A DNA stretch of 64,000 bases, from NCBI GenBank assembly GCA_021464245.1, contig JADCRB010000018.1, positions 1,240,001 through 1,304,000 of the forward strand, given 5' to 3'. Below the pieces are notes generated by a model, which worked only from the letters and a program-made list of their open reading frames with translations, was not told where the DNA came from and ran no database searches. Both the position numbers and the translations under genes were made by a program. Shown here piece after piece: positions 1 through 64,000 of the stretch. The stretch is from Carallia brachiata. Its lineage: Eukaryota; Streptophyta; Magnoliopsida; Malpighiales; Rhizophoraceae. Numbering within the stretch: position 1 is the stretch's first letter; every line of letters starts with the position of its first letter.

Positions 1-172
1 TTTTGATTTATTTAAAATTGATCCAACCGGTCCGAATTTTACCGATTTCTATCGATTTTTTATCAATTTTAACTGGTCCGAATCTTATAAAAAAAATAAC
101 ATAAACCGATCTGAATTTTCAACCGATCACTAGTTAAATCAATCGGACTGACTAATCTGAGTTAATTTTGAC
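1..172. mobile_element. Partial hAT-type MITE (end of element)
   Basis: This stretch is rich in the alternating CCGGT / CCGAT / GGTCCGA words that also fill the complete elements at 19005-19468 and 41743-42222. It matches the end of the 41743 element in orientation and order (AACCGATC, then AATCNGACTGA, then TCTGAGTT). It runs off the left edge of the window, so its other terminus and target duplication cannot be read. It is diverged and probably old. Confidence 0.5.
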
Positions 173-965
173 AACAATAATTTAACCTAAACCCATTCAT
201 TATGTTCGGGCTCAATGACCAGAAGCCGACGAGATAGACCAAGCCCAGCTAAATATAACATTATTCTTGTTTCCATTCTCAGTCGTGAGTTTTGTTAGTT
301 AAAAATGTGGTCGTAGGTTCTTATCACACCTTTCTTCCTTTCTTTTTATATAAGTTTATCTCTTTTTAAAAATAATAAAAAAAAGTGCGTCAAGGACAGA
401 AAATTAGAGAAAACATGCACAAAAAATTTTTAAGACGCGAGTCTCATAATTTAAAATATATTTTTAATTTTTAAAATTTTGATTTTTTGTAAAAATATAA
501 ATAATGTACAATAAATTATATAACTTTTTTTTTTTTTGTAAATTGGATCATCTTTATTGTTCATTTTTTCAATTTTATTGCACATCCTGTAATTTTAAAT
601 AGGAAACTTCAAGATCTAAAAAATAAAAAATTATTTTTTGAAGGAATGACATTCACATGACAAGTCACTATCTCCTTTGTCTAAATCCTATCTTTACCTA
701 TCTTTTTCCCGTAGTAGCTCGTCACGACTTTGTATGCTGTGAGCAAAAGCCTTTGAGGTTCGTTTTTTAACAGACCCTTGAGGTTCTTTATAAAAGTTTT
801 AACATTTTTTATCAAAAATACAAGGAGCTGAAAAAAAAAAACAAAGCTGTTAAAAAAAAAACAAAAAATTGTGGATAAATTTTCCTTAGGCTAAATTTGT
901 TGGATCCAAAATAGTTAACAGAGAGAAATTTCATTTTTGTCCGTAAAAATTTTTATTAAATCATA

Positions 966-1002
<37 letters not shown>

Positions 1003-1355
1003 AGATAATTATTTCATTTTGTAAATTTCACATGTTTTTTATTAAAATTAGAATTCAAAGAACCCTCTGAATGGGCATATATAGCATACAAAATTTTGGC
1101 GGCAAATAAAGCTCAGTTTTTAATTTTGGAACTTCGTTTTTTGGACATAAATTTTTGAACTTCTTCCCAAGTCATTTTTTACGTTGGAACTCAGTTGTCA
1201 GCTTTCCTCTTTGTTTTGTTTTTTTTTTTTAATGTTTTCCTCTGTAAAGAAAGTAATGTAAGCAGAGGCTAGGGAATTAGGGTTTTTAAAATTCCCCAAT
1301 TTTCTCAATTATTATTGTCGTCTCAAGAAGAAGAAGAAGAAGAAGAAGAAGAAGA
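173..1355. other. Intergenic / MIS12 upstream region
   Basis: AT-rich sequence with homopolymer tracts and a (TA)n microsatellite at about 969-997. The last 30 bases before the MIS12 start codon are a (GAA)n run (about 1325-1355), which probably lies in the 5' UTR. No convincing gene is seen. Confidence 0.6.
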
Positions 1356-4300
1356 ATGGAAGGGAGGAGCGAAGAAAGCGAGGCGGCGGCGGCAGTGTTC
1401 GAGTCCATGAATCTGAATCTGAATCCCCAAATTTTCATCAACGAAACCCTCAACACAGTCGACAATTTGCTCGACGACGCTTTCCATTTCTTTTCCCAGT
1501 CAGTGATTAGTAGTTGTTTGCAAGTAATTTAAAGTTGCATCCATTCGCAAAACACTTTCACACGTCCACTCACATCCATCCGCAGACTCTCACTCGTTCA
1601 CTCTTTGTTTTCTTTTTTCTTTTTTCTTTTTTTTTTCCCTCCTCTTCCCGCAGAGAGGCATCGCAGCTCTTGAAAACAGAGGGCACGGACAGATCCCAAT
1701 ATCTTAGCGAGGTAAAATACAAAATAAATAAATAAATAAATAAATATTTCTTTTTTTTTTAATTTTTCTTTATTTGGTTTTAAATGAGTCAGTTTGATTT
1801 CTGAATATGCTTTAAAGGGAGATAATTTTAAGAGTGTTGGAAGCCTAACTAACATCAGTGATCAATTACTCAACTGTAAAATATTAGATGACAACATTTA
1901 AATAGTAATACAAGTAGTTAAATTATTGAAAGTTAGGAAAAAAAAAATAGATAAACTGTTTGAATTGGTTGAACCTACAAAATCAAAACACTTGTGTGAT
2001 TATTTTAGTGGTACCTAAAGTTAAAATGTGCAGTGAAGTTCTATTCAATTTTGGGGGATAATGTTACAAACAAGGAACAACTATGAAACTTAAAATTTTT
2101 GTTAATTGGAAATTTCTATGCAACTCAACTGTCCTGTTCAGATGATAGGATAGCTGGTTTATGCTGACCATGCCGCTGCCCGCCTTTGTGGGTGTTTCTT
2201 TGATTTTTTTTTTTTTTTTTTCAGGGTATTGCTCACATTCGTAATAAGATACAATCAGACTTAGATACGCGGTTGGGTTTGTGGGAGAAATACTGCCTTC
2301 ATCATTGTTTTGCAGTTCCTAAAGGTTTCTCGTTGCCCAAGCCCAAAGGGGTATGCTCTCACTCTCTCTCTCCCTGATACTTTATTGGGCGGTCGATTTT
2401 CTGGTTCTTCGTGTTGGCTTTGTTACTATAGGCCTATATGGTCATCCAACCTTTGGCAATGTATTTACAACTGTTTATAAGTGAATAAATTGAACAGCTG
2501 AAATAGTTGCTCTGAGCTGTACATTACCACCTATGAACGTCTTTTGAGATGACACCATTAGAACTGCCCATAGAAATGGGGTCATGCCACCAGTACCTTG
2601 ATGTGTATATACCTGTGCCAACCAAGTTACAAGCCTAGAGAGGATTTAAAGGGGAACGGACAATATATTGTACTTTAAATATGTGCATATTAGAAGTCTC
2701 AATGACAATGATAGGGTATCTACTATTCAAGATATTCATATATAAGAAAGATTGTTTAATTGATCGTTCTGGTAAAAAAAAATCATTGTGAATTCTTGTG
2801 TGGATCTCTTTATGCGTTCTTTACACATTCATCTTGGTGATCAAGGAAACCCAACATTTCTGTTTTAGGTATTGGCTTTATTGTACGACTAACATCACTT
2901 GTAATGCGCACTTAGGATAAATCACCAGATGAAAGTCCTACGCAACAAGATTTGCTTGGTGATCCTAATCTGGACATGCAGTTGGATTCCTTGAGGGACA
3001 GGCTTGCAATGGTAAGAAAATTTTGGTACATTGCAAAACATCCATGTTTAGATTCAGGAGCAAGTGTTAGCTTGAGTTGAGTTGAGCAGCCGTAAAATCA
3101 TCTATCTACACCCGTGGTGGATATACTGGCAGAAAGAGCCACTAGAAGTTCAACAAACTGATTGCATGTTTGTGGGGCTTCATACTGTAGTATCCAAGTT
3201 GACCGACATGCTTTCCAACAATCAATCCTTACAACGGTGGGATGTATGAAATTGATAAAAGCATAGTTAGTATATAGCTATATATAAAGGTGCTTGATTT
3301 TGTAGGTTCAACCAAGTGTTTTGCCTTGTCTCTTAAGTCTGATGATTGGATCTGCTGGTTTTGTGATTTCCATGGCTAACACATAGAATCTTTTTTTTTT
3401 TTTTCCCAAAACAAGAAAAAAAATAAAAGAAACAGATGATAGAATGTTCTTTACATCACAGATTGATCCTCATTGTTTTGGAAAGTTTTATGCAGATTGA
3501 AAAGGAATCCAGTGAGCTGAATCGTGAGGTCGAAGCATTGGAAAGAGAATCTGCTTCTAGTGATCATTCTGCTGCACTTAGTGAGATATTACAGTTGTAC
3601 GAGCAAAACTCTGCCAATGACAAGTTTCAAGGTAATTATAGCAGTTGCTAATATGTTACTTTTGCATGCTTGAACTTTTTCTATTCTAAATGGCATCTCT
3701 ACTAAGCAAGTTGTCAGCTTTAGAATGTGGATTTAGCATTGCCGGTCATTCTTGTTTTACATAATGGATTTAAAAGTTAAAGGAGTTTTGAGATTTTAGA
3801 TTCTGTTCATAAGAAGCTTTGCCATGACAACTGGTGTTGTAAACATGGACCATTGCTGTTGTGTTTGTTGTTTTTTGTTGCTTCCAATATTGGCACACAG
3901 CTAGGCTCCGAAATAGCATAGCAACAGATAAAGCCATGTACTTGGTGAACTCTTCAGTAACTGTTGTGTCAGGCCTATACAATGGATGAATTGCATTTCC
4001 TATTTTGAACCTTGAGATAGTTATGTTGTTGTGTTTCTGTTCCTGAAACAGTTTTCTGTTGATTTCTGTTCATAATTTATGAATCTCACCGGCTTGAAAT
4101 GTTCTGAGCTGGTCTTAAGCGCCCAGCCATACTTTTTGGTTGCAGAGATCCACTTGACAAGAATGTTTGTTTCTAAACTGATACTTCACCATTTGCAAAA
4201 CTTTGGCTTTCAAGATGTTCGTCCCAAATTATGGTTCTTTTTAAACTACCTTTGTCATCTCTTCCCTCCATCTTTTATTGATTCCAGAGAGGAGTTTGTT

Positions 4301-4911
4301 TCTTGATGTTCGCAATCTGAACACAGCTAATGGAAATTACAAACTCAAATTTTAAATCGCTTTGGTTTTTTTTTTTTTTTTTATGTGGCAAAAGTGCTCT
4401 TGAAATTGCTTAAGTGTGCATTTCATTCACATGGATCTGTACGGTTTCTCCTACCAGACCCCTGTCACAGTTCTGTGTCTTGATTAATGCTAGATCTGGC
4501 AGTCTACATTACCTTTTCTCAATCACATCTTCCGAACTTGTATGAATATCAAACTGTTGTAGTTCTTTGTTTGCATGGTTTTCTGCTTTTACTTTACCTT
4601 GTAACACTTTCTTCTAAAGAGATGGCGAGAACTGCATCTGAACTTCGTGCAAAGATGGAGAAGCTGAGGACAAAAAGGACAGAAGATACGAAAAAGAAGA
4701 TTGGCGACCCAAACAGAGATTTGTCTACATTGAATTATGCCAAAGGTAAATGCTGTAGCTTGTGGTTTAGTATCCTAAAGGGCGCCAATTTCAGATTAAA
4801 ATTTTCACGTTTCTGTTATGTAATAATTTTTTATTCTTTTGTTCTCTAGGTCTTTCCAATGCCAAGTTGGAACAACTTGAAGAATTTCTAAATGACCTAA
4901 AGAACATGTGA
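1356..4911 (+). CDS. MIS12: Kinetochore protein MIS12 homolog
   Basis: Seven exons can be joined in frame with GT-AG introns: 1356-1498, 1654-1711, 2225-2350, 2916-3011, 3496-3631, 4620-4745 and 4850-4911. The joined CDS is 747 nt and encodes 248 aa, close to the usual length of plant MIS12 (about 240 aa). The N-terminus contains the family block SMNLNLNPQIFINETLNTVD, followed by KTEGTDRSQ. The middle and C-terminal exons (IEKESSELNREVEALERES; ELRAKMEKLRTKR) are charged, heptad-like coiled-coil segments, as expected for a rod-shaped subunit of the MIS12/MIND complex. That complex links the inner centromere to NDC80 at kinetochores. The first ATG follows a (GAA)n tract. The ORF at 3436-3651 and similar ones are only exon 5 plus intron read-through. 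No lesion is seen, so this looks like a functional single-copy gene. Confidence 0.93.
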
Positions 4912-7254
4912 CCTCCACCCATTGTTCATCTTTCCTGCAGAGTCATTTAGCCCTCATTTTCTGGCTTATTTAAAGCAGGTTTGCACTTCAAATGCCATAC
5001 TATTGTCTCAGGTTGGCCTGGAAATTGTTGTCTTCTAATTACCTTGGATAGGAAATGTAATCTCTCATGATCGGAGGCAGGGCATGTTTCCTAAGACTAT
5101 TGAGAAAGAAAACTAAGAATCTTAAACGTCCTGGGTGTTTCTTCAGCATTTACATCTATCTTTTCTGATCAGAAATGCAGGTTGTGAGCACAATGTAGGT
5201 TCATGGCTGGGGGCGCCGGTCGTGCAGCCAGCTGTTGTAACATTTTTTTTTACATTTGAAAAAAAAATGTACATTTTTTTTTTGATAAAAAATGCAGTAT
5301 ATTGTTTTCACAATGCAATACATTTTTGAAAAAAAAACATGATTTTATTCAAATTCCTCAACGCCAGTTCTTACACTAAATTAAATCTCCCAAACAGACG
5401 TAGTGACCTGCACCAATACCCCCTCAGTTGGAGGAAGCTTACATGGTACGGAGCAGCCACACATTTTGAACAGAGCAAACAAGCAAGAGCAACACAAAAT
5501 GGAAAGAGCAGCAACCAGTGAAAAACCAACCCCTCAACACATTCACGACACATACATAACGCTTCTGCCTCCTCCCCCTTCCTCACTGTCACTAGGCCAA
5601 CTACAAGAAACTTTCTCACCCTCGCCGACACAAAGCAACTGAACTAACCCCTCCCCCCATAACACTCTAAAATCCAAGTCCTTGAAAATACACGTTTAGG
5701 TTTTTATTACTGAGATGTCTTAAGTGAATCCATCAATTTCTATCCTGAGCGATTCCCAAAGAAGATATCTGCCTGTTAGGGTATTGCTCATTAGATGCTG
5801 ACCAAAGCCTGCCAAGTTGATTTATAAAATGAAAACGACGAATTTTGTTGAGGTGAGGTTGTTACCGTGCCTTTCCGCAAGTGGTTGGTTCGTTGTTGTT
5901 GGTCGTGGAGAGGAAAATGAGGCTTTTTTCTTAAAAAATATGTTGTATGTGTATATCTTTGATATGAATGAACAAAGACAGAGGTGCAAGTGGACTTGTT
6001 GGACTTGAAGCTGGTGTAGCATTTTTGCCCTCGTTTGGGTGGTAGGCGTTATCTCTTCCTTTCTTGCTGTTATCACTCTCCTGCCCAAAATGGCTATAGA
6101 ATATAAACTAATTTTGCCAAGATTCGATTAGATCAGTCGGTCCAACTGGTTAATTGAGAATTAATTAGTTTTCAGTTCATTTAACGATTCTTACTATCAA
6201 ATTGGATCAGTCAAAACTAAAAAAAATTGGTCTATCAATTAATTTAAAAGATGACATAGATTAATTTATTTATACTTCTCATTTTCTACTTGCGATTTCT
6301 CACTAAAATGTCCAACGAGTATCTGATTATTACCAGAGTTATTTTCGACTGAGCTGGCTAATGAAACCAATGGAAAAAGACTCAAGATCGGTTAAAAAAA
6401 TTCAATTCGCTTATTGACTCAGATTGATCAGTAGGACTAGCAAATCACTGAGTAAACCTCATCAAGTTCCCGTTGGCACTAAGATTAACAACTATAATTG
6501 AAATCACTGATTCAACCTAATCAAATTCTCGTTGGCATCAAGCTTAATGACTATAATTAATAGGCTTGGTGATGTACACCTCTTAAATGCACCCCCCCCC
6601 CCCCCCCGGGGGTTCTTTGAGGGTGAAAAGCCGTTTGTAACTTTAATCACACAAAAGCTGTACCATTTGGGGGCTTATTTAAACAAGACAACAATACTTT
6701 ATTCTTAATTTTTTAATATTTTGCCGTCATTCTCTTTTGTAATGCCAAGGCTTATTTGTAATATATATGAAGGTAAAGATACAACAGATGATAAAGAATT
6801 TGTTCCTGTTGACCCAAAAAAAGAGCTCGCTTCCGCGTAACGGCGTAAGAAATTACATGCTGAAATTATAGTTAAATAAAGTGATAAAACTAAATTTGCA
6901 CTGATCTTATTGAGTCGTGTTTAGTGAAATCAAGAACAATTAATCTATGAAATTATGAACGGGACATTTGTTAGACTTGCCAAGTTTACTGACTTATAAG
7001 TCTAACATAAATAATCTCATAAAAGATGTAAGGTACATGCTATTCTGTATTTTGAAAATAAATAAATATATTTTTTTTTTGTGTAAATATAATAAATAAA
7101 GATTTATTTGATCGAAATAATGAATAAAGATAAGACTCATAATGTTGGATTTTTTTATTTTTCCAATTATACGAGTTGAAAAAATTGTTAGACTTATAGA
7201 GGAGGATATAGCCACATCAGGAGGAAAACACGGAGACCGAGACGAAGCGAGAAA
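4912..7254. other. MIS12 3' flank and PEX5 upstream region
   Basis: The 3' UTR of MIS12 probably occupies the first few hundred bases. No further gene is recognised. At about 6110-6560 there are degenerate, repeat-like runs of short CAGTCGGTCCAACTGG-type words resembling the hAT MITE family. A homopolymer C run followed by G (about 6591-6611) interrupts the sequence. The last 60 bases are purine-rich and lead into the PEX5 ATG. The short ORFs here look like chance. Confidence 0.5.
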
Positions 7255-8855
7255 ATGGCGATGAGGGAGCTAGTTACGGGCGGAGCGGCGTGCGCAGTTC
7301 CAGGTTCTTCTTCTTCTTCTTCTTCTTCTTCAAATCCGCTTGGCGCTCTGGCTAACGCTCTTATCGGCTCCTCTTCCAAGACACAGGTCCGCCGCCTTCA
7401 CTTCCCCCGTCCTTTTTCTCCTTCTTCTTCTTCGTTTCTACTTCCTAATTTTACTTCTGCAGACGAATTTTTTAGAACTTAATTAGTTAGCGCTTCGCTA
7501 ATTATGATTATCTCGCACTGAATTCAATTTTCCCTGTCCTTCGCCCCTTCCGCCGCGGCCCTCACCCTCCCAAGTCCTCTTAATTTTTTATTTCTCTGCA
7601 CTTTTCTGAATTAATTTTTCTTGGTATTATCTTACCAAATTGAATCCCCCGGTCCTCCCGGTTCCCCCGCCCTGGTTTGTTCGTGTTTTTTTTTTTTTTT
7701 TGGGATTTCTTCGACTTTGTGTGGTTCTGTCTGTGTGTGATTTTGTTCCTTTTTTTGTTTGTATGGTGTTTCTTAGGTTTTGCATATCAGCTAAGTTTTG
7801 GTTCGGTTAATCGTTAAAGTATGGACACATTTAGATTGAACTGGAAATCTTTTAATTTTAAGTCCATTGATCGGGTTTTTTCTTTTGTGGAACATAAGTG
7901 AAACAGATTATCTCTTGTTGAAGTCAGCTGTTTTCTGCGTCCAATTAAGATTCTTTATCTATCTTTGCTGTTGCGCTTAGAAAAATAATATCACCGAATG
8001 ATGTGAGATTCTTTATACTCAGAATCTTCGTTTTTACGCTTGTTGGGCAAAATAGAACATTGTTTACAGATGTATCTTTTGATAGCTATATGGCTATGTT
8101 AGTTTATAACATTAGGTGCTTAAGTCTGTCTATTTTCATTTGGTTTCTTTTGTGATTTTGCTGGTCTCCAAGCTTGTCTTGCTTCGTGTGTGTTTTAATA
8201 ATTAATGAATCTGCCCATGTAACATACATAGACATGGACATAACAACATTGACACTTAAGTCGTAGACTTCACGACCTGGTTTTGTGCATGTCTTTTCTT
8301 ATCTATATGTGAATTGATATTGATTCTGGTTTGTCTTTGCTTGATTTGGACTCTGTAATCATTTGCAACTTGGATGCATGCTTTAATCAGGAAAGGCTAA
8401 AGGAGATCCCTACCTCTACCCCTACAACATTGGAAAATCATTTCTATCACAAGCCCGAAGACCATTTGAGAGCACTCCCAGGGGCTGAATTTGATCAGTC
8501 TTTTTCTCACCCCGGTGCCCAGGTCCCAGCTTCTATTTATTTTTTATTTTTCATTCTTCTGCGTTTCACTGAAGGTTCTGTTTGTGCTTCCATTTCTTTG
8601 GATTTTCTTTGAAATTTTTCTCATCGTCTTCTTTCATACGACAGGGCTCTGAATTTCTTAGTAGCTTCCGCTCTGCAGATCAGAATGGGCTCGCAGATGC
8701 ATGGAATGAGGTACAGCATTCTCACTTCTCGTCTCTGCCTCTGCTGCCAGATGCCATTCCTCATTTCAATCACATGCCTGGCCCTCTGGTTCAGCCAACT
8801 TTGGATGGTAATTACTGCAATTACTCTTCTTGTAAGCTAAGCCCAAAAACTGATG

Positions 8856-8899
<44 letters not shown>

Positions 8900-11800
8900 C
8901 TCTGTGTGTGTGTGTGTGGAGTTCTGCTCAGGGCTCACATTTTTATCAATAAAATAAAATTTACTGCCATGAACTTGTTGAACTGAGTATGCAAGGATGG
9001 TGAAATATGGTGTCCTGAGTGTGAACAGATTGGTGCTTGATTTATGTTGGAACAAAACATCCTCGTGCTAAATTCTGTTATTGCGAACTTAGAATTTGAA
9101 GTAAACAAACTTATCCATGGCTTTTATGTGAGATATCAAGCCCAATGTTGATGGCATCTACGTCTGATTACATTTTAATGAACATTTCCATTGTGACAAT
9201 ACCTTGATTTGTTGCAGGACCACCACAAAGAGTTCTGTCAAGTTTTTTGCGCTCTTTTATTGACAGCAGTCATGGTGCAATTCCATTTCGTCCTGCCCCT
9301 CTCCCAGTGTTAGGATTGTCTGAAGGTGACAAACAATGCATACGTGACCGCAGCAGCATAATGGCCCGGCATTTTTTTGCCGATAAGAATGAAGATTACA
9401 TCAATGCACAGGTTAACCACTTTCGTCTTGTAGAAGTGATGTTAACCACTTTTGTCTTTTAGAAGTGATGTTATGTCCTAGGTTGAAATTTTGAATTTGT
9501 TCCAAAATTGATCGTGTTGAGTGTTAAGAAAGAGAAACTGTAAGTGTTTATTGACGAGGTTATGCCTCTAGGTAAATGCATTACTATCTTCATTAGATAT
9601 TGATGCTGATGTCCGGGCTAAAAGGCCTCTTCCTGGAAGATTTCGAGAGCTGGAGGACCATTGGAATGAGTCTCAAGGTGCTGTGGGCCCTAGTCGTCAC
9701 GTTGCTGATGGATGGATTGGAGAATTCAGCCAACGGAAAGTGGAGCATGGTGATCCTGATGATTGGGCTCAAGCATTTGAGAGGCAATATGGTGCTAATG
9801 GTTGGGTCTCTCAATTTGAGCAGGTAATGCTGAGTTCAATCAAGCACTGTTAATCTTGAAATTCTTTTGTATCCATCAAAAGTTTAATGAAAGTGCTATA
9901 ATGTTGTCTATGTGGTCTAGAAAGTAGTTTTTTCCTGAACATAAATATACTTAAAAGTTAAAAAGAATTGTGAAATAAATGTATTGCTCCTATCTGCTTC
10001 CTTTTTTCTTTTTCTTAGCCTAATTGTTCATGGTGTAGCTTTAAATCTTTCTTGTTGTATACCCGTAAGAGTTGTAAAAAATGTTATATGAGTCTTCAGT
10101 CTTTCATTCCATCTTATTCATCAATCTTGAAATTTGTGGGCATGGCTTCCTGTTGCTGTAAAATTGGTAGTATACTATCTTTTCTGTTGCATTTCCGCTA
10201 GGACCACTTACATTATCATCTTATATACGTCGTGTTCTTTTTTCTTCTGTATATGCTGTAGGAACAACAGTTGGCATCAGTAGATCAAATGCGAGGTGCA
10301 AATGTTTCAAATATAGCTGCAATGGAGCAGACTCACATGCTTGCACAAACATTAGCTCAAAATAATGATCCTAAGTTTCAGGTTTATTTGCTTAATCATC
10401 ACGCTTTGTTTCCACATCGCATGCTTGTCTATTCATGGTTGCAAAGAAAGGTTTCAAACTCTACGTTGATGGTTTGCATAAAGGCCACAACTTTGACATA
10501 ACTTCTTAAATCTTTAGAACTGTGGGATCCAGCCCTTTCATTTTATTTTCTTTAAATCATCTTCAAATTTTATAATAATCATTCAAATAGGCCCAAAGTT
10601 TGACTAAATTTTGACCATTGAAGTGGTCTCCAAGTGCATATGACATTTTAATTTCTTCTTCATATGTATATATAACCGACATGTAAACTATGAGGGTGTG
10701 AATGGATCCTTTTCTCCATTCTGCTCAATTTATGTCAGATTGTTTGCAAGCTGTAATGATAGCAAGCCCAGTATCTTGTAAGCGCAAATCAGTTTATGTC
10801 CTCTTCCCTTTCTGTTCTGTGCTAGCGTCCTCATCAGACTGATGCTAATAAACAGAGTACTTCTTTGTTTCTCAACACCCGATACTGAAAAGTACATTGG
10901 CATCCTTTTATCTTGATAAAGTTAAAGTTTGCCCGTGAGTTTTTATGGGCACTTTATGTTGTATGCCATCTATCTTGATTAATTTCTATGTACGCCTGTG
11001 CTCATCAGTACTCCACTTGCATGGATAATCCTGAATGATGATGGAGGCTTGAAGACATGAAGTATTCAGTTCGGAGCACTTGCATTGACTCTACAATAAC
11101 CAGGAAAAAAATGGCTTAGCTATTGTGTGCGGGATACAAATGCAGTTAAACATCGGTCTAATTTCTTGAACAATGCCAATAGCCAATATAATAATGGCCC
11201 TCACCTGGGTTAGAAACTAGTTATTAGCGGAAAAACATATTGTCATGCATCATGACAAGTTTAAATCACATGAATGTCTGGTATTATTTATTTTTATCAT
11301 TGTTTCTGTTTGGTTTTGTGCATGTGGTTGACTATTCAACAAATGAAACGTGGCATGCAGAATTCTAAGTTTCTTCAGTTTGTGTCAAAGATGAGTCGTG
11401 GTGAGCTTATTATCGATGATAATCAAGTCAAGCCAGCACCCTCTGCAACTGGCGATTGGGCAACAGAATATCAACAACGGTATCGTGGGAATTCTTCGTG
11501 GGCAGATGAATATGTACATAAGGAGGTGAATAAATATTCTTAGAAAGCATGATACAGACAGAAATCATGCTTTTGTTTGCTGATTAGTACATTCATACTT
11601 GTTGTTAGTGCATCAATTGTCATTGTTGGTTATTGATATGTAACACAAACGGCAATGCACATGCAGTCATTTCATGAGTGCTAAACGATTTTAGCATAAA
11701 GTTGTTCAAAAGATTAAAATTACCTAGCGATTAGCTCTTAAAAATCTCCTTTTGAGAGGAGGTGGGGAGGCTTGTGGGTTAGGAAGGGTGGTGGCGTGGG

Positions 11801-14800
11801 AACAATAGGGCAGATGATGGCATGTAGGTCACCACTGAAGCTCCTTATGATTAAAGCTACTGCTCTTCTTTTTGCCGGTTTTTTTTTTTAATCCTTCCAC
11901 CTGATGTGGCAATCCTCAGGTTACTCCGTAGGTTAAGTTCTCACCTTGTTTTTGTACAAGGAAGGCATCATCATGAGAAAAAAAAATTCTAATCTGTTCT
12001 GCTAATGGAATTTTGAGAATTTGGACGAAGTACTTCCTCTTTATATTTTCAAAAAGCTAGAGTAATTATTGTTGGATTAGACAGCTTTAAATTAGATCAT
12101 AAATACCTTTGTTCCTTATGGAGAGATGCTCAACCTTTAAGGGAAATATGTGCCATCTTCTGTTTTTGGCCATGCTCAAGCACATTTGCTTTTATCTGAT
12201 TCTGCATGTAATTATTAATGGTGCCAAACCTTCTTTTATTTTATTTTTTTTTCAGGCTTCTCAGGGACATGATCGATGGGTGAATGAGTTTGCCGCTGAA
12301 AGAGAGCTAAAAGACTCGGTTGATGATCAGTGGGTAAATGAATTCTCAAAGTTGAATGTTAATGACTGGGCAGAAGAATTCGGGAGGCAAGTTGATGGTG
12401 GGGCATTGGGGGACAGTGCGTCTGATAGTTGGGCAAATGCATATGATGAGTGAGTATGCTGGACACATTTGAGAAATTATTTTTTGACATCTATGAATGA
12501 TGAAATGAAGCATTCAGAAGGAATGGTTGGCATAAAGGATAATATGGTGCATTGCTTAGCATTTGCCCTCGTCATCATGATGATATTGAATAATCGAGGC
12601 GCTCCTTGTACCATGCCATGACTAGTGTCAGAAAATTGCTATCCATTTGTATCAAATTATTTTGTAGTGGAACTATCTGTTCAACCCAGCAATATGGGTT
12701 TGCCTTTGCTCATCATTAGCTCTTTGATTTTCTGAAGGGATTCAAATGCCCATCTTGTGCTACCATTTTTGTTTCTTTTTTTTTTTCGGTCTACTAATGA
12801 GAAATTATCTCTGGCAAACATGTACAGGTTCCTAAATGAGCAAGCAGCTAGCAGGCAGCAATCAGATGCCTCAAGGGGAGTCTATGTGTTTTCTGATATG
12901 AACCCCTATGTTGGTCACCCCAATCCATTAAAAGAAGGCCAGGAGCTGTTCCGCAAAGGTCTTTTGAGTGAAGCTGTGCTTGCTTTAGAAGCTGAAGTAT
13001 TGAAAAACCCTGAGAATGCTGAAGGTTGGAGGTTGCTTGGAATAGCACATGCAGAGAACGATGATGATCAACAGGTATATTAATCATTGTCCCAAAATTA
13101 TTAGGTTCTGATAAATGAAGTTCTTTTCCTTTCCTTATAAGAACTTATTGGAGGAACAGCTCACTACTGGGTTCACAATTGCATTTTTGCTTTGTTGTCA
13201 CTTCTGTTCCTCCAAAAGCAGTCATGGCATGCCTTTTCCCAAGCTTTTCTAAGTAATGAGCATTACGATTATTGACAGGATTGAGCTTCAATTTGTTTGT
13301 TCTCCTCCGAATGATATCAACTTCCCAAAATTTTTTACTTTTCTATATTTTCTAGTTTTTGAAAATGCAATATGCTTTTAATAATTGGATGTTTCTATCA
13401 CAAAAAAAAGAAAAGCTTGATTACTTATGATTCTCTCTCTCTCTCTCTTTCTCTCTCTCTATCTACATATATATATATATATAATGTGTATGTATTGAAT
13501 GCATTAGGTGTGGTTATTTATTTGGCTGTCATTGTATCTTGATTGGAAGGGTGAGTCTTTGTGTAACGTTAAGGTTAATCCATTGTGACCTAGAGGTCAC
13601 GTGTTCGAATCACGGAAACAACCTCTTTGTGAAAAAATTGGTAGGCTGCGTACATCTGACCTTTCCCTTGACCCCACAGTGTAGGGTGCACTTGGGCTTT
13701 TTTTTATTATTATTTTTTTGATCTCAATTAGTTCGTTTACCCAAGATTTGTAAAGTAATAGTTGCTCAAATTATATATTTCTGTTATTTTCATGTGTTAC
13801 AGTACCTTTGTTTTATGTGTAAATTTTTATGATGACCATTTCTTGTGTAGACTTCCAAATGCATTGAACTGAATTTGTACTTTTCGTAGGCCATTGCAGC
13901 AATGATGCGTGCACAGGAGGCTGATCCAACAAATTTAGAAGTGCTTCTTGCCCTTGGCGTGAGTCACACAAACGGTCAGTTAATAGTAATTCATAATTTT
14001 GCAAGTAACATATACAAGCTTTAAGTCGCAGTGTGTTAAATCTCTTATGACAATGTTTACTGCATTAATTTTTATTTTTATTTTCTTACAATTTTTAAAG
14101 TGTTATTAAAATATGGAAATATCTATATCCTCAGCAGTTCTTGAATATAGTTTATACTGATAAAAATATTATAACGCCTCTGTTAAACTGCAGAGTTGGA
14201 ACAGGCAGCTGCTTTAAAATATTTATATGGATGGTTACGCAATCACCCGAGATATGGAACACTTGCCCCTTCAGAGATTTCCGAATCTTTGTATTATTCT
14301 GATGTAGGTGTTCACAAAAATGTTTAAATTTCTTTATTTATCTATCTATCATGATGCATTGTGGTAAGTTATGATCTACTGGAGAAATGAAAAATTCCAA
14401 ATTTCTTTGCCGAAAAATTCCAATTTCTTTGCTAGGCAATTATTCTAGGATAAAAGTATAATTTATATTTTTATTGTATTCTGGCATTTTATCTTCTGTT
14501 TACATATGTTTTGGAAGAGTTGTGAAACTCCCATTTGTGTAGAGAAGGCCATACAATTATTTTACTGTGAAAGGGCACAAAAGATAATCATGCAGGCTCA
14601 TGGTACAACCCATGGCACGATCAAGGGTTTTACATTCCTATATGTACTGCAAGGACTCAGGTCATACAACTGTCGATGTGTTTTGGATTGATTCGACAAA
14701 TTAATGAATGATGTCACTTGGTTTTTCGAAATTAAGTGGAAGCAGGACATTGTAATGCTGTTTTCCTGAAATAGTAATTCTCTCCTGTTTCATTTTGTTT

Positions 14801-16242
14801 TGCACGGTCAATTATGTTCATAGTTGTCTCTTGGTGTAGATTTTAGGTGTTAACAAGAACAGATGTTAAAATATTCCCGTCTTTCTTCCATGATCTTCTG
14901 ATATTTATCTGGCTTTTTTTTGTGTGTGTGTGTGTGTGTCCGAATGCTCACAAGATTTCTTTTACTTATTTGCTGATTTATTTATTGACATGCAGGTTGC
15001 TAGATTATTTAACGAAGCTGCTCAGATGTCGCCTGAGGATGCAGATGTGCACATAGTGTTGGGTGTCCTGTACAATTTGTCCAGGGAATATGACAAAGCC
15101 ATTGCTTCCTTCGAGACAGCTCTGAAACTCAAGCCACAGGACTACTCGCTTTGGAACAAGCTTGGTGCAACACAAGCCAACAGTGTTCAGAGTGCTGATG
15201 CTATATTGGCTTATCAACAGGTATAACTCTGGACTTTAGAATATAGTTTCTATATGATCATAAACAAGATATGGTTTTTCTGTTTAATCCTAAATGCTCT
15301 CAAATGTTCATTACTTTGAGTGAACATGGATGTTCTACTTCTCCATACTGTAGTAAGTAGGCTAAAGAGGTGATATATGGAAGTAAATCTTCTGCAATGA
15401 GTGGCAGCCTGTGGCTTCCAGCTTCATTGATTCTGTCTACCATTCTCCTGAATTAAGCTGCTTAATCGCATTGTAGTTCTAGTAAATTTTGTTCGTTTAT
15501 GTCTGAATGCTATTATCCTTTTTTTCCTTTAAAAACCTAGCAGATCTTTGTATTTCTCTGCATTTCATTCCTAATATCTCCAGCACAGGCAGTGGGGCGG
15601 GACTTGGTGGCTTCTGTTTTCATGTTTGAGTAGATTGTTCTCTCCATCATTTGTCGGTGAAATTGATCTCATGTTTATTCATCTCTCTATTGTTTCCAGG
15701 CACTTGATTTGAAACCTAACTATGTTCGTGCATGGGCAAACATGGGAATCAGCTATGCCAACCAGGTGGCCAATTTGTTGTCCTTTTGTTTCCATCTAGA
15801 AACTTGGTCTTACAATTGTTCCATCACAGATAAACTAGTCATACTTGGTAGATTTAGAGCCTATGAAGATAACAAAGATGTGGATTTGGTTTTTTGTCTT
15901 TTGTAATAATTTGAACTAACTACCAAGTGACAAAAATCTTGTCTCTAGGGTATGTACGAGGAGTCGATTCGCTACTATGTCCGTGCACTGACTATGAATC
16001 CGAAGGCGGATAATGCCTGGCAGTATTTGAGAATTTCTCTAAGGTATGCTGGTGGCACAAGAGAATAGATTTCGTTAAGGTGTATTAATGGCTCAACAGA
16101 ATATTTTTTATGTATTTTCCATGTAAATCAGCCAAGTGATGTGTGCCTGTTATCCGTCTGCAGCTGTGCTTCAAGGAATGACATGCTGGAAGTTTGTGAT
16201 TCTCGGAATCTTGACATTCTCCAGAAGGAGTTTCCACTGTAA
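7255..16242 (+). CDS. PEX5: Peroxisomal targeting signal 1 receptor PEX5
   Basis: Fifteen exons join in frame with consensus splice sites: 7255-7386, 8391-8522, 8645-8807, 9218-9411, 9572-9823, 10262-10381, 11361-11525, 12256-12449, 12828-13074, 13890-13974, 14194-14303, 14996-15220, 15700-15765, 15949-16043 and 16164-16242. The CDS is 2259 nt and encodes 752 aa, close to Arabidopsis PEX5. The N-terminus MAMRELVTGGAACAVPG carries the conserved cysteine (C13) that is ubiquitinated for receptor recycling, and then a poly-Ser tract encoded by a (TTC)n microsatellite. Residues about 143-200 (LRSFIDSSHGAIPFRPAPLP) match the PEX7-binding region. Nine WxxxF/Y motifs for PEX14/PEX13 docking follow in residues about 208-450: WIGEF, WAQAF, WVSQF, WATEY, WADEY, WVNEF twice, WAEEF and WANAY. 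Residues about 480-740 form the TPR domain that binds C-terminal SKL-type signals on cargo in the cytosol. No lesion is seen. Confidence 0.96.
7302..7331 (+). repeat. (TTC)n coding microsatellite in PEX5 exon 1
   Basis: A run of TTC triplets encodes the serine stretch that follows C13 of PEX5. Its length can change without shifting the frame, so the poly-Ser length is likely polymorphic. Confidence 0.85.
8856..8920. repeat. (CA)n / (TG)n compound microsatellite in PEX5 intron 3
   Basis: A (CA)n run of about 38 bases is followed within a few bases by a (TG)n run. The two halves are complementary and could form a hairpin in the pre-mRNA. It lies in the intron just after PEX5 exon 3 (ends 8807). 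Confidence 0.9.
13435..13483. repeat. (TC)n and (TA)n microsatellites in PEX5 intron 9
   Basis: A (TC)n tract is followed by a short (TA)n tract in the intron between PEX5 exons 9 and 10, just upstream of the SINE. Confidence 0.85.
13549..13712 (+). mobile_element. tRNA-derived SINE (Au-like) in PEX5 intron 9
   Basis: The block starts GGGTGAGTCTTTGTGTAACG and contains a pol III B-box-like GTTCGAATC at 13603-13611, preceded by GAGGTCAC. It goes on through CGGAAACAACCTCTTTG and GGCTGCGTACATCTGACC and ends in a T-rich tail after GGGTGCACTTGGGC. This order matches the widespread Au-type plant SINE (tRNA-related head, conserved CTGCGTAC core, short T tail). It lies in sense orientation in the 13075-13889 intron and does not touch splice sites. 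Target duplications could not be assigned with certainty. Confidence 0.75.
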
Positions 16243-17701
16243 ATTTGTTGAGGCTTGAGTATGAATGAATAATAGTGGCCATGATTGAGACGAGGGCTAC
16301 ATTCTAAAGATGCTTCATGTCCATTGATGACCAATTGTCTGCACGGCAGGCGAATTTTGCTTATGGCCCGTCTATGCGAGTTAGAAATTGGAAATGGTTA
16401 CCAGAGAGCTAACACAAGTGAACAATTGTATGAAGCTTCATCTCCGAAGGCATTGTGATTTTTAAGCACAGAACAGATGGTAAATTTAGCGAGGGAAATA
16501 AATAATAAAGTTTATTTCACCATACACAATATAAGGTGTATTTATTGTTTTTCTTAAATGTTGAATTGGGCGGTTTAGTTTTGCCCCATTGAAAGATGCG
16601 AGTTAAGTTGTTTGTACGTAGTCCTGTTGGTAATGCCTTTTTTTTTTTTTTTTTTATAAATTTTATTTATTGGCTCTGACTGGAGCTCGATGAAACTGTT
16701 ATTGCTGGGGACAGCTCCAAGGCTTTGTAATGTTTCTTTGCTGCTTAGTTTCTGCGGAACTTTGTTTCTTCTTTGAGCTCAATAGGCACATAGAAACTGT
16801 GACTTACCAGGCGAGCTCTTTTTGTGCTTGGTTGCTTGAATTATTGGAAAACGTTGATCCCAATGTGAGAACATGCGATGTGGTAATGGTGTCGAAGGCT
16901 TTCAACTATATAGAGATTTTAGGGCAATTTCCCTTTTAATGCATATGAAAATTAGGGATAAAAAAATCCGAATTCTGAAACTTGAGGGACAAAATAAAAA
17001 ACAAAGTTTACGAGCTTCCAGGCCGTCCTTGCTTGGACTTGTGATTTTAGGGCAATTTTCCTTTGAATGATTAGCTTTCCTGCACTAAAAACAGATGTGT
17101 GGAAGGCTTTCGTATACAATTGATAGAAGCCCCTGAATCTTGACCTTGACCAATAATGGCTTGTTGAGATCAATTTGAACGCACAAGCGAGCTAACCTCC
17201 CCTGAATGCAGCTAAAGTAGCCGATCAAAATGATTTTAAGTTGATCAATTTGAACACACAAACAGCGAATTTGAACACATAGGCTGGCGAATTTGATTAT
17301 TAGTAGTCATAATTAGCAGATTATGCACACGTTTGAGGCATTTCTATATACTTTGATCAAAATGATTTTTATGCTTGTCTTGAAAGTAATAACTTACACA
17401 GCTCTGCTATTATACCAATATGCGGGTAGAGGTAACTATTGATTTTCATTGTTTGAGATTGTAGGCGACAATGTGTAAAGATTAGTAACGATTTTTTCTA
17501 TGTAGACGAAAGACGTGGATTCTTTGAATTCATATTCCAAAATTTATACATTCGTTAGCTACTGCCAACGTTCAATTAGTAGATAAAATTAAGGTGTCGA
17601 CTCTTTTATTTAATAGTAATAATCACGAGCCAACACTGTTACATGGTTTTCTGTTGCGATATCATTATATATAGCAGCATTTAAGAAGCACTCCGGAGGA
17701 G
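16243..17701. other. PEX5 3' flank and SSL downstream region
   Basis: PEX5 3' UTR followed by intergenic DNA. A TTTTAGGGCAATTT(C/T)CCTTT phrase is repeated directly at about 16917 and 17045. From about 17230 the sequence is the 3' flank of the SSL pseudogene and is paralogous to about 21240-21600. No gene is recognised. Confidence 0.5.
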
Positions 17702-19697
17702 CTACAATAAGAGGTCGAACACCCCGAGGTAATCGGTGAACAATGATCCAGCATAATATGCTCCATTATGCTCTTAAAACTCACATACCAGGGTAATATT
17801 ATATTGCTCAACTAAAGAAACATTAGCCAGAATCTCGCCAAACTCATTGATCTTAATGGCAGTCGGCAGGATAAAAATTAGTAGTGGGTGATTTTATGTT
17901 CACTGGCAGCCAATATTCTCCTAATATTGCCCTCTTAATGTTACCTGGATATCCTGGCAAAGTGAGTAAAGTTTCCGAAGTGTTGGCTTCGGGGCCTTGG
18001 AGCCAATATTTCTGAATTGTTTGAGTGTCATACTCTGAAACAAGGAGATAGTCTCCATCGATGCTGACTGCAACGCCAAGGGGACCCGAAAGTCCTCTTA
18101 GTAATACGGTAACATTTGCAGTCACGGGGTCATACATAAATAATTTCCCAGTTGAGTCATTTGACGTCGAGAAGTCCGGAATAATTGCGTTGCAAACCAT
18201 TCAGGAAATACTCCGTTTTCTTAATTTCTGTACTTTTGTTTGTGTCCAAATTGTAGAAACGAAGGGTTTATACAAAATATGTTACTTCTATGAAAAAAAC
18301 CAAACAAAATTTTTTCTCAAGACATCTTGTTATTCATATACTATGATCGATCATGTATAAAAAAAAAAGGATCAAAATTATACATAGAACCATAGCTTAT
18401 GGATAAATGTCAAGGAAAAGAGGGATCATTTACCTAAGCATCACCTTAAATTGAAGTGGGTAGTGGATTCAACGAAAAAAACTGCTCCTGTAGGTAAATA
18501 AAGGTCCAATCCAGAGGTGAGGTTGAAGGGGACTCCCTCGGAACTATTGACAGATGGTTTTGCAAGCCTACCATTAAAAGTTTCCAACAAGAACCCGAGA
18601 TAAGCATCGGTCACATAAAAACCATTTGATGCATTAAAAATGCTTAGTCCTAATGGCCTCCCGCACGTAGCTCCCAAAGATGGGTTCGTATACCCATCGC
18701 AAACGGCCTTGGACCTGAGAAAAAAAATAACGATTCATGAGAGGCAAGGAAATAATTACTTAAAATGACAATAATAGTGGAAAAGTAAATTATTAAATCA
18801 TATCCAATAGCATATAATGAAGATTGTGGATGCAACGGCGATTCATCCTTGCAGGCATTATGAAGCAAACGTATTTCTAACATGCATGACTGAGATTAAA
18901 CTTTGTTCATTAAATCTTCTTTTATCTTAATTTGGATGTTTCTACCAATTATTTTTACGGGAGTAATGCATTTTAATTATTATATTTGATTTACCTAGTT
19001 GGAGCAGTGTTTAAAAAATCAGATCGAAACCGATCGGACCAGTTTAACCGGTAACCGGCCAGTGGTCCGGTCCGGTTTAGGCAAATTTTGGCCATTGACT
19101 CGGACCGGTCAAAACCGGTAAAAATCAGTCAAAATTCAGACCGGTTGAACCGGTTCAATAAAATTGAAAATTTCATAAATTATAATTTGACCTCAAATGT
19201 TATTTAAATTATAATTTAAACACCAAATTTAATTAAAAAATTTAATTTAGTTTAAATCTGATTAAAAGTTTTAATTTAGTCTTAAAATTAGAAAAATTAA
19301 TATTTAATCATTATATATAATTATTATTTTTTAATTACTTATATATATATATATAATATATATATATTATTAAATACCAGTTTAAATACCGATTTGATCG
19401 TTCAACCGGTTAAATTTTAATTTACTAATATTTTTCGATTCGATGACCAGTCTGATTTTAACGACATGAAATTTGAGTATCAAAGCCATAATCTAGAAAA
19501 CCAAGTTCGGGACCTTCATATGTTGCAATTCTATCATCTGAGACGCCAGTGTACAGTCGACCCGATGGATCAAAGGTGACGGACCATGGACCCCTTGTTG
19601 ATGGGGGTAATGGGAGCTTGACAAAATTAGTAATCGGGAACAACGAAGGAAAGGCCGTGGAAGGAAAAGTGAACAAAAGCACGAAAATGGAAAGCAT
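17702..19697 (-). pseudogene. Strictosidine-synthase-like pseudogene (copy 1)
   Basis: Tandem paralog of the gene at 21634-23252. Recognisable parts on the - strand are exon 1 (19697-19476, starting MLSIFVLLFTFPSTAFPS, a signal peptide, then FVKLPLPPSTRGPW), exon 2 (18714-18445, 270 nt) and exon 3 (18189-17702). It is broken in at least three ways. (1) A 464-bp MITE (19005-19468) sits in exon 1, eight to ten bases before the donor, and brings an in-frame TAA. (2) The exon 3 acceptor, TTTGCAG in copy 2, is TTTGCAA here. (3) Near 17870-17880 a one-base gain shifts the frame compared with copy 2, so the ORF stops after SPTTNFYPADCH. An ATG is present at 19697, unlike copy 2, with a TATA-like element at 19776-19783 (- strand). 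A normal SSL protein cannot be made without rescue splicing. Confidence 0.88.
19005..19468 (-). mobile_element. hAT-type MITE inserted in SSL exon 1
   Basis: The element is absent from the paralogous site in copy 2, where the exon reads GATACTCCAACTAG straight into the donor. It is flanked by an imperfect 8-bp duplication of exon sequence (18997-19004 and about 19470-19477 on the + strand, 6 of 8 matching). It shares its ends and its CCGGTT-rich body with the element at 41743-42222, in opposite orientation. One terminus reads CAGTGTTTAAAA, a hAT-style CA...TG end. There is no coding capacity, so it is non-autonomous. Confidence 0.8.
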
Positions 19698-19712
19698 GGC
19701 TGATGCCCTCAA

Positions 19713-21633
19713 GTGTACTTCCGAAAGGTGATAGTCGTATGTATGTTGAATGCAAGCAATGGAAGTCCAAACTGGTATCTATAGGCCCACGGTTAATGGG
19801 CCTCAACTTGCCAAAAGTTTACTGGCAGCAATTGGATCGCGAATCTATCTTTTTGTCTCCTAAGTCTAGCAAGACAGGAGAATAAAGATAAAATTAGTTT
19901 TAAATTTTTATAATTAAATTTTAATTTTATAATTTTTTTTACTTTTAAAATTCATTATAATTAAGTCTTTCATGAATATAATTGTGATTATTTCTATTAG
20001 GTCAATATACAGTATTAAACGTTGTGACTCAATTCTATCAATAAAAAAATTTAATTGTAATAAATTTTAAAAATTTAAGACTGAGATTTAAAAAAATAAA
20101 AATATTTAAGATTTAATTCTATAAATATGTAAAAGTTAGGACAAACTAGTTTTAGTGGCCTCAAGAGTTAAAAGCAAACAAGTTTGCCATGGCATTAAGA
20201 AAATCTTACGTTTGGCGTTGACAATTCCCAACGGGGACCATACTACCATAGCCGACTTCTCTGGCTGCTCAATTCTCAAAATCCATATCCTAATTAAAAG
20301 TTGACTTTACAATTTACCAAAAACAACGTTGCCAAATGTGAACCTTGAATAACTCAACGATTGTTACGTTAATCTGTTTATTTGTTAAAAAATAACTTAG
20401 TTTTATAAAATATTTATAAAAAAATATTTTTAGTGAAAATAATGATTTTCTCTTATCATTTATTTAAAGTACGCTTTGTGTTTTTTTTGAAAAAAATTCA
20501 ATTTAGAATAAATGTAAGTTATTTTACTTAAAAATATCAAAAATCTTTCTTAAATTTTTTAAAAATTTTGTGTTGACTACTCATTTTACATAAAATAAAC
20601 ATCTAAAAATGAGAAAAAAAATTTCTTATAAAATATTTTATTACAAACAAACAAAAGGTTTTCATCTCTACCAAACACTTGACTTGATAAAGTGCAAATG
20701 TCTAGCCACCAGAGCAACTGGATGGGTGGTTTCAAAAACAGGAAAAGACGTTTTGGGTCTTTGACGGGTTTGGGCTGTGTCGTGGGCCCGAGATTTGAAG
20801 GCCTTTTCCTCTTGTATTGTGTCTTGGGCTACAGTGATTGAGTAAGGAATCTTACACTTCAGCGAGAAATTTTTTTTGGACCAAAAAAAAAAAGAAATTC
20901 TTAAATTTTTTCAATTCTTGAACATTTTGGATTTTTTATGTTTAAAATTTTCAATTTTTTTAGAAAGAGGAAGAGAGAGTGATAGATAAAAAAAAATATA
21001 GTAAATTGAGGTTAATACCATTTCAAAATAAAAAGTTCTAACTTCTCTTATAATTATTAGATGGAGCTCTATCGTGGTAATCGAACCCAAATAAATTTTG
21101 TGGCTTATAAACAACTGACCCAATAGATCCTCGGACAATTTCTACCGCAATAGTTTTGTGACCCGCGATTCAAAGTCATCGACACTGTAAGCTCTAATTT
21201 TTGTAACAAGCACATATATAGTCCATATGACTACCTGGCAACTACAACCTGCTGCCCCTATCAACACATTAACTTGATTATTAGTAGTCGTAAGTAGCTG
21301 ATTAACCTTGCTATTTACTAGTTAAACAGCAATTTCTCTTGCTTTTGAAGCCTTTTCATATACTTTTATCAAGATGGTTTTAACTTTTAATATTAATCTT
21401 GAAACTATAATAACTTATATACCCTTCTACCATTATGTAGATATATATGCAGCTAGAAATAATAAAGCTACTGCCAACGTTCAATTATTACATATATAAA
21501 AGGTGTCGACACTCTATTTAATAGTAATAATCACTAGCCAACACAGGGAACTGGTTTTCTGCTGCCATATCTTATTATATATATATATATATATATAGCA
21601 GCACTTAAGAAGCACTCTGTAGAGGAGGTACAA
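19713..21633. other. Intergenic between the two SSL copies
   Basis: Contains the promoter of SSL copy 1 (to about 19880) and AT-rich sequence. From about 21240 it is the 3' flank of SSL copy 2, with a short (TA)n near 21580. No gene is recognised. Confidence 0.5.
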
Positions 21634-23252
21634 TCAGAGAGTGACCACACCGACGAAATTGGTGTAAAATGATCCAACATAATATGCTCCATTATGCTCT
21701 TGGAACGTAGTTATGGATGTATTATAGTATTGCTTACTCAGAGAAACATTTGCAAGAATCTTTCCAAACCCATTGATCCTAATGGCGGTCGGCACGATAA
21801 CACTAGTAGTCGGTGGTTCTAGGTTCACTGTCAGCCAATATTCTCCTAAGATTGTCCTCTCAATGTTACCCGGCCTTCCTGGCAAAGTGAGCAAAGTTTC
21901 TGATGTGTTGGCGTTGGGGCCTTGGAGCCAATATTTCGTAATTGTTTGATTGCCATAATCTGTGACAAGGAGATAACTTCCATCGATGCTGACTGCAACC
22001 CCAGCGGGCGCTGAAAGTCCTCTCAGTAATACGGCAACATCTGCAGTTGCAGGATCATACATGAATAATCTCCCGGTTGAGTCATTTGATCTCGAGACGT
22101 CTGGAGAAATTTGACTGCAAACCATCCAAGATATACTCAGTTTTGTTTATGTTTATACTTTTTTTTTTTTTTTTGTCATAAGTGTTAGAACTCTGCAAAT
22201 AAAGGGTTTATACAAAATATGTTAGTTTGGTGAAAAAAAACCAAACAAATTTTTTTCTCAAGACATCTTTTTATTTATTTATTATGGTAGACCATATATA
22301 CAAAAAAAAAAAAAAAAAAAGATCAAAAATATATATAGCTATATGCTATAGATTAATTTCCATAAAAGAAAAAAGCGATCAGTCACTTGAGAAATACCTT
22401 ATATTGTATCGGGAATCAGAATCAATGAAAAAAACTCTTCCTGTTGGTAAATAAAGGTCCAATCCGTTGGTGAACTTAAAGGGGACTCCCTCGGAAGTAT
22501 TGACTAATGGTGTTGCAAGCCGACCATTAGAAGTCTCAAACAAGAGCCCAAGATAAGCGTCGGTCACATAAAAACCATTTGATGCATTAAAAACGCTTAG
22601 TCCTAATGGCCTCCCGCACGTAGCTCCTAAAGATGGGCTGGTATAGCCATCACAAACAGCTTTGGACCTGAGAAAAAAGATCATTATTCCTGAGACGCAA
22701 GGCGAATAATTACTTAAAATATTACTATATATTGGGACCAAAAAAATAAAAAATAAAATGATACTATATAATAGTGGAAAAGTTATTAACGTGAATCAAA
22801 TCCAATGGCATAAAATAAAGATTGTAGATGCAATGACGATTTATCCTTGCAAGCGTTATGAAGCAAATGTAATTCTAACATGCATGACTGAAATTAAAAT
22901 TTGTTCGTTAAATCTTCGTTTACCTTAATTTAGAAACTTGTACTGATTATTTTCACGGGAGTGATGCATTTTAATTATTATTTTTTATTTACCTAGTTGG
23001 AGTATCAAAACCATAATCCAGAAAACCAAGATTGGGGCCTTTATATACTACGATTCTACCATCTGAGATGCCAGTGTAGAGTTGATCCAACGAATCAAAG
23101 GTGAAGCCCCACGGACCCCTTGTTGATGGGGGTAAAGGGAGCTTGACAAAACTTGTGATTGGCAATAGGGCGGAAAAGGCAATGGAAGGAAAAGTGAACA
23201 AAAGCACCAAGAAAATGGAAAGCCTGGCTGACGGCTTCAAATGTACTTCCAA
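21634..23252 (-). CDS. Strictosidine-synthase-like protein (copy 2), start codon missing
   Basis: Three exons join in frame on the - strand: about 23252-22993, 22667-22398 and 22114-21634. All have GT-AG sites, and together they give about 336 codons, normal for plant strictosidine synthase-like (SSL) proteins. The order is a hydrophobic signal peptide (LSIFLVLLFTFPSIAFSALL), then FVKLPLPPSTRGPWGFTF and LYTGISDGRIVVYKGP (first blades of the six-bladed propeller), then CGRPLGLSVF, NASNGFYVTDAYLGLL, SNDSTGRLFMYDP, YLLVTDYGNQTITKYWLQGP and GNIERTILGEYW. Several N-x-S/T sites fit a secreted or vacuolar glycoprotein. Substrate and true strictosidine synthase activity cannot be inferred. The frame has no ATG: the codon that is ATG in copy 1 is AGG here, and no other in-frame ATG exists in exon 1. 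The coordinate given is a TTG and is only the 5' limit of similarity. It is either a start-loss pseudogene or uses non-AUG initiation. Confidence 0.7.
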
Positions 23253-23272
23253 AATATGATAGTTGTGTGCAT
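23237..23272 (-). other. Out-of-frame upstream mini-ORF in SSL copy 2 leader
   Basis: The first ATG after the TATA box of copy 2 opens an 11-codon ORF (MHTTIIFWKYI then TGA) out of frame with the SSL coding frame. The matching position in copy 1 has no ATG, so copy 1 would start at its proper codon. Together with the missing main ATG, this argues against normal translation of copy 2. Confidence 0.6.
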
Positions 23273-23303
23273 ATTGAATGCAAGCAATGGAAGTCCAAAC
23301 TGG

Positions 23304-23311
23304 TATTTATA
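23304..23311 (-). promoter_or_regulatory. TATA box of SSL copy 2
   Basis: TATAAATA on the - strand, about 50 bases upstream of the start of coding similarity. The same position in copy 1 (19776-19783) reads TATAGATA. The flanking 60 bases are conserved between copies, which supports a real core promoter. Confidence 0.6.
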
Positions 23312-23319
23312 GGCACACG

Positions 23320-25370
23320 GTTAACGGGCGTCCAGTTGCAAAAAGTTGACCAGCAGCAATTGGATCGCGAATCTATCTCTGGGCACAGAAAAGTGGGGGA
23401 GACATGAAGTATGGGGCTTTAGGCCAACATCTAGCTGAGTAGTAATAGCCTGGCTAATAGGCAATCTCTTTGTAGAAGTAGATACCAATGTTATTGGTTA
23501 AAAGTATTTTTGTTAGTTTGTATAGTTATTAATTCGATTCTCGACACATTTCTCCCTTTTATAAAAGTTTAACTTTTTACTAAAACTTCAAAAAAAAAAA
23601 AATCCTTATAAAATATCTTTTAAAGTTATCCTGATTATCACTCTAAATATCTGTTTTAAAATTCTTACATTCAAGCATTTCCCGTTACGTGGCTCGCGTT
23701 CTAGAGTGCTAGCTAAGGAAAAATAACAAAAGGCAAGAAGTAGAATGTAGATTATGCTGGAACTCAAGCTGTCTAAAGGATTGAACATAAACAAGCCAGA
23801 GGTAAATTTCTGGCTAGTTAAGCTTCTTTTTTTGAATGTGCATTATATTAGGTTTGGAAAGCAATCTATGCATCCAAAGTTTCCAAGAGATTTAGACATT
23901 GATCACACGCATTTCTAATTCAATTAATGCATATAAACATTTACTAAGTACCACTTCATCCACCTCTTGTTCTGTAAATTAGTATTTTGTATATTTGCTT
24001 GCTACTGAGAACATATCAATCATAATATTTTTCAATAAATATTTTCAAATAAAATTTTGAAGTATAAATAATAGTTGCTCATAGTATAAATGTTAAACTT
24101 CACAAAGATAATTATTAAGACAACATTACAAAATATGAGTAAGCTTTTTAAAAGTGTACTCAGTTACTCATCTTGAGGGAGATAATAAAATAAGGATAAA
24201 TCAATAAATTCAACTTTTAATAGCACTGTTAGCGTAAAGGATAATTTAGTTTGCCAATCACTTTAAGCTAGTTCAAAAAAATAAGAAAAACTTTGTGAAT
24301 TTACTTTTAATTGATGGACCAATTTCCTTCTTGATCATCTACCTCCAGGTTTGAGAGTTTTGTTAGATGGAGATAGATTTTTCATGACTATGAGCCTCCT
24401 ATTAAAAAAAAAAAACTATTAGATAAGTTAAGTTATTTAATTGAACCAAATTATTTATATAGGATTGAGGTCATAATATATCAACTAATTTTGGATCAAT
24501 AAACCAAAACTTGAACGTACCCATGGGATGTGTTGGTTTTGAAGTTTTTTAAAAGTAATAATAATCAAATTATTATAGAGGTTGGGATTGAGGTTGGCGC
24601 AATATTGTTTTTGAAATTGATTCGCTTTTAACACTACAAAAGATCAGCATGAAGGAATGAGAGTTAGATTTATATAGACCTAATCTTTTAGATAGTCTGC
24701 GATTTTTGCATCTTCTTTGACATTGTTATCTCCAACATACTTTATGAGAAGGGACATAGTTTACGAAAAGAAAATTATTGTACGGATTTTTTTACTAATC
24801 TTGAAATATCTAAAGAAGGATCACTCAAGTTTTGAGAAGCTCAACCACCTTGTGTTCATGATCTTCTTACCAGGATATAGTTGGGTGTTGCTCTACTGCG
24901 CGGAGGATACTCTGTCTTATTTGTGTATTTGTTTTTTCTTTGGAAATTACTTTGCTGGCATAAAAAGAAAAATCAAATTATTTCATCATGCCTTTTTAAG
25001 CATAAGGGTTGTCCCTCAAAAAAAAAAAAAAAACAGCAGAAGGGTTGAAAGTGCTTTAATTAAAAATAACTTGTTTTTAAAACCCTTTAATTTTAAAGTT
25101 AAATCTTTTTCACCTACGATTTGAAAGCCTTTTAGTTTAAAACTAAAATATTTTTGTTAGGATTCCAGCCTCATTTGATTTAAACTTAAATCATCTTCAT
25201 AAAGGCGTAGAGCCTTCTTTAACAAAGAAAAGGGCACCGTAAAGTACATGAGCTCCACGAGTTCAGTTTTGAGGCCATTCATAAAATATTATATTAGAGG
25301 ACGCTGTAAGTTCACCTACACTTCAATTATAATAATTATCAAATTTAAAATTTATAGAATAGCATTTTCA
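23320..25370. other. Intergenic, no recognised gene
   Basis: SSL copy 2 promoter flank, then AT-rich DNA. ORFs such as 24717-25124 have no recognisable domain and AT-driven composition. Nothing else is seen. Confidence 0.5.
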
Positions 25371-25860
25371 CAAAATCTTGCATGTTGGAGGAGAGTAGTT
25401 GAAGAAATTCAACCTCAAATCAACTACATAAAAATACCTAAATTTATCGTTAAATTGTCATGTCAAGTGATAAATTATGTGAGAAATCAATTAAGATAAT
25501 TAATTAGGCATACCTAGTCTTGTGGTGCCTCATAGTAAGTACTACATAGTTCAATACTTTAATAAGTCTATTAATAGAGATCAGTAGTTTCTTCAAAATA
25601 CGCTGACATCCCTTTTTTGTTTTCACTTTAATTATGCATTTTCAAGAAACTATTCATCTCTATTAATAGACTTATTAAAGTATTGAACCATGTAGGCACC
25701 CCAGGATTCGGTATGCCTAATTTTAGTTGATCTTAATTGCTCCTTCAGACAATTTATTACTTGACATGATAATTTGACGATAAATTTATGTATTTTTATA
25801 TAATCGATTTGAGATTGGATTTCTACGGTTACTCTCCCACAGTATGCAGGATTTTACGGA
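25371..25860. repeat. Large foldback inverted repeat (arms about 230 bp, loop about 34 bp)
   Basis: The left arm (about 25371-25602) and right arm (about 25637-25860) are reverse complements with scattered mismatches. Matching blocks include AATACTTTAATAAGTCTATTAATAGAGAT, ATCATGTCAAG / GTCATGTCAAG, TTAGGCATACC and AAATTTATCGT. No protein is encoded. It could be a foldback MITE or could give a long hairpin RNA. No terminal target duplication was found. Confidence 0.75.
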
Positions 25861-26015
25861 AGTGATAAAGGATCCCTACACTTAGAATTAATTTATTTCT
25901 AGAATAAAAGTATGTGGTCTTACAATTTGACCCTACATCATTTTTTTTTAAATCAAAATTTAAAATAATATTAAATATATTTAAAATTTAATTTTGTTTA
26001 AAAAAAAAAAACATA

Positions 26016-29000
26016 AGGATGATCATGAGGTGCAGGTTCCCGGGTTGAACGCCCTATACGACGCCGCGAACGGTGGAGCAGACGTTTGGATCAACGAAAA
26101 CAGGTTCAGAATCGTCAGGCGCCTCGGAGAAGGCAGCTTTGTCTGTGTCTTCCTTGTCAAGGAGCCCCTCTCCTCCGACTCCTCCTCCGCCTCCCTCGGT
26201 GGTCGTGGCCTCGCCAATAAAGTCAAGGACAAATCCCAACTCTCCGGTACTTATTGGCCTTTTATTCTGGACCCATTGAGCTATGGATCTTTTCTTTTGT
26301 TTCTTTTTTAGGAAATGCCGAGGCATTTACATTTCTTGTGTGAATATCAATGCAATTTTTGGAGTCTAGTTTTGGATTTGCTTAGAAATTTAAGATCTTT
26401 TTTTAATGGGGTTTTCACGTTTTGCTGTTAATCTGGAGATGGATTGTGTGATCTTAGAAAGCTGCCTTGGAGCACTCAAAATTAAAGCTTTGTTGTGCTT
26501 TCTTTAAGATATCATTCTGCATTCTAATCTGTGTTCTGATGGTAAAACTTAGAGTTTCTGGGTTGGCATATTTTTGGGTTAAGCAGCAAAAATTTTTTTT
26601 TTTTTTAAAAAGAATAATTTTTGATGCTTTGAATCAGTCCATATTCATGCTTGCTATCGTGTGCAATCTGCGTCAAAGAGTTTTATTTGTGCATATCATA
26701 GGATAGTCTGGATACACAATGTTCTCTAGCATTTGGACAGCCACATTTGTATGATTGAAATTACTATACAGATGACGGTACTTATGCAATGAAGAAAGTT
26801 CTCATCCAGAATAGTAAGCAGTTAGAGTTGGTTCGAGAAGAGATTCGTGTCTCATCCTTGTTTAACCAGCACAATCTGCTTCTGCTTCTTGATCATGCTA
26901 TTATTACAGTTAAGATATTGATTACCTTTTTTCCTCTTACTTATTCTGAAACTATTTTTAAGGATTGTTTTGCTATAAGACAATTATGGTTATTCTAAAC
27001 TTTCACCTTGATTTAGAGTCAGTGTAGATCTCTTGAATTCAAATTCAATTTTGGAATATGGTCTATTAGGCTCCAAAATCATAAATAAATATTTGGTAAC
27101 TATCTCAGTTCCTATGTGTGAATTTGTGTATATGCTATATGAAATCAGCCACTCTCATCCATACCCATTGTGGGAGGGCAGACCCTTGTCATTTAAATTT
27201 TTTTCCCAACATATGGGATAGAATGGAACAAAAAGGCAACAATATCCAGATCTAGCTATGAATCTTCTGGCGTTTAAAAACAGGATCGTTTTCTGCCTAT
27301 GTAAATGGATTTGAGTCAATTATTGCTTTCTTAATTGGCTTTCCATCTTTAATATCAATATGTCGTGCTGTTGCATTAGGCATGAACTTCGCTGTATTCA
27401 TTATTCTAAATTAGTAACATGAGGCTCTGGGTGGCCTTTTATGGGGATAACTCACTCCACATACTTCTGTATTTTCAACTCAGCCACCATTACCCATACC
27501 GTACTGTTGTCTGAATACCAGTTAGAAGGAATTTAATTTATTCCAAAAGTCCCTTTTTACTGGCCAGGCTGCTCAAGAAGGATATCGGAAGCATGAAGCA
27601 TATTTGTTATTTCCAGTTCACTTGGATGGAACTTTGCTGGATATCTCCCAAGCTATGAAAGCTAAAAATGAATATTTTTCCACTTCACATGTTCTTCAAA
27701 TATTCCGACAGGTGAATTATGGGCATCTCCTTCTTTTTCGTCAGTTTTAAACATGTTGGTAATTTGTTTCTTGCATAATGAAATCTTTGTACTCAAGTTA
27801 GATTTTGCATCACAATTGCTGTTAGCATTCCATAGATTGTGAGGGGAAGCTTTTGTGGACTTTAACTCCACTTTTTTACTTGCATCTGTTGTGTTTTATT
27901 GCTTTTTGATGTTAGAATTGTACCAGAATCTTCTATTGTGGTTTAAGAGCAGTCATTTATAAAAATCAGTGTCACAGCTTTGTGCAGGGCTGAAACATGT
28001 GCACAGCCTTGATCCTTCATGTGCACACAATGATGTCAAACCCCGTAATGTTCTCCTTACACACAGGAAGGGACAGACACTTCTCGCCTTATTAATGGAC
28101 TTCGCGAGTGCTCGACCTGGAAGGAAGCAAATTTGATCACGTACAGGGGCTCTACAATTGCAGGTAATTGCTTTTAATTTTCTTCTTCTTTACTTCCTGT
28201 TTTCTACATTACCATTCTAGAGGGCATTTCCCGTGCAGTGGGCTTCCTGCTTAACAGGGTTACAAGGGTTGGGGGAGGATCATCTATTCTACACTGCCTT
28301 TATTATGCATTTTGGAAATGGTGGCTTCATTCTGACGTTACATTACCATTCTATGGTAATGTAATGCTCACATGTATTATCGTGACTGGATTTTTACTTG
28401 ACCGATTTTTGGGAATGGGCATCTGAGCATTGTTCAGCACCTTTTCGAGCTCCCGAGTTGTGGGATTGTCCTAGTCATGCAGACATTGACGAGAGAATTG
28501 ACGTTTGGTCACTGGGATGCACACTACATGCGATAATGTGAGGACCACTCATTTTATCAATGATTATGTTTGTATATTCTGATTTTTCGTCCTTTATATT
28601 CTTTTTCGGCTAAGTTTTAATCATGTATTTAGCACGTCCCCTTTATTGACAAGTCAGAGTCTGTCTGCCACAAATTTCCAAAAGACAGCAAAATTAGATT
28701 AGATGGTCTTTAGCATGTTAATTCAGTATAAGATCCAAGTCTTCATTTTCAGCCTTGGTTTTCTTTTCTTTTGTTTTTTGGGCATTCTCCTTATGATAAA
28801 GTAACTTTTCCTGAGCATGCATGTGCGTGAATGTGTTGTGTGACTTGTGTCCTTCTGTAGGTGTCATTCCCTCCTACCACTCATAGTAACTTCGATAATG
28901 AATCTCATTGACATCTCTTAAGTTTCCGAATGCATATTATCATTTTCACAGTTGTTTATCATGGCTGATCCATATAGGTATGGGGTGTCTCCATTTGAAT

Positions 29001-29202
29001 ATGCACTTGGAGAGTCTGGAGGAAGCCTACAATTGGCCGTTGTAAATGCACAGATAAAATGGCCAGTTGGGCAAATCCGTCATATCCAGAGTCTCTCCGC
29101 TAATTTGTGACGTGGATGCTTCAACCCCAACTAACAGTTCGCCCTCGCATAGATGATATTCTTATTCATATGGACAAATTGATATCAAAGTTTTCTAGTT
29201 GA
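26016..29202 (+). pseudogene. STK16-like serine/threonine kinase pseudogene
   Basis: Six exon-like blocks match the plant STK16/NAK-type kinase: about 26016-26246, 26772-26914, 27568-27711, 27978-28163, 28413-28537 and 28978-29202. Visible motifs are GEGSFVCVF (glycine loop), YAMKKV (ATP lysine), AHNDVKPRN (catalytic loop), APFRAPELWD and IDVWSLGCTLHAIM, and a C-terminal IDDILIHMDKLISKFSS-like tail. Lesions: there is no in-frame ATG (the 5' end begins in AT-rich repeat sequence); the exon 2 donor reads AAG|AT instead of GT; DFG is DFA; a TGA (28134-28136) replaces the Arg codon expected after KQI; the acceptor before EWASEH is GG instead of AG; there is a frameshift near 29070-29085; and a TAA (29101-29103) follows. 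Introns are kept, so this is a decayed duplicate and not a processed copy. Confidence 0.88.
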
Positions 29203-29931
29203 GGTAGTAGTATGTAACAAAAAGAAGATTGCATTGACGATGTTGCATTCAACTGTGGCAATCCAGCAACTTGAGCTACATATCAGTAGCATTCCATGTT
29301 CAAGCGTCGAAATACCTTTAAGCGAAAATGGTGGTGATGTACAGAGCAGTTCCTGAGTTGAAAGAGTTACCGAGTTAGATTTCCTTTTTGTAGGAGTTTT
29401 GGCGTTGTGCAAGGTGCTTAAAGTTGGTATATTATTTGTCACTGCTATTTCGATTTTGCCGTATGTAATTTATTGGCGTTCACATGGCCTCGTGCGAATC
29501 ATTATTCGATTGCTTAGTTAAACCACAATAAATGGCAAAACGAGCCTTTGGATAATACTGTGTTTTCTCTTTCTCTCTCTCTCTTTTCTTTTTTTTTAGT
29601 TGTTGTTGTTGTTGTTGTTGTTTGACAAACAGAAAGTAAATTGCAGCATTGAAAAATGAAGAAGGGCTGGTATCTGGACATAATTTGACGAAGGGCTGGT
29701 ATCTTTCTTTGTGAGCCGCAATGCTCATTCATACAAAATGAAGGCCACAGATTTAGCTTACCGATTGGAGCCATAGTACAAGGAAAACGACATCATAATC
29801 TCAGACGAATATTTGTAACCATGTGAAGGTGCCTAAGGAGGAGTTTTAGAGCAAACACTTGGTTGATGGATCCATAGCTTCTGGAAAACCTTGGAAATTG
29901 TATGCCTTTTGCTTCCTCTATATTGAAATGG
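29203..29931. other. Intergenic between convergent kinase pseudogene and ceramide synthase
   Basis: Former 3' UTR of the kinase and 3' UTR of the ceramide synthase gene, with a (TC)n tract followed by a (TTG)n microsatellite at about 29570-29622. No other gene is seen. Confidence 0.55.
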
Positions 29932-32900
29932 TCAGTCATCGTGTTCTGCTTCACCTTCAGAGTCTGCATAAACAAACACATTGATTGGTCGCATAATTGG
30001 AATAGCCGATATTAGACAAAAGACGCATTTTAAAGAAGTTGCATTTCTTCCAAAACCATGCCCGTTTATTTTTTACACTAGCTAAAAAAAAGGTGTCATA
30101 ACACAAGAGACATTCGTACTATAGGGTCGCAGTTTTACCCTTATTTTGTAAAGAACATGCTGTTTCTACTGTTCAAATCTGTGACCTTTAGGTCGCAATA
30201 GAGTATCCTTAATATTACTGTTAGCTCGGAAAATAAAAAGAAAAGACCCACTGCAATAGAATCGAAAGTTTCTGACTGCTAATTTTAACAAGACTCAAGT
30301 TTCAAGTTTTAATTAAACGCCAACCACTATGTATTCATTCGTGCGTCCTTACATTTGCCAATTTCTAAGTTACCTGATTGATCCTTCTCTCTTATTGCAT
30401 TTCGAATTATTTCGTTAGGTGCAGGTGCTGGTGCAGCTAAACGTTTCTACTTTAGAAACCATGTTCTTTACCTGATCGAATGTCATCGCTGACCTGGCCT
30501 CTTGCCTGGATCTGTTCTATGAGCATCTTAACCATCAAGGTCCACCAATAAATATTAACAACAAGCACGCAGATTAGAAGGCTATTGAAAACATAATAAC
30601 ATATAGGTCCATCCAAGGCATGCTTCTCCTTGTCTAAGGTCAAAAGAACTTCATAGCTGTCACAAAATAAGGAAAACCAGAAAGGTCAAATATCAGAGAA
30701 TACTCGTGGCAAGGTTATAGTGCTTCTAACTAGAATAAAACTGATTAAGAAAATTGAAATAAATCAAGTCAAAATGCTACTAAGCACTCATTTCCATGTA
30801 GTATGAATTTGTTCATGAGGCACCTGATACCATTATTGCGGGGAAACAAAAAGAACACGTCAATGAATATTTGCTGATAATTGAGAATGCAATTTCGAAG
30901 CAAATGAGTTGAAATGGTGATGAAATACTGGAAATTCCAAGAAAGAAACTAAGATCAAGACCTCAAGAAATCTTAGATTGAAAAGATAATCGGTGTCTGC
31001 TATTGCAGTTTAAATGAAAAGAACCTGAAGGAACAACAACAAGCAGAAGAGCTAGTACAGATACTTGAAAAGTAGATCCTAAAAGGCTGAAACCAAATTT
31101 TTTTACAAACCAAGAAGTAACGCCCAATGGGAAGCAAAGTTGCTCAAGCTGAATAACCAACAAAATATGTACTTAGGATGAGAATGAAAAGTAGTAATAA
31201 TAATAAGCTAGCAAAAGAAAGAGAAAACAGCAACCATTGCATGAACAGATAGCATATGCAAAACTGGTTGGTGCAAATGAGCTAAATTTTTTTACATCAC
31301 ATCTAAACTCTTGACTCTTTGTTGGCTACATGAGAATCAGAAATGGACAATCTGAAAGCAATAAGCAACATAGATCGTAAGCATTAAAATTGCTTAATTT
31401 AATATGCAAGGAGAATCTGGGAAAGAAAATGGAGAGCTAATGCTAATGTATAAAATATCTAAAATCACACTACATGAGCAGAATGCAAAGGCACCAACTA
31501 TAACGAATTCTGATGATTGATAAAATAATTTCCAAGTCTGCTTGGAAAGTCACCTTGTACTCCGAAGTATCCAAAATGGAAAATAAACCATGCGGAGTAT
31601 GGTCCAAGAGAGAACAAATGCTGGGAAAAAAATACTAGAAATCCATTCATAGCCACTGTATCTTGACATCTTTGCAACTTCTAGAAATCCATCACAGGCA
31701 TCATGCAGTGCCAAAACAATTGAACCAACACGACCAAACCTGCAATTGGCAGCAAAAACTTAAAAAAAAAGAAAAAAAGTTCTGACACGTTTGGAAAAAC
31801 AAAGTGTGATGAACTATTTAGTGCAAAAATTCAATAAGAAGTACACACACATATCATGATTTTGTGAAAAATCATCTCTGCATACACCAACAAAGAAAAG
31901 GGTGTGAAACAGATTCTTTTTAGCATGTATGAAGATGCAACAAAAATCAAAGGCTGAAACACTTTGGAACGAACCTAAACATGTAGGAAAGCACAACAAG
32001 AACGAGTGTTGCAACATGATGAGTCATTGACACCAGAAAGTCAGAACGCCTTGTTTCCCAAAACATCAAAGCAAATATGGAATATGTGTAAAATCCAGCA
32101 ACATACATATACAATCCCTTCAATTTCAACCTGACCATCATGAAGAGAAACAGTCAACTAAACCAGGCTACATGAATTTACATGTGTAATACAATAAGAA
32201 CAATGACAGATAAAAAAATTAAAAGTTGCAGCAAAAATGATATTGGCAGTGTGCTATTGACCAGAATGGTCGGACATCATACTGTCAGCCTGGTGAATAG
32301 CAGCATAGTCATGCACAGGTTCACTTAACCACGCTGTACAGGTATCCAACATCAAGATTAACCTAATTCTACCATCTGTTATGACAGCAAGTGATTTGTT
32401 TGGTTGGTAATTAGCTCACTTCAGTTTCAGATCAGGCCACGTTTGATCTCCAGGTCCGGACCAAAAGTACTTGGTATCAGTGAACCAGGGCTCGCCATAG
32501 GAAACAGAAAGGGCAAATAACTCTGCAGAAAGAAAATAGACAAATTTCCAAGCTGACTCTTTGAATTTATTGATTTTCTTCCTCTTTTCATGCGATTGAA
32601 TGTGCACGGCAGTATATCCCTTCCCAAAAATCATTCTTCTGGCTAAATGCTGCAACAAAAATGGGCAGCTATTTCATAAGAAGTTGGCAAGTGCATGGAC
32701 TTTAAAGAATTTACCATGAAAAATTATTGTAGCTTTATTATTTATTCAATCAGTCACAAGAAGACTTGAATTAACTTGAATTTCACTACCTGCTATTGGC
32801 ATTTATCCAACTACAAGTGAATTAATAAAACTATATCTAGAACCAAATAACCAGAACAACATTCAACAGAAATTTAATTGGAAAACGAATTGCTTCTCAA

Positions 32901-33735
32901 ATTCTCAACTAGTAGTAGCCTTTTATTTCCTGAATGTTTATATGGCCATTTTCAAAACAGGTAGAGTTAATTAACACGGTAAAGCTGCAAATTTCACCCA
33001 TCCAAGAAATTACCATAGCCTTTTCTCTCCTCCATACCAACATCACATGCACTCACACCCACAATCATGAATTGAAAACTAGACTTCCTTAATATCAAAA
33101 GCAATGGAAATCACAGCAGGTAGATCGTATATAAAAATCAAATATAACAATACAAGCAGATGGCTTTTGAACTTAATTACTCAAAGGTCAAGGTCACAAA
33201 AATTGCAGTTGAAACAAAGCTGCAAACTACAGACCAGACTTAATCTCGATAGCCACCCTTGGTCAAAAGATCTAGTTCACAATTCAAAAAATTAAATTAT
33301 TGGTTGAAGCCCATATGAATTATATATAAAATTCTCACACCCAAGACTTTTTTTTTTTGGTCTTTTTGGTGAGGATCACAGAGAGGAGGATTGGGGGAGG
33401 CGGGTTATAACCGCCACCTCCCATACAAGCATTCTACCAGGTAACCCTCACATGAAAGAAATCAAAAGAAATCATTCAACTTAAGCTATTAGGTGACGTC
33501 ACGAATGAATCATATATTAAATTCTAACGCTACACACAAAACAAGATACTAGTGCACTTCCAATAACAACATCAACATGCAAGCAACGAGGTAGCTAAAA
33601 CTAAAGTACCTCGAAGACGCAGGTGTCAAGAAAAAACCTCAATAAAGGGAAGAAGAGAGCAAATAGGGGAACGGTCAGGAAGTCAGTTGCCATTGGGTAC
33701 GATTCAGCCTCCCAATTGATCAAACCGTTGGTCAT
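29932..33735 (-). CDS. LOH: Ceramide synthase, LAG1 longevity assurance homolog (TLC domain)
   Basis: Six exons on the - strand join in frame: 33735-33610, 32649-32420, 32130-31975, 31739-31554, 30656-30472 and 29963-29932. They total 915 nt and 304 aa, typical for plant LAG1 homologs. The enzyme N-acylates sphingoid bases with fatty acyl-CoA to form ceramides at the ER membrane. Evidence: N-terminal [12 protein letters not shown] and a hydrophobic [14 protein letters not shown] segment; [35 protein letters not shown]; the Lag1p motif with [10 protein letters not shown] (His-His at about 156-157) and [16 protein letters not shown] (His-Asp at about 183-184); then [18 protein letters not shown] and an acidic C-terminal tail [10 protein letters not shown]. 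It resembles the LOH1/LOH3 type more than LOH2, as inferred from these motifs. No lesion is seen. Intron 1 is nearly 1 kb. Confidence 0.95.
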
Positions 33736-34053
33736 TGGAAGACCCATCATACTCGTTTGCAGGAGTTTGCAGAATTCAAAGTGATTTGAAGAGAACTAGA
33801 CCGCAGCAATGCAAAGGATGGCTATTGCTAAGCAGAAAAATTAGACCTTTCATGGTTTCCACTTTCCTGGAAGCTACGCATGCATTATTACTGGCTTTGA
33901 AAAGAGGACAATTAAATTTTAATATTTTAATTAATATTTTTATTAAAATAAAAAATAATAATTTTAAAATAAATTTAATAATTTTTAAAAAATAAAAATA
34001 ATGATTGTTAATTTTTATTTAAAAAATTATTAATTTTAATTTTAATTAAAATA

Positions 34054-34058
34054 CTAAA
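34054..34058. repeat. 5-bp target site duplication, left (CTAAA)
   Basis: CTAAA directly before the 5' LTR. The same five bases follow the 3' LTR at 38607-38611. Confidence 0.85.
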
Positions 34059-34873
34059 TGTAAACACAGAAAAAAAAAAAAAAGAGGCAATCTAGAAGGT
34101 CAGCTTTTAGAAAAAGAAAAAATTCAAAGTTAGGCACCGGCGAGAAGAAAAAAAAAAAGAAAAAAAAAAGGTCAGCAAAAGGTTGGTGGCACAGTACCAC
34201 ACAGTGCCACCCAAAAAGCATATAAATAGGCAGAACCAATGGCCATTTGCCAAGAGGAAACAAAAGACAAATTGGAATTGCAAATCCAATTTGTAATTGT
34301 CTCAAAGAGAAAACATTATCTTCCATACGTTTTATATTTTGGGCATATACACTTTAAACGCCATCAAGTGCGATATTCTAAAGTAAAGGCCTAGAATATT
34401 TATCATACACAATTTTCAAAAATATTTTGGATATACACTCTCCAGTCGTCTTAAATCAGAATCTGAGAGAGAAAATATTCAAAATATCAAAATACTGCAA
34501 ATTCGACTGAGATTAAACCTCATACGGCCCTCAGCAAAATCCAGGCAGTTCATCCGAGAACAAGTCCCTTCGACCTTCGGTGAAATTAAGTCAGATCGGC
34601 TCAGATCAGGCCTCTGCGGTTCTTAACCGTAGTCAAAACGTCCAAATCAGATCCAGTTTCAGTCTACCCAGTTCAAGAAAAAGCTGTGGAAATTATTTCT
34701 GTCAAGATCAAGCTCGTGCAGCCCTTGACGGAGTCAAAAACAGGAGCATTAATCGGAGGGTCTACTCAGAGATCGACCCCACATAAATTTCTTTTTATTT
34801 TACAATTTTTTATTGTAATTTGTTTATGTATTTTTTAATCTAACTGTTACAGGTTAGAAATTTACCCGTCACA
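34059..34873 (+). repeat. 5' LTR of copy A
   Basis: Direct repeat of 37766-38606, starting TGTAAACACAG and ending TTTACCCGTCACA. A TATA box (TATAAATA, 34221-34228) marks the likely U3 promoter. It lacks about 30 bases present in the 3' LTR near 37967-38000. Confidence 0.9.
34221..34228 (+). promoter_or_regulatory. TATA box in 5' LTR
   Basis: TATAAATA in a conserved context (AAAGCATATAAATAGGCAGAACC). The 3' LTR has the same motif at 37919-37926, and copy B's LTR has TATAAAA at 63259-63265. Confidence 0.6.
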
Positions 34874-34878
34874 AAATT

Positions 34879-34896
34879 TTGGCACGCTCGGTGGGA
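34879..34896 (+). other. Primer-binding site of copy A
   Basis: TGGCACGCTCGGTGGGAC lies just inside the 5' LTR and starts with TGG, as expected for a site complementary to a tRNA 3' end. The tRNA was not identified. Confidence 0.6.
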
Positions 34897-35644
34897 CATC
34901 TCTACCTCCCATCTTTTACTCCTTAGAAAAAAAAAAAAAAATTTAGTGGCACAACGGCCATTTCATGGCCTATGGGTCGTGAAATGACCAATACCAACAC
35001 AACCCTAGAAGACAGGAATCCAGTGCATCGGTGGCACTAAAGATGAACAAGACTATCGCCATCAGTAAAAGGACGACTGCTCAATTGCCTGCATTAATCA
35101 TCCTACTTGAGTACGTAGGTTCGCAAACTCGTGCATGGACACAGTTCTCATCCAACTGGACTAGTAGAGGGACACAAGTACCGACTTTGCGACAAGCTCA
35201 CTTCCAACTGGGACGGGCTATACCTGGTTCAAGAAGCCTACATCAATTACGCTTGTATGCTGTCAACGCATCCCGACCTGGTTCGATCAAACGGTAAACT
35301 TCTAAAATTTACTGTGTAAAAAAAAAAAAAAAAAAAGCCAAAAAAAAAAATGTCTGAAACTTATGTGCAAGTTCAGAACCCTTCTTCAAAATTCAAATCT
35401 AGATTCGGGGGCAAATCTCAAATCCCGACTCAAATTCAAAGTCAAACATAAACTCAGCTAAACTCGGGCTCAAAGCCCAAATCTAAATTCCAAATCCAAA
35501 TCCAGATTCGAGGGTAAAACTTAAACCCTGAATCAAAGTCCAGCTCAGCAGCTCAATAGCTCACCAAACAGTTCAGCAGCTCAGCAGCTCAACAGCTCAC
35601 CAAACAGCTCAACAGCTCAACAACTCAGCAGCTTAACAGTTCAA

Positions 35645-35920
35645 CACTCCTGTCTCGCACGAGTATAAAAGGCGAACAGCTCAACAGTTCAACACTCTTG
35701 TCTCGCACGAGTATAAAAGGCGAACAGCTTCACAGTTCAACACTCCTGCCTCGCACGAGTATAAAAGGCGATAATCAATCCATCACGATTCAGCACTCCT
35801 GCCTCGCACGAGTATAAAAGGCGACACCGCAATTCAGCACTCCTGCCTCGCACGAGTATAAAAGGCGAACAATCCAACAAACCTGACTCTTGACCCGCAC
35901 GAGTATAAACTGTGAACGGC
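35645..35920 (+). repeat. TATA-containing minisatellite in copy A
   Basis: Five tandem units of about 44-53 bp share the core ACTCCTGYCTCGCACGAG followed by TATAAAAGGCGA. A sixth ends TATAAACTGTGAACGGCCC, and a seventh like it lies apart at about 36056-36092. Each unit holds a TATA box next to the short palindromic half-sites CTCG and CGAG. The array ends about 100-270 bases before the ATG of the captured homeobox ORF. Confidence 0.9.
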
Positions 35921-36191
35921 CCAATAGCAAAAAAAAAAAATAAAAAAAAAAAATCGGAAGTCCCGATCTGAAAGCCCAAGCGAAAGTCAAAGCCCGAACA
36001 CAAAATCCCAAGTTCCAGACACAAGTCCAGAACCCAAATTCAAAATTCAATCCAACTCCTGGCACGCATGAGTATAAACTGTGAACGGCCCAAAAATATA
36101 AAAGCAACGGAGGGTTTGAGTCTGAAACTCAGCATTAGTCTCAACCAATCTTCACCACAAGCCAGACTTTTGCTCCTCTGCCACAAGAAAG

Positions 36192-36815
36192 ATGGAACCA
36201 GTTGCAGAACCTCAAGACAAGGGAGAAGAAAAGTCACCCCGCACAAGGTGGCAACCGACCATGGCACAACTGCAAATTTTGGAGGAAGTCTTCCACAACA
36301 ATGGAGGTATTATTCCTAATGCATCTCAAATTTACTAACTTGTCTCACGATTGCGCCCGCTCGGGGCAATCGAAGGAAAAAATGTGTTTTATTGGTTTCA
36401 GAATCGGAGAAACAGGAAGAAACCAGCACTGAGAACTGCTTTTTCCAAAGAACAGTCTGTCGTTCCGATAGTAGATCCCACCGGTACAGCTTCGCCCTCA
36501 AATGAAGCAGGTCCGAGTTCTTCCACTGCAATGGTCTCTCCACGGTATGTTCATCAAAGCCGTAGCCCATGGGAGCATACATGCTGGTCCTGGTGGTCTT
36601 ACGGAGTCAGCCAAGGGTTCATCCCTCCTAGATACTTAAGTCTAGGAGGAATTTTTCTAGCAGAAATGAGTTATTCCGGCGAAACTTTGCCTCTCTTTCC
36701 AGAATATTCTGGCAGCATCAACCAGCTGGAAAGCGACGTCGACGTCGACGTCAATATCATCGGCCCACCAGACGAGGTCGAGCTTGACTTGAAGTTGCGC
36801 CTCGGGCCCCACTAG
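36192..36815 (+). pseudogene. Captured WUSCHEL-related homeobox gene inside retrotransposon copy A
   Basis: One continuous frame of 208 codons from ATG to TAG, interrupted only by a TAA at codon 49 (36336-36338). Domains in order: a WUS-type homeodomain at residues about 17-78 (RTRWQPTMAQLQILEEVF, then SRLRPLGAIEGKNVFYWF and QNRRNRKKPAL); a Ser/Pro-rich linker; a WUS box TLPLFP at 165-170; an acidic stretch ESDVDVDVNI; and a C-terminal EAR-like LDLKLRLG at 198-205. The presence of all three WUS-clade motifs shows that a whole coding region was captured, and there is no intron in it. WUS-clade proteins are nuclear transcription regulators that maintain stem cells in meristems and recruit TOPLESS co-repressors through such motifs. 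The copy in the second element has CAA at the TAA position, so the stop was gained after capture. Without readthrough, the product would be a 48-aa stub. Confidence 0.85.
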
Positions 36816-36839
36816 GACGGCCGACAAGATAAGGTGCAA

Positions 36840-36915
36840 CGACTTTGGCAGCACACGGTAACGACTTCTGCAGCACACGGCAACGACTTCTGCAACACAC
36901 GGTAACGACTTTCGT
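36840..36915 (+). repeat. Short tandem repeat after the captured homeobox ORF
   Basis: About four degenerate units of CACACGGYAACGACTTYTGCAG. A shorter version is present in copy B near 62400-62460. Confidence 0.7.
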
Positions 36916-37765
36916 GTCACGCGTCAGCCGCTGCCTCTTTTGTCTCTTATGCAGGAAAGGGACGTGGATGACCCTACTCGATTCTGCGTACCTTCTTTTT
37001 GAATTTTCAAAAAAAAAAAAAAATCTTTATCGTATGTATATATATATCTTGCATTCCCGAGTTGTAATACTCACCCCTCAGCTCTTCTTTCTCAAAAGAA
37101 AATGGCTAGTCTCTACGCTTGTCTGAGGAAATTCTTTGATCAAGAAGTTGGAGGCGCACGAGCTAAGAAAAGAAGGAGTAGTCTTCTTTGAGGGATCCCT
37201 AAAAGCCCTCGAAACTCAGTCTCCAACGCCATCGGTATCATGGAGTTCCAACTACTCTCCTTAGTTCACATCTACCACAGAGGGATGAGAAGCTGCAATT
37301 ATCCTAATCTTCCTTTGGATGCGGCGACGTATAGGGAGGTTCCAACTACTCTCCTTACATCGAAGCAGACTTGGGAATCATCACTACAGTCAGTCTCTCT
37401 ATGTGCCGATTTTGAAGTTTCGAGGTGCTGGGCCTTCCTCTTTGGGAGGTTTAAGTTTTTTCCCTACCGGATCATTTCCACTAGAGCTTTAGAACTTCAA
37501 AGAACCTTTGCCAGCCTTTGCGAGCCATAGAAGCTCAAACGCACCTGGAGCCAGAATGTCAATTTTTATATTGGCTGGGCTGCTAACTTTCTCAAGATCG
37601 TATCGGGTTCCTATTGCGATCCAACAACAGTAGGTATGGTCAGAGATAGAAGATTTCAACATTTAATGTTCATCAGGACATCTCAAGTTTCAAACTGGAC
37701 TTCAAAACTCGGTGCGGATCACGTCTGTAAAGTTCTTCCTTACCGACCCTTGAAGTGGGGGCATT

Positions 37766-38606
37766 TGTAAACACAGAAAAAAAAAAAGGAGGCAATCTAG
37801 AAGGTCAGCTTCTAGAAAAAGAAAAAATTCAAAGTTAGGCACCAACGAGAAGAAAAAAAAAAAAAAGGGTTAGCAAAAGGTTGGTGGCACAGTACCACAC
37901 AGTGCCACCCAAAAAGCCTATAAATAGGCAGAACCAATGGCCATTTGCCAAGAGGAAACAAAAGACAAAAAAAAAACAAAGGACGAGACAGCAACAATTG
38001 CGAATTGGAATTGCAAATCCAATTTGCAATTGTCCCAAAGAGAAAACATTCTCTTCCATACGTTTTATATTTTGGGCATATACACTTTATACGTCATTAA
38101 GTGCGATCTTCTAAAGTAAAGGCCTAAAATATTTATCATACACATTTTCAAAAATATTTTGGGTATACACTCTCCAGTCGCCTCAAATCAGAATCTGAGA
38201 GAGAAAATATCCAAAATATCAAAATACTGCAAATCCGGCTGGATTAAACCTCAAACGGCCCTCAGAAAAATCCAGGCAGTTCATCCGAGAATAAGTCCTT
38301 TCGACCTTCGGTGAAATTAAGCCATATCGGCTCAGATCAGGTCTCTGCGGTTCTTAACCGTAGTCAAAACGTTCAAATCAGATCCAGTTTCAGTCTACCC
38401 AATTCAAGAAAAAGCTGTGGAAATTATTTCTGTCAAGATCAAGCTAGTGCAGCCCTTGACGGAGTCAAAAACAGGAGCATTAATCGGAAGATCTACTCAA
38501 AGATCGACCCCACATAAATTTCTTTTTATTTTACAATTTTTTATTATAATTTGTTTATGTATATTTTTGAGTCTAACTGTTACAGATTCAAAATTTACCC
38601 GTCACA
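37766..38606 (+). repeat. 3' LTR of copy A
   Basis: Direct repeat of the 5' LTR, preceded by the polypurine tract and followed by the target duplication CTAAA (38607-38611). It differs from the 5' LTR by scattered substitutions and by a roughly 30-base extra segment. Confidence 0.9.
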
Positions 38607-38611
38607 CTAAA

Positions 38612-39634
38612 ATTTAGTAAATTAATTTTTTTTTTTATTGAAAAATGTAAAGTTTGACCTTGGGCCATCTAGACCTTCAGGTGCTTTGTTATTGGTACAT
38701 TTGGCATATACTTTTACTAGTCATGCTGTGTGACCCGACCCGAATAATTAACAAAAGAAAAAATGTAAAGGGGCAGGGAATTGTGTCCCGGCGTTTAGCC
38801 TAATGGCTAGCGAAAAATTATCGAAAAATATTTTTTTTTAATAAAACAAAAGTTTAAGATATTATTAAATATATTTAAAATTATATTAAATACTACATAT
38901 TGGCAATATAATTTTTTTGGCTCCAAAAAAAATATTATTATCAAATGAAAAAATAGTAGATAATTAGACATTCTGATCATACTTGTGACTATATTGTATT
39001 AATTTTTTTTAAAAAAATTAAGATTTAAGAATAACACTAATTATATTTAAAATAATATTAAATATATTTAAATTTTGTTTAAAAAAAAACAAGAAGGAGT
39101 ATAGCCAAAGATTTGGCCATGTAACCATTCCCTATGAAGTATCAACATAGTTCATTCTCCATTTCTATAAAAGAATTGAGTTTTTTTTTTCTTTTTTTAA
39201 TTCCTGTTGTGCATGCTATTCTAATTCCCACCAATTTAATGATGGAGATAGAACTCACTATTTATTAGCTTTCAACCAGTACTAAAACAACAATGAAGTG
39301 AAGAATGAATATTTATCATTGCCTTACCCATTCAAATGTTAAATATTGTCCTTTTTTTTAGATTATAATTTTCAGATGTTAGGATAGAACCATCTCACTA
39401 ATTAAGACAACAAGAGAATTATTGACAAGACTCTGCACTTGTTTTTTCTTTTTTTTTTTTTTCGGTCAAATGCTTGTTTAAACTTACATTTTGTACAATC
39501 TATTTACCTCGCACAAATATAGAAAAAAAAATGAAAAAATTATATACTTGGTTAAATTTAAAATAATTGCAGAAATTTGCAAAAAAAAAAAATTGCAGAA
39601 ATGTCATTTTAAGTCACCTAATCAGACCAAAATG
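38612..39634. other. Intergenic, AT-rich
   Basis: No gene is recognised. It contains two versions of an AT-rich phrase (TTAAAATAATATTAAATATATTTAAA-like, broken here by substitutions) that also occurs at about 25945-26000 and 44860-44895. Confidence 0.45.
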
Positions 39635-39895
39635 CACTTAATATACCTTGGCTTAGGCTTGGACAGTTTCTTAGACAGTATCGTGCCCGCAACGAGATGG
39701 GGCCAATACCAAAAGCCTTTGTACTGTATGAGATCCGCATTCCATCCTCCATGTCTTGGCAGGCTTGAGATAATTTTTTCGCACTCACTATAAATTTCTG
39801 AGTCTTTCGTTTCACTTTCCTCAGCATAGCTGTTTTGGCTTGGTAAGGAAAAGGAGGGTGCCATTCCTAGCTGTAAGATCAAAAACCAAGTTTAG
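39635..39895 (-). pseudogene. Sulfotransferase N-terminal gene fragment, inverted
   Basis: On the - strand, the ATG at 39864 opens about 75 codons nearly identical to the N-terminus of the sulfotransferase at 47534-48548 (MAPSFSLPSQNSYAEESE..., SSLPRHGGWNADLIQY, GFWYWPHLVAGTILSKKL). Similarity ends abruptly after KPKPR, before the PAPS-binding loop. About 25 bases upstream of the ATG are also shared. No PAPS-binding or catalytic segment remains, so it cannot be an active enzyme. It keeps the base whose loss frameshifts the long copy. Confidence 0.88.
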
Positions 39896-41742
39896 GATGA
39901 TGGTTTAGACAGGAAATTAGTTAACTTTGAATATCTATGTCGTATAATATAAGTGACAATTGTAGACCCAAATTAAAAAAGAAAAAAAAGTTACAATTGA
40001 GCATAAATAATTAACCTTGGTTATCATACCAGTAAATTTGCCATATGTTTAAGAGGTCAAAGCCACGATTTACAACAGATTGCCTTCTCATTATTAACTA
40101 AGATCAGGAATTTGAAAAACATGAAATATAGTGTTACATACATATAACATATGCCATTCCATAATCATGTTTAACAACTGACTAACACCTTTAGCAGAAT
40201 ATTAAATTGTGAAGAGAAAAAAAATGAATAAACGTGTAAACTGGTTACACATTCAACAGAATTTTGTTAAGATTTACATATAAGTAACATTACGTGAACA
40301 TGCTTAATAAGGCAAGCAGAAGACATGTAGTTAAGCCAATGATATTTAACTGTTTATCTATTTTTTCTTTTTTTAAATTCAATACATTTTTTAATTTAAT
40401 GGTTTAGTTCTTTGGGCACCTACCACACTTCCACAGTTACATTGCCAAAAAAATTTTCGGTTTTTGTATGATCGGCGTTGGTTATGAATTTCTTGTATTT
40501 CTAATTATATTCTATGAATTTTGAAAATTCTTGTAAACTTTGACATGAAAGTCATAAAATTTTTTGGATCAAAAGGCCATAAAATTTTATCATTCTCGTA
40601 AATATTATTCAAAATTTTAAACTCGAATTGGATCCCTTAATGATTAAAATATTTATTTTTTCCTTAGTACTCAAATATAATAATCATTTATAAATTATTT
40701 CTCTTAATACTCAAATATTAAGAATGTGTTGGCAATTTCGGGGCGCATAGTCTTCTAAGGGAAACCCATATGATTAAACCTCAAATTTCCATTCTAAATT
40801 ATTGAATTCAAATTCTAAGAAAGTAATAGTTTTATTATGTTAGATAAGAGTTATCTCATTCTATATCTCATGACTTAATAAACCTTCTGATAAAAAAAAA
40901 AAAACTACCCATGCCTTGGATACCCTGTTGGCAAAGTATATATATATTGTTCCATTAGAACTGATAGAGTAGCATTAAGGGACAAAAAACATATGCGAGG
41001 AAGATCTGGATTTTGAACTACAGATTTTGCTGTTAGTGGTCATTATATTCAATCACTTAGGTTATACTCAATCTACATAAATATACCATATTAATAACGA
41101 GAAGGAATCCGAATAAAACTAAAAACGATTGATTAGATTTTGACTAATTGAAAATGGGTAACAATTCGAGTATCGCTCTTGCAAAAAGTCAATAATGGAG
41201 AAAGTTCAGCTTCATACTTCATCCCTTGACAATCGATAGATCTTAAAAATGGTTAATTATTACAGATAATGCCATAACTAGAGATTCGCTTACGTTGAAA
41301 TCTTATTAAATAAATCACCAAAAGACAATAAAGAGTATTGTGAAGCAATTAAAAACGACCATTATAGAGCTAGAGTGTTCAATTTTGCCTATCAAGCTTG
41401 AAACTTTGACAGTCCCTTGTTTTTTTTAATACTGATTAGCTTGAAGGCAAAATTGCAACTTTATACTGAACAAATTTTAACAATTTTACCAGGAAGAAGT
41501 CCAATTGGAAAATAATATCATAAATTAATTAGCCCCCACATGAAATTTTAGGCTCCAAAAGGGGCCTTACTCATGAAATTGAAAATTAATGGTGTTCCAA
41601 AATTGGGCGTCTAATCATCTAAAATGATCATATTCTTCTTATAGCCAAGTTGGGACCCAATTAATTGTTAGTGCGTGTGAATTTTAGAACAGGACTTTGA
41701 GGTAAAAAAAAAACAAAAAAACAAAGAGCACCAACTTGTCAG
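39896..41742. other. Intergenic, AT-rich, no recognised gene
   Basis: No ORF of note and no recognised repeat apart from homopolymer and AT-rich tracts. Confidence 0.5.
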
Positions 41743-42222
41743 CAAAGTTGTCAGAACCGGACTGATCATCGAACCGGAAATATTAATGGGTCAAAATTCA
41801 ACTGGTTGAACCGGTCGAACCGATATTTGAACCGGTATTTAATAATATATACGTGTATAAAAGTAATTATAAAAATAATATTTATAGATAGTGATTAAAT
41901 ATTAATTTTTGTAATTTTAAAGATGAAATTGAAATTTTTAATAGATTTAGGACTAAATTGAACTTTTAAATTAAAGTTAACGACTTAAATTATAATTTAA
42001 ATAATATTTAGGGTCAAATTGTAATTTATGAATTTTTTAATTTTATTGGACCGGTCTAACTGGTCCGATTTTCACCAATTTTTGCCGGTTCTTGACTGAT
42101 TTTTTCCAGTTTTGACAGGTCCGAATCACCTTTTAAAATTTACTTAAACTGATCCGGACTACCGACCAGTCCCCGATTCAATTGATCTGACTGATCGATC
42201 TGATCCAGTTTTAAAAACAGTG
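41743..42222 (+). mobile_element. hAT-type MITE with 8-bp target duplication
   Basis: Flanked by the perfect duplication CTTGTCAG (41735-41742 and 42223-42230). The ends read CAAAGTTGTCAG... and ...TTTAAAAACAGTG, imperfect inverted termini with hAT-style CA...TG ends. The 480-bp body is non-coding and rich in AACCGG and GGTCCGA words near both ends. It is the same family as the SSL insertion at 19005-19468. Confidence 0.85.
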
Positions 42223-42581
42223 CTTGTCAGTGAAAACGGCGCCAGTTTCCAAAAGCTGAAAACTTTCAACTACGTGTTAAGGCCAATTGGATATATTTCA
42301 TTTGATTTATTTGTTGCCACCCTTTCGTTCATTCATCGTGGACTTTGACAATTTAATGCCTGTTGGTTCTTGATGTAGGTCAAAAGTCCAGGTTCAATTT
42401 TGCCTGGTCAAAATTGAACGAAATTGGCACAGATCATGTAAAGATAGTCATTTTGGACCTCCGACGATTCAAAACTAGCAGATAGCGTCATGGCATAGCA
42501 AATTTGCTTTTGCTCTCAGGAGACATTTCCTTTTTATTTAGAACTCCATTGCACAAACACAGAAGTGTACAGATATATATA

Positions 42582-43048
42582 GGGATAAATATTTTTAAAG
42601 TCCTAAACTTTTAAATTTTTTTACATTTGAGTCCTAAATCTTTTTAACATTTCATTTGAGTTCTAAATCTTTTAATTTTTTACTATATCAGTCTTTTAAA
42701 TTACGAAAAGTAGTCAATCTATTAATAAGTGAGTTTAATTTAATAAAAATCATTTAAAAAAGCTTAAATACATGAGTTAAATATTTTTTTCATCAACAAA
42801 TATACGAATTAAATAGGCAACATGTATATTTTTTTATAAAAAAGACATTCAATTCATATATTTAATCTTTGTTAAATAATTTTTTGTAAAGTTAAAATTA
42901 TTTTTTAATAGATTGATCACTTTTGTTAAATAGAAGGACTAATTTGGTAGAAAATTAAAAAGTTTAGGACTCAAATGAAATGTCAAAAAGGTTTAGGACT
43001 CAAACGTAAAAAAATCTAAAGGTTTAGGACTAAAAAAATCTTTATCCT
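42582..43048. mobile_element. Mutator-like MITE, copy 1, 10-bp target duplication
   Basis: Flanked by the perfect duplication GATATATATA (42572-42581 and 43049-43058). It has long inverted termini, left GGGATAAATATTTTTAAAGTCC and right, read inverted, AGGATAAAGATTTTTTTAGTCC. The 467-bp body is non-coding and closely matches 45886-46385. The 10-bp duplication fits the Mutator superfamily. Confidence 0.85.
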
Positions 43049-43058
43049 GATATATATA

Positions 43059-45875
43059 TCTAGATTATATATATATATATATATAATATATATATATATA
43101 ATATTTTCACTGCTTAAATAATATTATACTTTTTCATATAAATATCCACCATATTACTACAAATCTTATTTATATTATATAAAAAAATATTATTAATATT
43201 ATATAAAACTAGTAATATAAAATATTTTGAGCATAATATACAATGTTTTTAGTTTTCAAATAAATTTATAAAATTTGTGTCTAATAAACATTTCTCGTCT
43301 ATTTTTCTTGTCTAACGACATTGGCGAAGAAGATAAGATATCATTGTCCCAACATCGCCGCGCGCGCCTCCAAGGCAAAGTCAAATGATGCCACGCCAGT
43401 GGCATATGGGTCAAACAAGCAACCGCAGCCATCCACAAAAGCTAAGCTTTATCTTCTCCATAATGTTTTTTTTTCTTAAATAACACCGAGTAGTTTAAAA
43501 TATATAATAATAAATAGTTATACAGTATTTTGATAATTTATTAAATTTTTATTTTTATATATTAAATTATTTAATAATTTATATTAATTTATAATTATTT
43601 TAAAATTATTTAAATGAAATTACTAAATTTTTTCTTCTGAATAATTGCTCGATGTATTGACAATAGATTTTTCAATTTGTTAGACCAGTTCAAATAATGC
43701 AAATGGGAGTCTGCCCTTCCCTCACAATACCTCCAAATAATTTGATCTAGAAAAATATTCAAGGTTCATAGGCCAACCTTAATTTAGTTTATTTGTGGCT
43801 GTTGCGACCTGCTAGCTTTGAATTCTGAGTCTACAATGGCTTCTTCTTTACATCTGTTCTTCTGATGAAACTTTCGTTGAACTTTGACAAGCCAAAATTG
43901 AACCCAAGACTTTTGACCAAGATCTACATCTAATCAACTAAAATACAATGAGATAGAGATCCTGTTACGTACAGACATGGATATCAAAGATACATTCCAC
44001 GAGCATTGCCACGTGCATCCGAGTAACATTCAAAAAACAAGGTGTATCAATAGATAATTCATCAGCTGTTTATATCATGATTTATCCATTGCCACGTGCA
44101 TGTGAGCAACATTCAAAAAACAAGGTATATCAACTGATATTTTTGTTCGCTACTAAGCAACAAAAATCTAAGCCAAATAGCTTGTTTAATCAACTAATGT
44201 TGTGCCTTATTTGCTAACATGCCAAAATATTCAAGTTGATTGGTAATCTTATTCTATATATTTCATCCTGTGGTCCATTATATTTTTATCTATATCGAGA
44301 CTAATGTTAGAAGATTTATGAAAACTTACTTGCTCTTACATATTGCTTATTAAATTTTGACTTTTTTGGGATTTAGTTGATGTTGGGAGGGAGACATTTT
44401 CTCCAAGTGAGATATGAATTTTGAACGTCAGCTCTCATTCTAAACTTTAAGTTTAATGGCCACTATACTTAATTGTTTTACACATTTTGATTTATGACAT
44501 GGAGGATGCACTTACTTTAATAACCAAGCCAACCGTGGAGTAACCTGCTTTTTATCTCCTTTGCGTTGAATTGAAGACTCTGGAACATGGAACAAGAAAC
44601 AAATGGCGGACATGGTCGGGTACCAGAGAGTAAGGAATGGCAGCCACCGAAGACATTGTTACAAATAATCCCTCTTGACCATTACAATGCAGAACTCAAC
44701 TTTAACTTCAGAGATGTCTTCGTTAAAGAGTTGGAATTTTCGACCATCATCGGATAATAAATTTTGACACAGAGAAAAAGTACATGGTTGACGTTTGGCC
44801 ATACTGCATTAGAATAAAAAAATTGATTTTTTTAAATCAAAATTTAACCATACTTTATATTTAAAATAATACTAAATATATTTAAATTTTAATTTTTTAA
44901 AAAAGTATGGCGAACCATTTGAACAACGCGTTTGGCCATCTAATGGTAACATAAATATCACTTATTCACAAACATAAAAATAAGATTGTATTTTAAAGTG
45001 CGACTATTGCTTTGCCCATCCCTTGAGTAGGCCACAATACTAAATTTATGTCTAATGTTTTGGTTAATGTTTAATTATAGATAAAATATTTTATTTTTAC
45101 AAAACTTATCCCTCATGTTTTCTTTATGAAATAAATTGATATTTTTCTATTATCTAACTATTAAATTTACTAAAGTTTACATTATCAACTCATCATGTTA
45201 TATAATCACAGCTTACTAAAATGTCATATCATTAAAAAATGATAGCATGATATTTTTTTTTAATATTTTTCATTTGTCTCCTAATTTTTAGAATTTAATA
45301 AAAAAGTTAATGAAAGAAATAAAATAAAACGCTATCTCATCATATTTTTAATAACATGCCACTCTATTAACAAATAGTTTGATGACATGAGGAATAGTTA
45401 GTGTATAACTCAACAAATTTAACAACCAAATTACATAGAAGTATCAAATTATCTTACGGTAAAAATATGGAAGACCGATTTTGTAAAAATAAAACATTAT
45501 ATTTATAATTAAATATTAACTTAAATATTAGATACTAATTTAATATTTTAGCCGAGTATTAAATATTATGCGGTGTGCCTGGTGGCCGTGCGAAACTCTG
45601 CTAATCACCAATTTGTCTCAATTCAACACGGAGAAAAAGTTTAATGCCACACAGTGCGGCCATGCTCAAAAACAAAACAAAAAAAAAATGTAATATACAC
45701 CTAATAAATAAAATGTAACTGTTTTAATAATTTATATTTATTTAAATTTTTTAAAATTATAAAAATTTATTTTTTTAAAATATACCATACAAGATTTATA
45801 TTCTTAAATTTTATAATAATATTTATCTAATTTTTAATTTTAATTTTTTTTATATTTTATAAATATAATTATGCT
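43059..45875. other. Intergenic, no recognised gene
   Basis: AT-rich, with a (TA)n run at about 43067-43101. It includes a GC-rich island near 43355-43400 and a CACGTG-containing direct repeat at 44004-44142. The ORF at 43256-43438 shows no recognisable domain. Confidence 0.5.
44004..44142. repeat. Direct repeat with G-box, about 50 bp each, spaced about 85 bp
   Basis: The phrase CATTGCCACGTGCAT...AACATTCAAAAAACAAGGTRTATCAA occurs at about 44004-44050 and again at about 44087-44133. Each copy contains the G-box CACGTG. No nearby gene start is recognised, so a regulatory role is not supported. Confidence 0.7.
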
Positions 45876-45885
45876 GAACTATAAG

Positions 45886-46385
45886 GGGATAAATATTTTT
45901 AAAGTCCTAAACTTTTAGATTTTTTTACGTTTGAGTTCTAAACCTTTTTAACATTTCATTTGAATCCTAAATCTTTTAATTTTTTACTATATCAGTCCTT
46001 TAAATTACGAAAAGTAGTCAGTCTATTAATAAGTGAGTTTAATTTAATAAAAATCATTTAAAAAAGTTTAAATACATGAGTTAAATATTTTTTTCATCAA
46101 CAAAATATGCATATTAAATATTTTTTTAATCAACAAATATACGAATTAAATAGGCAACATGTATATTTTTTTATAAAAAAGACATTCAATTCATATATTT
46201 AATCTTTTTTAAATAATTTTTTGTAAAGTTAAAATTATTTTTTAATAGATTGATCACTTTTGTTAAACAGAGGGACTAATTTGGTAGAAAATCAAAAAAT
46301 TTAAGACTCAAATAAAATGTTAAAAAGGTTTAGGATTCAAAAATAAAAAAATCTAAAAATTTAGGATTAAAAAAGTCCTTATTCC
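45886..46385. mobile_element. Mutator-like MITE, copy 2, 10-bp target duplication
   Basis: Flanked by the perfect duplication GAACTATAAG (45876-45885 and 46386-46395). It is 500 bp long, the same orientation and family as 42582-43048, with an extra internal duplication near 46081-46150 (TTAAATATTTTTTTNATCAACAAATAT-like, broken by substitutions) that explains most of the extra length. Confidence 0.85.
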
Positions 46386-46395
46386 GAACTATAAG

Positions 46396-47533
46396 TGGGT
46401 TGCATTTTTTTTTTTTGGTTACAAGGTCGGTTGCATTTTATTCTGTCTGTGTGCCCGCGCGCGAAAACCACGGTGATGCCAGTGAGGCCCCCACCATAGG
46501 CCCGTCCACGTAGCCTTCGGATAAGGCAAATGACAACCTCGCAGTACAAGGGGCCCTGATACTTGGGCATGTCATTTGACGCACAGGAGACGAAAGCTCC
46601 ATCTCTTTCAAAAAAGGAGGCTCTTAAGAAAATCTCGTCCCTTTAAAACAAAGAGGGACGCAGTTCTTCCATCTCAAAACTCCGTCGTTTGAATTTTTTT
46701 CCTATACAAATGAGGTCCACTCATTTATGGCTGTTATACATGCATCGGTCAAAATCAAAGGAAAAAAAGTCGGTGGAGAGGGACGCGAAAGAGATGAAAA
46801 AATTATTTTTTAACTAATTAATTTATTTATATAATAAAATATTAAATTATTATAATAAAATTTAAAAGTATTTTTTATCTATTTTTTCATTATAGAAATT
46901 CAACGTCTCATTGTAAAAAAAAACTTGATTACCCAAAAAAAATTTCGATCTATTCTGCGCCTTATTTTTTCTATCCACATAACGTAACAGAACTCAAAAT
47001 CAAAATATTTGATTCAATTTGGAGAGTCAAGGCTACTAATTTCTTGGTCAATTATTCCAACTAATTAAGAAAATTCCTCGAAGTGGCCGGCCTTGCCTGC
47101 AACAAACTCTTGTGTTTAATTGCATGCATGATACGTTTCCTTCATATTTCTCAACATTTGAATGTTTTCTACAATTACAGATTTACATTCGTACAAAATG
47201 TTTAAACTTATATTACATGGGGCTGAGTATAATATTTATGTATTTGTTATTCTAGTATATAACAAAGTCATAGATCTAAGCCGCCACTCTAAACAACTAT
47301 TTCACTTGGTCGTTGTCTTTGAACCTTGAATTCATCCCGCCACTTGCCAACGTAACCAATTTGCTTTTGTTACGTGCAGCGAATACAGTGGTGGACGATT
47401 TGTTTTGTTTTTTTGTTGCATTCAAATTACTATAAATTTGAAGGAAATCCTTTGGTTCCAGCAAGGAAACACAGCTCATCTCTTGCACTTGCATCTTTAT
47501 CTCAAATTGGGTTTTTGATCTTACAGCCAGATA
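46396..47533. other. Upstream region of the sulfotransferase
   Basis: A GC-richer stretch at about 46440-46560 is followed by AT-rich DNA. No gene is recognised. The last 25 bases before 47534 are shared with the inverted fragment at 39.6-39.9 kb. Confidence 0.5.
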
Positions 47534-48548
47534 TGGCACCCTCCTTCTACTTACCAAGCCAAAACAGCTATGCTGTGGAAAGTGAAATGAAAGACTCAGA
47601 AATTTATAGCGAGTGTGAAAAGATTATCTCGAGCCTGCCAAGCCATGGAGGATGGAATGCGGATCTCATCCAGTACGAAGGCTTTTGGTATTGGCCCCAT
47701 CTCGTTGCGGGCACGATATGTCTAAGAAACTGTTCAAGCCTAAGCCAAGTCACATAATTCTGGCTAGCTTCCCAAAATGCGGCACCACTTGGCTCAAGGC
47801 ACTCACTTTTGCCATTGCCAATCGCAGCCACTTCGATGATTCCACCAACCCTTTGCTCAAAGAGTTTTCCCACGACTGCGTGCCCTTTTACGAGCACGAT
47901 TTCATCGACAAAGTGCTGCCTCCCAGGAACCTGGAGCATCCACTCATAGCCACCCACACCTCGTTCAGATCCTTGCCAGAGTCTGTGATTGATTCAGGTT
48001 GCAAAGTCATTTACATATGCAGGGATCCCAAGGATGCATTCGTCTCTCTTTGGCACTTCTGGAGAACGTTTGCCGGGGTGGATCCTCCTCCGGTTAAGGA
48101 TGCCTTCGAGCTGTTCTGCAACGGAGTGTCGTTTTGCGGACCCTATTGGGATCATGTTCTGGGGTACTGGAATGCCAGTTTGGAACATCCTGACAAGGTG
48201 CTGTTCGTGAAATTCGATGACATGAAGAAGGACACTCTGTTTCACATCAAGAGAATGGCTGAGTTCATGGGCTACCCTTTCTCTGTGGAGGAGGAAAAGT
48301 CGGGGGCCGTCGAGAAAGTCAAGGAAATCTGCAGTTTCGAGAGCATGAAGAGTCAACAAATTAACAAAAAAGGAGATTTCTTCCCAGTCGCGGCTTTCTC
48401 CGTTGAGAAACAATCATTCTTCAGGAAAGGCAAAGTTGGAGACTGGAAGAACCATTTGACAACTGAGATGGCAGCGCGGTTGGACCAGATCATGGAGCAG
48501 AAACTGGAGGGTTCTGGACTCACATTTGCTGCCTCCTCAGATGCCTGA
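47534..48548 (+). pseudogene. Cytosolic sulfotransferase (SOT) with a one-base frameshift
   Basis: Single-exon gene, as usual for plant cytosolic sulfotransferases, which move sulfate from PAPS to hydroxyl groups of small molecules. The first frame (47534-47757) encodes MAPSFYLPSQNSYAVESE to WPHLVAGTI and then runs to a stop. The rest continues in the next frame from about 47718 to TGA 48548. That part has FPKCGTTWLKAL (PAPS 5'-phosphosulfate loop), IATHTSFRSLP (catalytic His), YICRDPKDAFVSLWHF (3'-phosphate binding) and FRKGKVGDWKNHLT (GxxGxxK). The inverted fragment at 39.7 kb reads ACGATACTGTCT where this copy reads ACGATATGTCT, so one C is missing at 47718/47719. Apart from that, the frame is open to a normal end (about 340 aa in total). 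It may be a very young pseudogene, an assembly error, or a shortened protein from the ATG at 47718 (276 aa) that keeps the PAPS motifs. The substrate is unknown. Confidence 0.88.
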
Positions 48549-49958
48549 GACGGAGAGGTCCATGCCAGTTTGAATAAAGTTCCAACTATGGATCAATTGC
48601 CTTAATTTGTGGCTATGGAATCACCATATTTTTAAACCTATACCCTGTAGTAGTTGGCATCATGAAATTAGAAATAAACGGGCACTGCTAGCAGCTCAGG
48701 GCTGTCTGTTAGTGACCTTATTAAGGTTTAGTGTGTCCTCTCATGTGGACTGCTCAGCATACATTTGTAACAATTTCTTTTTTTTTAAAAATTTTTCTTC
48801 TTGATTTCTTTATTTTTTCAACTTTTCTGATGTATCAAACACAAAATTGCAAGTTTTTCAACCCATAAACAAAGTAATGTTTAATGCGATATGATCAACG
48901 AGAAAAGTAAAAGTGTTTTGTCCTCGATTTTCATCTAACAGTGGGCCCAATAAGATATTTTCTAGCCCATATTGAATTTCGGAATTGGATTATATAAGAG
49001 TTGGGTTGAGTCAAAATTTGACTTAGTCAACCTCCACTCAAAAAAGATTTTTATGAATTATTCAAAATCCAAATTCTTAAATTTGAATTCGCTTGAAAAA
49101 TATTGCTAAGTTCTGGTTGATTCGGGCTCGGCCCGTTTAAGGGATCTCAAACTCAAGTTTGGTTGAAATTTGGTCTCAAGTTTTGATCGGCAGCAAACTG
49201 GGCTCATTATTTAAGCTCAGTACCTTCTGGTATGTTGGGATTATTTTGTCGCGCTTCCCGGCTGATTTTGAGGAGTCATCGGGAATGGAATCCTTAGTAT
49301 AGTGACGCACAAGCGGCGCGTTTAGTCTCATCGATCGCCTCACTAGCAATTTGAATGAGTGTATTTGGTACGGTAACAATCGAATGCATACACACAGTTA
49401 TAATTTTCTCTAATGAGATTGTAAATTGTGACTCATATTCTCTCATTTCTTGACCCCAAAAAAGAGAGAGAGAGAATTCGTTCAATGCCACGTCTTTTGT
49501 CCCTCTTTCATCTTCAAAGGAAGCAACACCCGTGTACTCAATTTACGAGTCATCCTAACAGCTACGCTGCCACTTAAACTTCACGCCAATCCGCAAAAAA
49601 TTGCTTTGGTAAAAAATTTTGAGATTTTTATTGAAATTAAATTTTTATTTTGAAGTTCTGAAATTTTATAATTTTTTAGGAATTAATTTTAACTTTTTAG
49701 AATTTTTAGATTTTTTTTTTTTTGCATTTTTTAGAAAAATTTCAATACGCACTTGATACATATTTTTAAAATATATCTAAATATGTTTTTAATACATATT
49801 TGATAGTTTTTATTAATTTTTTAAGTTTTTTTGGTCTAAAATATGTAAAAAAAATTTATTTGATATTTTTTATTTTTATTTGTTTTTTTAACATATTTCT
49901 AATTTTTAAAAAATTTTTAATTTGATCAAAGACCGTTTTTAATAGTTAAAGCTCAATC
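48549..49958. other. Intergenic after the sulfotransferase
   Basis: 3' UTR and AT-rich intergenic DNA. No gene is recognised. Confidence 0.5.
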
Positions 49959-49966
49959 TATATAAG

Positions 49967-50468
49967 GAGATATGCATTTATTTAGTAATAAACCTTTAAT
50001 TTTTTTATTTAAGTTCTAAATCTTTTTGAAATTTCATTTTAGTCCTAAATCTTTTGATTTTACTCCAAATCAGTCCTTCCGTTAGTCAAATCGTTAAAAA
50101 TTACTGTTGACTAACGGAAATTTTTTTAAAAAGGTAAAATATATTATTTAAATTTTTTTTGTTATCAAATACTTGTATTTTACTCTCAAATAGTAACATG
50201 TAAGTTGAGATTTTTAATTTTTTTATTTTTTATTTTATTTTTTTAAGATTACACAACGTATTTCTATTAACTAATAAATTAAAATAGTATATTTTACATT
50301 TTAAAAAAGATTTTCGTTAGTCAACAATAATTTTTAACAGTTTAACTAACGGAAGGACTGGTTTGGAGCAAAATTAAAAGGTTTAGGACTGAAATAATAT
50401 ATTAAAAAAGTTTAAGACTTAAATAAAAAAAATCTAAAGGTTTAGAACTAAATAAATGTATATTCTTG
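49967..50468. mobile_element. Probable third MITE, Mutator-like
   Basis: Inverted termini (left ATGCATTTATTTAGTAATAAACC; right, inverted, ATACATTTATTTAGTTCTAAACC) and long complementary arms. The centre is two copies of a GTTGACTAACGG-type segment in opposite orientation. It is flanked by TATATAAG (49959-49966 and 50469-50476), although this 8-bp match in AT-rich DNA is weak proof. It shares AGTCCTAAATCTTTT-like words with the two Mutator-like MITEs but is a different family. Confidence 0.65.
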
Positions 50469-50476
50469 TATATAAG

Positions 50477-51495
50477 ATTAGACTCAATTGACATATATAT
50501 ATTATATATATATATATATATTAATATTTATGACTAAATTGAAATAAGTTATGACTCAAAATGAAAAAAATGAAAACATATAGAGCTAACTTTTTGCTTA
50601 TGCAGTATTGAATGATATTTGCCAAAAAAGAATTTGCCATAAAGTACGGCTAATACGGTTATAATTTTCCCGTGACAAGATGCGCAAATCTAATTGTTTA
50701 TGAGATGTCATAAATCTATATAATGCAACAAATTTGTTGTTTTGGAAATAACAAAAGATTTGGCTACCAAATCTATAGTTTGTTGTACTAATACACCCCT
50801 TTTTTCTATTCTAGTGCACATAAATTCAGGTTGCTTTTTCTGAGTTGGGTATTAGAATTAATGCAAACCATGCATTATCAAATTTATCATGCATAAACAT
50901 AAAAAAGAAAGGGAAATTTTGATTAATTAGAGCATATATGATTGAGTCTAATGAAAAGCTCATGCAATGTTCACCCCTGTACATGTTAGGCAAATATGAA
51001 ACAAGTCTAATACATGGTATAGCTAGTCGTTAACATGTAGAAGTTAATCGGGGAATTATTAAAATTATCTTATTAGGTACACCGAGCATGGTTGACTGGG
51101 CGGTAGATTGAACAATATTTTAATTTTTTTTTATAAAATTAAAACTTACATATAAATGAATATTACTTCAGAATTTAAAGTATATATTTCATATAAGGAT
51201 TCACTAAAAAAATCCTTTAGGAATAAAAAAAAATAAAAATTATTATTATATTGTATGTGTGTACTACTTGGTATACGAAAATATGTATACAAAACATTTC
51301 TGTCATTAAAAACACTGAAATCGCTAAAAAAAAGAAAAATTATAGATACACCACGCGGTCTAGTCTACAGTGCACACACCCCATATATACAAAAAGAAAC
51401 AAAAGGGAATTCTCTGAATTTGTACAAAAAAGAACAGATCATATATGAGAGATTCTTAATAGATGCTTCGTATAGAGGTATTACTCAAAGCTCGA
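50477..51495. other. Intergenic / CYSTM 3' flank
   Basis: Contains a (TA)n tract at about 50493-50520 and AT-rich DNA. The ORFs at 51251-51617 overlap the CYSTM gene on the other strand and are chance. Confidence 0.5.
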
Positions 51496-51979
51496 TCAAA
51501 AGCAAGCATCCAGGCAGCAGTAGCAACACCAACCAAGACAACTGCATGCATTGGAACAAGTTTTTTTTTAATTTTTTTCAGTTTCTTTTTCTGTTTGTGC
51601 TTGTTTGTAATTCATAGATAGATAGACAGAGAGAGAGAGAGAGAGAGATTACCATCCTCTCCAGAACCCATTACCCTTAGGCTTAGTACTGCTTGGAGGG
51701 GGAGGTGGAAGAGGTAGAGGAAGGGGAGGGTTATCACCATTTCTTACTGGATAGCTTGCTTCTGCCGGCGGAGCTGCATGGGGATTCGGAGCGATTGTAG
51801 ATGAATATGATCCCGAAAATTAATGAATGAACACTCCATAGGTACATAATAATGTACGTGGCCAAAATATTCAGAATACTAAACCAAAAGAAAAAAAGGA
51901 TGAAATTCCATTTCAAGTTTTACAATTAAAAATACAAATTACCATTCGTTTGCTCTTTATGCTCGTAAGGAATCATCAT
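51496..51979 (-). CDS. Cysteine-rich transmembrane module (CYSTM) small protein
   Basis: Three short exons on the - strand join in frame with GT-AG sites: 51979-51943, 51773-51653 and 51541-51496. They total 204 nt and 67 aa. The protein has a short polar N-terminus (MMIPYEHKEQTN), a proline-rich middle (PPLPLPLPPPPPSSTKPKG) and the C-terminal CYSTM: GNGFWRGC, then CLGWCCYCCLDACF. The cysteine-dense tail after a GFWxGC start is the family's signature. CYSTM proteins are small tail-anchored membrane proteins linked to stress tolerance. The gene is too fragmented to appear as one ORF. Intron 2 has a (GA)n tract just inside the donor. The intron 1 acceptor (CATGCAG) is the only good choice that keeps frame. 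Two ATGs are adjacent (51979 and 51976). Confidence 0.82.
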
Positions 51980-54900
51980 ATTTAAAACCAAAAATCTTGA
52001 AAGGAATAACTCTGCGTGGATGCAAATGAAGATAAAATGACAACTAATTAATGACACATAAAGCATACGGCTTAATAAGAATGTATAAAAGACGGTGGTC
52101 ATGAAATATAGAAACAAGAGAGATGAGATCATAGTGGAGTGGTTGTGGCTTCACCTAAACCAATACAAGCATTTTTCTTTCATACTGACGTATTTGGTGT
52201 ACAATGTTTATTTTGCTTTTTAATATAAAAAGACATAGGGAAGGAAAGACCTAGAGAGAGACAATAGTTAGTGATTAAAAAGCATTGTTATAAAACCAGA
52301 TTGGTCTAACTAGTTAGATCGTTTAATGGATTTTCCAAATTGTAAGTCGATTCGGATCTTAAAAAATCTAAATGAACTTTTAAATTGAGATTGATCCGAT
52401 AACAATTAACTATTGATTCATAGTTGATTTATTTATTAAAAAATAAATTAATTGTTGAAAATACTTATTCTTAAAAATTAATTATTTGATCTAGATAAGA
52501 CTATCAGTGGCCACAGAAGTAAAAATAAAAAAAAATAAAAAAATGCTAATCAATTATTATTAAAAAAAAGATACCGACGTTTTTTGGATAAGTCCAGGAT
52601 GACCTCTGTTAACTGGAAGTCCAAAAACTTAATAGGGTGATCTTTAAGCCCAAGAGCACAGCCCTAAGAGTAAGGCCTACTATTAAATGATAAGCCGAAA
52701 AGGTATCCGAAACAATTTTTACTCTCATAGCAATGATAAAATTGTTATATTCTACCAACAAAAATAAAATTGTTATACTTACCAAAAAAAAATTTGTTAT
52801 ATCAGCTCTTCTGGAGAGTGGGGACCAACAAAATTGTTATATTAAACCAAAAATAATAATAATAAAATTATTATATCAGTTCTTTTGAGAAGTGATGACA
52901 CTTTAGTAACTGAAATTTAAATTTTTATTTTAAAAATCTTAGATTTTAATTTTAAAAAGAGAATGTGAGATTTATTGAGAGAAAAAAGTTATCATAATTA
53001 TTGCACTCTTTTTAGAGTTTGAGTATAATAGGTTGTTTTAGTTCTCTTTTTGGGGATTGAAGCAAATTGTTTGAGACTCTCTCCCTATAGCACATAGATC
53101 TTGCAGCAAAACTATTCTACCAGACACTCTCAGAAAAATGTATGATTCCCAACCAAAATGTTTGGAGTAAAGTCATGATTCTTAGTACCAGTTGTGTGAT
53201 TTCTATTTAGATGTGGAGCCCTTCGCTTTTCTTTCGTGTTGAAGATCCAACAAAAGGATTCATTTCGAAGGCAACTTGATCAGAGTTTTGTTTTTTAAGA
53301 TCCCCCTTTTCTGGTATGGTGGAGACCAGCGATTATTACAATGCTAAAGCCTAAAGAAAGTCTAACCAGGAACCCAAAAAATTTCCTAGCTTGTTGTCCC
53401 TTGCATTGTGGCATATGGGATACTTTATTAGAGTATGTTCGTCTTTGACTTGTGTCTCGCCTTTGTTTGAAGCTTAATCACTCTTGTTTTTTCTTTGAGC
53501 CGAAAGTGCAATTAGTCACTTATTATAGTAGGGTTATAATGCAAGCCAGGCCATGTTAGCATAAGATCGACTTGGATTATGTATTTTGGCATGGCTCGCG
53601 CCAGTTGGGCAACAATAGTTGCGGGCCATGCCTAGGCCCAGCTCTATGCGGAACAGAGCACACTGCAATCATGGAGGAATATAAACAAATTTGAGAAAAA
53701 CTTTTCAGTAGACAAAAAAAAAAAAAAAAAAAGAAAAACCTTTCAGGGAAGAATTACTCTAAAATAGTAAAAAAAAAGTGATATGTGTGATTGGATTGTT
53801 AACTTCGTGGAAATAAAACAAATAGATGAAAATTAGATGCATTGAATAATATTACTATTTGTTTCTAATTAGATGTATTTATATAATTTTGCTCAATAAA
53901 TTTTGGTTAGTCATCAAGACTCTTACAAGAGACACTTTAGTTATCAAGCTAATCAAGTTGTTAATTGGATTGTTAAATTCGCTAAAACTCGGATGTGTCC
54001 AAATGATTGGGTTTTTTTTTCCTCCCATCGAGATTTGTAATCTTTGAATTTGGATGTAAAGGCAATGGTTTATTAATGAAGTGGATTTGCCTTTTTGTAA
54101 GACCCAAAAAAAAAAAAAAAACAGACATGACCCAACTTCCATTTAAAATTTGACAAGAAATGAAACCAGATAATCAGGAACTAGTTTGGGAAACATAATT
54201 GATTCCACAGTCTCAGTTCCAATCGGAACTGAGGGAGGGAGCAGTGGTTCTAATCGGAATTAATGTTGTGTTTGTATTGTTAAGAAATTGTGAAAAAGAA
54301 AATTATGAGAAAATAAAATTATTTAAATTGATAAGAAAATTATGAGAAAGAAAATAATAAAAAATAAATAGTAATTTGTGAGAAAAAAAAGTAAAAATTT
54401 GTTATTTAAATTAATGAGAATGCTATGAAAAAAGAAAAATTGTGAAAAAAATAATATAATAATAATAATATTTTCAACTAAAATTTTTTAATTATTTTTT
54501 TATCAAATTCCTCAAACCAAATACACAATAAGAGAAGGGCATGCCCCACTGTTCAATTACTATTCATCTTCTTCAAAAAATCGAACTATAATTGTAACGT
54601 TACGCAACTGTAGAATTGAACCAAATACTATTGATTCTAGAAAAGGACAAAACGAAAAGACCAAAGTGGTTAATTTTTTTGACCAAAGTGGTTAATTTTG
54701 TTTCTATTCAGACAATTTTTAGAATAAGGGAACTGATTTGAAATGACAATCAGAACCCAACTGGAGTTGAAATTGGTCCAAACTAAGTCGAGTTGTCTGC
54801 CATTGTCCAATTCAATTTCTTGTTAGGTATGACCACACACTAAAGTTGGGTCATAAATTATTTTAAGAACAAAAGTACGTAAATATGAGCTTTAAAAAAA

Positions 54901-57617
54901 GAAAAGGCGCTTTAAAAATGACAAAAGGTAATAAATTGATTTGACATGAGCCTTAAAAATGAAGTTCTTATCTCTTAAAAAAATAAAAAATAATTAATAT
55001 ATCATTAATTTTATAGAAAGTAATAAATAGAGTATTAATTTTAAAAAATAATATATTTAATATTAATTTTATTTAAAATAATAAATTTAATACATAATAA
55101 GTTTATATAGATAAAATTTGTTAGTATTGATACAGATTTATAAAAATATATTTATTTTAATAATATAATAATCATATAAATTAGTGTCAAATTATCAAAA
55201 TAAATAAATTATGTTTAAAAATTTTATAACGTACTAATTTTTTATTTTAGGCAAAATTAATGTTAAATTTTTTATTTTTAAAATTAGTATTAAATTTTTA
55301 TTTTAAGTAAAAATTAATAATATTTTTGTATATTAACCCAAACAAAAATAAATGTTAATAAATATTTCCACGTGTTAAAGAAGAGGATGATCAAACTTTC
55401 ATTAACATATAACCAAACGAATTGGCCTCTATTTTATAGTTGGTCCTTCATTTTGGACTCGCTTCTATGGCATAAATTTTTAATTAAAATTTGTAGCGCA
55501 CACTGCACAGTTCACACATGGGGTGAAAGCAATGAGGATGAGTTCTCCAGACCCAGCTGAGGGAAGTTTGTCCCATTTGAATTTGAAACGAAGGAAATCT
55601 CTAGCCCCTCACGTGGGGGGCCAAGAGGGAAAGCTGCTCAAGGTGTTTTCTTGCAAAAGAGCAGGCCGCAAGAGTAATTCATGGGCCAAAGCCTGTCTGG
55701 TACCACCATATAATAGGTCACAGGAATGGAATAATGAGTGGGGAATGACCAAAATTCATGCTTTGAATTATGGGGACATTGGGTGCCCAAACCTGCTGGA
55801 TAAAAACTCCTTTCGTTCGTTTTGTTTCTCTGCCCACCAAAACATGGAAGCCCCATCAATGGAGTGGTCAATTATCGCTGCAAAACCAAACAAACCCATC
55901 AATTTTTTTTTTTCTCATTTTAATGTAAATTTGCTAAGATTAAAAAAAAAAAAAAAAAGAGCCTGGCTTCAGCTTCCCTGATTAACTGTTGCTCAATAGC
56001 AATTGGCATGGGCAGATGTACAATGATGATTGGATTCAGAGGTCTGAATTAATCCCAACTAGAGACAGGGGTATGGCATGTGCCCCTCTGCAACAAAGTA
56101 AAGAAGAAGGTTGTTAGTTTTGGATGTATTTTCTTGCTATAATTAATATCCATTTTTCTTTCGCTAAAAACACATGGTTTAAAGTGGGCTACTAGGTCCA
56201 CCTTGTAATATTTGGCATCTCTTGATGATGTTAAAAATATTCAACAATATTCAAATGATAATGATCAAATATAAAAATTCACATTGAAATATTGATATGA
56301 GTTTTTATATTTTTGTACCAGGGGCCGACCTGTGGAGGAAGAGTCAAAATGTACTGCAGGAGAAATACTGTCACATTGAATGTTAGCAATGCTTTGGTAT
56401 AAAAGCACAGGGTAATACCATGAAATAAGTGTTGAAGATAACTTATGAGCAAGCAGAAATCACATGCTCTTGAATCATGAAGACAAAAGCGGAGTCCTTT
56501 CAAAGATTACCCAAAATCACTTCAGAATTGATGCCAAGGTAAAGCCTGGAAGATATCTGTCTATTCATTATTAATTAAACCCTTCAGATAGCAGTACTTT
56601 CTCAAAAATTAAATGATCCTGAAACCACATAATACATACCTAATTACAAGATCATACCAATTATGCAAAAACATCGTTAAATTAGCCACCATAAGTCCAC
56701 GAGCATGCAATTACTCCAGTATAACAAGCTGGAAACTCCAGAGTGACATACAAGTCGCTGCTACTGTCATGTATGTGTTCAGCTAAGACAGGCACCAGCA
56801 AATTGAAGGAAGACAGAAAAGCAGAAGAAGAAGAAGGCTAATTTGGCAATTTTCGCTTCTTTAGTTTGATCTTAAAATACAACTCTAGTTGGCCTCTTTT
56901 ACAATTTTCTAGCACAGTTAAACAAATGGGGTCTGTCCATTTTTAATAGAGGACAAAGATCATAAAGTCGCCGAAGCTAAATAAGGCAGTGCAGACGTCC
57001 TCTTTGTAGCCTATTTAAAACATTGGATCTTTTCATTCTCTCTAGTGCATTGTACTGAGCCAATCTGCCCATTGCATTAAAATCATCCTTTTTCATTGAT
57101 GGCTTATGCAGAATAGTAAAGATAGATTGTTGTGAAACCCAATGAACCAAGTACTGTAACTACTCACATCCTTTCAAATTTAAGGTTTTTCCTTTTCTTT
57201 TTTATATTGATATTGATATCTATGCCTCTTCTGAAGATGGCTATTTCACTCTATTTGACAGCTTCTAGCTGTCTTCTGTTGCATCAAGTCAGCGAGAATT
57301 AATGGATTGTATTTAGATTTTCAGGTGGTGAAACTTATCCTAGGCATTAAATACAAGGTAGGCAGCTTTCAAATTAATGTGAGATGGGTATATCTGATCT
57401 TTGTGTGAAAAAATTGTTCTGGTTCAGAAAGATAAAGGTGTAAGCTGTTCTTTTCTTTGTCTGCATACAGGTGTTCTTTGTTAGTATCCTATTAAGAACC
57501 CCAAAAAATTCTGTTGTCCATCAGCTCTCTTGTTATCAAGAATTCTCCTCTTTTCTTCCCTCTTTGCAGATAGATAGACAGAAAAAGCTCTAGCAGCAAA
57601 GATAGATAGCAATAGCA
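51980..57617. other. Long intergenic region, CYSTM to SOFL
   Basis: 5.6 kb with no recognised gene. A diverged end of the hAT-type MITE family starts at about 52284 (CATTGTTATAAAACCAG). The longest ORF (55523-55981, 152 codons) has even codon-like composition in its first two thirds but no recognisable domain, and it ends in a poly-A tract. The last 150 bases are the SOFL leader. A transcribed non-coding locus near 55.5-56.0 kb cannot be excluded. Confidence 0.4.
52284..52520. mobile_element. Diverged hAT-type MITE fragment
   Basis: Begins CATTGTTATAAAACCAGATTGG, resembling the inverted end CACTGTTTTTAAAACTGG of the 41743-42222 element, and contains similar GATCNGGTNTAACT words. The far end is unclear. 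Confidence 0.4.
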
Positions 57618-58035
57618 ATGGCGTCTTCCCAAATTTTTGGAGGAACAGAAGAGTGTAACAGCTGTGAATCTGGGTGGACCATGTACATTGGCTCTCCCAT
57701 CCCCGGTGATGATGATGATGATGGACATAGTGATGCAAAAGATGACAGCAAGTGCCATGACTGATGATGGGGATGGCATAAACTACAATCACGAAGATGG
57801 CAGTGATGATTCTATGGCTTCTGATGCTTCTTCAGGCCCCAGTACTCAAGGCTCCAGTCATTTCAGGCTTGGAGGGGAAAAGAAGGCTAGCAAGCCAAAG
57901 GACAAGCAAAAGGCCGAAAGTAGGAGAACCAATGAGAAAGAAAAGAAGATGGTTATGGCTAAAAGATCGACCAATGCCTCTGCTCAAAATGGTTCCAAAG
58001 AGAGAAGGAGCAACTGGATTGGAAAAAGAAAATAG
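57618..58035 (+). pseudogene. SOB FIVE-LIKE (SOFL) gene with a frameshift between its two motifs
   Basis: The ATG at 57618 opens MASSQIFGGTEECNSCESGW followed by TMYIGSP, the SOFL-A motif, and then an Asp-rich run. This frame stops at a TGA right after KCHD (57762-57764). The SOFL-B motif, DDSMASDASSGPS (about 57793-57835), and the usual Lys-rich C-terminus ending in GSKERRSNWIGKRK are in the next frame and stop at 58035. The break lies in a (GAT)n-like stretch; leaving out the C at 57761 would put both motifs in one frame. No plausible intron fits between them. SOFL proteins act as positive regulators of cytokinin levels and responses. This is either a recent frameshift, an assembly indel, or a gene using the ATG at 57637, which would lack SOFL-A. 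Confidence 0.82.
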
Positions 58036-58232
58036 GCCATGGTTTTGTTCTTCTTTTTGTTGTTTTGCAGGAGAGGGGGCATTTTGGGCTGAACATGTTT
58101 ACTCGGTTTGAGAAATTAGTCTGGAAACTTTGTATTATTTTGTATGTTTCAAGTTTCGGATATGTACGAGTTGAAATCAATGAAATCGGAACATCAAATT
58201 ACCAATTTATATGTGAACGTATTCCATACACA

Positions 58233-58273
<41 letters not shown>

Positions 58274-60987
58274 AAAGATTTCTTCTTCTTTTTTTTTTTT
58301 TAAAATGCTGCTAACTAGATGGTGGAACCAAAACTGTGATCGAGTGTCAAGTGTCTGCACTTTGCATCAGCAGCTACCACAGCTTTTTTTTTTTTTTTTT
58401 GTTGAATATTTGTTTTGGATGCAATAGCCACGAGGATGGATGACGATGTGCTACTGGGTTCGTATAAGCCTCACTTAGCATTGCCATTGCTTGGTTAGAG
58501 CTACAAAAATTGCTACCTAATGCATTAAAGTTTTGGAAAGAAATGAAAGGGACTCCCAATAGGGAGCCATTGAATCTACATGTGCGAGCTATGACAAGTA
58601 ATCAGAGAAGCGTCATAATGTCCTTGGCGAAAATGGCAGTAAACTGCCAAAGTTTGCCTTATCGTAGATCATTTAAGAGCATGTGCCATGTAGTGTTGAG
58701 TAACAACATTTTGATATTAGGCCAGAACCCAGAAATGTTACTCTTCAAAGCAAATCGAGCTGAAGTGAATAAAAAATTCTACTGTTAAAAGTCAGATTGA
58801 GAACTTCCTGGTGTATTTTTCAGTTATTACCTGCCAAATCCCTCCTCTATATTAAGTTTCCAGGACACGGAGACCTGAAGTTACATGTCCCACTTGAAGA
58901 AGCAAATAAATGTGCATGCATATATATAATTTCAGGAGCTTCACTTCCAAATATACACGATGAAGAATGAGTCGCTGCAACAAGAATCATTTTAAGAAAC
59001 CAAATCATGAGGCCAATCTCATTATAGTTTATAACACATTATATAAGGCGGTATAGGAGAAAACCTCATCAAATAGCAATATAAAATTGTGGAATTTCCC
59101 TTTTACTGAACCAATTAATTTAGGATTTCCCTTTTAATTTACTAAAACCTCCTTTAAGAAAAGGAATTGAGAAGAGGGTCATAGCTTTCACTTCAAATTT
59201 GGAAACTTGAAGCTGCTGTTTTCTGTAGTTCTTTGTAGCATTTTCAGCTTCATGGTGATAACTTGTACAAAATAATCATACGACCATTCATAAATGAAAG
59301 GAATATTCTATAAAAAATATACCAGCTAACTAATATTATAAATAAACAAAGAATGATTCTTAATTTCTTATGCTGTAGTAAATATATACTCATCAGACCT
59401 GTGGGACACTGCTGCCATGCCCGTGGGGTGACGAGGATTATAGTGATTTCGCTAAGGATTTTGACAATACTCCACAGCCTAGGCCATATCACAATAAATG
59501 ACCAGTGCATTGAAGGTCCTCTTCAGTAGAAACAGCAAGTATTGTGTTGCTTTCAGCTCTGCAAGTTATGGTTCTCCTGGCCGAAGGGTACTAGCTCTAT
59601 AGAGTGGGTTAGCGGGATTCAACTCTTATCAATCTCAATTATTTCACTTAGGTGAGATATAAAGTGTTTTGTTTCTTTATAATGCTGTATACTTCTGTAA
59701 TATTTTTAAACTTACTTTTTATTTTTCTGCTAACACTTAACAGATTATATATTAATCATTTCTATGTTAAAAAAAAAAAGTTATGGTTCTTCCTAGAGCT
59801 GTAATTTAATTATACGTACCGGTATATAATAATGGAAAAAGTAATGAAGCATTAAAAGATTGTATTGCTTACATAACAAGTCAATGACATTTTCAAGGTT
59901 ACTATCAATACACCAAATCTGAAACATGTAAAATGCTACTGCTTGTAGCTGACAATGACTAGGTTACATTATCACCCAATGTAGACCAAATCTGGAGATG
60001 GCACATCTCCTAAGAGGGGGTTGTAATTAACACAACACAACTGCATTGAAAGGAATTTGGAAAAACAGCTGTGATATGGCTTCACATGCAGTGGTAGATC
60101 CACATAGGCCAATGGTTAGAGCAATTTTTTCAAAGCAAATCTATGTTCAGAATTTTAATATTTCAATTAGTATTTTAGATACAATTATAATAGAAATTAA
60201 AAAAAAATTATTTTAAATATTATCAATTTTATTACAAAAATTACCAATCTTATTTCATTTGAAATACCAATCGAGATAACAAAATTAAACACATTAATAT
60301 TTTTTTTCTCTCTTTTTTTTAAATGAAGCGAGACCCGGTAGTACAGGGCATGTGACACTTTGCACATTTCCTTTTCATTCCTAATTCCATTACTAGGGGG
60401 GAACGTAGATTATTCATCACATACCCGTGGATGCTGACAATGTCATTTTCGACCCGATAGCGACCCGGTCGAATCATAACAGAATCCTGTGGACTGGATT
60501 TTTACTGAACAAGCTGGCATATATGGCTTCTCTCTGGGGGGGCATTTTCCCAATGTAACAGTTTGTGAAGTCGAGAAAACTTTTGAAGGAGTGAGAAACG
60601 AAGAGGAAAAAACTCCATTGCTGAGGACATTGTTATAAGAATCTGCCAGATCAGACATCCTTGGAAGCCAATAGAACACGTAATTAATGTCTGAAAATTA
60701 CTTGTTAGCCAACCTGTCGCCACAACTAACCTTGCCAATGTCGAGTTATGATGGGAAAGTTAGCTTCCATGTAATGTTGCCCGTATGATGTTAATGTAAA
60801 CATTGTAAACAGACCAGTGCAGCATTTTCTGTTGATCTACGTAATCGACATGGGTTACCAAATGTCTGCAATATGAACCAAGCAAGATTGGTTTGGTTGG
60901 CCACAAGAGCAAATTTTTTAAGATAATATTCAAGATTCAAATATAATTGTCCTGAATTCACACAAAGTATATATCATATTTTTTAAC
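58036..60987. other. Intergenic, SOFL 3' flank to retrotransposon copy B
   Basis: SOFL 3' UTR, a (CT)n microsatellite (about 58233-58270) and AT-rich DNA. A less AT-rich stretch at 60340-60770 has two overlapping ORFs on the - strand without recognisable domains. No gene is called. Confidence 0.45.
58233..58270. repeat. (CT)n microsatellite
   Basis: About 19 CT dinucleotides downstream of SOFL. Confidence 0.95.
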
Positions 60988-61071
60988 TGTAAGCATCAAG
61001 AAAACAAAAAAAATTCAAGAGTCAAAATCTAGAATGCAGGACAATCATATTTCAACAACAACAACAGTAGA

Positions 61072-61650
61072 CTTCTGTCTTACACGAGTATAAAAGGCAA
61101 ACAGTTTAACAGCACACTTCTGCCTCACACAAATAAAAAGGCGACAACACGGTTGCAGACTTCTATCTCGCACGAGTATAAAAGACGATAACTCAACAAC
61201 AACAATAAAACACTAATGTCTCGCACAAATATAAAATGCGATAACTCAACAGCTCAATAGTACACTCCTGTTTCGCACAGTATCAAAGACGATGATCTAA
61301 TAATCCACACTCCTGTCTCGCATGAGTATAAAAGGCGAACCGCTCTACAGTAAATTTAAACTCCTATCTCGCACGAGTATAAAAGGTAACGACTCAAATC
61401 TACATTTCTGTATCGCACGAGTATAAAAGGCGAACAACTGAAACATTCTTCTGCTTCTCACAAGTATAAAAGGCGATAGTTCAACAGAACACTCATACCT
61501 CACACGAGTGTAAAAGGCGATAGCACAGTTCAACACTTCTGTCTCGCACAAGTTTAAAAGGCGACAACGCGGTCCAATATCTTAACTCGCACGAGTATAA
61601 AAGGCGAAACGACAATAACAATACAAGACCCAGTTCAAAACTTCTGACCC
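61072..61650 (+). repeat. TATA-containing minisatellite in copy B
   Basis: About twelve units of 40-55 bp, each a variant of CTCGCACGAGTATAAAAGGCGA. That is roughly twice the number in copy A, with more point changes (for example ATATAAAATGCGA and GTTTAAAAGGCGA). Confidence 0.85.
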
Positions 61651-61754
61651 GCATGAATATTCCAAAAATATAAGAGCAATAGAGGGTTTGAATATGAATC
61701 CTTACTTCAAGTCTCAACTTGTTTTCGCTGCAGATAAAACCTTTGTTTCTCTAC

Positions 61755-62390
61755 AACAAAAAAAAAATAAAATCATCTGCAAACGACAGGACAAGGAAGA
61801 AGAAAGGTCACTACGCACAAGATGACATCCAATTTTGGCGCAATTACAAATCTTGGAGCAGTTCTTCCACAACAATGGAGGTACTATTCCTAATACATTA
61901 CAAATTTACCAACTTGCCTCACGATTGCACCTGCTAGGGGCAGTCGAAAGAAAAAATGTATATTTTTAGTTCTAGAATCGGAGGAACAGAAAGAGAGCGG
62001 CGCTGAGAGATGTCATTTCTAAAACACAGTCTGCTGTTCCCATGGTAGATCTCACCAGTATAGTTTCGCCTTCAAATGAAATAGGTCCGAGTTCTACTAC
62101 TGCAATGGTCCTTTCAGCATATTTTGATCAAATCATAACCTGTGGAACATGCGTATTTTTCTTGGTGGTCTTACAGAGTCAGCCAATGGTTCATCACTCA
62201 CAGGTAATTAAGTTCAGAAAAAACTTTTCTAGAAAGAAGAAGTCATTTCGGCGAAACTTTACTTCTCTTTTCAAAATATTCCGGCAGTATCAACCGATCA
62301 GAAGGTTCAAGCAACGTCAACATCATCAGCCCACCGGACAAGATCAGGCTTGACTTGGAGTTGCAAATCGGGCCCCACCAAGACCACTGA
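61755..62390 (+). pseudogene. Captured WUSCHEL-like homeobox gene, decayed (copy B)
   Basis: Collinear with 36192-36815 of copy A. Readable parts are AQLQILEQFFHNNGG, IYQLASRLHLLGAVERKNVY, NRRNRKRAAL and the C-terminal LDLELQIGP. The start ATG is gone, the homeodomain Trp codon is TGA (61823-61825), and the WFQN stretch has two TAG codons (61967-61969 and 61973-61975). A frameshift precedes the degraded WUS box. It keeps CAA where copy A has a stop, so the two copies carry different inactivating changes. Confidence 0.85.
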
Positions 62391-63085
62391 TAAATAAGGT
62401 GTAACGACTTCTACAACATACGGCAACAATTTTCGTGGACTCCTGCTGCACACGAAAGTTTTATGATGAAGAAGTTGGAGGCGCTCGAGCTAAAAAAGGA
62501 AAGAGTAGTCCATTTCGAGGGAACTCTAAAGACTCTCGAATTTCAGCTTCAACGTCATTAGTGTCATGGAATTCCAATTACTCTCTTTAATTTATATCTA
62601 CTACAAAGGGACAAGAAGTTATGATTATCCTCATCTGTTCTTAGATGTGGCGACGTATAGAGAAGTTCCAGCAACTTTCCTTACGTCGAAACAGACTTGG
62701 GAATCATCACCATAACTCGTCTCTGTGCACAGGTCTTAAAGTTTCGTAGTGCTGGACTTTCCTTATGGGGAGGTTCAAGTTCTTTACCTCCTGCATCATC
62801 TTCACCAGAGTTGTTGAATTTCAAGACATATAAAATAACTTTTGCGAGTTATGAAAACTCGACATCAGTTGGAGCCATAACTTCGATTTCTATTGGCTGA
62901 AGAGCTAACTTCCTCAAAATCGTATCGATTCCTATTGAGATCTAACAACAGCTGGATTAGTCAAAACTAAAAATCTCAGGATTCAACATTCATCAAGATA
63001 TTTCAAACTTCAAACTGAAATTCAAAACTCGGTTCGAAGTACGTCCCCAAAGTTCTCCCTCACCAAATCTTGAAGTAAGGGCATT

Positions 63086-64000
63086 TGTAAATATAAAAAA
63101 AAAATTTCAAGAGTCAAAATTTAGAAGGTTGGAAAAATCAAACAAAAAAAAAAGGAGCTAGTTAAGGCCGGTGCCAACCTTTGAAAATTTATTATCAAAG
63201 GTTGGCTACCCACCTTTGAAAAAAAGAGAAGAAAAAAAAAAAGGCTTGTTCAAAGGCTATAAAATGCCAAGGCATAACAACATCTCAAGACCCCAAAAAG
63301 AAAGAAACAAGCCAATCATAGCAAAGTTGCCACAGAAACACGAGGTGGGGAATTAATTTTCGAGGGCCAAGTTTTATAAAAAAAATTTCCCTAAACGTTT
63401 TCATATTTTAGGCAAACGCACTCTGGACACCATTAAGTGTGATCTTCCAGAGTAAATGTTCAAAATATTTATCATCCTCACTTTTAAAGATATTTTGGGT
63501 GTACGCTTTCCAGTCGCATCAAATCGGGATCTGCGAGAGAAAATATCCAAAATATTAAAATATTAAACCTTTGTCTAAGATAAAACCTCTTACGGCTCTC
63601 AGTAAAATCAATCCACTTGAGAACAAGTCTCTACGGCCCTCAACGAAGCTAAACAGTCCGAGTTAAGAATCAGTCTGCCTGAAACCAAACTCATACGGCC
63701 ATCATCGAAATTAGACCATTTCGAACGAGATCAAGCTTCTACGACCCTCATCAGAGTTCTAGCATATCCTGAGATCAAGTCTCAACTCTTAGTAGAATCT
63801 ATTTTCTACAGTTCAAGGACAGCACGCTGTGAAAATTCAACATTTTTTGGTCAAGATTAAGCTCGTGTAACCTTTGACTAAATTACAGGAGTATTAATTG
63901 GATGATCTATCTAAATATTGAACCCCACATAATTTTTTTTTAATTTTCACTTGTAATTTTTATCTGTATTTTTACGGCCTAACTGTTGTAGTGTTGAAAC
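63086..64000 (+). repeat. 3' LTR of copy B, cut by the window edge
   Basis: Begins TGTAAATAT after a purine-rich tract. It shares with the copy A LTRs the TATA region (63259-63265), the GGCAAACGCACTCTGGACACCATTAAGTGYGATCTTC-like segment (here with substitutions) and the CTAACTGTT end. By comparison, only about 15-20 bases of the LTR lie beyond 64000. Confidence 0.85.

Follow-up and report, generated by a model that had tools for sequence, protein, structure and literature searches.

WOX genes enclosed by LTRs have been described in Vigna marina and V. riukiuensis, where a 2023 meeting report (K. Naito; PMC10714607) mentions many WOX copies, with more than 1000 in V. riukiuensis, most of which are surrounded by identical LTRs with target duplications. 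This was the one other report obtained in our literature search for WOX genes inside LTR elements, and such an arrangement is not described in the available text of a Salix paper (PMC7329446) or of a cotton WOX paper (PMC5501002). Additional domains of LTR elements were surveyed across 121 angiosperm genomes, and the Gypsy elements included YgdH (as in LONELY GUY) in two Citrus species, B3 in Aegilops tauschii and a 2-ODD/AlkB-like domain in Phalaenopsis; a homeodomain is not named in the text of the extra-domain section of that survey (PMC9289625). The long-known precedent of an LTR element with host gene parts is maize Bs1 (PMC13317346, PMC7264820), while elements of the Retand lineage are described as having tandem repeats and extra reading frames in their internal region (PMC11963269).

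A structurally complete LTR retrotransposon insertion was found at 34059-38606 of the window (the whole 64,000-nucleotide stretch of Carallia brachiata DNA that was analysed). The initial annotation had called a complete LTR element here, and both of its limits proved to be exact. Comparison of the LTRs showed a 5' LTR of 815 bp (34059-34873), with a TATA-like box at 34221, and a 3' LTR of 841 bp (37766-38606), both with TG...CA ends. The insertion is bordered by the sequence CTAAA on both sides (34054-34058 and 38607-38611), corresponding to the 5' and 3' copies of an unstranded target-site duplication; all the other features described here are on the plus strand. A primer-binding region and a polypurine tract had also been annotated, and these held in part. 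A motif search gave a single primer-binding candidate, TGGCACGCTCGGTGGGAC (34880-34897), which starts with TGG 6 nt past the end of the 5' LTR and is the only match with three or fewer mismatches in the window, where 0.01 would be expected. No tRNA gene was found in a scan of the window, and TGGCACGCTCGGTGGGAC was matched to no tRNA. The polypurine tract candidate located before the 3' LTR, GAAGTGGGGGCATT (37752-37765), is rich in G, yet its purine run is impure. A repeat scan detected CAGCTC(A) short repeats (35541-35646), a 48-bp minisatellite of 5 copies (35629-35871), with CTCGCACGAGTATAAAAGGCGA in every copy, and a 22-bp tandem repeat of 3.4 copies (36838-36911) directly after the captured reading frame described below. 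No family was matched in an Rfam scan of positions 33900-38800.

The internal region contains 39 open pieces with a minimum length of 45 aa, and a Pfam scan of these detected no family for gag, protease, reverse transcriptase, integrase or TRP28, in agreement with the lack of gag and pol noted in the initial annotation. Given its paired LTRs, the CTAAA duplication and the absence of any gag/pol family from these pieces, this is most likely a non-autonomous LTR retrotransposon. Five unrelated Pfam families also surfaced in the scan, all of them below the curated cut-offs. The tandem repeats and the extra reading frame of the internal region are shared with the Retand lineage. However, according to the available text on that lineage, representative Retand elements encode gag-pol domains, although some are non-autonomous, and most of the extra frames, which lie mainly in antisense, have a TRP28 domain, whereas gag-pol domains and TRP28 were not found here and the extra frame is in sense orientation (PMC11963269). 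As regards membership of the lineage, neither reverse transcriptase nor the TRP28 family was present in the 39 pieces; a descent from a Retand-type element is possible.

The internal region contains a captured WUS-type frame (36192-36815), which is in sense orientation and comprises 207 codons plus the terminal stop, from MEPVAEPQ to LDLKLRLGPH. The homeodomain spans approximately codons 16-79 and is followed by the WUS box, TLPLFP, and by the EAR-like C-terminal tail LDLKLRL, both in frame with the homeodomain. With an X placed at the in-frame stop, the homeodomain matched the Pfam Homeodomain family (E 1e-11) and two solved structures, WUSCHEL (6ry3, E 1.6e-17) and STENOFOLIA (6wig, E 1.3e-14), the only ones found; its halves, taken as separate open pieces, scored 17.3 and 22.5 bits, under the Pfam cut-off of 22.9. 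The WUS-type homeodomain and the two motifs of the initial annotation were thus recovered, but its description of a full, whole gene was not sustained: a single in-frame stop, TAA at codon 49 (36336-36338), lies inside the homeodomain, where that of WUSCHEL has a lysine, so that a full protein is impossible from this copy without readthrough.

The stretch after helix 1 is generally one residue longer in WUS than in other WOX proteins. The alignment of the captured homeodomain to WUSCHEL (6ry3) was gap-free, with the WUS-length stretch at this place, while STENOFOLIA (6wig) required a one-residue gap after helix 1 and seven other WOX homeodomains (working sequences) all required a gap. WUSCHEL also gave the best alignment score (177), followed by STENOFOLIA (156) and the seven working sequences (150 or less). 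Identity was 32/62 with WUSCHEL, 32/61 with WOX3 and 31/60 with WOX4, the last two being working sequences; on these alignments, identity alone does not single out WUSCHEL, which is distinguished only by its alignment score and its gap-free fit. At its end, helix 3 reads RRNRKK, where WUSCHEL and STENOFOLIA both have HKARER. This departs from the WUS clade and is nearer the QNRR form in the working sequences of WOX11 and WOX13, which makes a close WUS relative somewhat less likely or else points to a change that would have occurred inside the element. Judging from the sequence, the donor of the captured frame was likely a WUS orthologue. WUS genes are known to carry introns, and the captured frame is without an intron-like break, which fits the capture of a spliced transcript. 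When viral contigs were scanned for the WUS frame, 11 pattern matches but no confirmed relative were obtained. The resemblance to Bs1 lies in the presence of host gene sequence within an LTR element, but Bs1 contains segments of three host genes, none of them full-length, whereas this element carries one gene from the start codon to the C-terminal tail (PMC13317346, PMC7264820).

Global alignment of the 5' and 3' LTRs of this first element showed 95.0% identity at 804 aligned sites; a further 48 columns contain gaps. The 40 differences comprise 30 transitions and 10 transversions, corresponding to a K2P distance of 0.052. With approximate plant substitution rates of 0.7-1.3 x 10^-8 per site and year, the LTR divergence places the insertion roughly 2 to 4 million years ago.

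Sequence comparison revealed a second, older family member at 60988-64000, whose 3' LTR reaches the end of the window. The order of its parts is a short stretch similar to the LTR start, a longer minisatellite, the WUS region, the 3' internal region and the 3' LTR. The LTR-start-like stretch was recognised by eye from 60988 and aligned at 61006-61070 (50/67 positions from 61006, partly low complexity), while a decayed WUS frame lies at 61767-62381 and the 3' LTR extends from 63086 to the window end at 64000. The 5' LTR is almost wholly missing and the 3' end falls beyond the window. The internal regions of the two members are about 75% identical, and their LTRs are 63-65% identical across the whole alignment, which has many gaps, and 71-79% in local matches. 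The minisatellite motif GTATAAAAG occurs in both elements, although the 12 units compared were chosen by their match to it, and their apparent conservation is partly by construction. The flanking sequences of the first element (~2 kb each) resembled nothing in the 2 kb upstream of the second member, and no other fragments of the LTR family were found elsewhere in the window, indicating two separate insertions and not a local duplication. The WUS region occupies a homologous place in both elements, which indicates that the capture belongs to a family. The initial annotation, in which this second member of the window does not figure, had proposed that a family spread the WUS reading frame around the genome, and the diverged second member supports such a spread, but the reading frame itself is interrupted. 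An assembly artefact, named there as a possible origin of the LTRs and the CTAAA duplication, was rejected given this second member.

The element resembles those of Vigna in that a WOX gene is located between LTRs, with target-site duplications, and was amplified in a plant genome. In contrast, the Vigna LTRs are described as identical, whereas those of the first element are 5% apart and the second member has a still greater age; this comparison is by description only, as sequence, WOX clade and internal anatomy are left out of the meeting report (PMC10714607). An LTR-borne WOX gene is therefore not without precedent, although the initial annotation had not recognised the capture of a whole WUS-clade regulator as described, and the WUS family adds another case. 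The Gypsy elements with extra domains are also comparable, since they contain a host-like domain in an LTR family and YgdH/LONELY GUY and B3 belong to developmental regulators; the 121-genome survey used reverse transcriptase as its marker, which elements without pol, such as the present one, would escape (PMC9289625).

Ten ATGs are located between the assumed transcript start of the LTR (34255) and the WUS ATG. A second TATA-like motif, a putative promoter, was found in the sequence at 36097-36103, 95 bp before the WUS ATG. No ATG is present between this motif and the WUS ATG, whose context is AAGATGG, and this ATG-free span, as opposed to the ten ATGs after the LTR start, favours a short inner transcript, which would most likely be the route to protein in an open copy. 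The counterpart of the 36097 motif in the second copy reads TATAAGAG. The five minisatellite units of the first element each contain TATAAAAGG, and these repeated motifs suggest that the minisatellite may act as a promoter.

The explanation that we favour, with a probability of about 0.85, is that a processed WUS-type transcript was taken up by a non-autonomous plant LTR family, which the enzymes of another element mobilised. The initially proposed uptake of a WUS-type gene into an LTR family that lacks gag and pol is supported by the LTR pair, the target duplication and the second member. To the anatomy of the element, the WUS identity of the frame, the second member and the broken frames, all of them directly observed, this explanation adds an RNA-mediated capture, a helper element, promoter use and neutrality, which we infer. 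Template switching or read-through at the reverse transcription step would have brought in the WUSCHEL-type coding sequence, probably as a spliced transcript; the family would then have carried it through two or more separate insertions, with mobilisation presumably provided by the gag and pol of a related autonomous element. Since the frame is sense-oriented behind a TATA-repeat minisatellite, a short transcript could make WUS its first reading frame. Both copies in the window are interrupted by now, with differences that resemble neutral decay.

An ordinary host WOX gene, or a retrocopy, lying by chance between the LTRs of unrelated insertions is very improbable: no evidence in its favour was found, the LTR ends are matched, the target duplication is common to both sides, and the diverged second element contains the same gene in the corresponding position. 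A less remote alternative, although an unlikely one, is that the WUS protein of the family is, or formerly was, a working accessory gene under selection, which could alter shoot stem cells where insertions get inherited, or recruit co-repressors through the WUS box and the EAR-like tail. In its favour, IEGKNVFYWFQN, TLPLFP and LDLKLRL were kept in the first copy although its homeodomain is just 32/62 identical to WUSCHEL, the upstream TATA-like motif precedes a first ATG in good context, and a burst of WOX elements is described in the Vigna report (PMC10714607). The retained motifs, however, may date back to the host gene. Internal stops are also not common to both copies (one in the first, four in the second), which would fit selection in the past, but the second copy, read in the frame of the first, additionally has three single-base gaps and one six-base gap, lost the WUS start codon and has an altered box (ETLLLFS) and tail (LDLELQI). 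The differences between the copies are even across codon positions 1, 2 and 3 (46/205, 46/204 and 51/206; transversions 14, 12 and 10). The same amino acid was encoded at 120/202 codons, against 115 when the differences were placed at random (P 0.15), 4 new stops compare with 6.3 (P 0.22), and conservation of the WUS part (76.7% identity) barely exceeds that of the following part (74.6%). None of these codon-constraint tests between the two copies was significant and no selection at the protein level was detected, so that the two copies look as if they had diverged by neutral decay. C to T and G to A changes are in excess in the second copy (174 versus 90), as expected if most of the difference between the copies is the second copy's own decay, and earlier selection may be hidden by it.

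The single stop of the first copy bears on the same question. In simulations of substitutions only (2000 runs), decay at 0.029 substitutions per site, representing the decay since insertion, gave a mean of 0.71 stops, with one stop at most in 84% of the runs; the WUS frame could thus have been open when the first copy was inserted, its one stop fitting post-insertion decay. However, this count does not show that it was open, since one stop at most was also not unusual after longer neutral decay (40% of the runs at 0.09 and 23.5% at 0.13). By analogy with the cell genes of transducing retroviruses, the LTR family might keep the WUSCHEL-type protein under selection as its own stem-cell factor, which we consider less likely again than an accessory role in general; if true, such a protein would give a higher chance of copying in cells ancestral to the germ line, and it would have parallels in the LONELY GUY elements of Citrus and the WOX elements of Vigna. 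Slightly more doubtful still is an action of the captured frame as RNA, in which the parental WUS gene would be affected by small RNAs or by transcripts, sense or antisense, of the family. The sense orientation of WUS behind the LTR and the TATA repeats would be suited to this, but the homeodomain shares only about half of its residues with WUSCHEL, and small RNAs would match the host gene only if that gene were much closer in sequence.

Together with the Vigna report, the WUS family suggests that elements with a WOX gene either arise repeatedly or are ancient. LTR families of this kind would lead annotations to overstate the number of WOX genes, and with them it could be tested directly whether a retroelement benefits from carrying stem-cell regulators.

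Another member of the LTR family represented by the non-autonomous element at 34059-38606, which carries an interrupted WUS-type frame, was found at 60988-64000; it is older, and its 5' LTR is almost entirely absent. The minisatellite of this second element (61060-61610) is longer than that of the first (35629-35871), and in both elements the repeat units contain CTCGCACGAGTATAAAAGGCGA, in which a TATA-box-like motif comes directly after a short palindrome.

TPR-repeat pieces map to the plus strand at 12736-15223, the first of them scoring below its cut-off, and resemble the peroxisomal receptor PEX5. A long sulfotransferase frame without interruption (Pfam PF00685, E 4e-73) is located on the same strand at 47619-48545. 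On the minus strand, a Pfam scan of 17853-22792 matched strictosidine synthase (PF03088) in two of the three open pieces examined, and the strictosidine synthase pieces of this region are perhaps a tandem gene pair.
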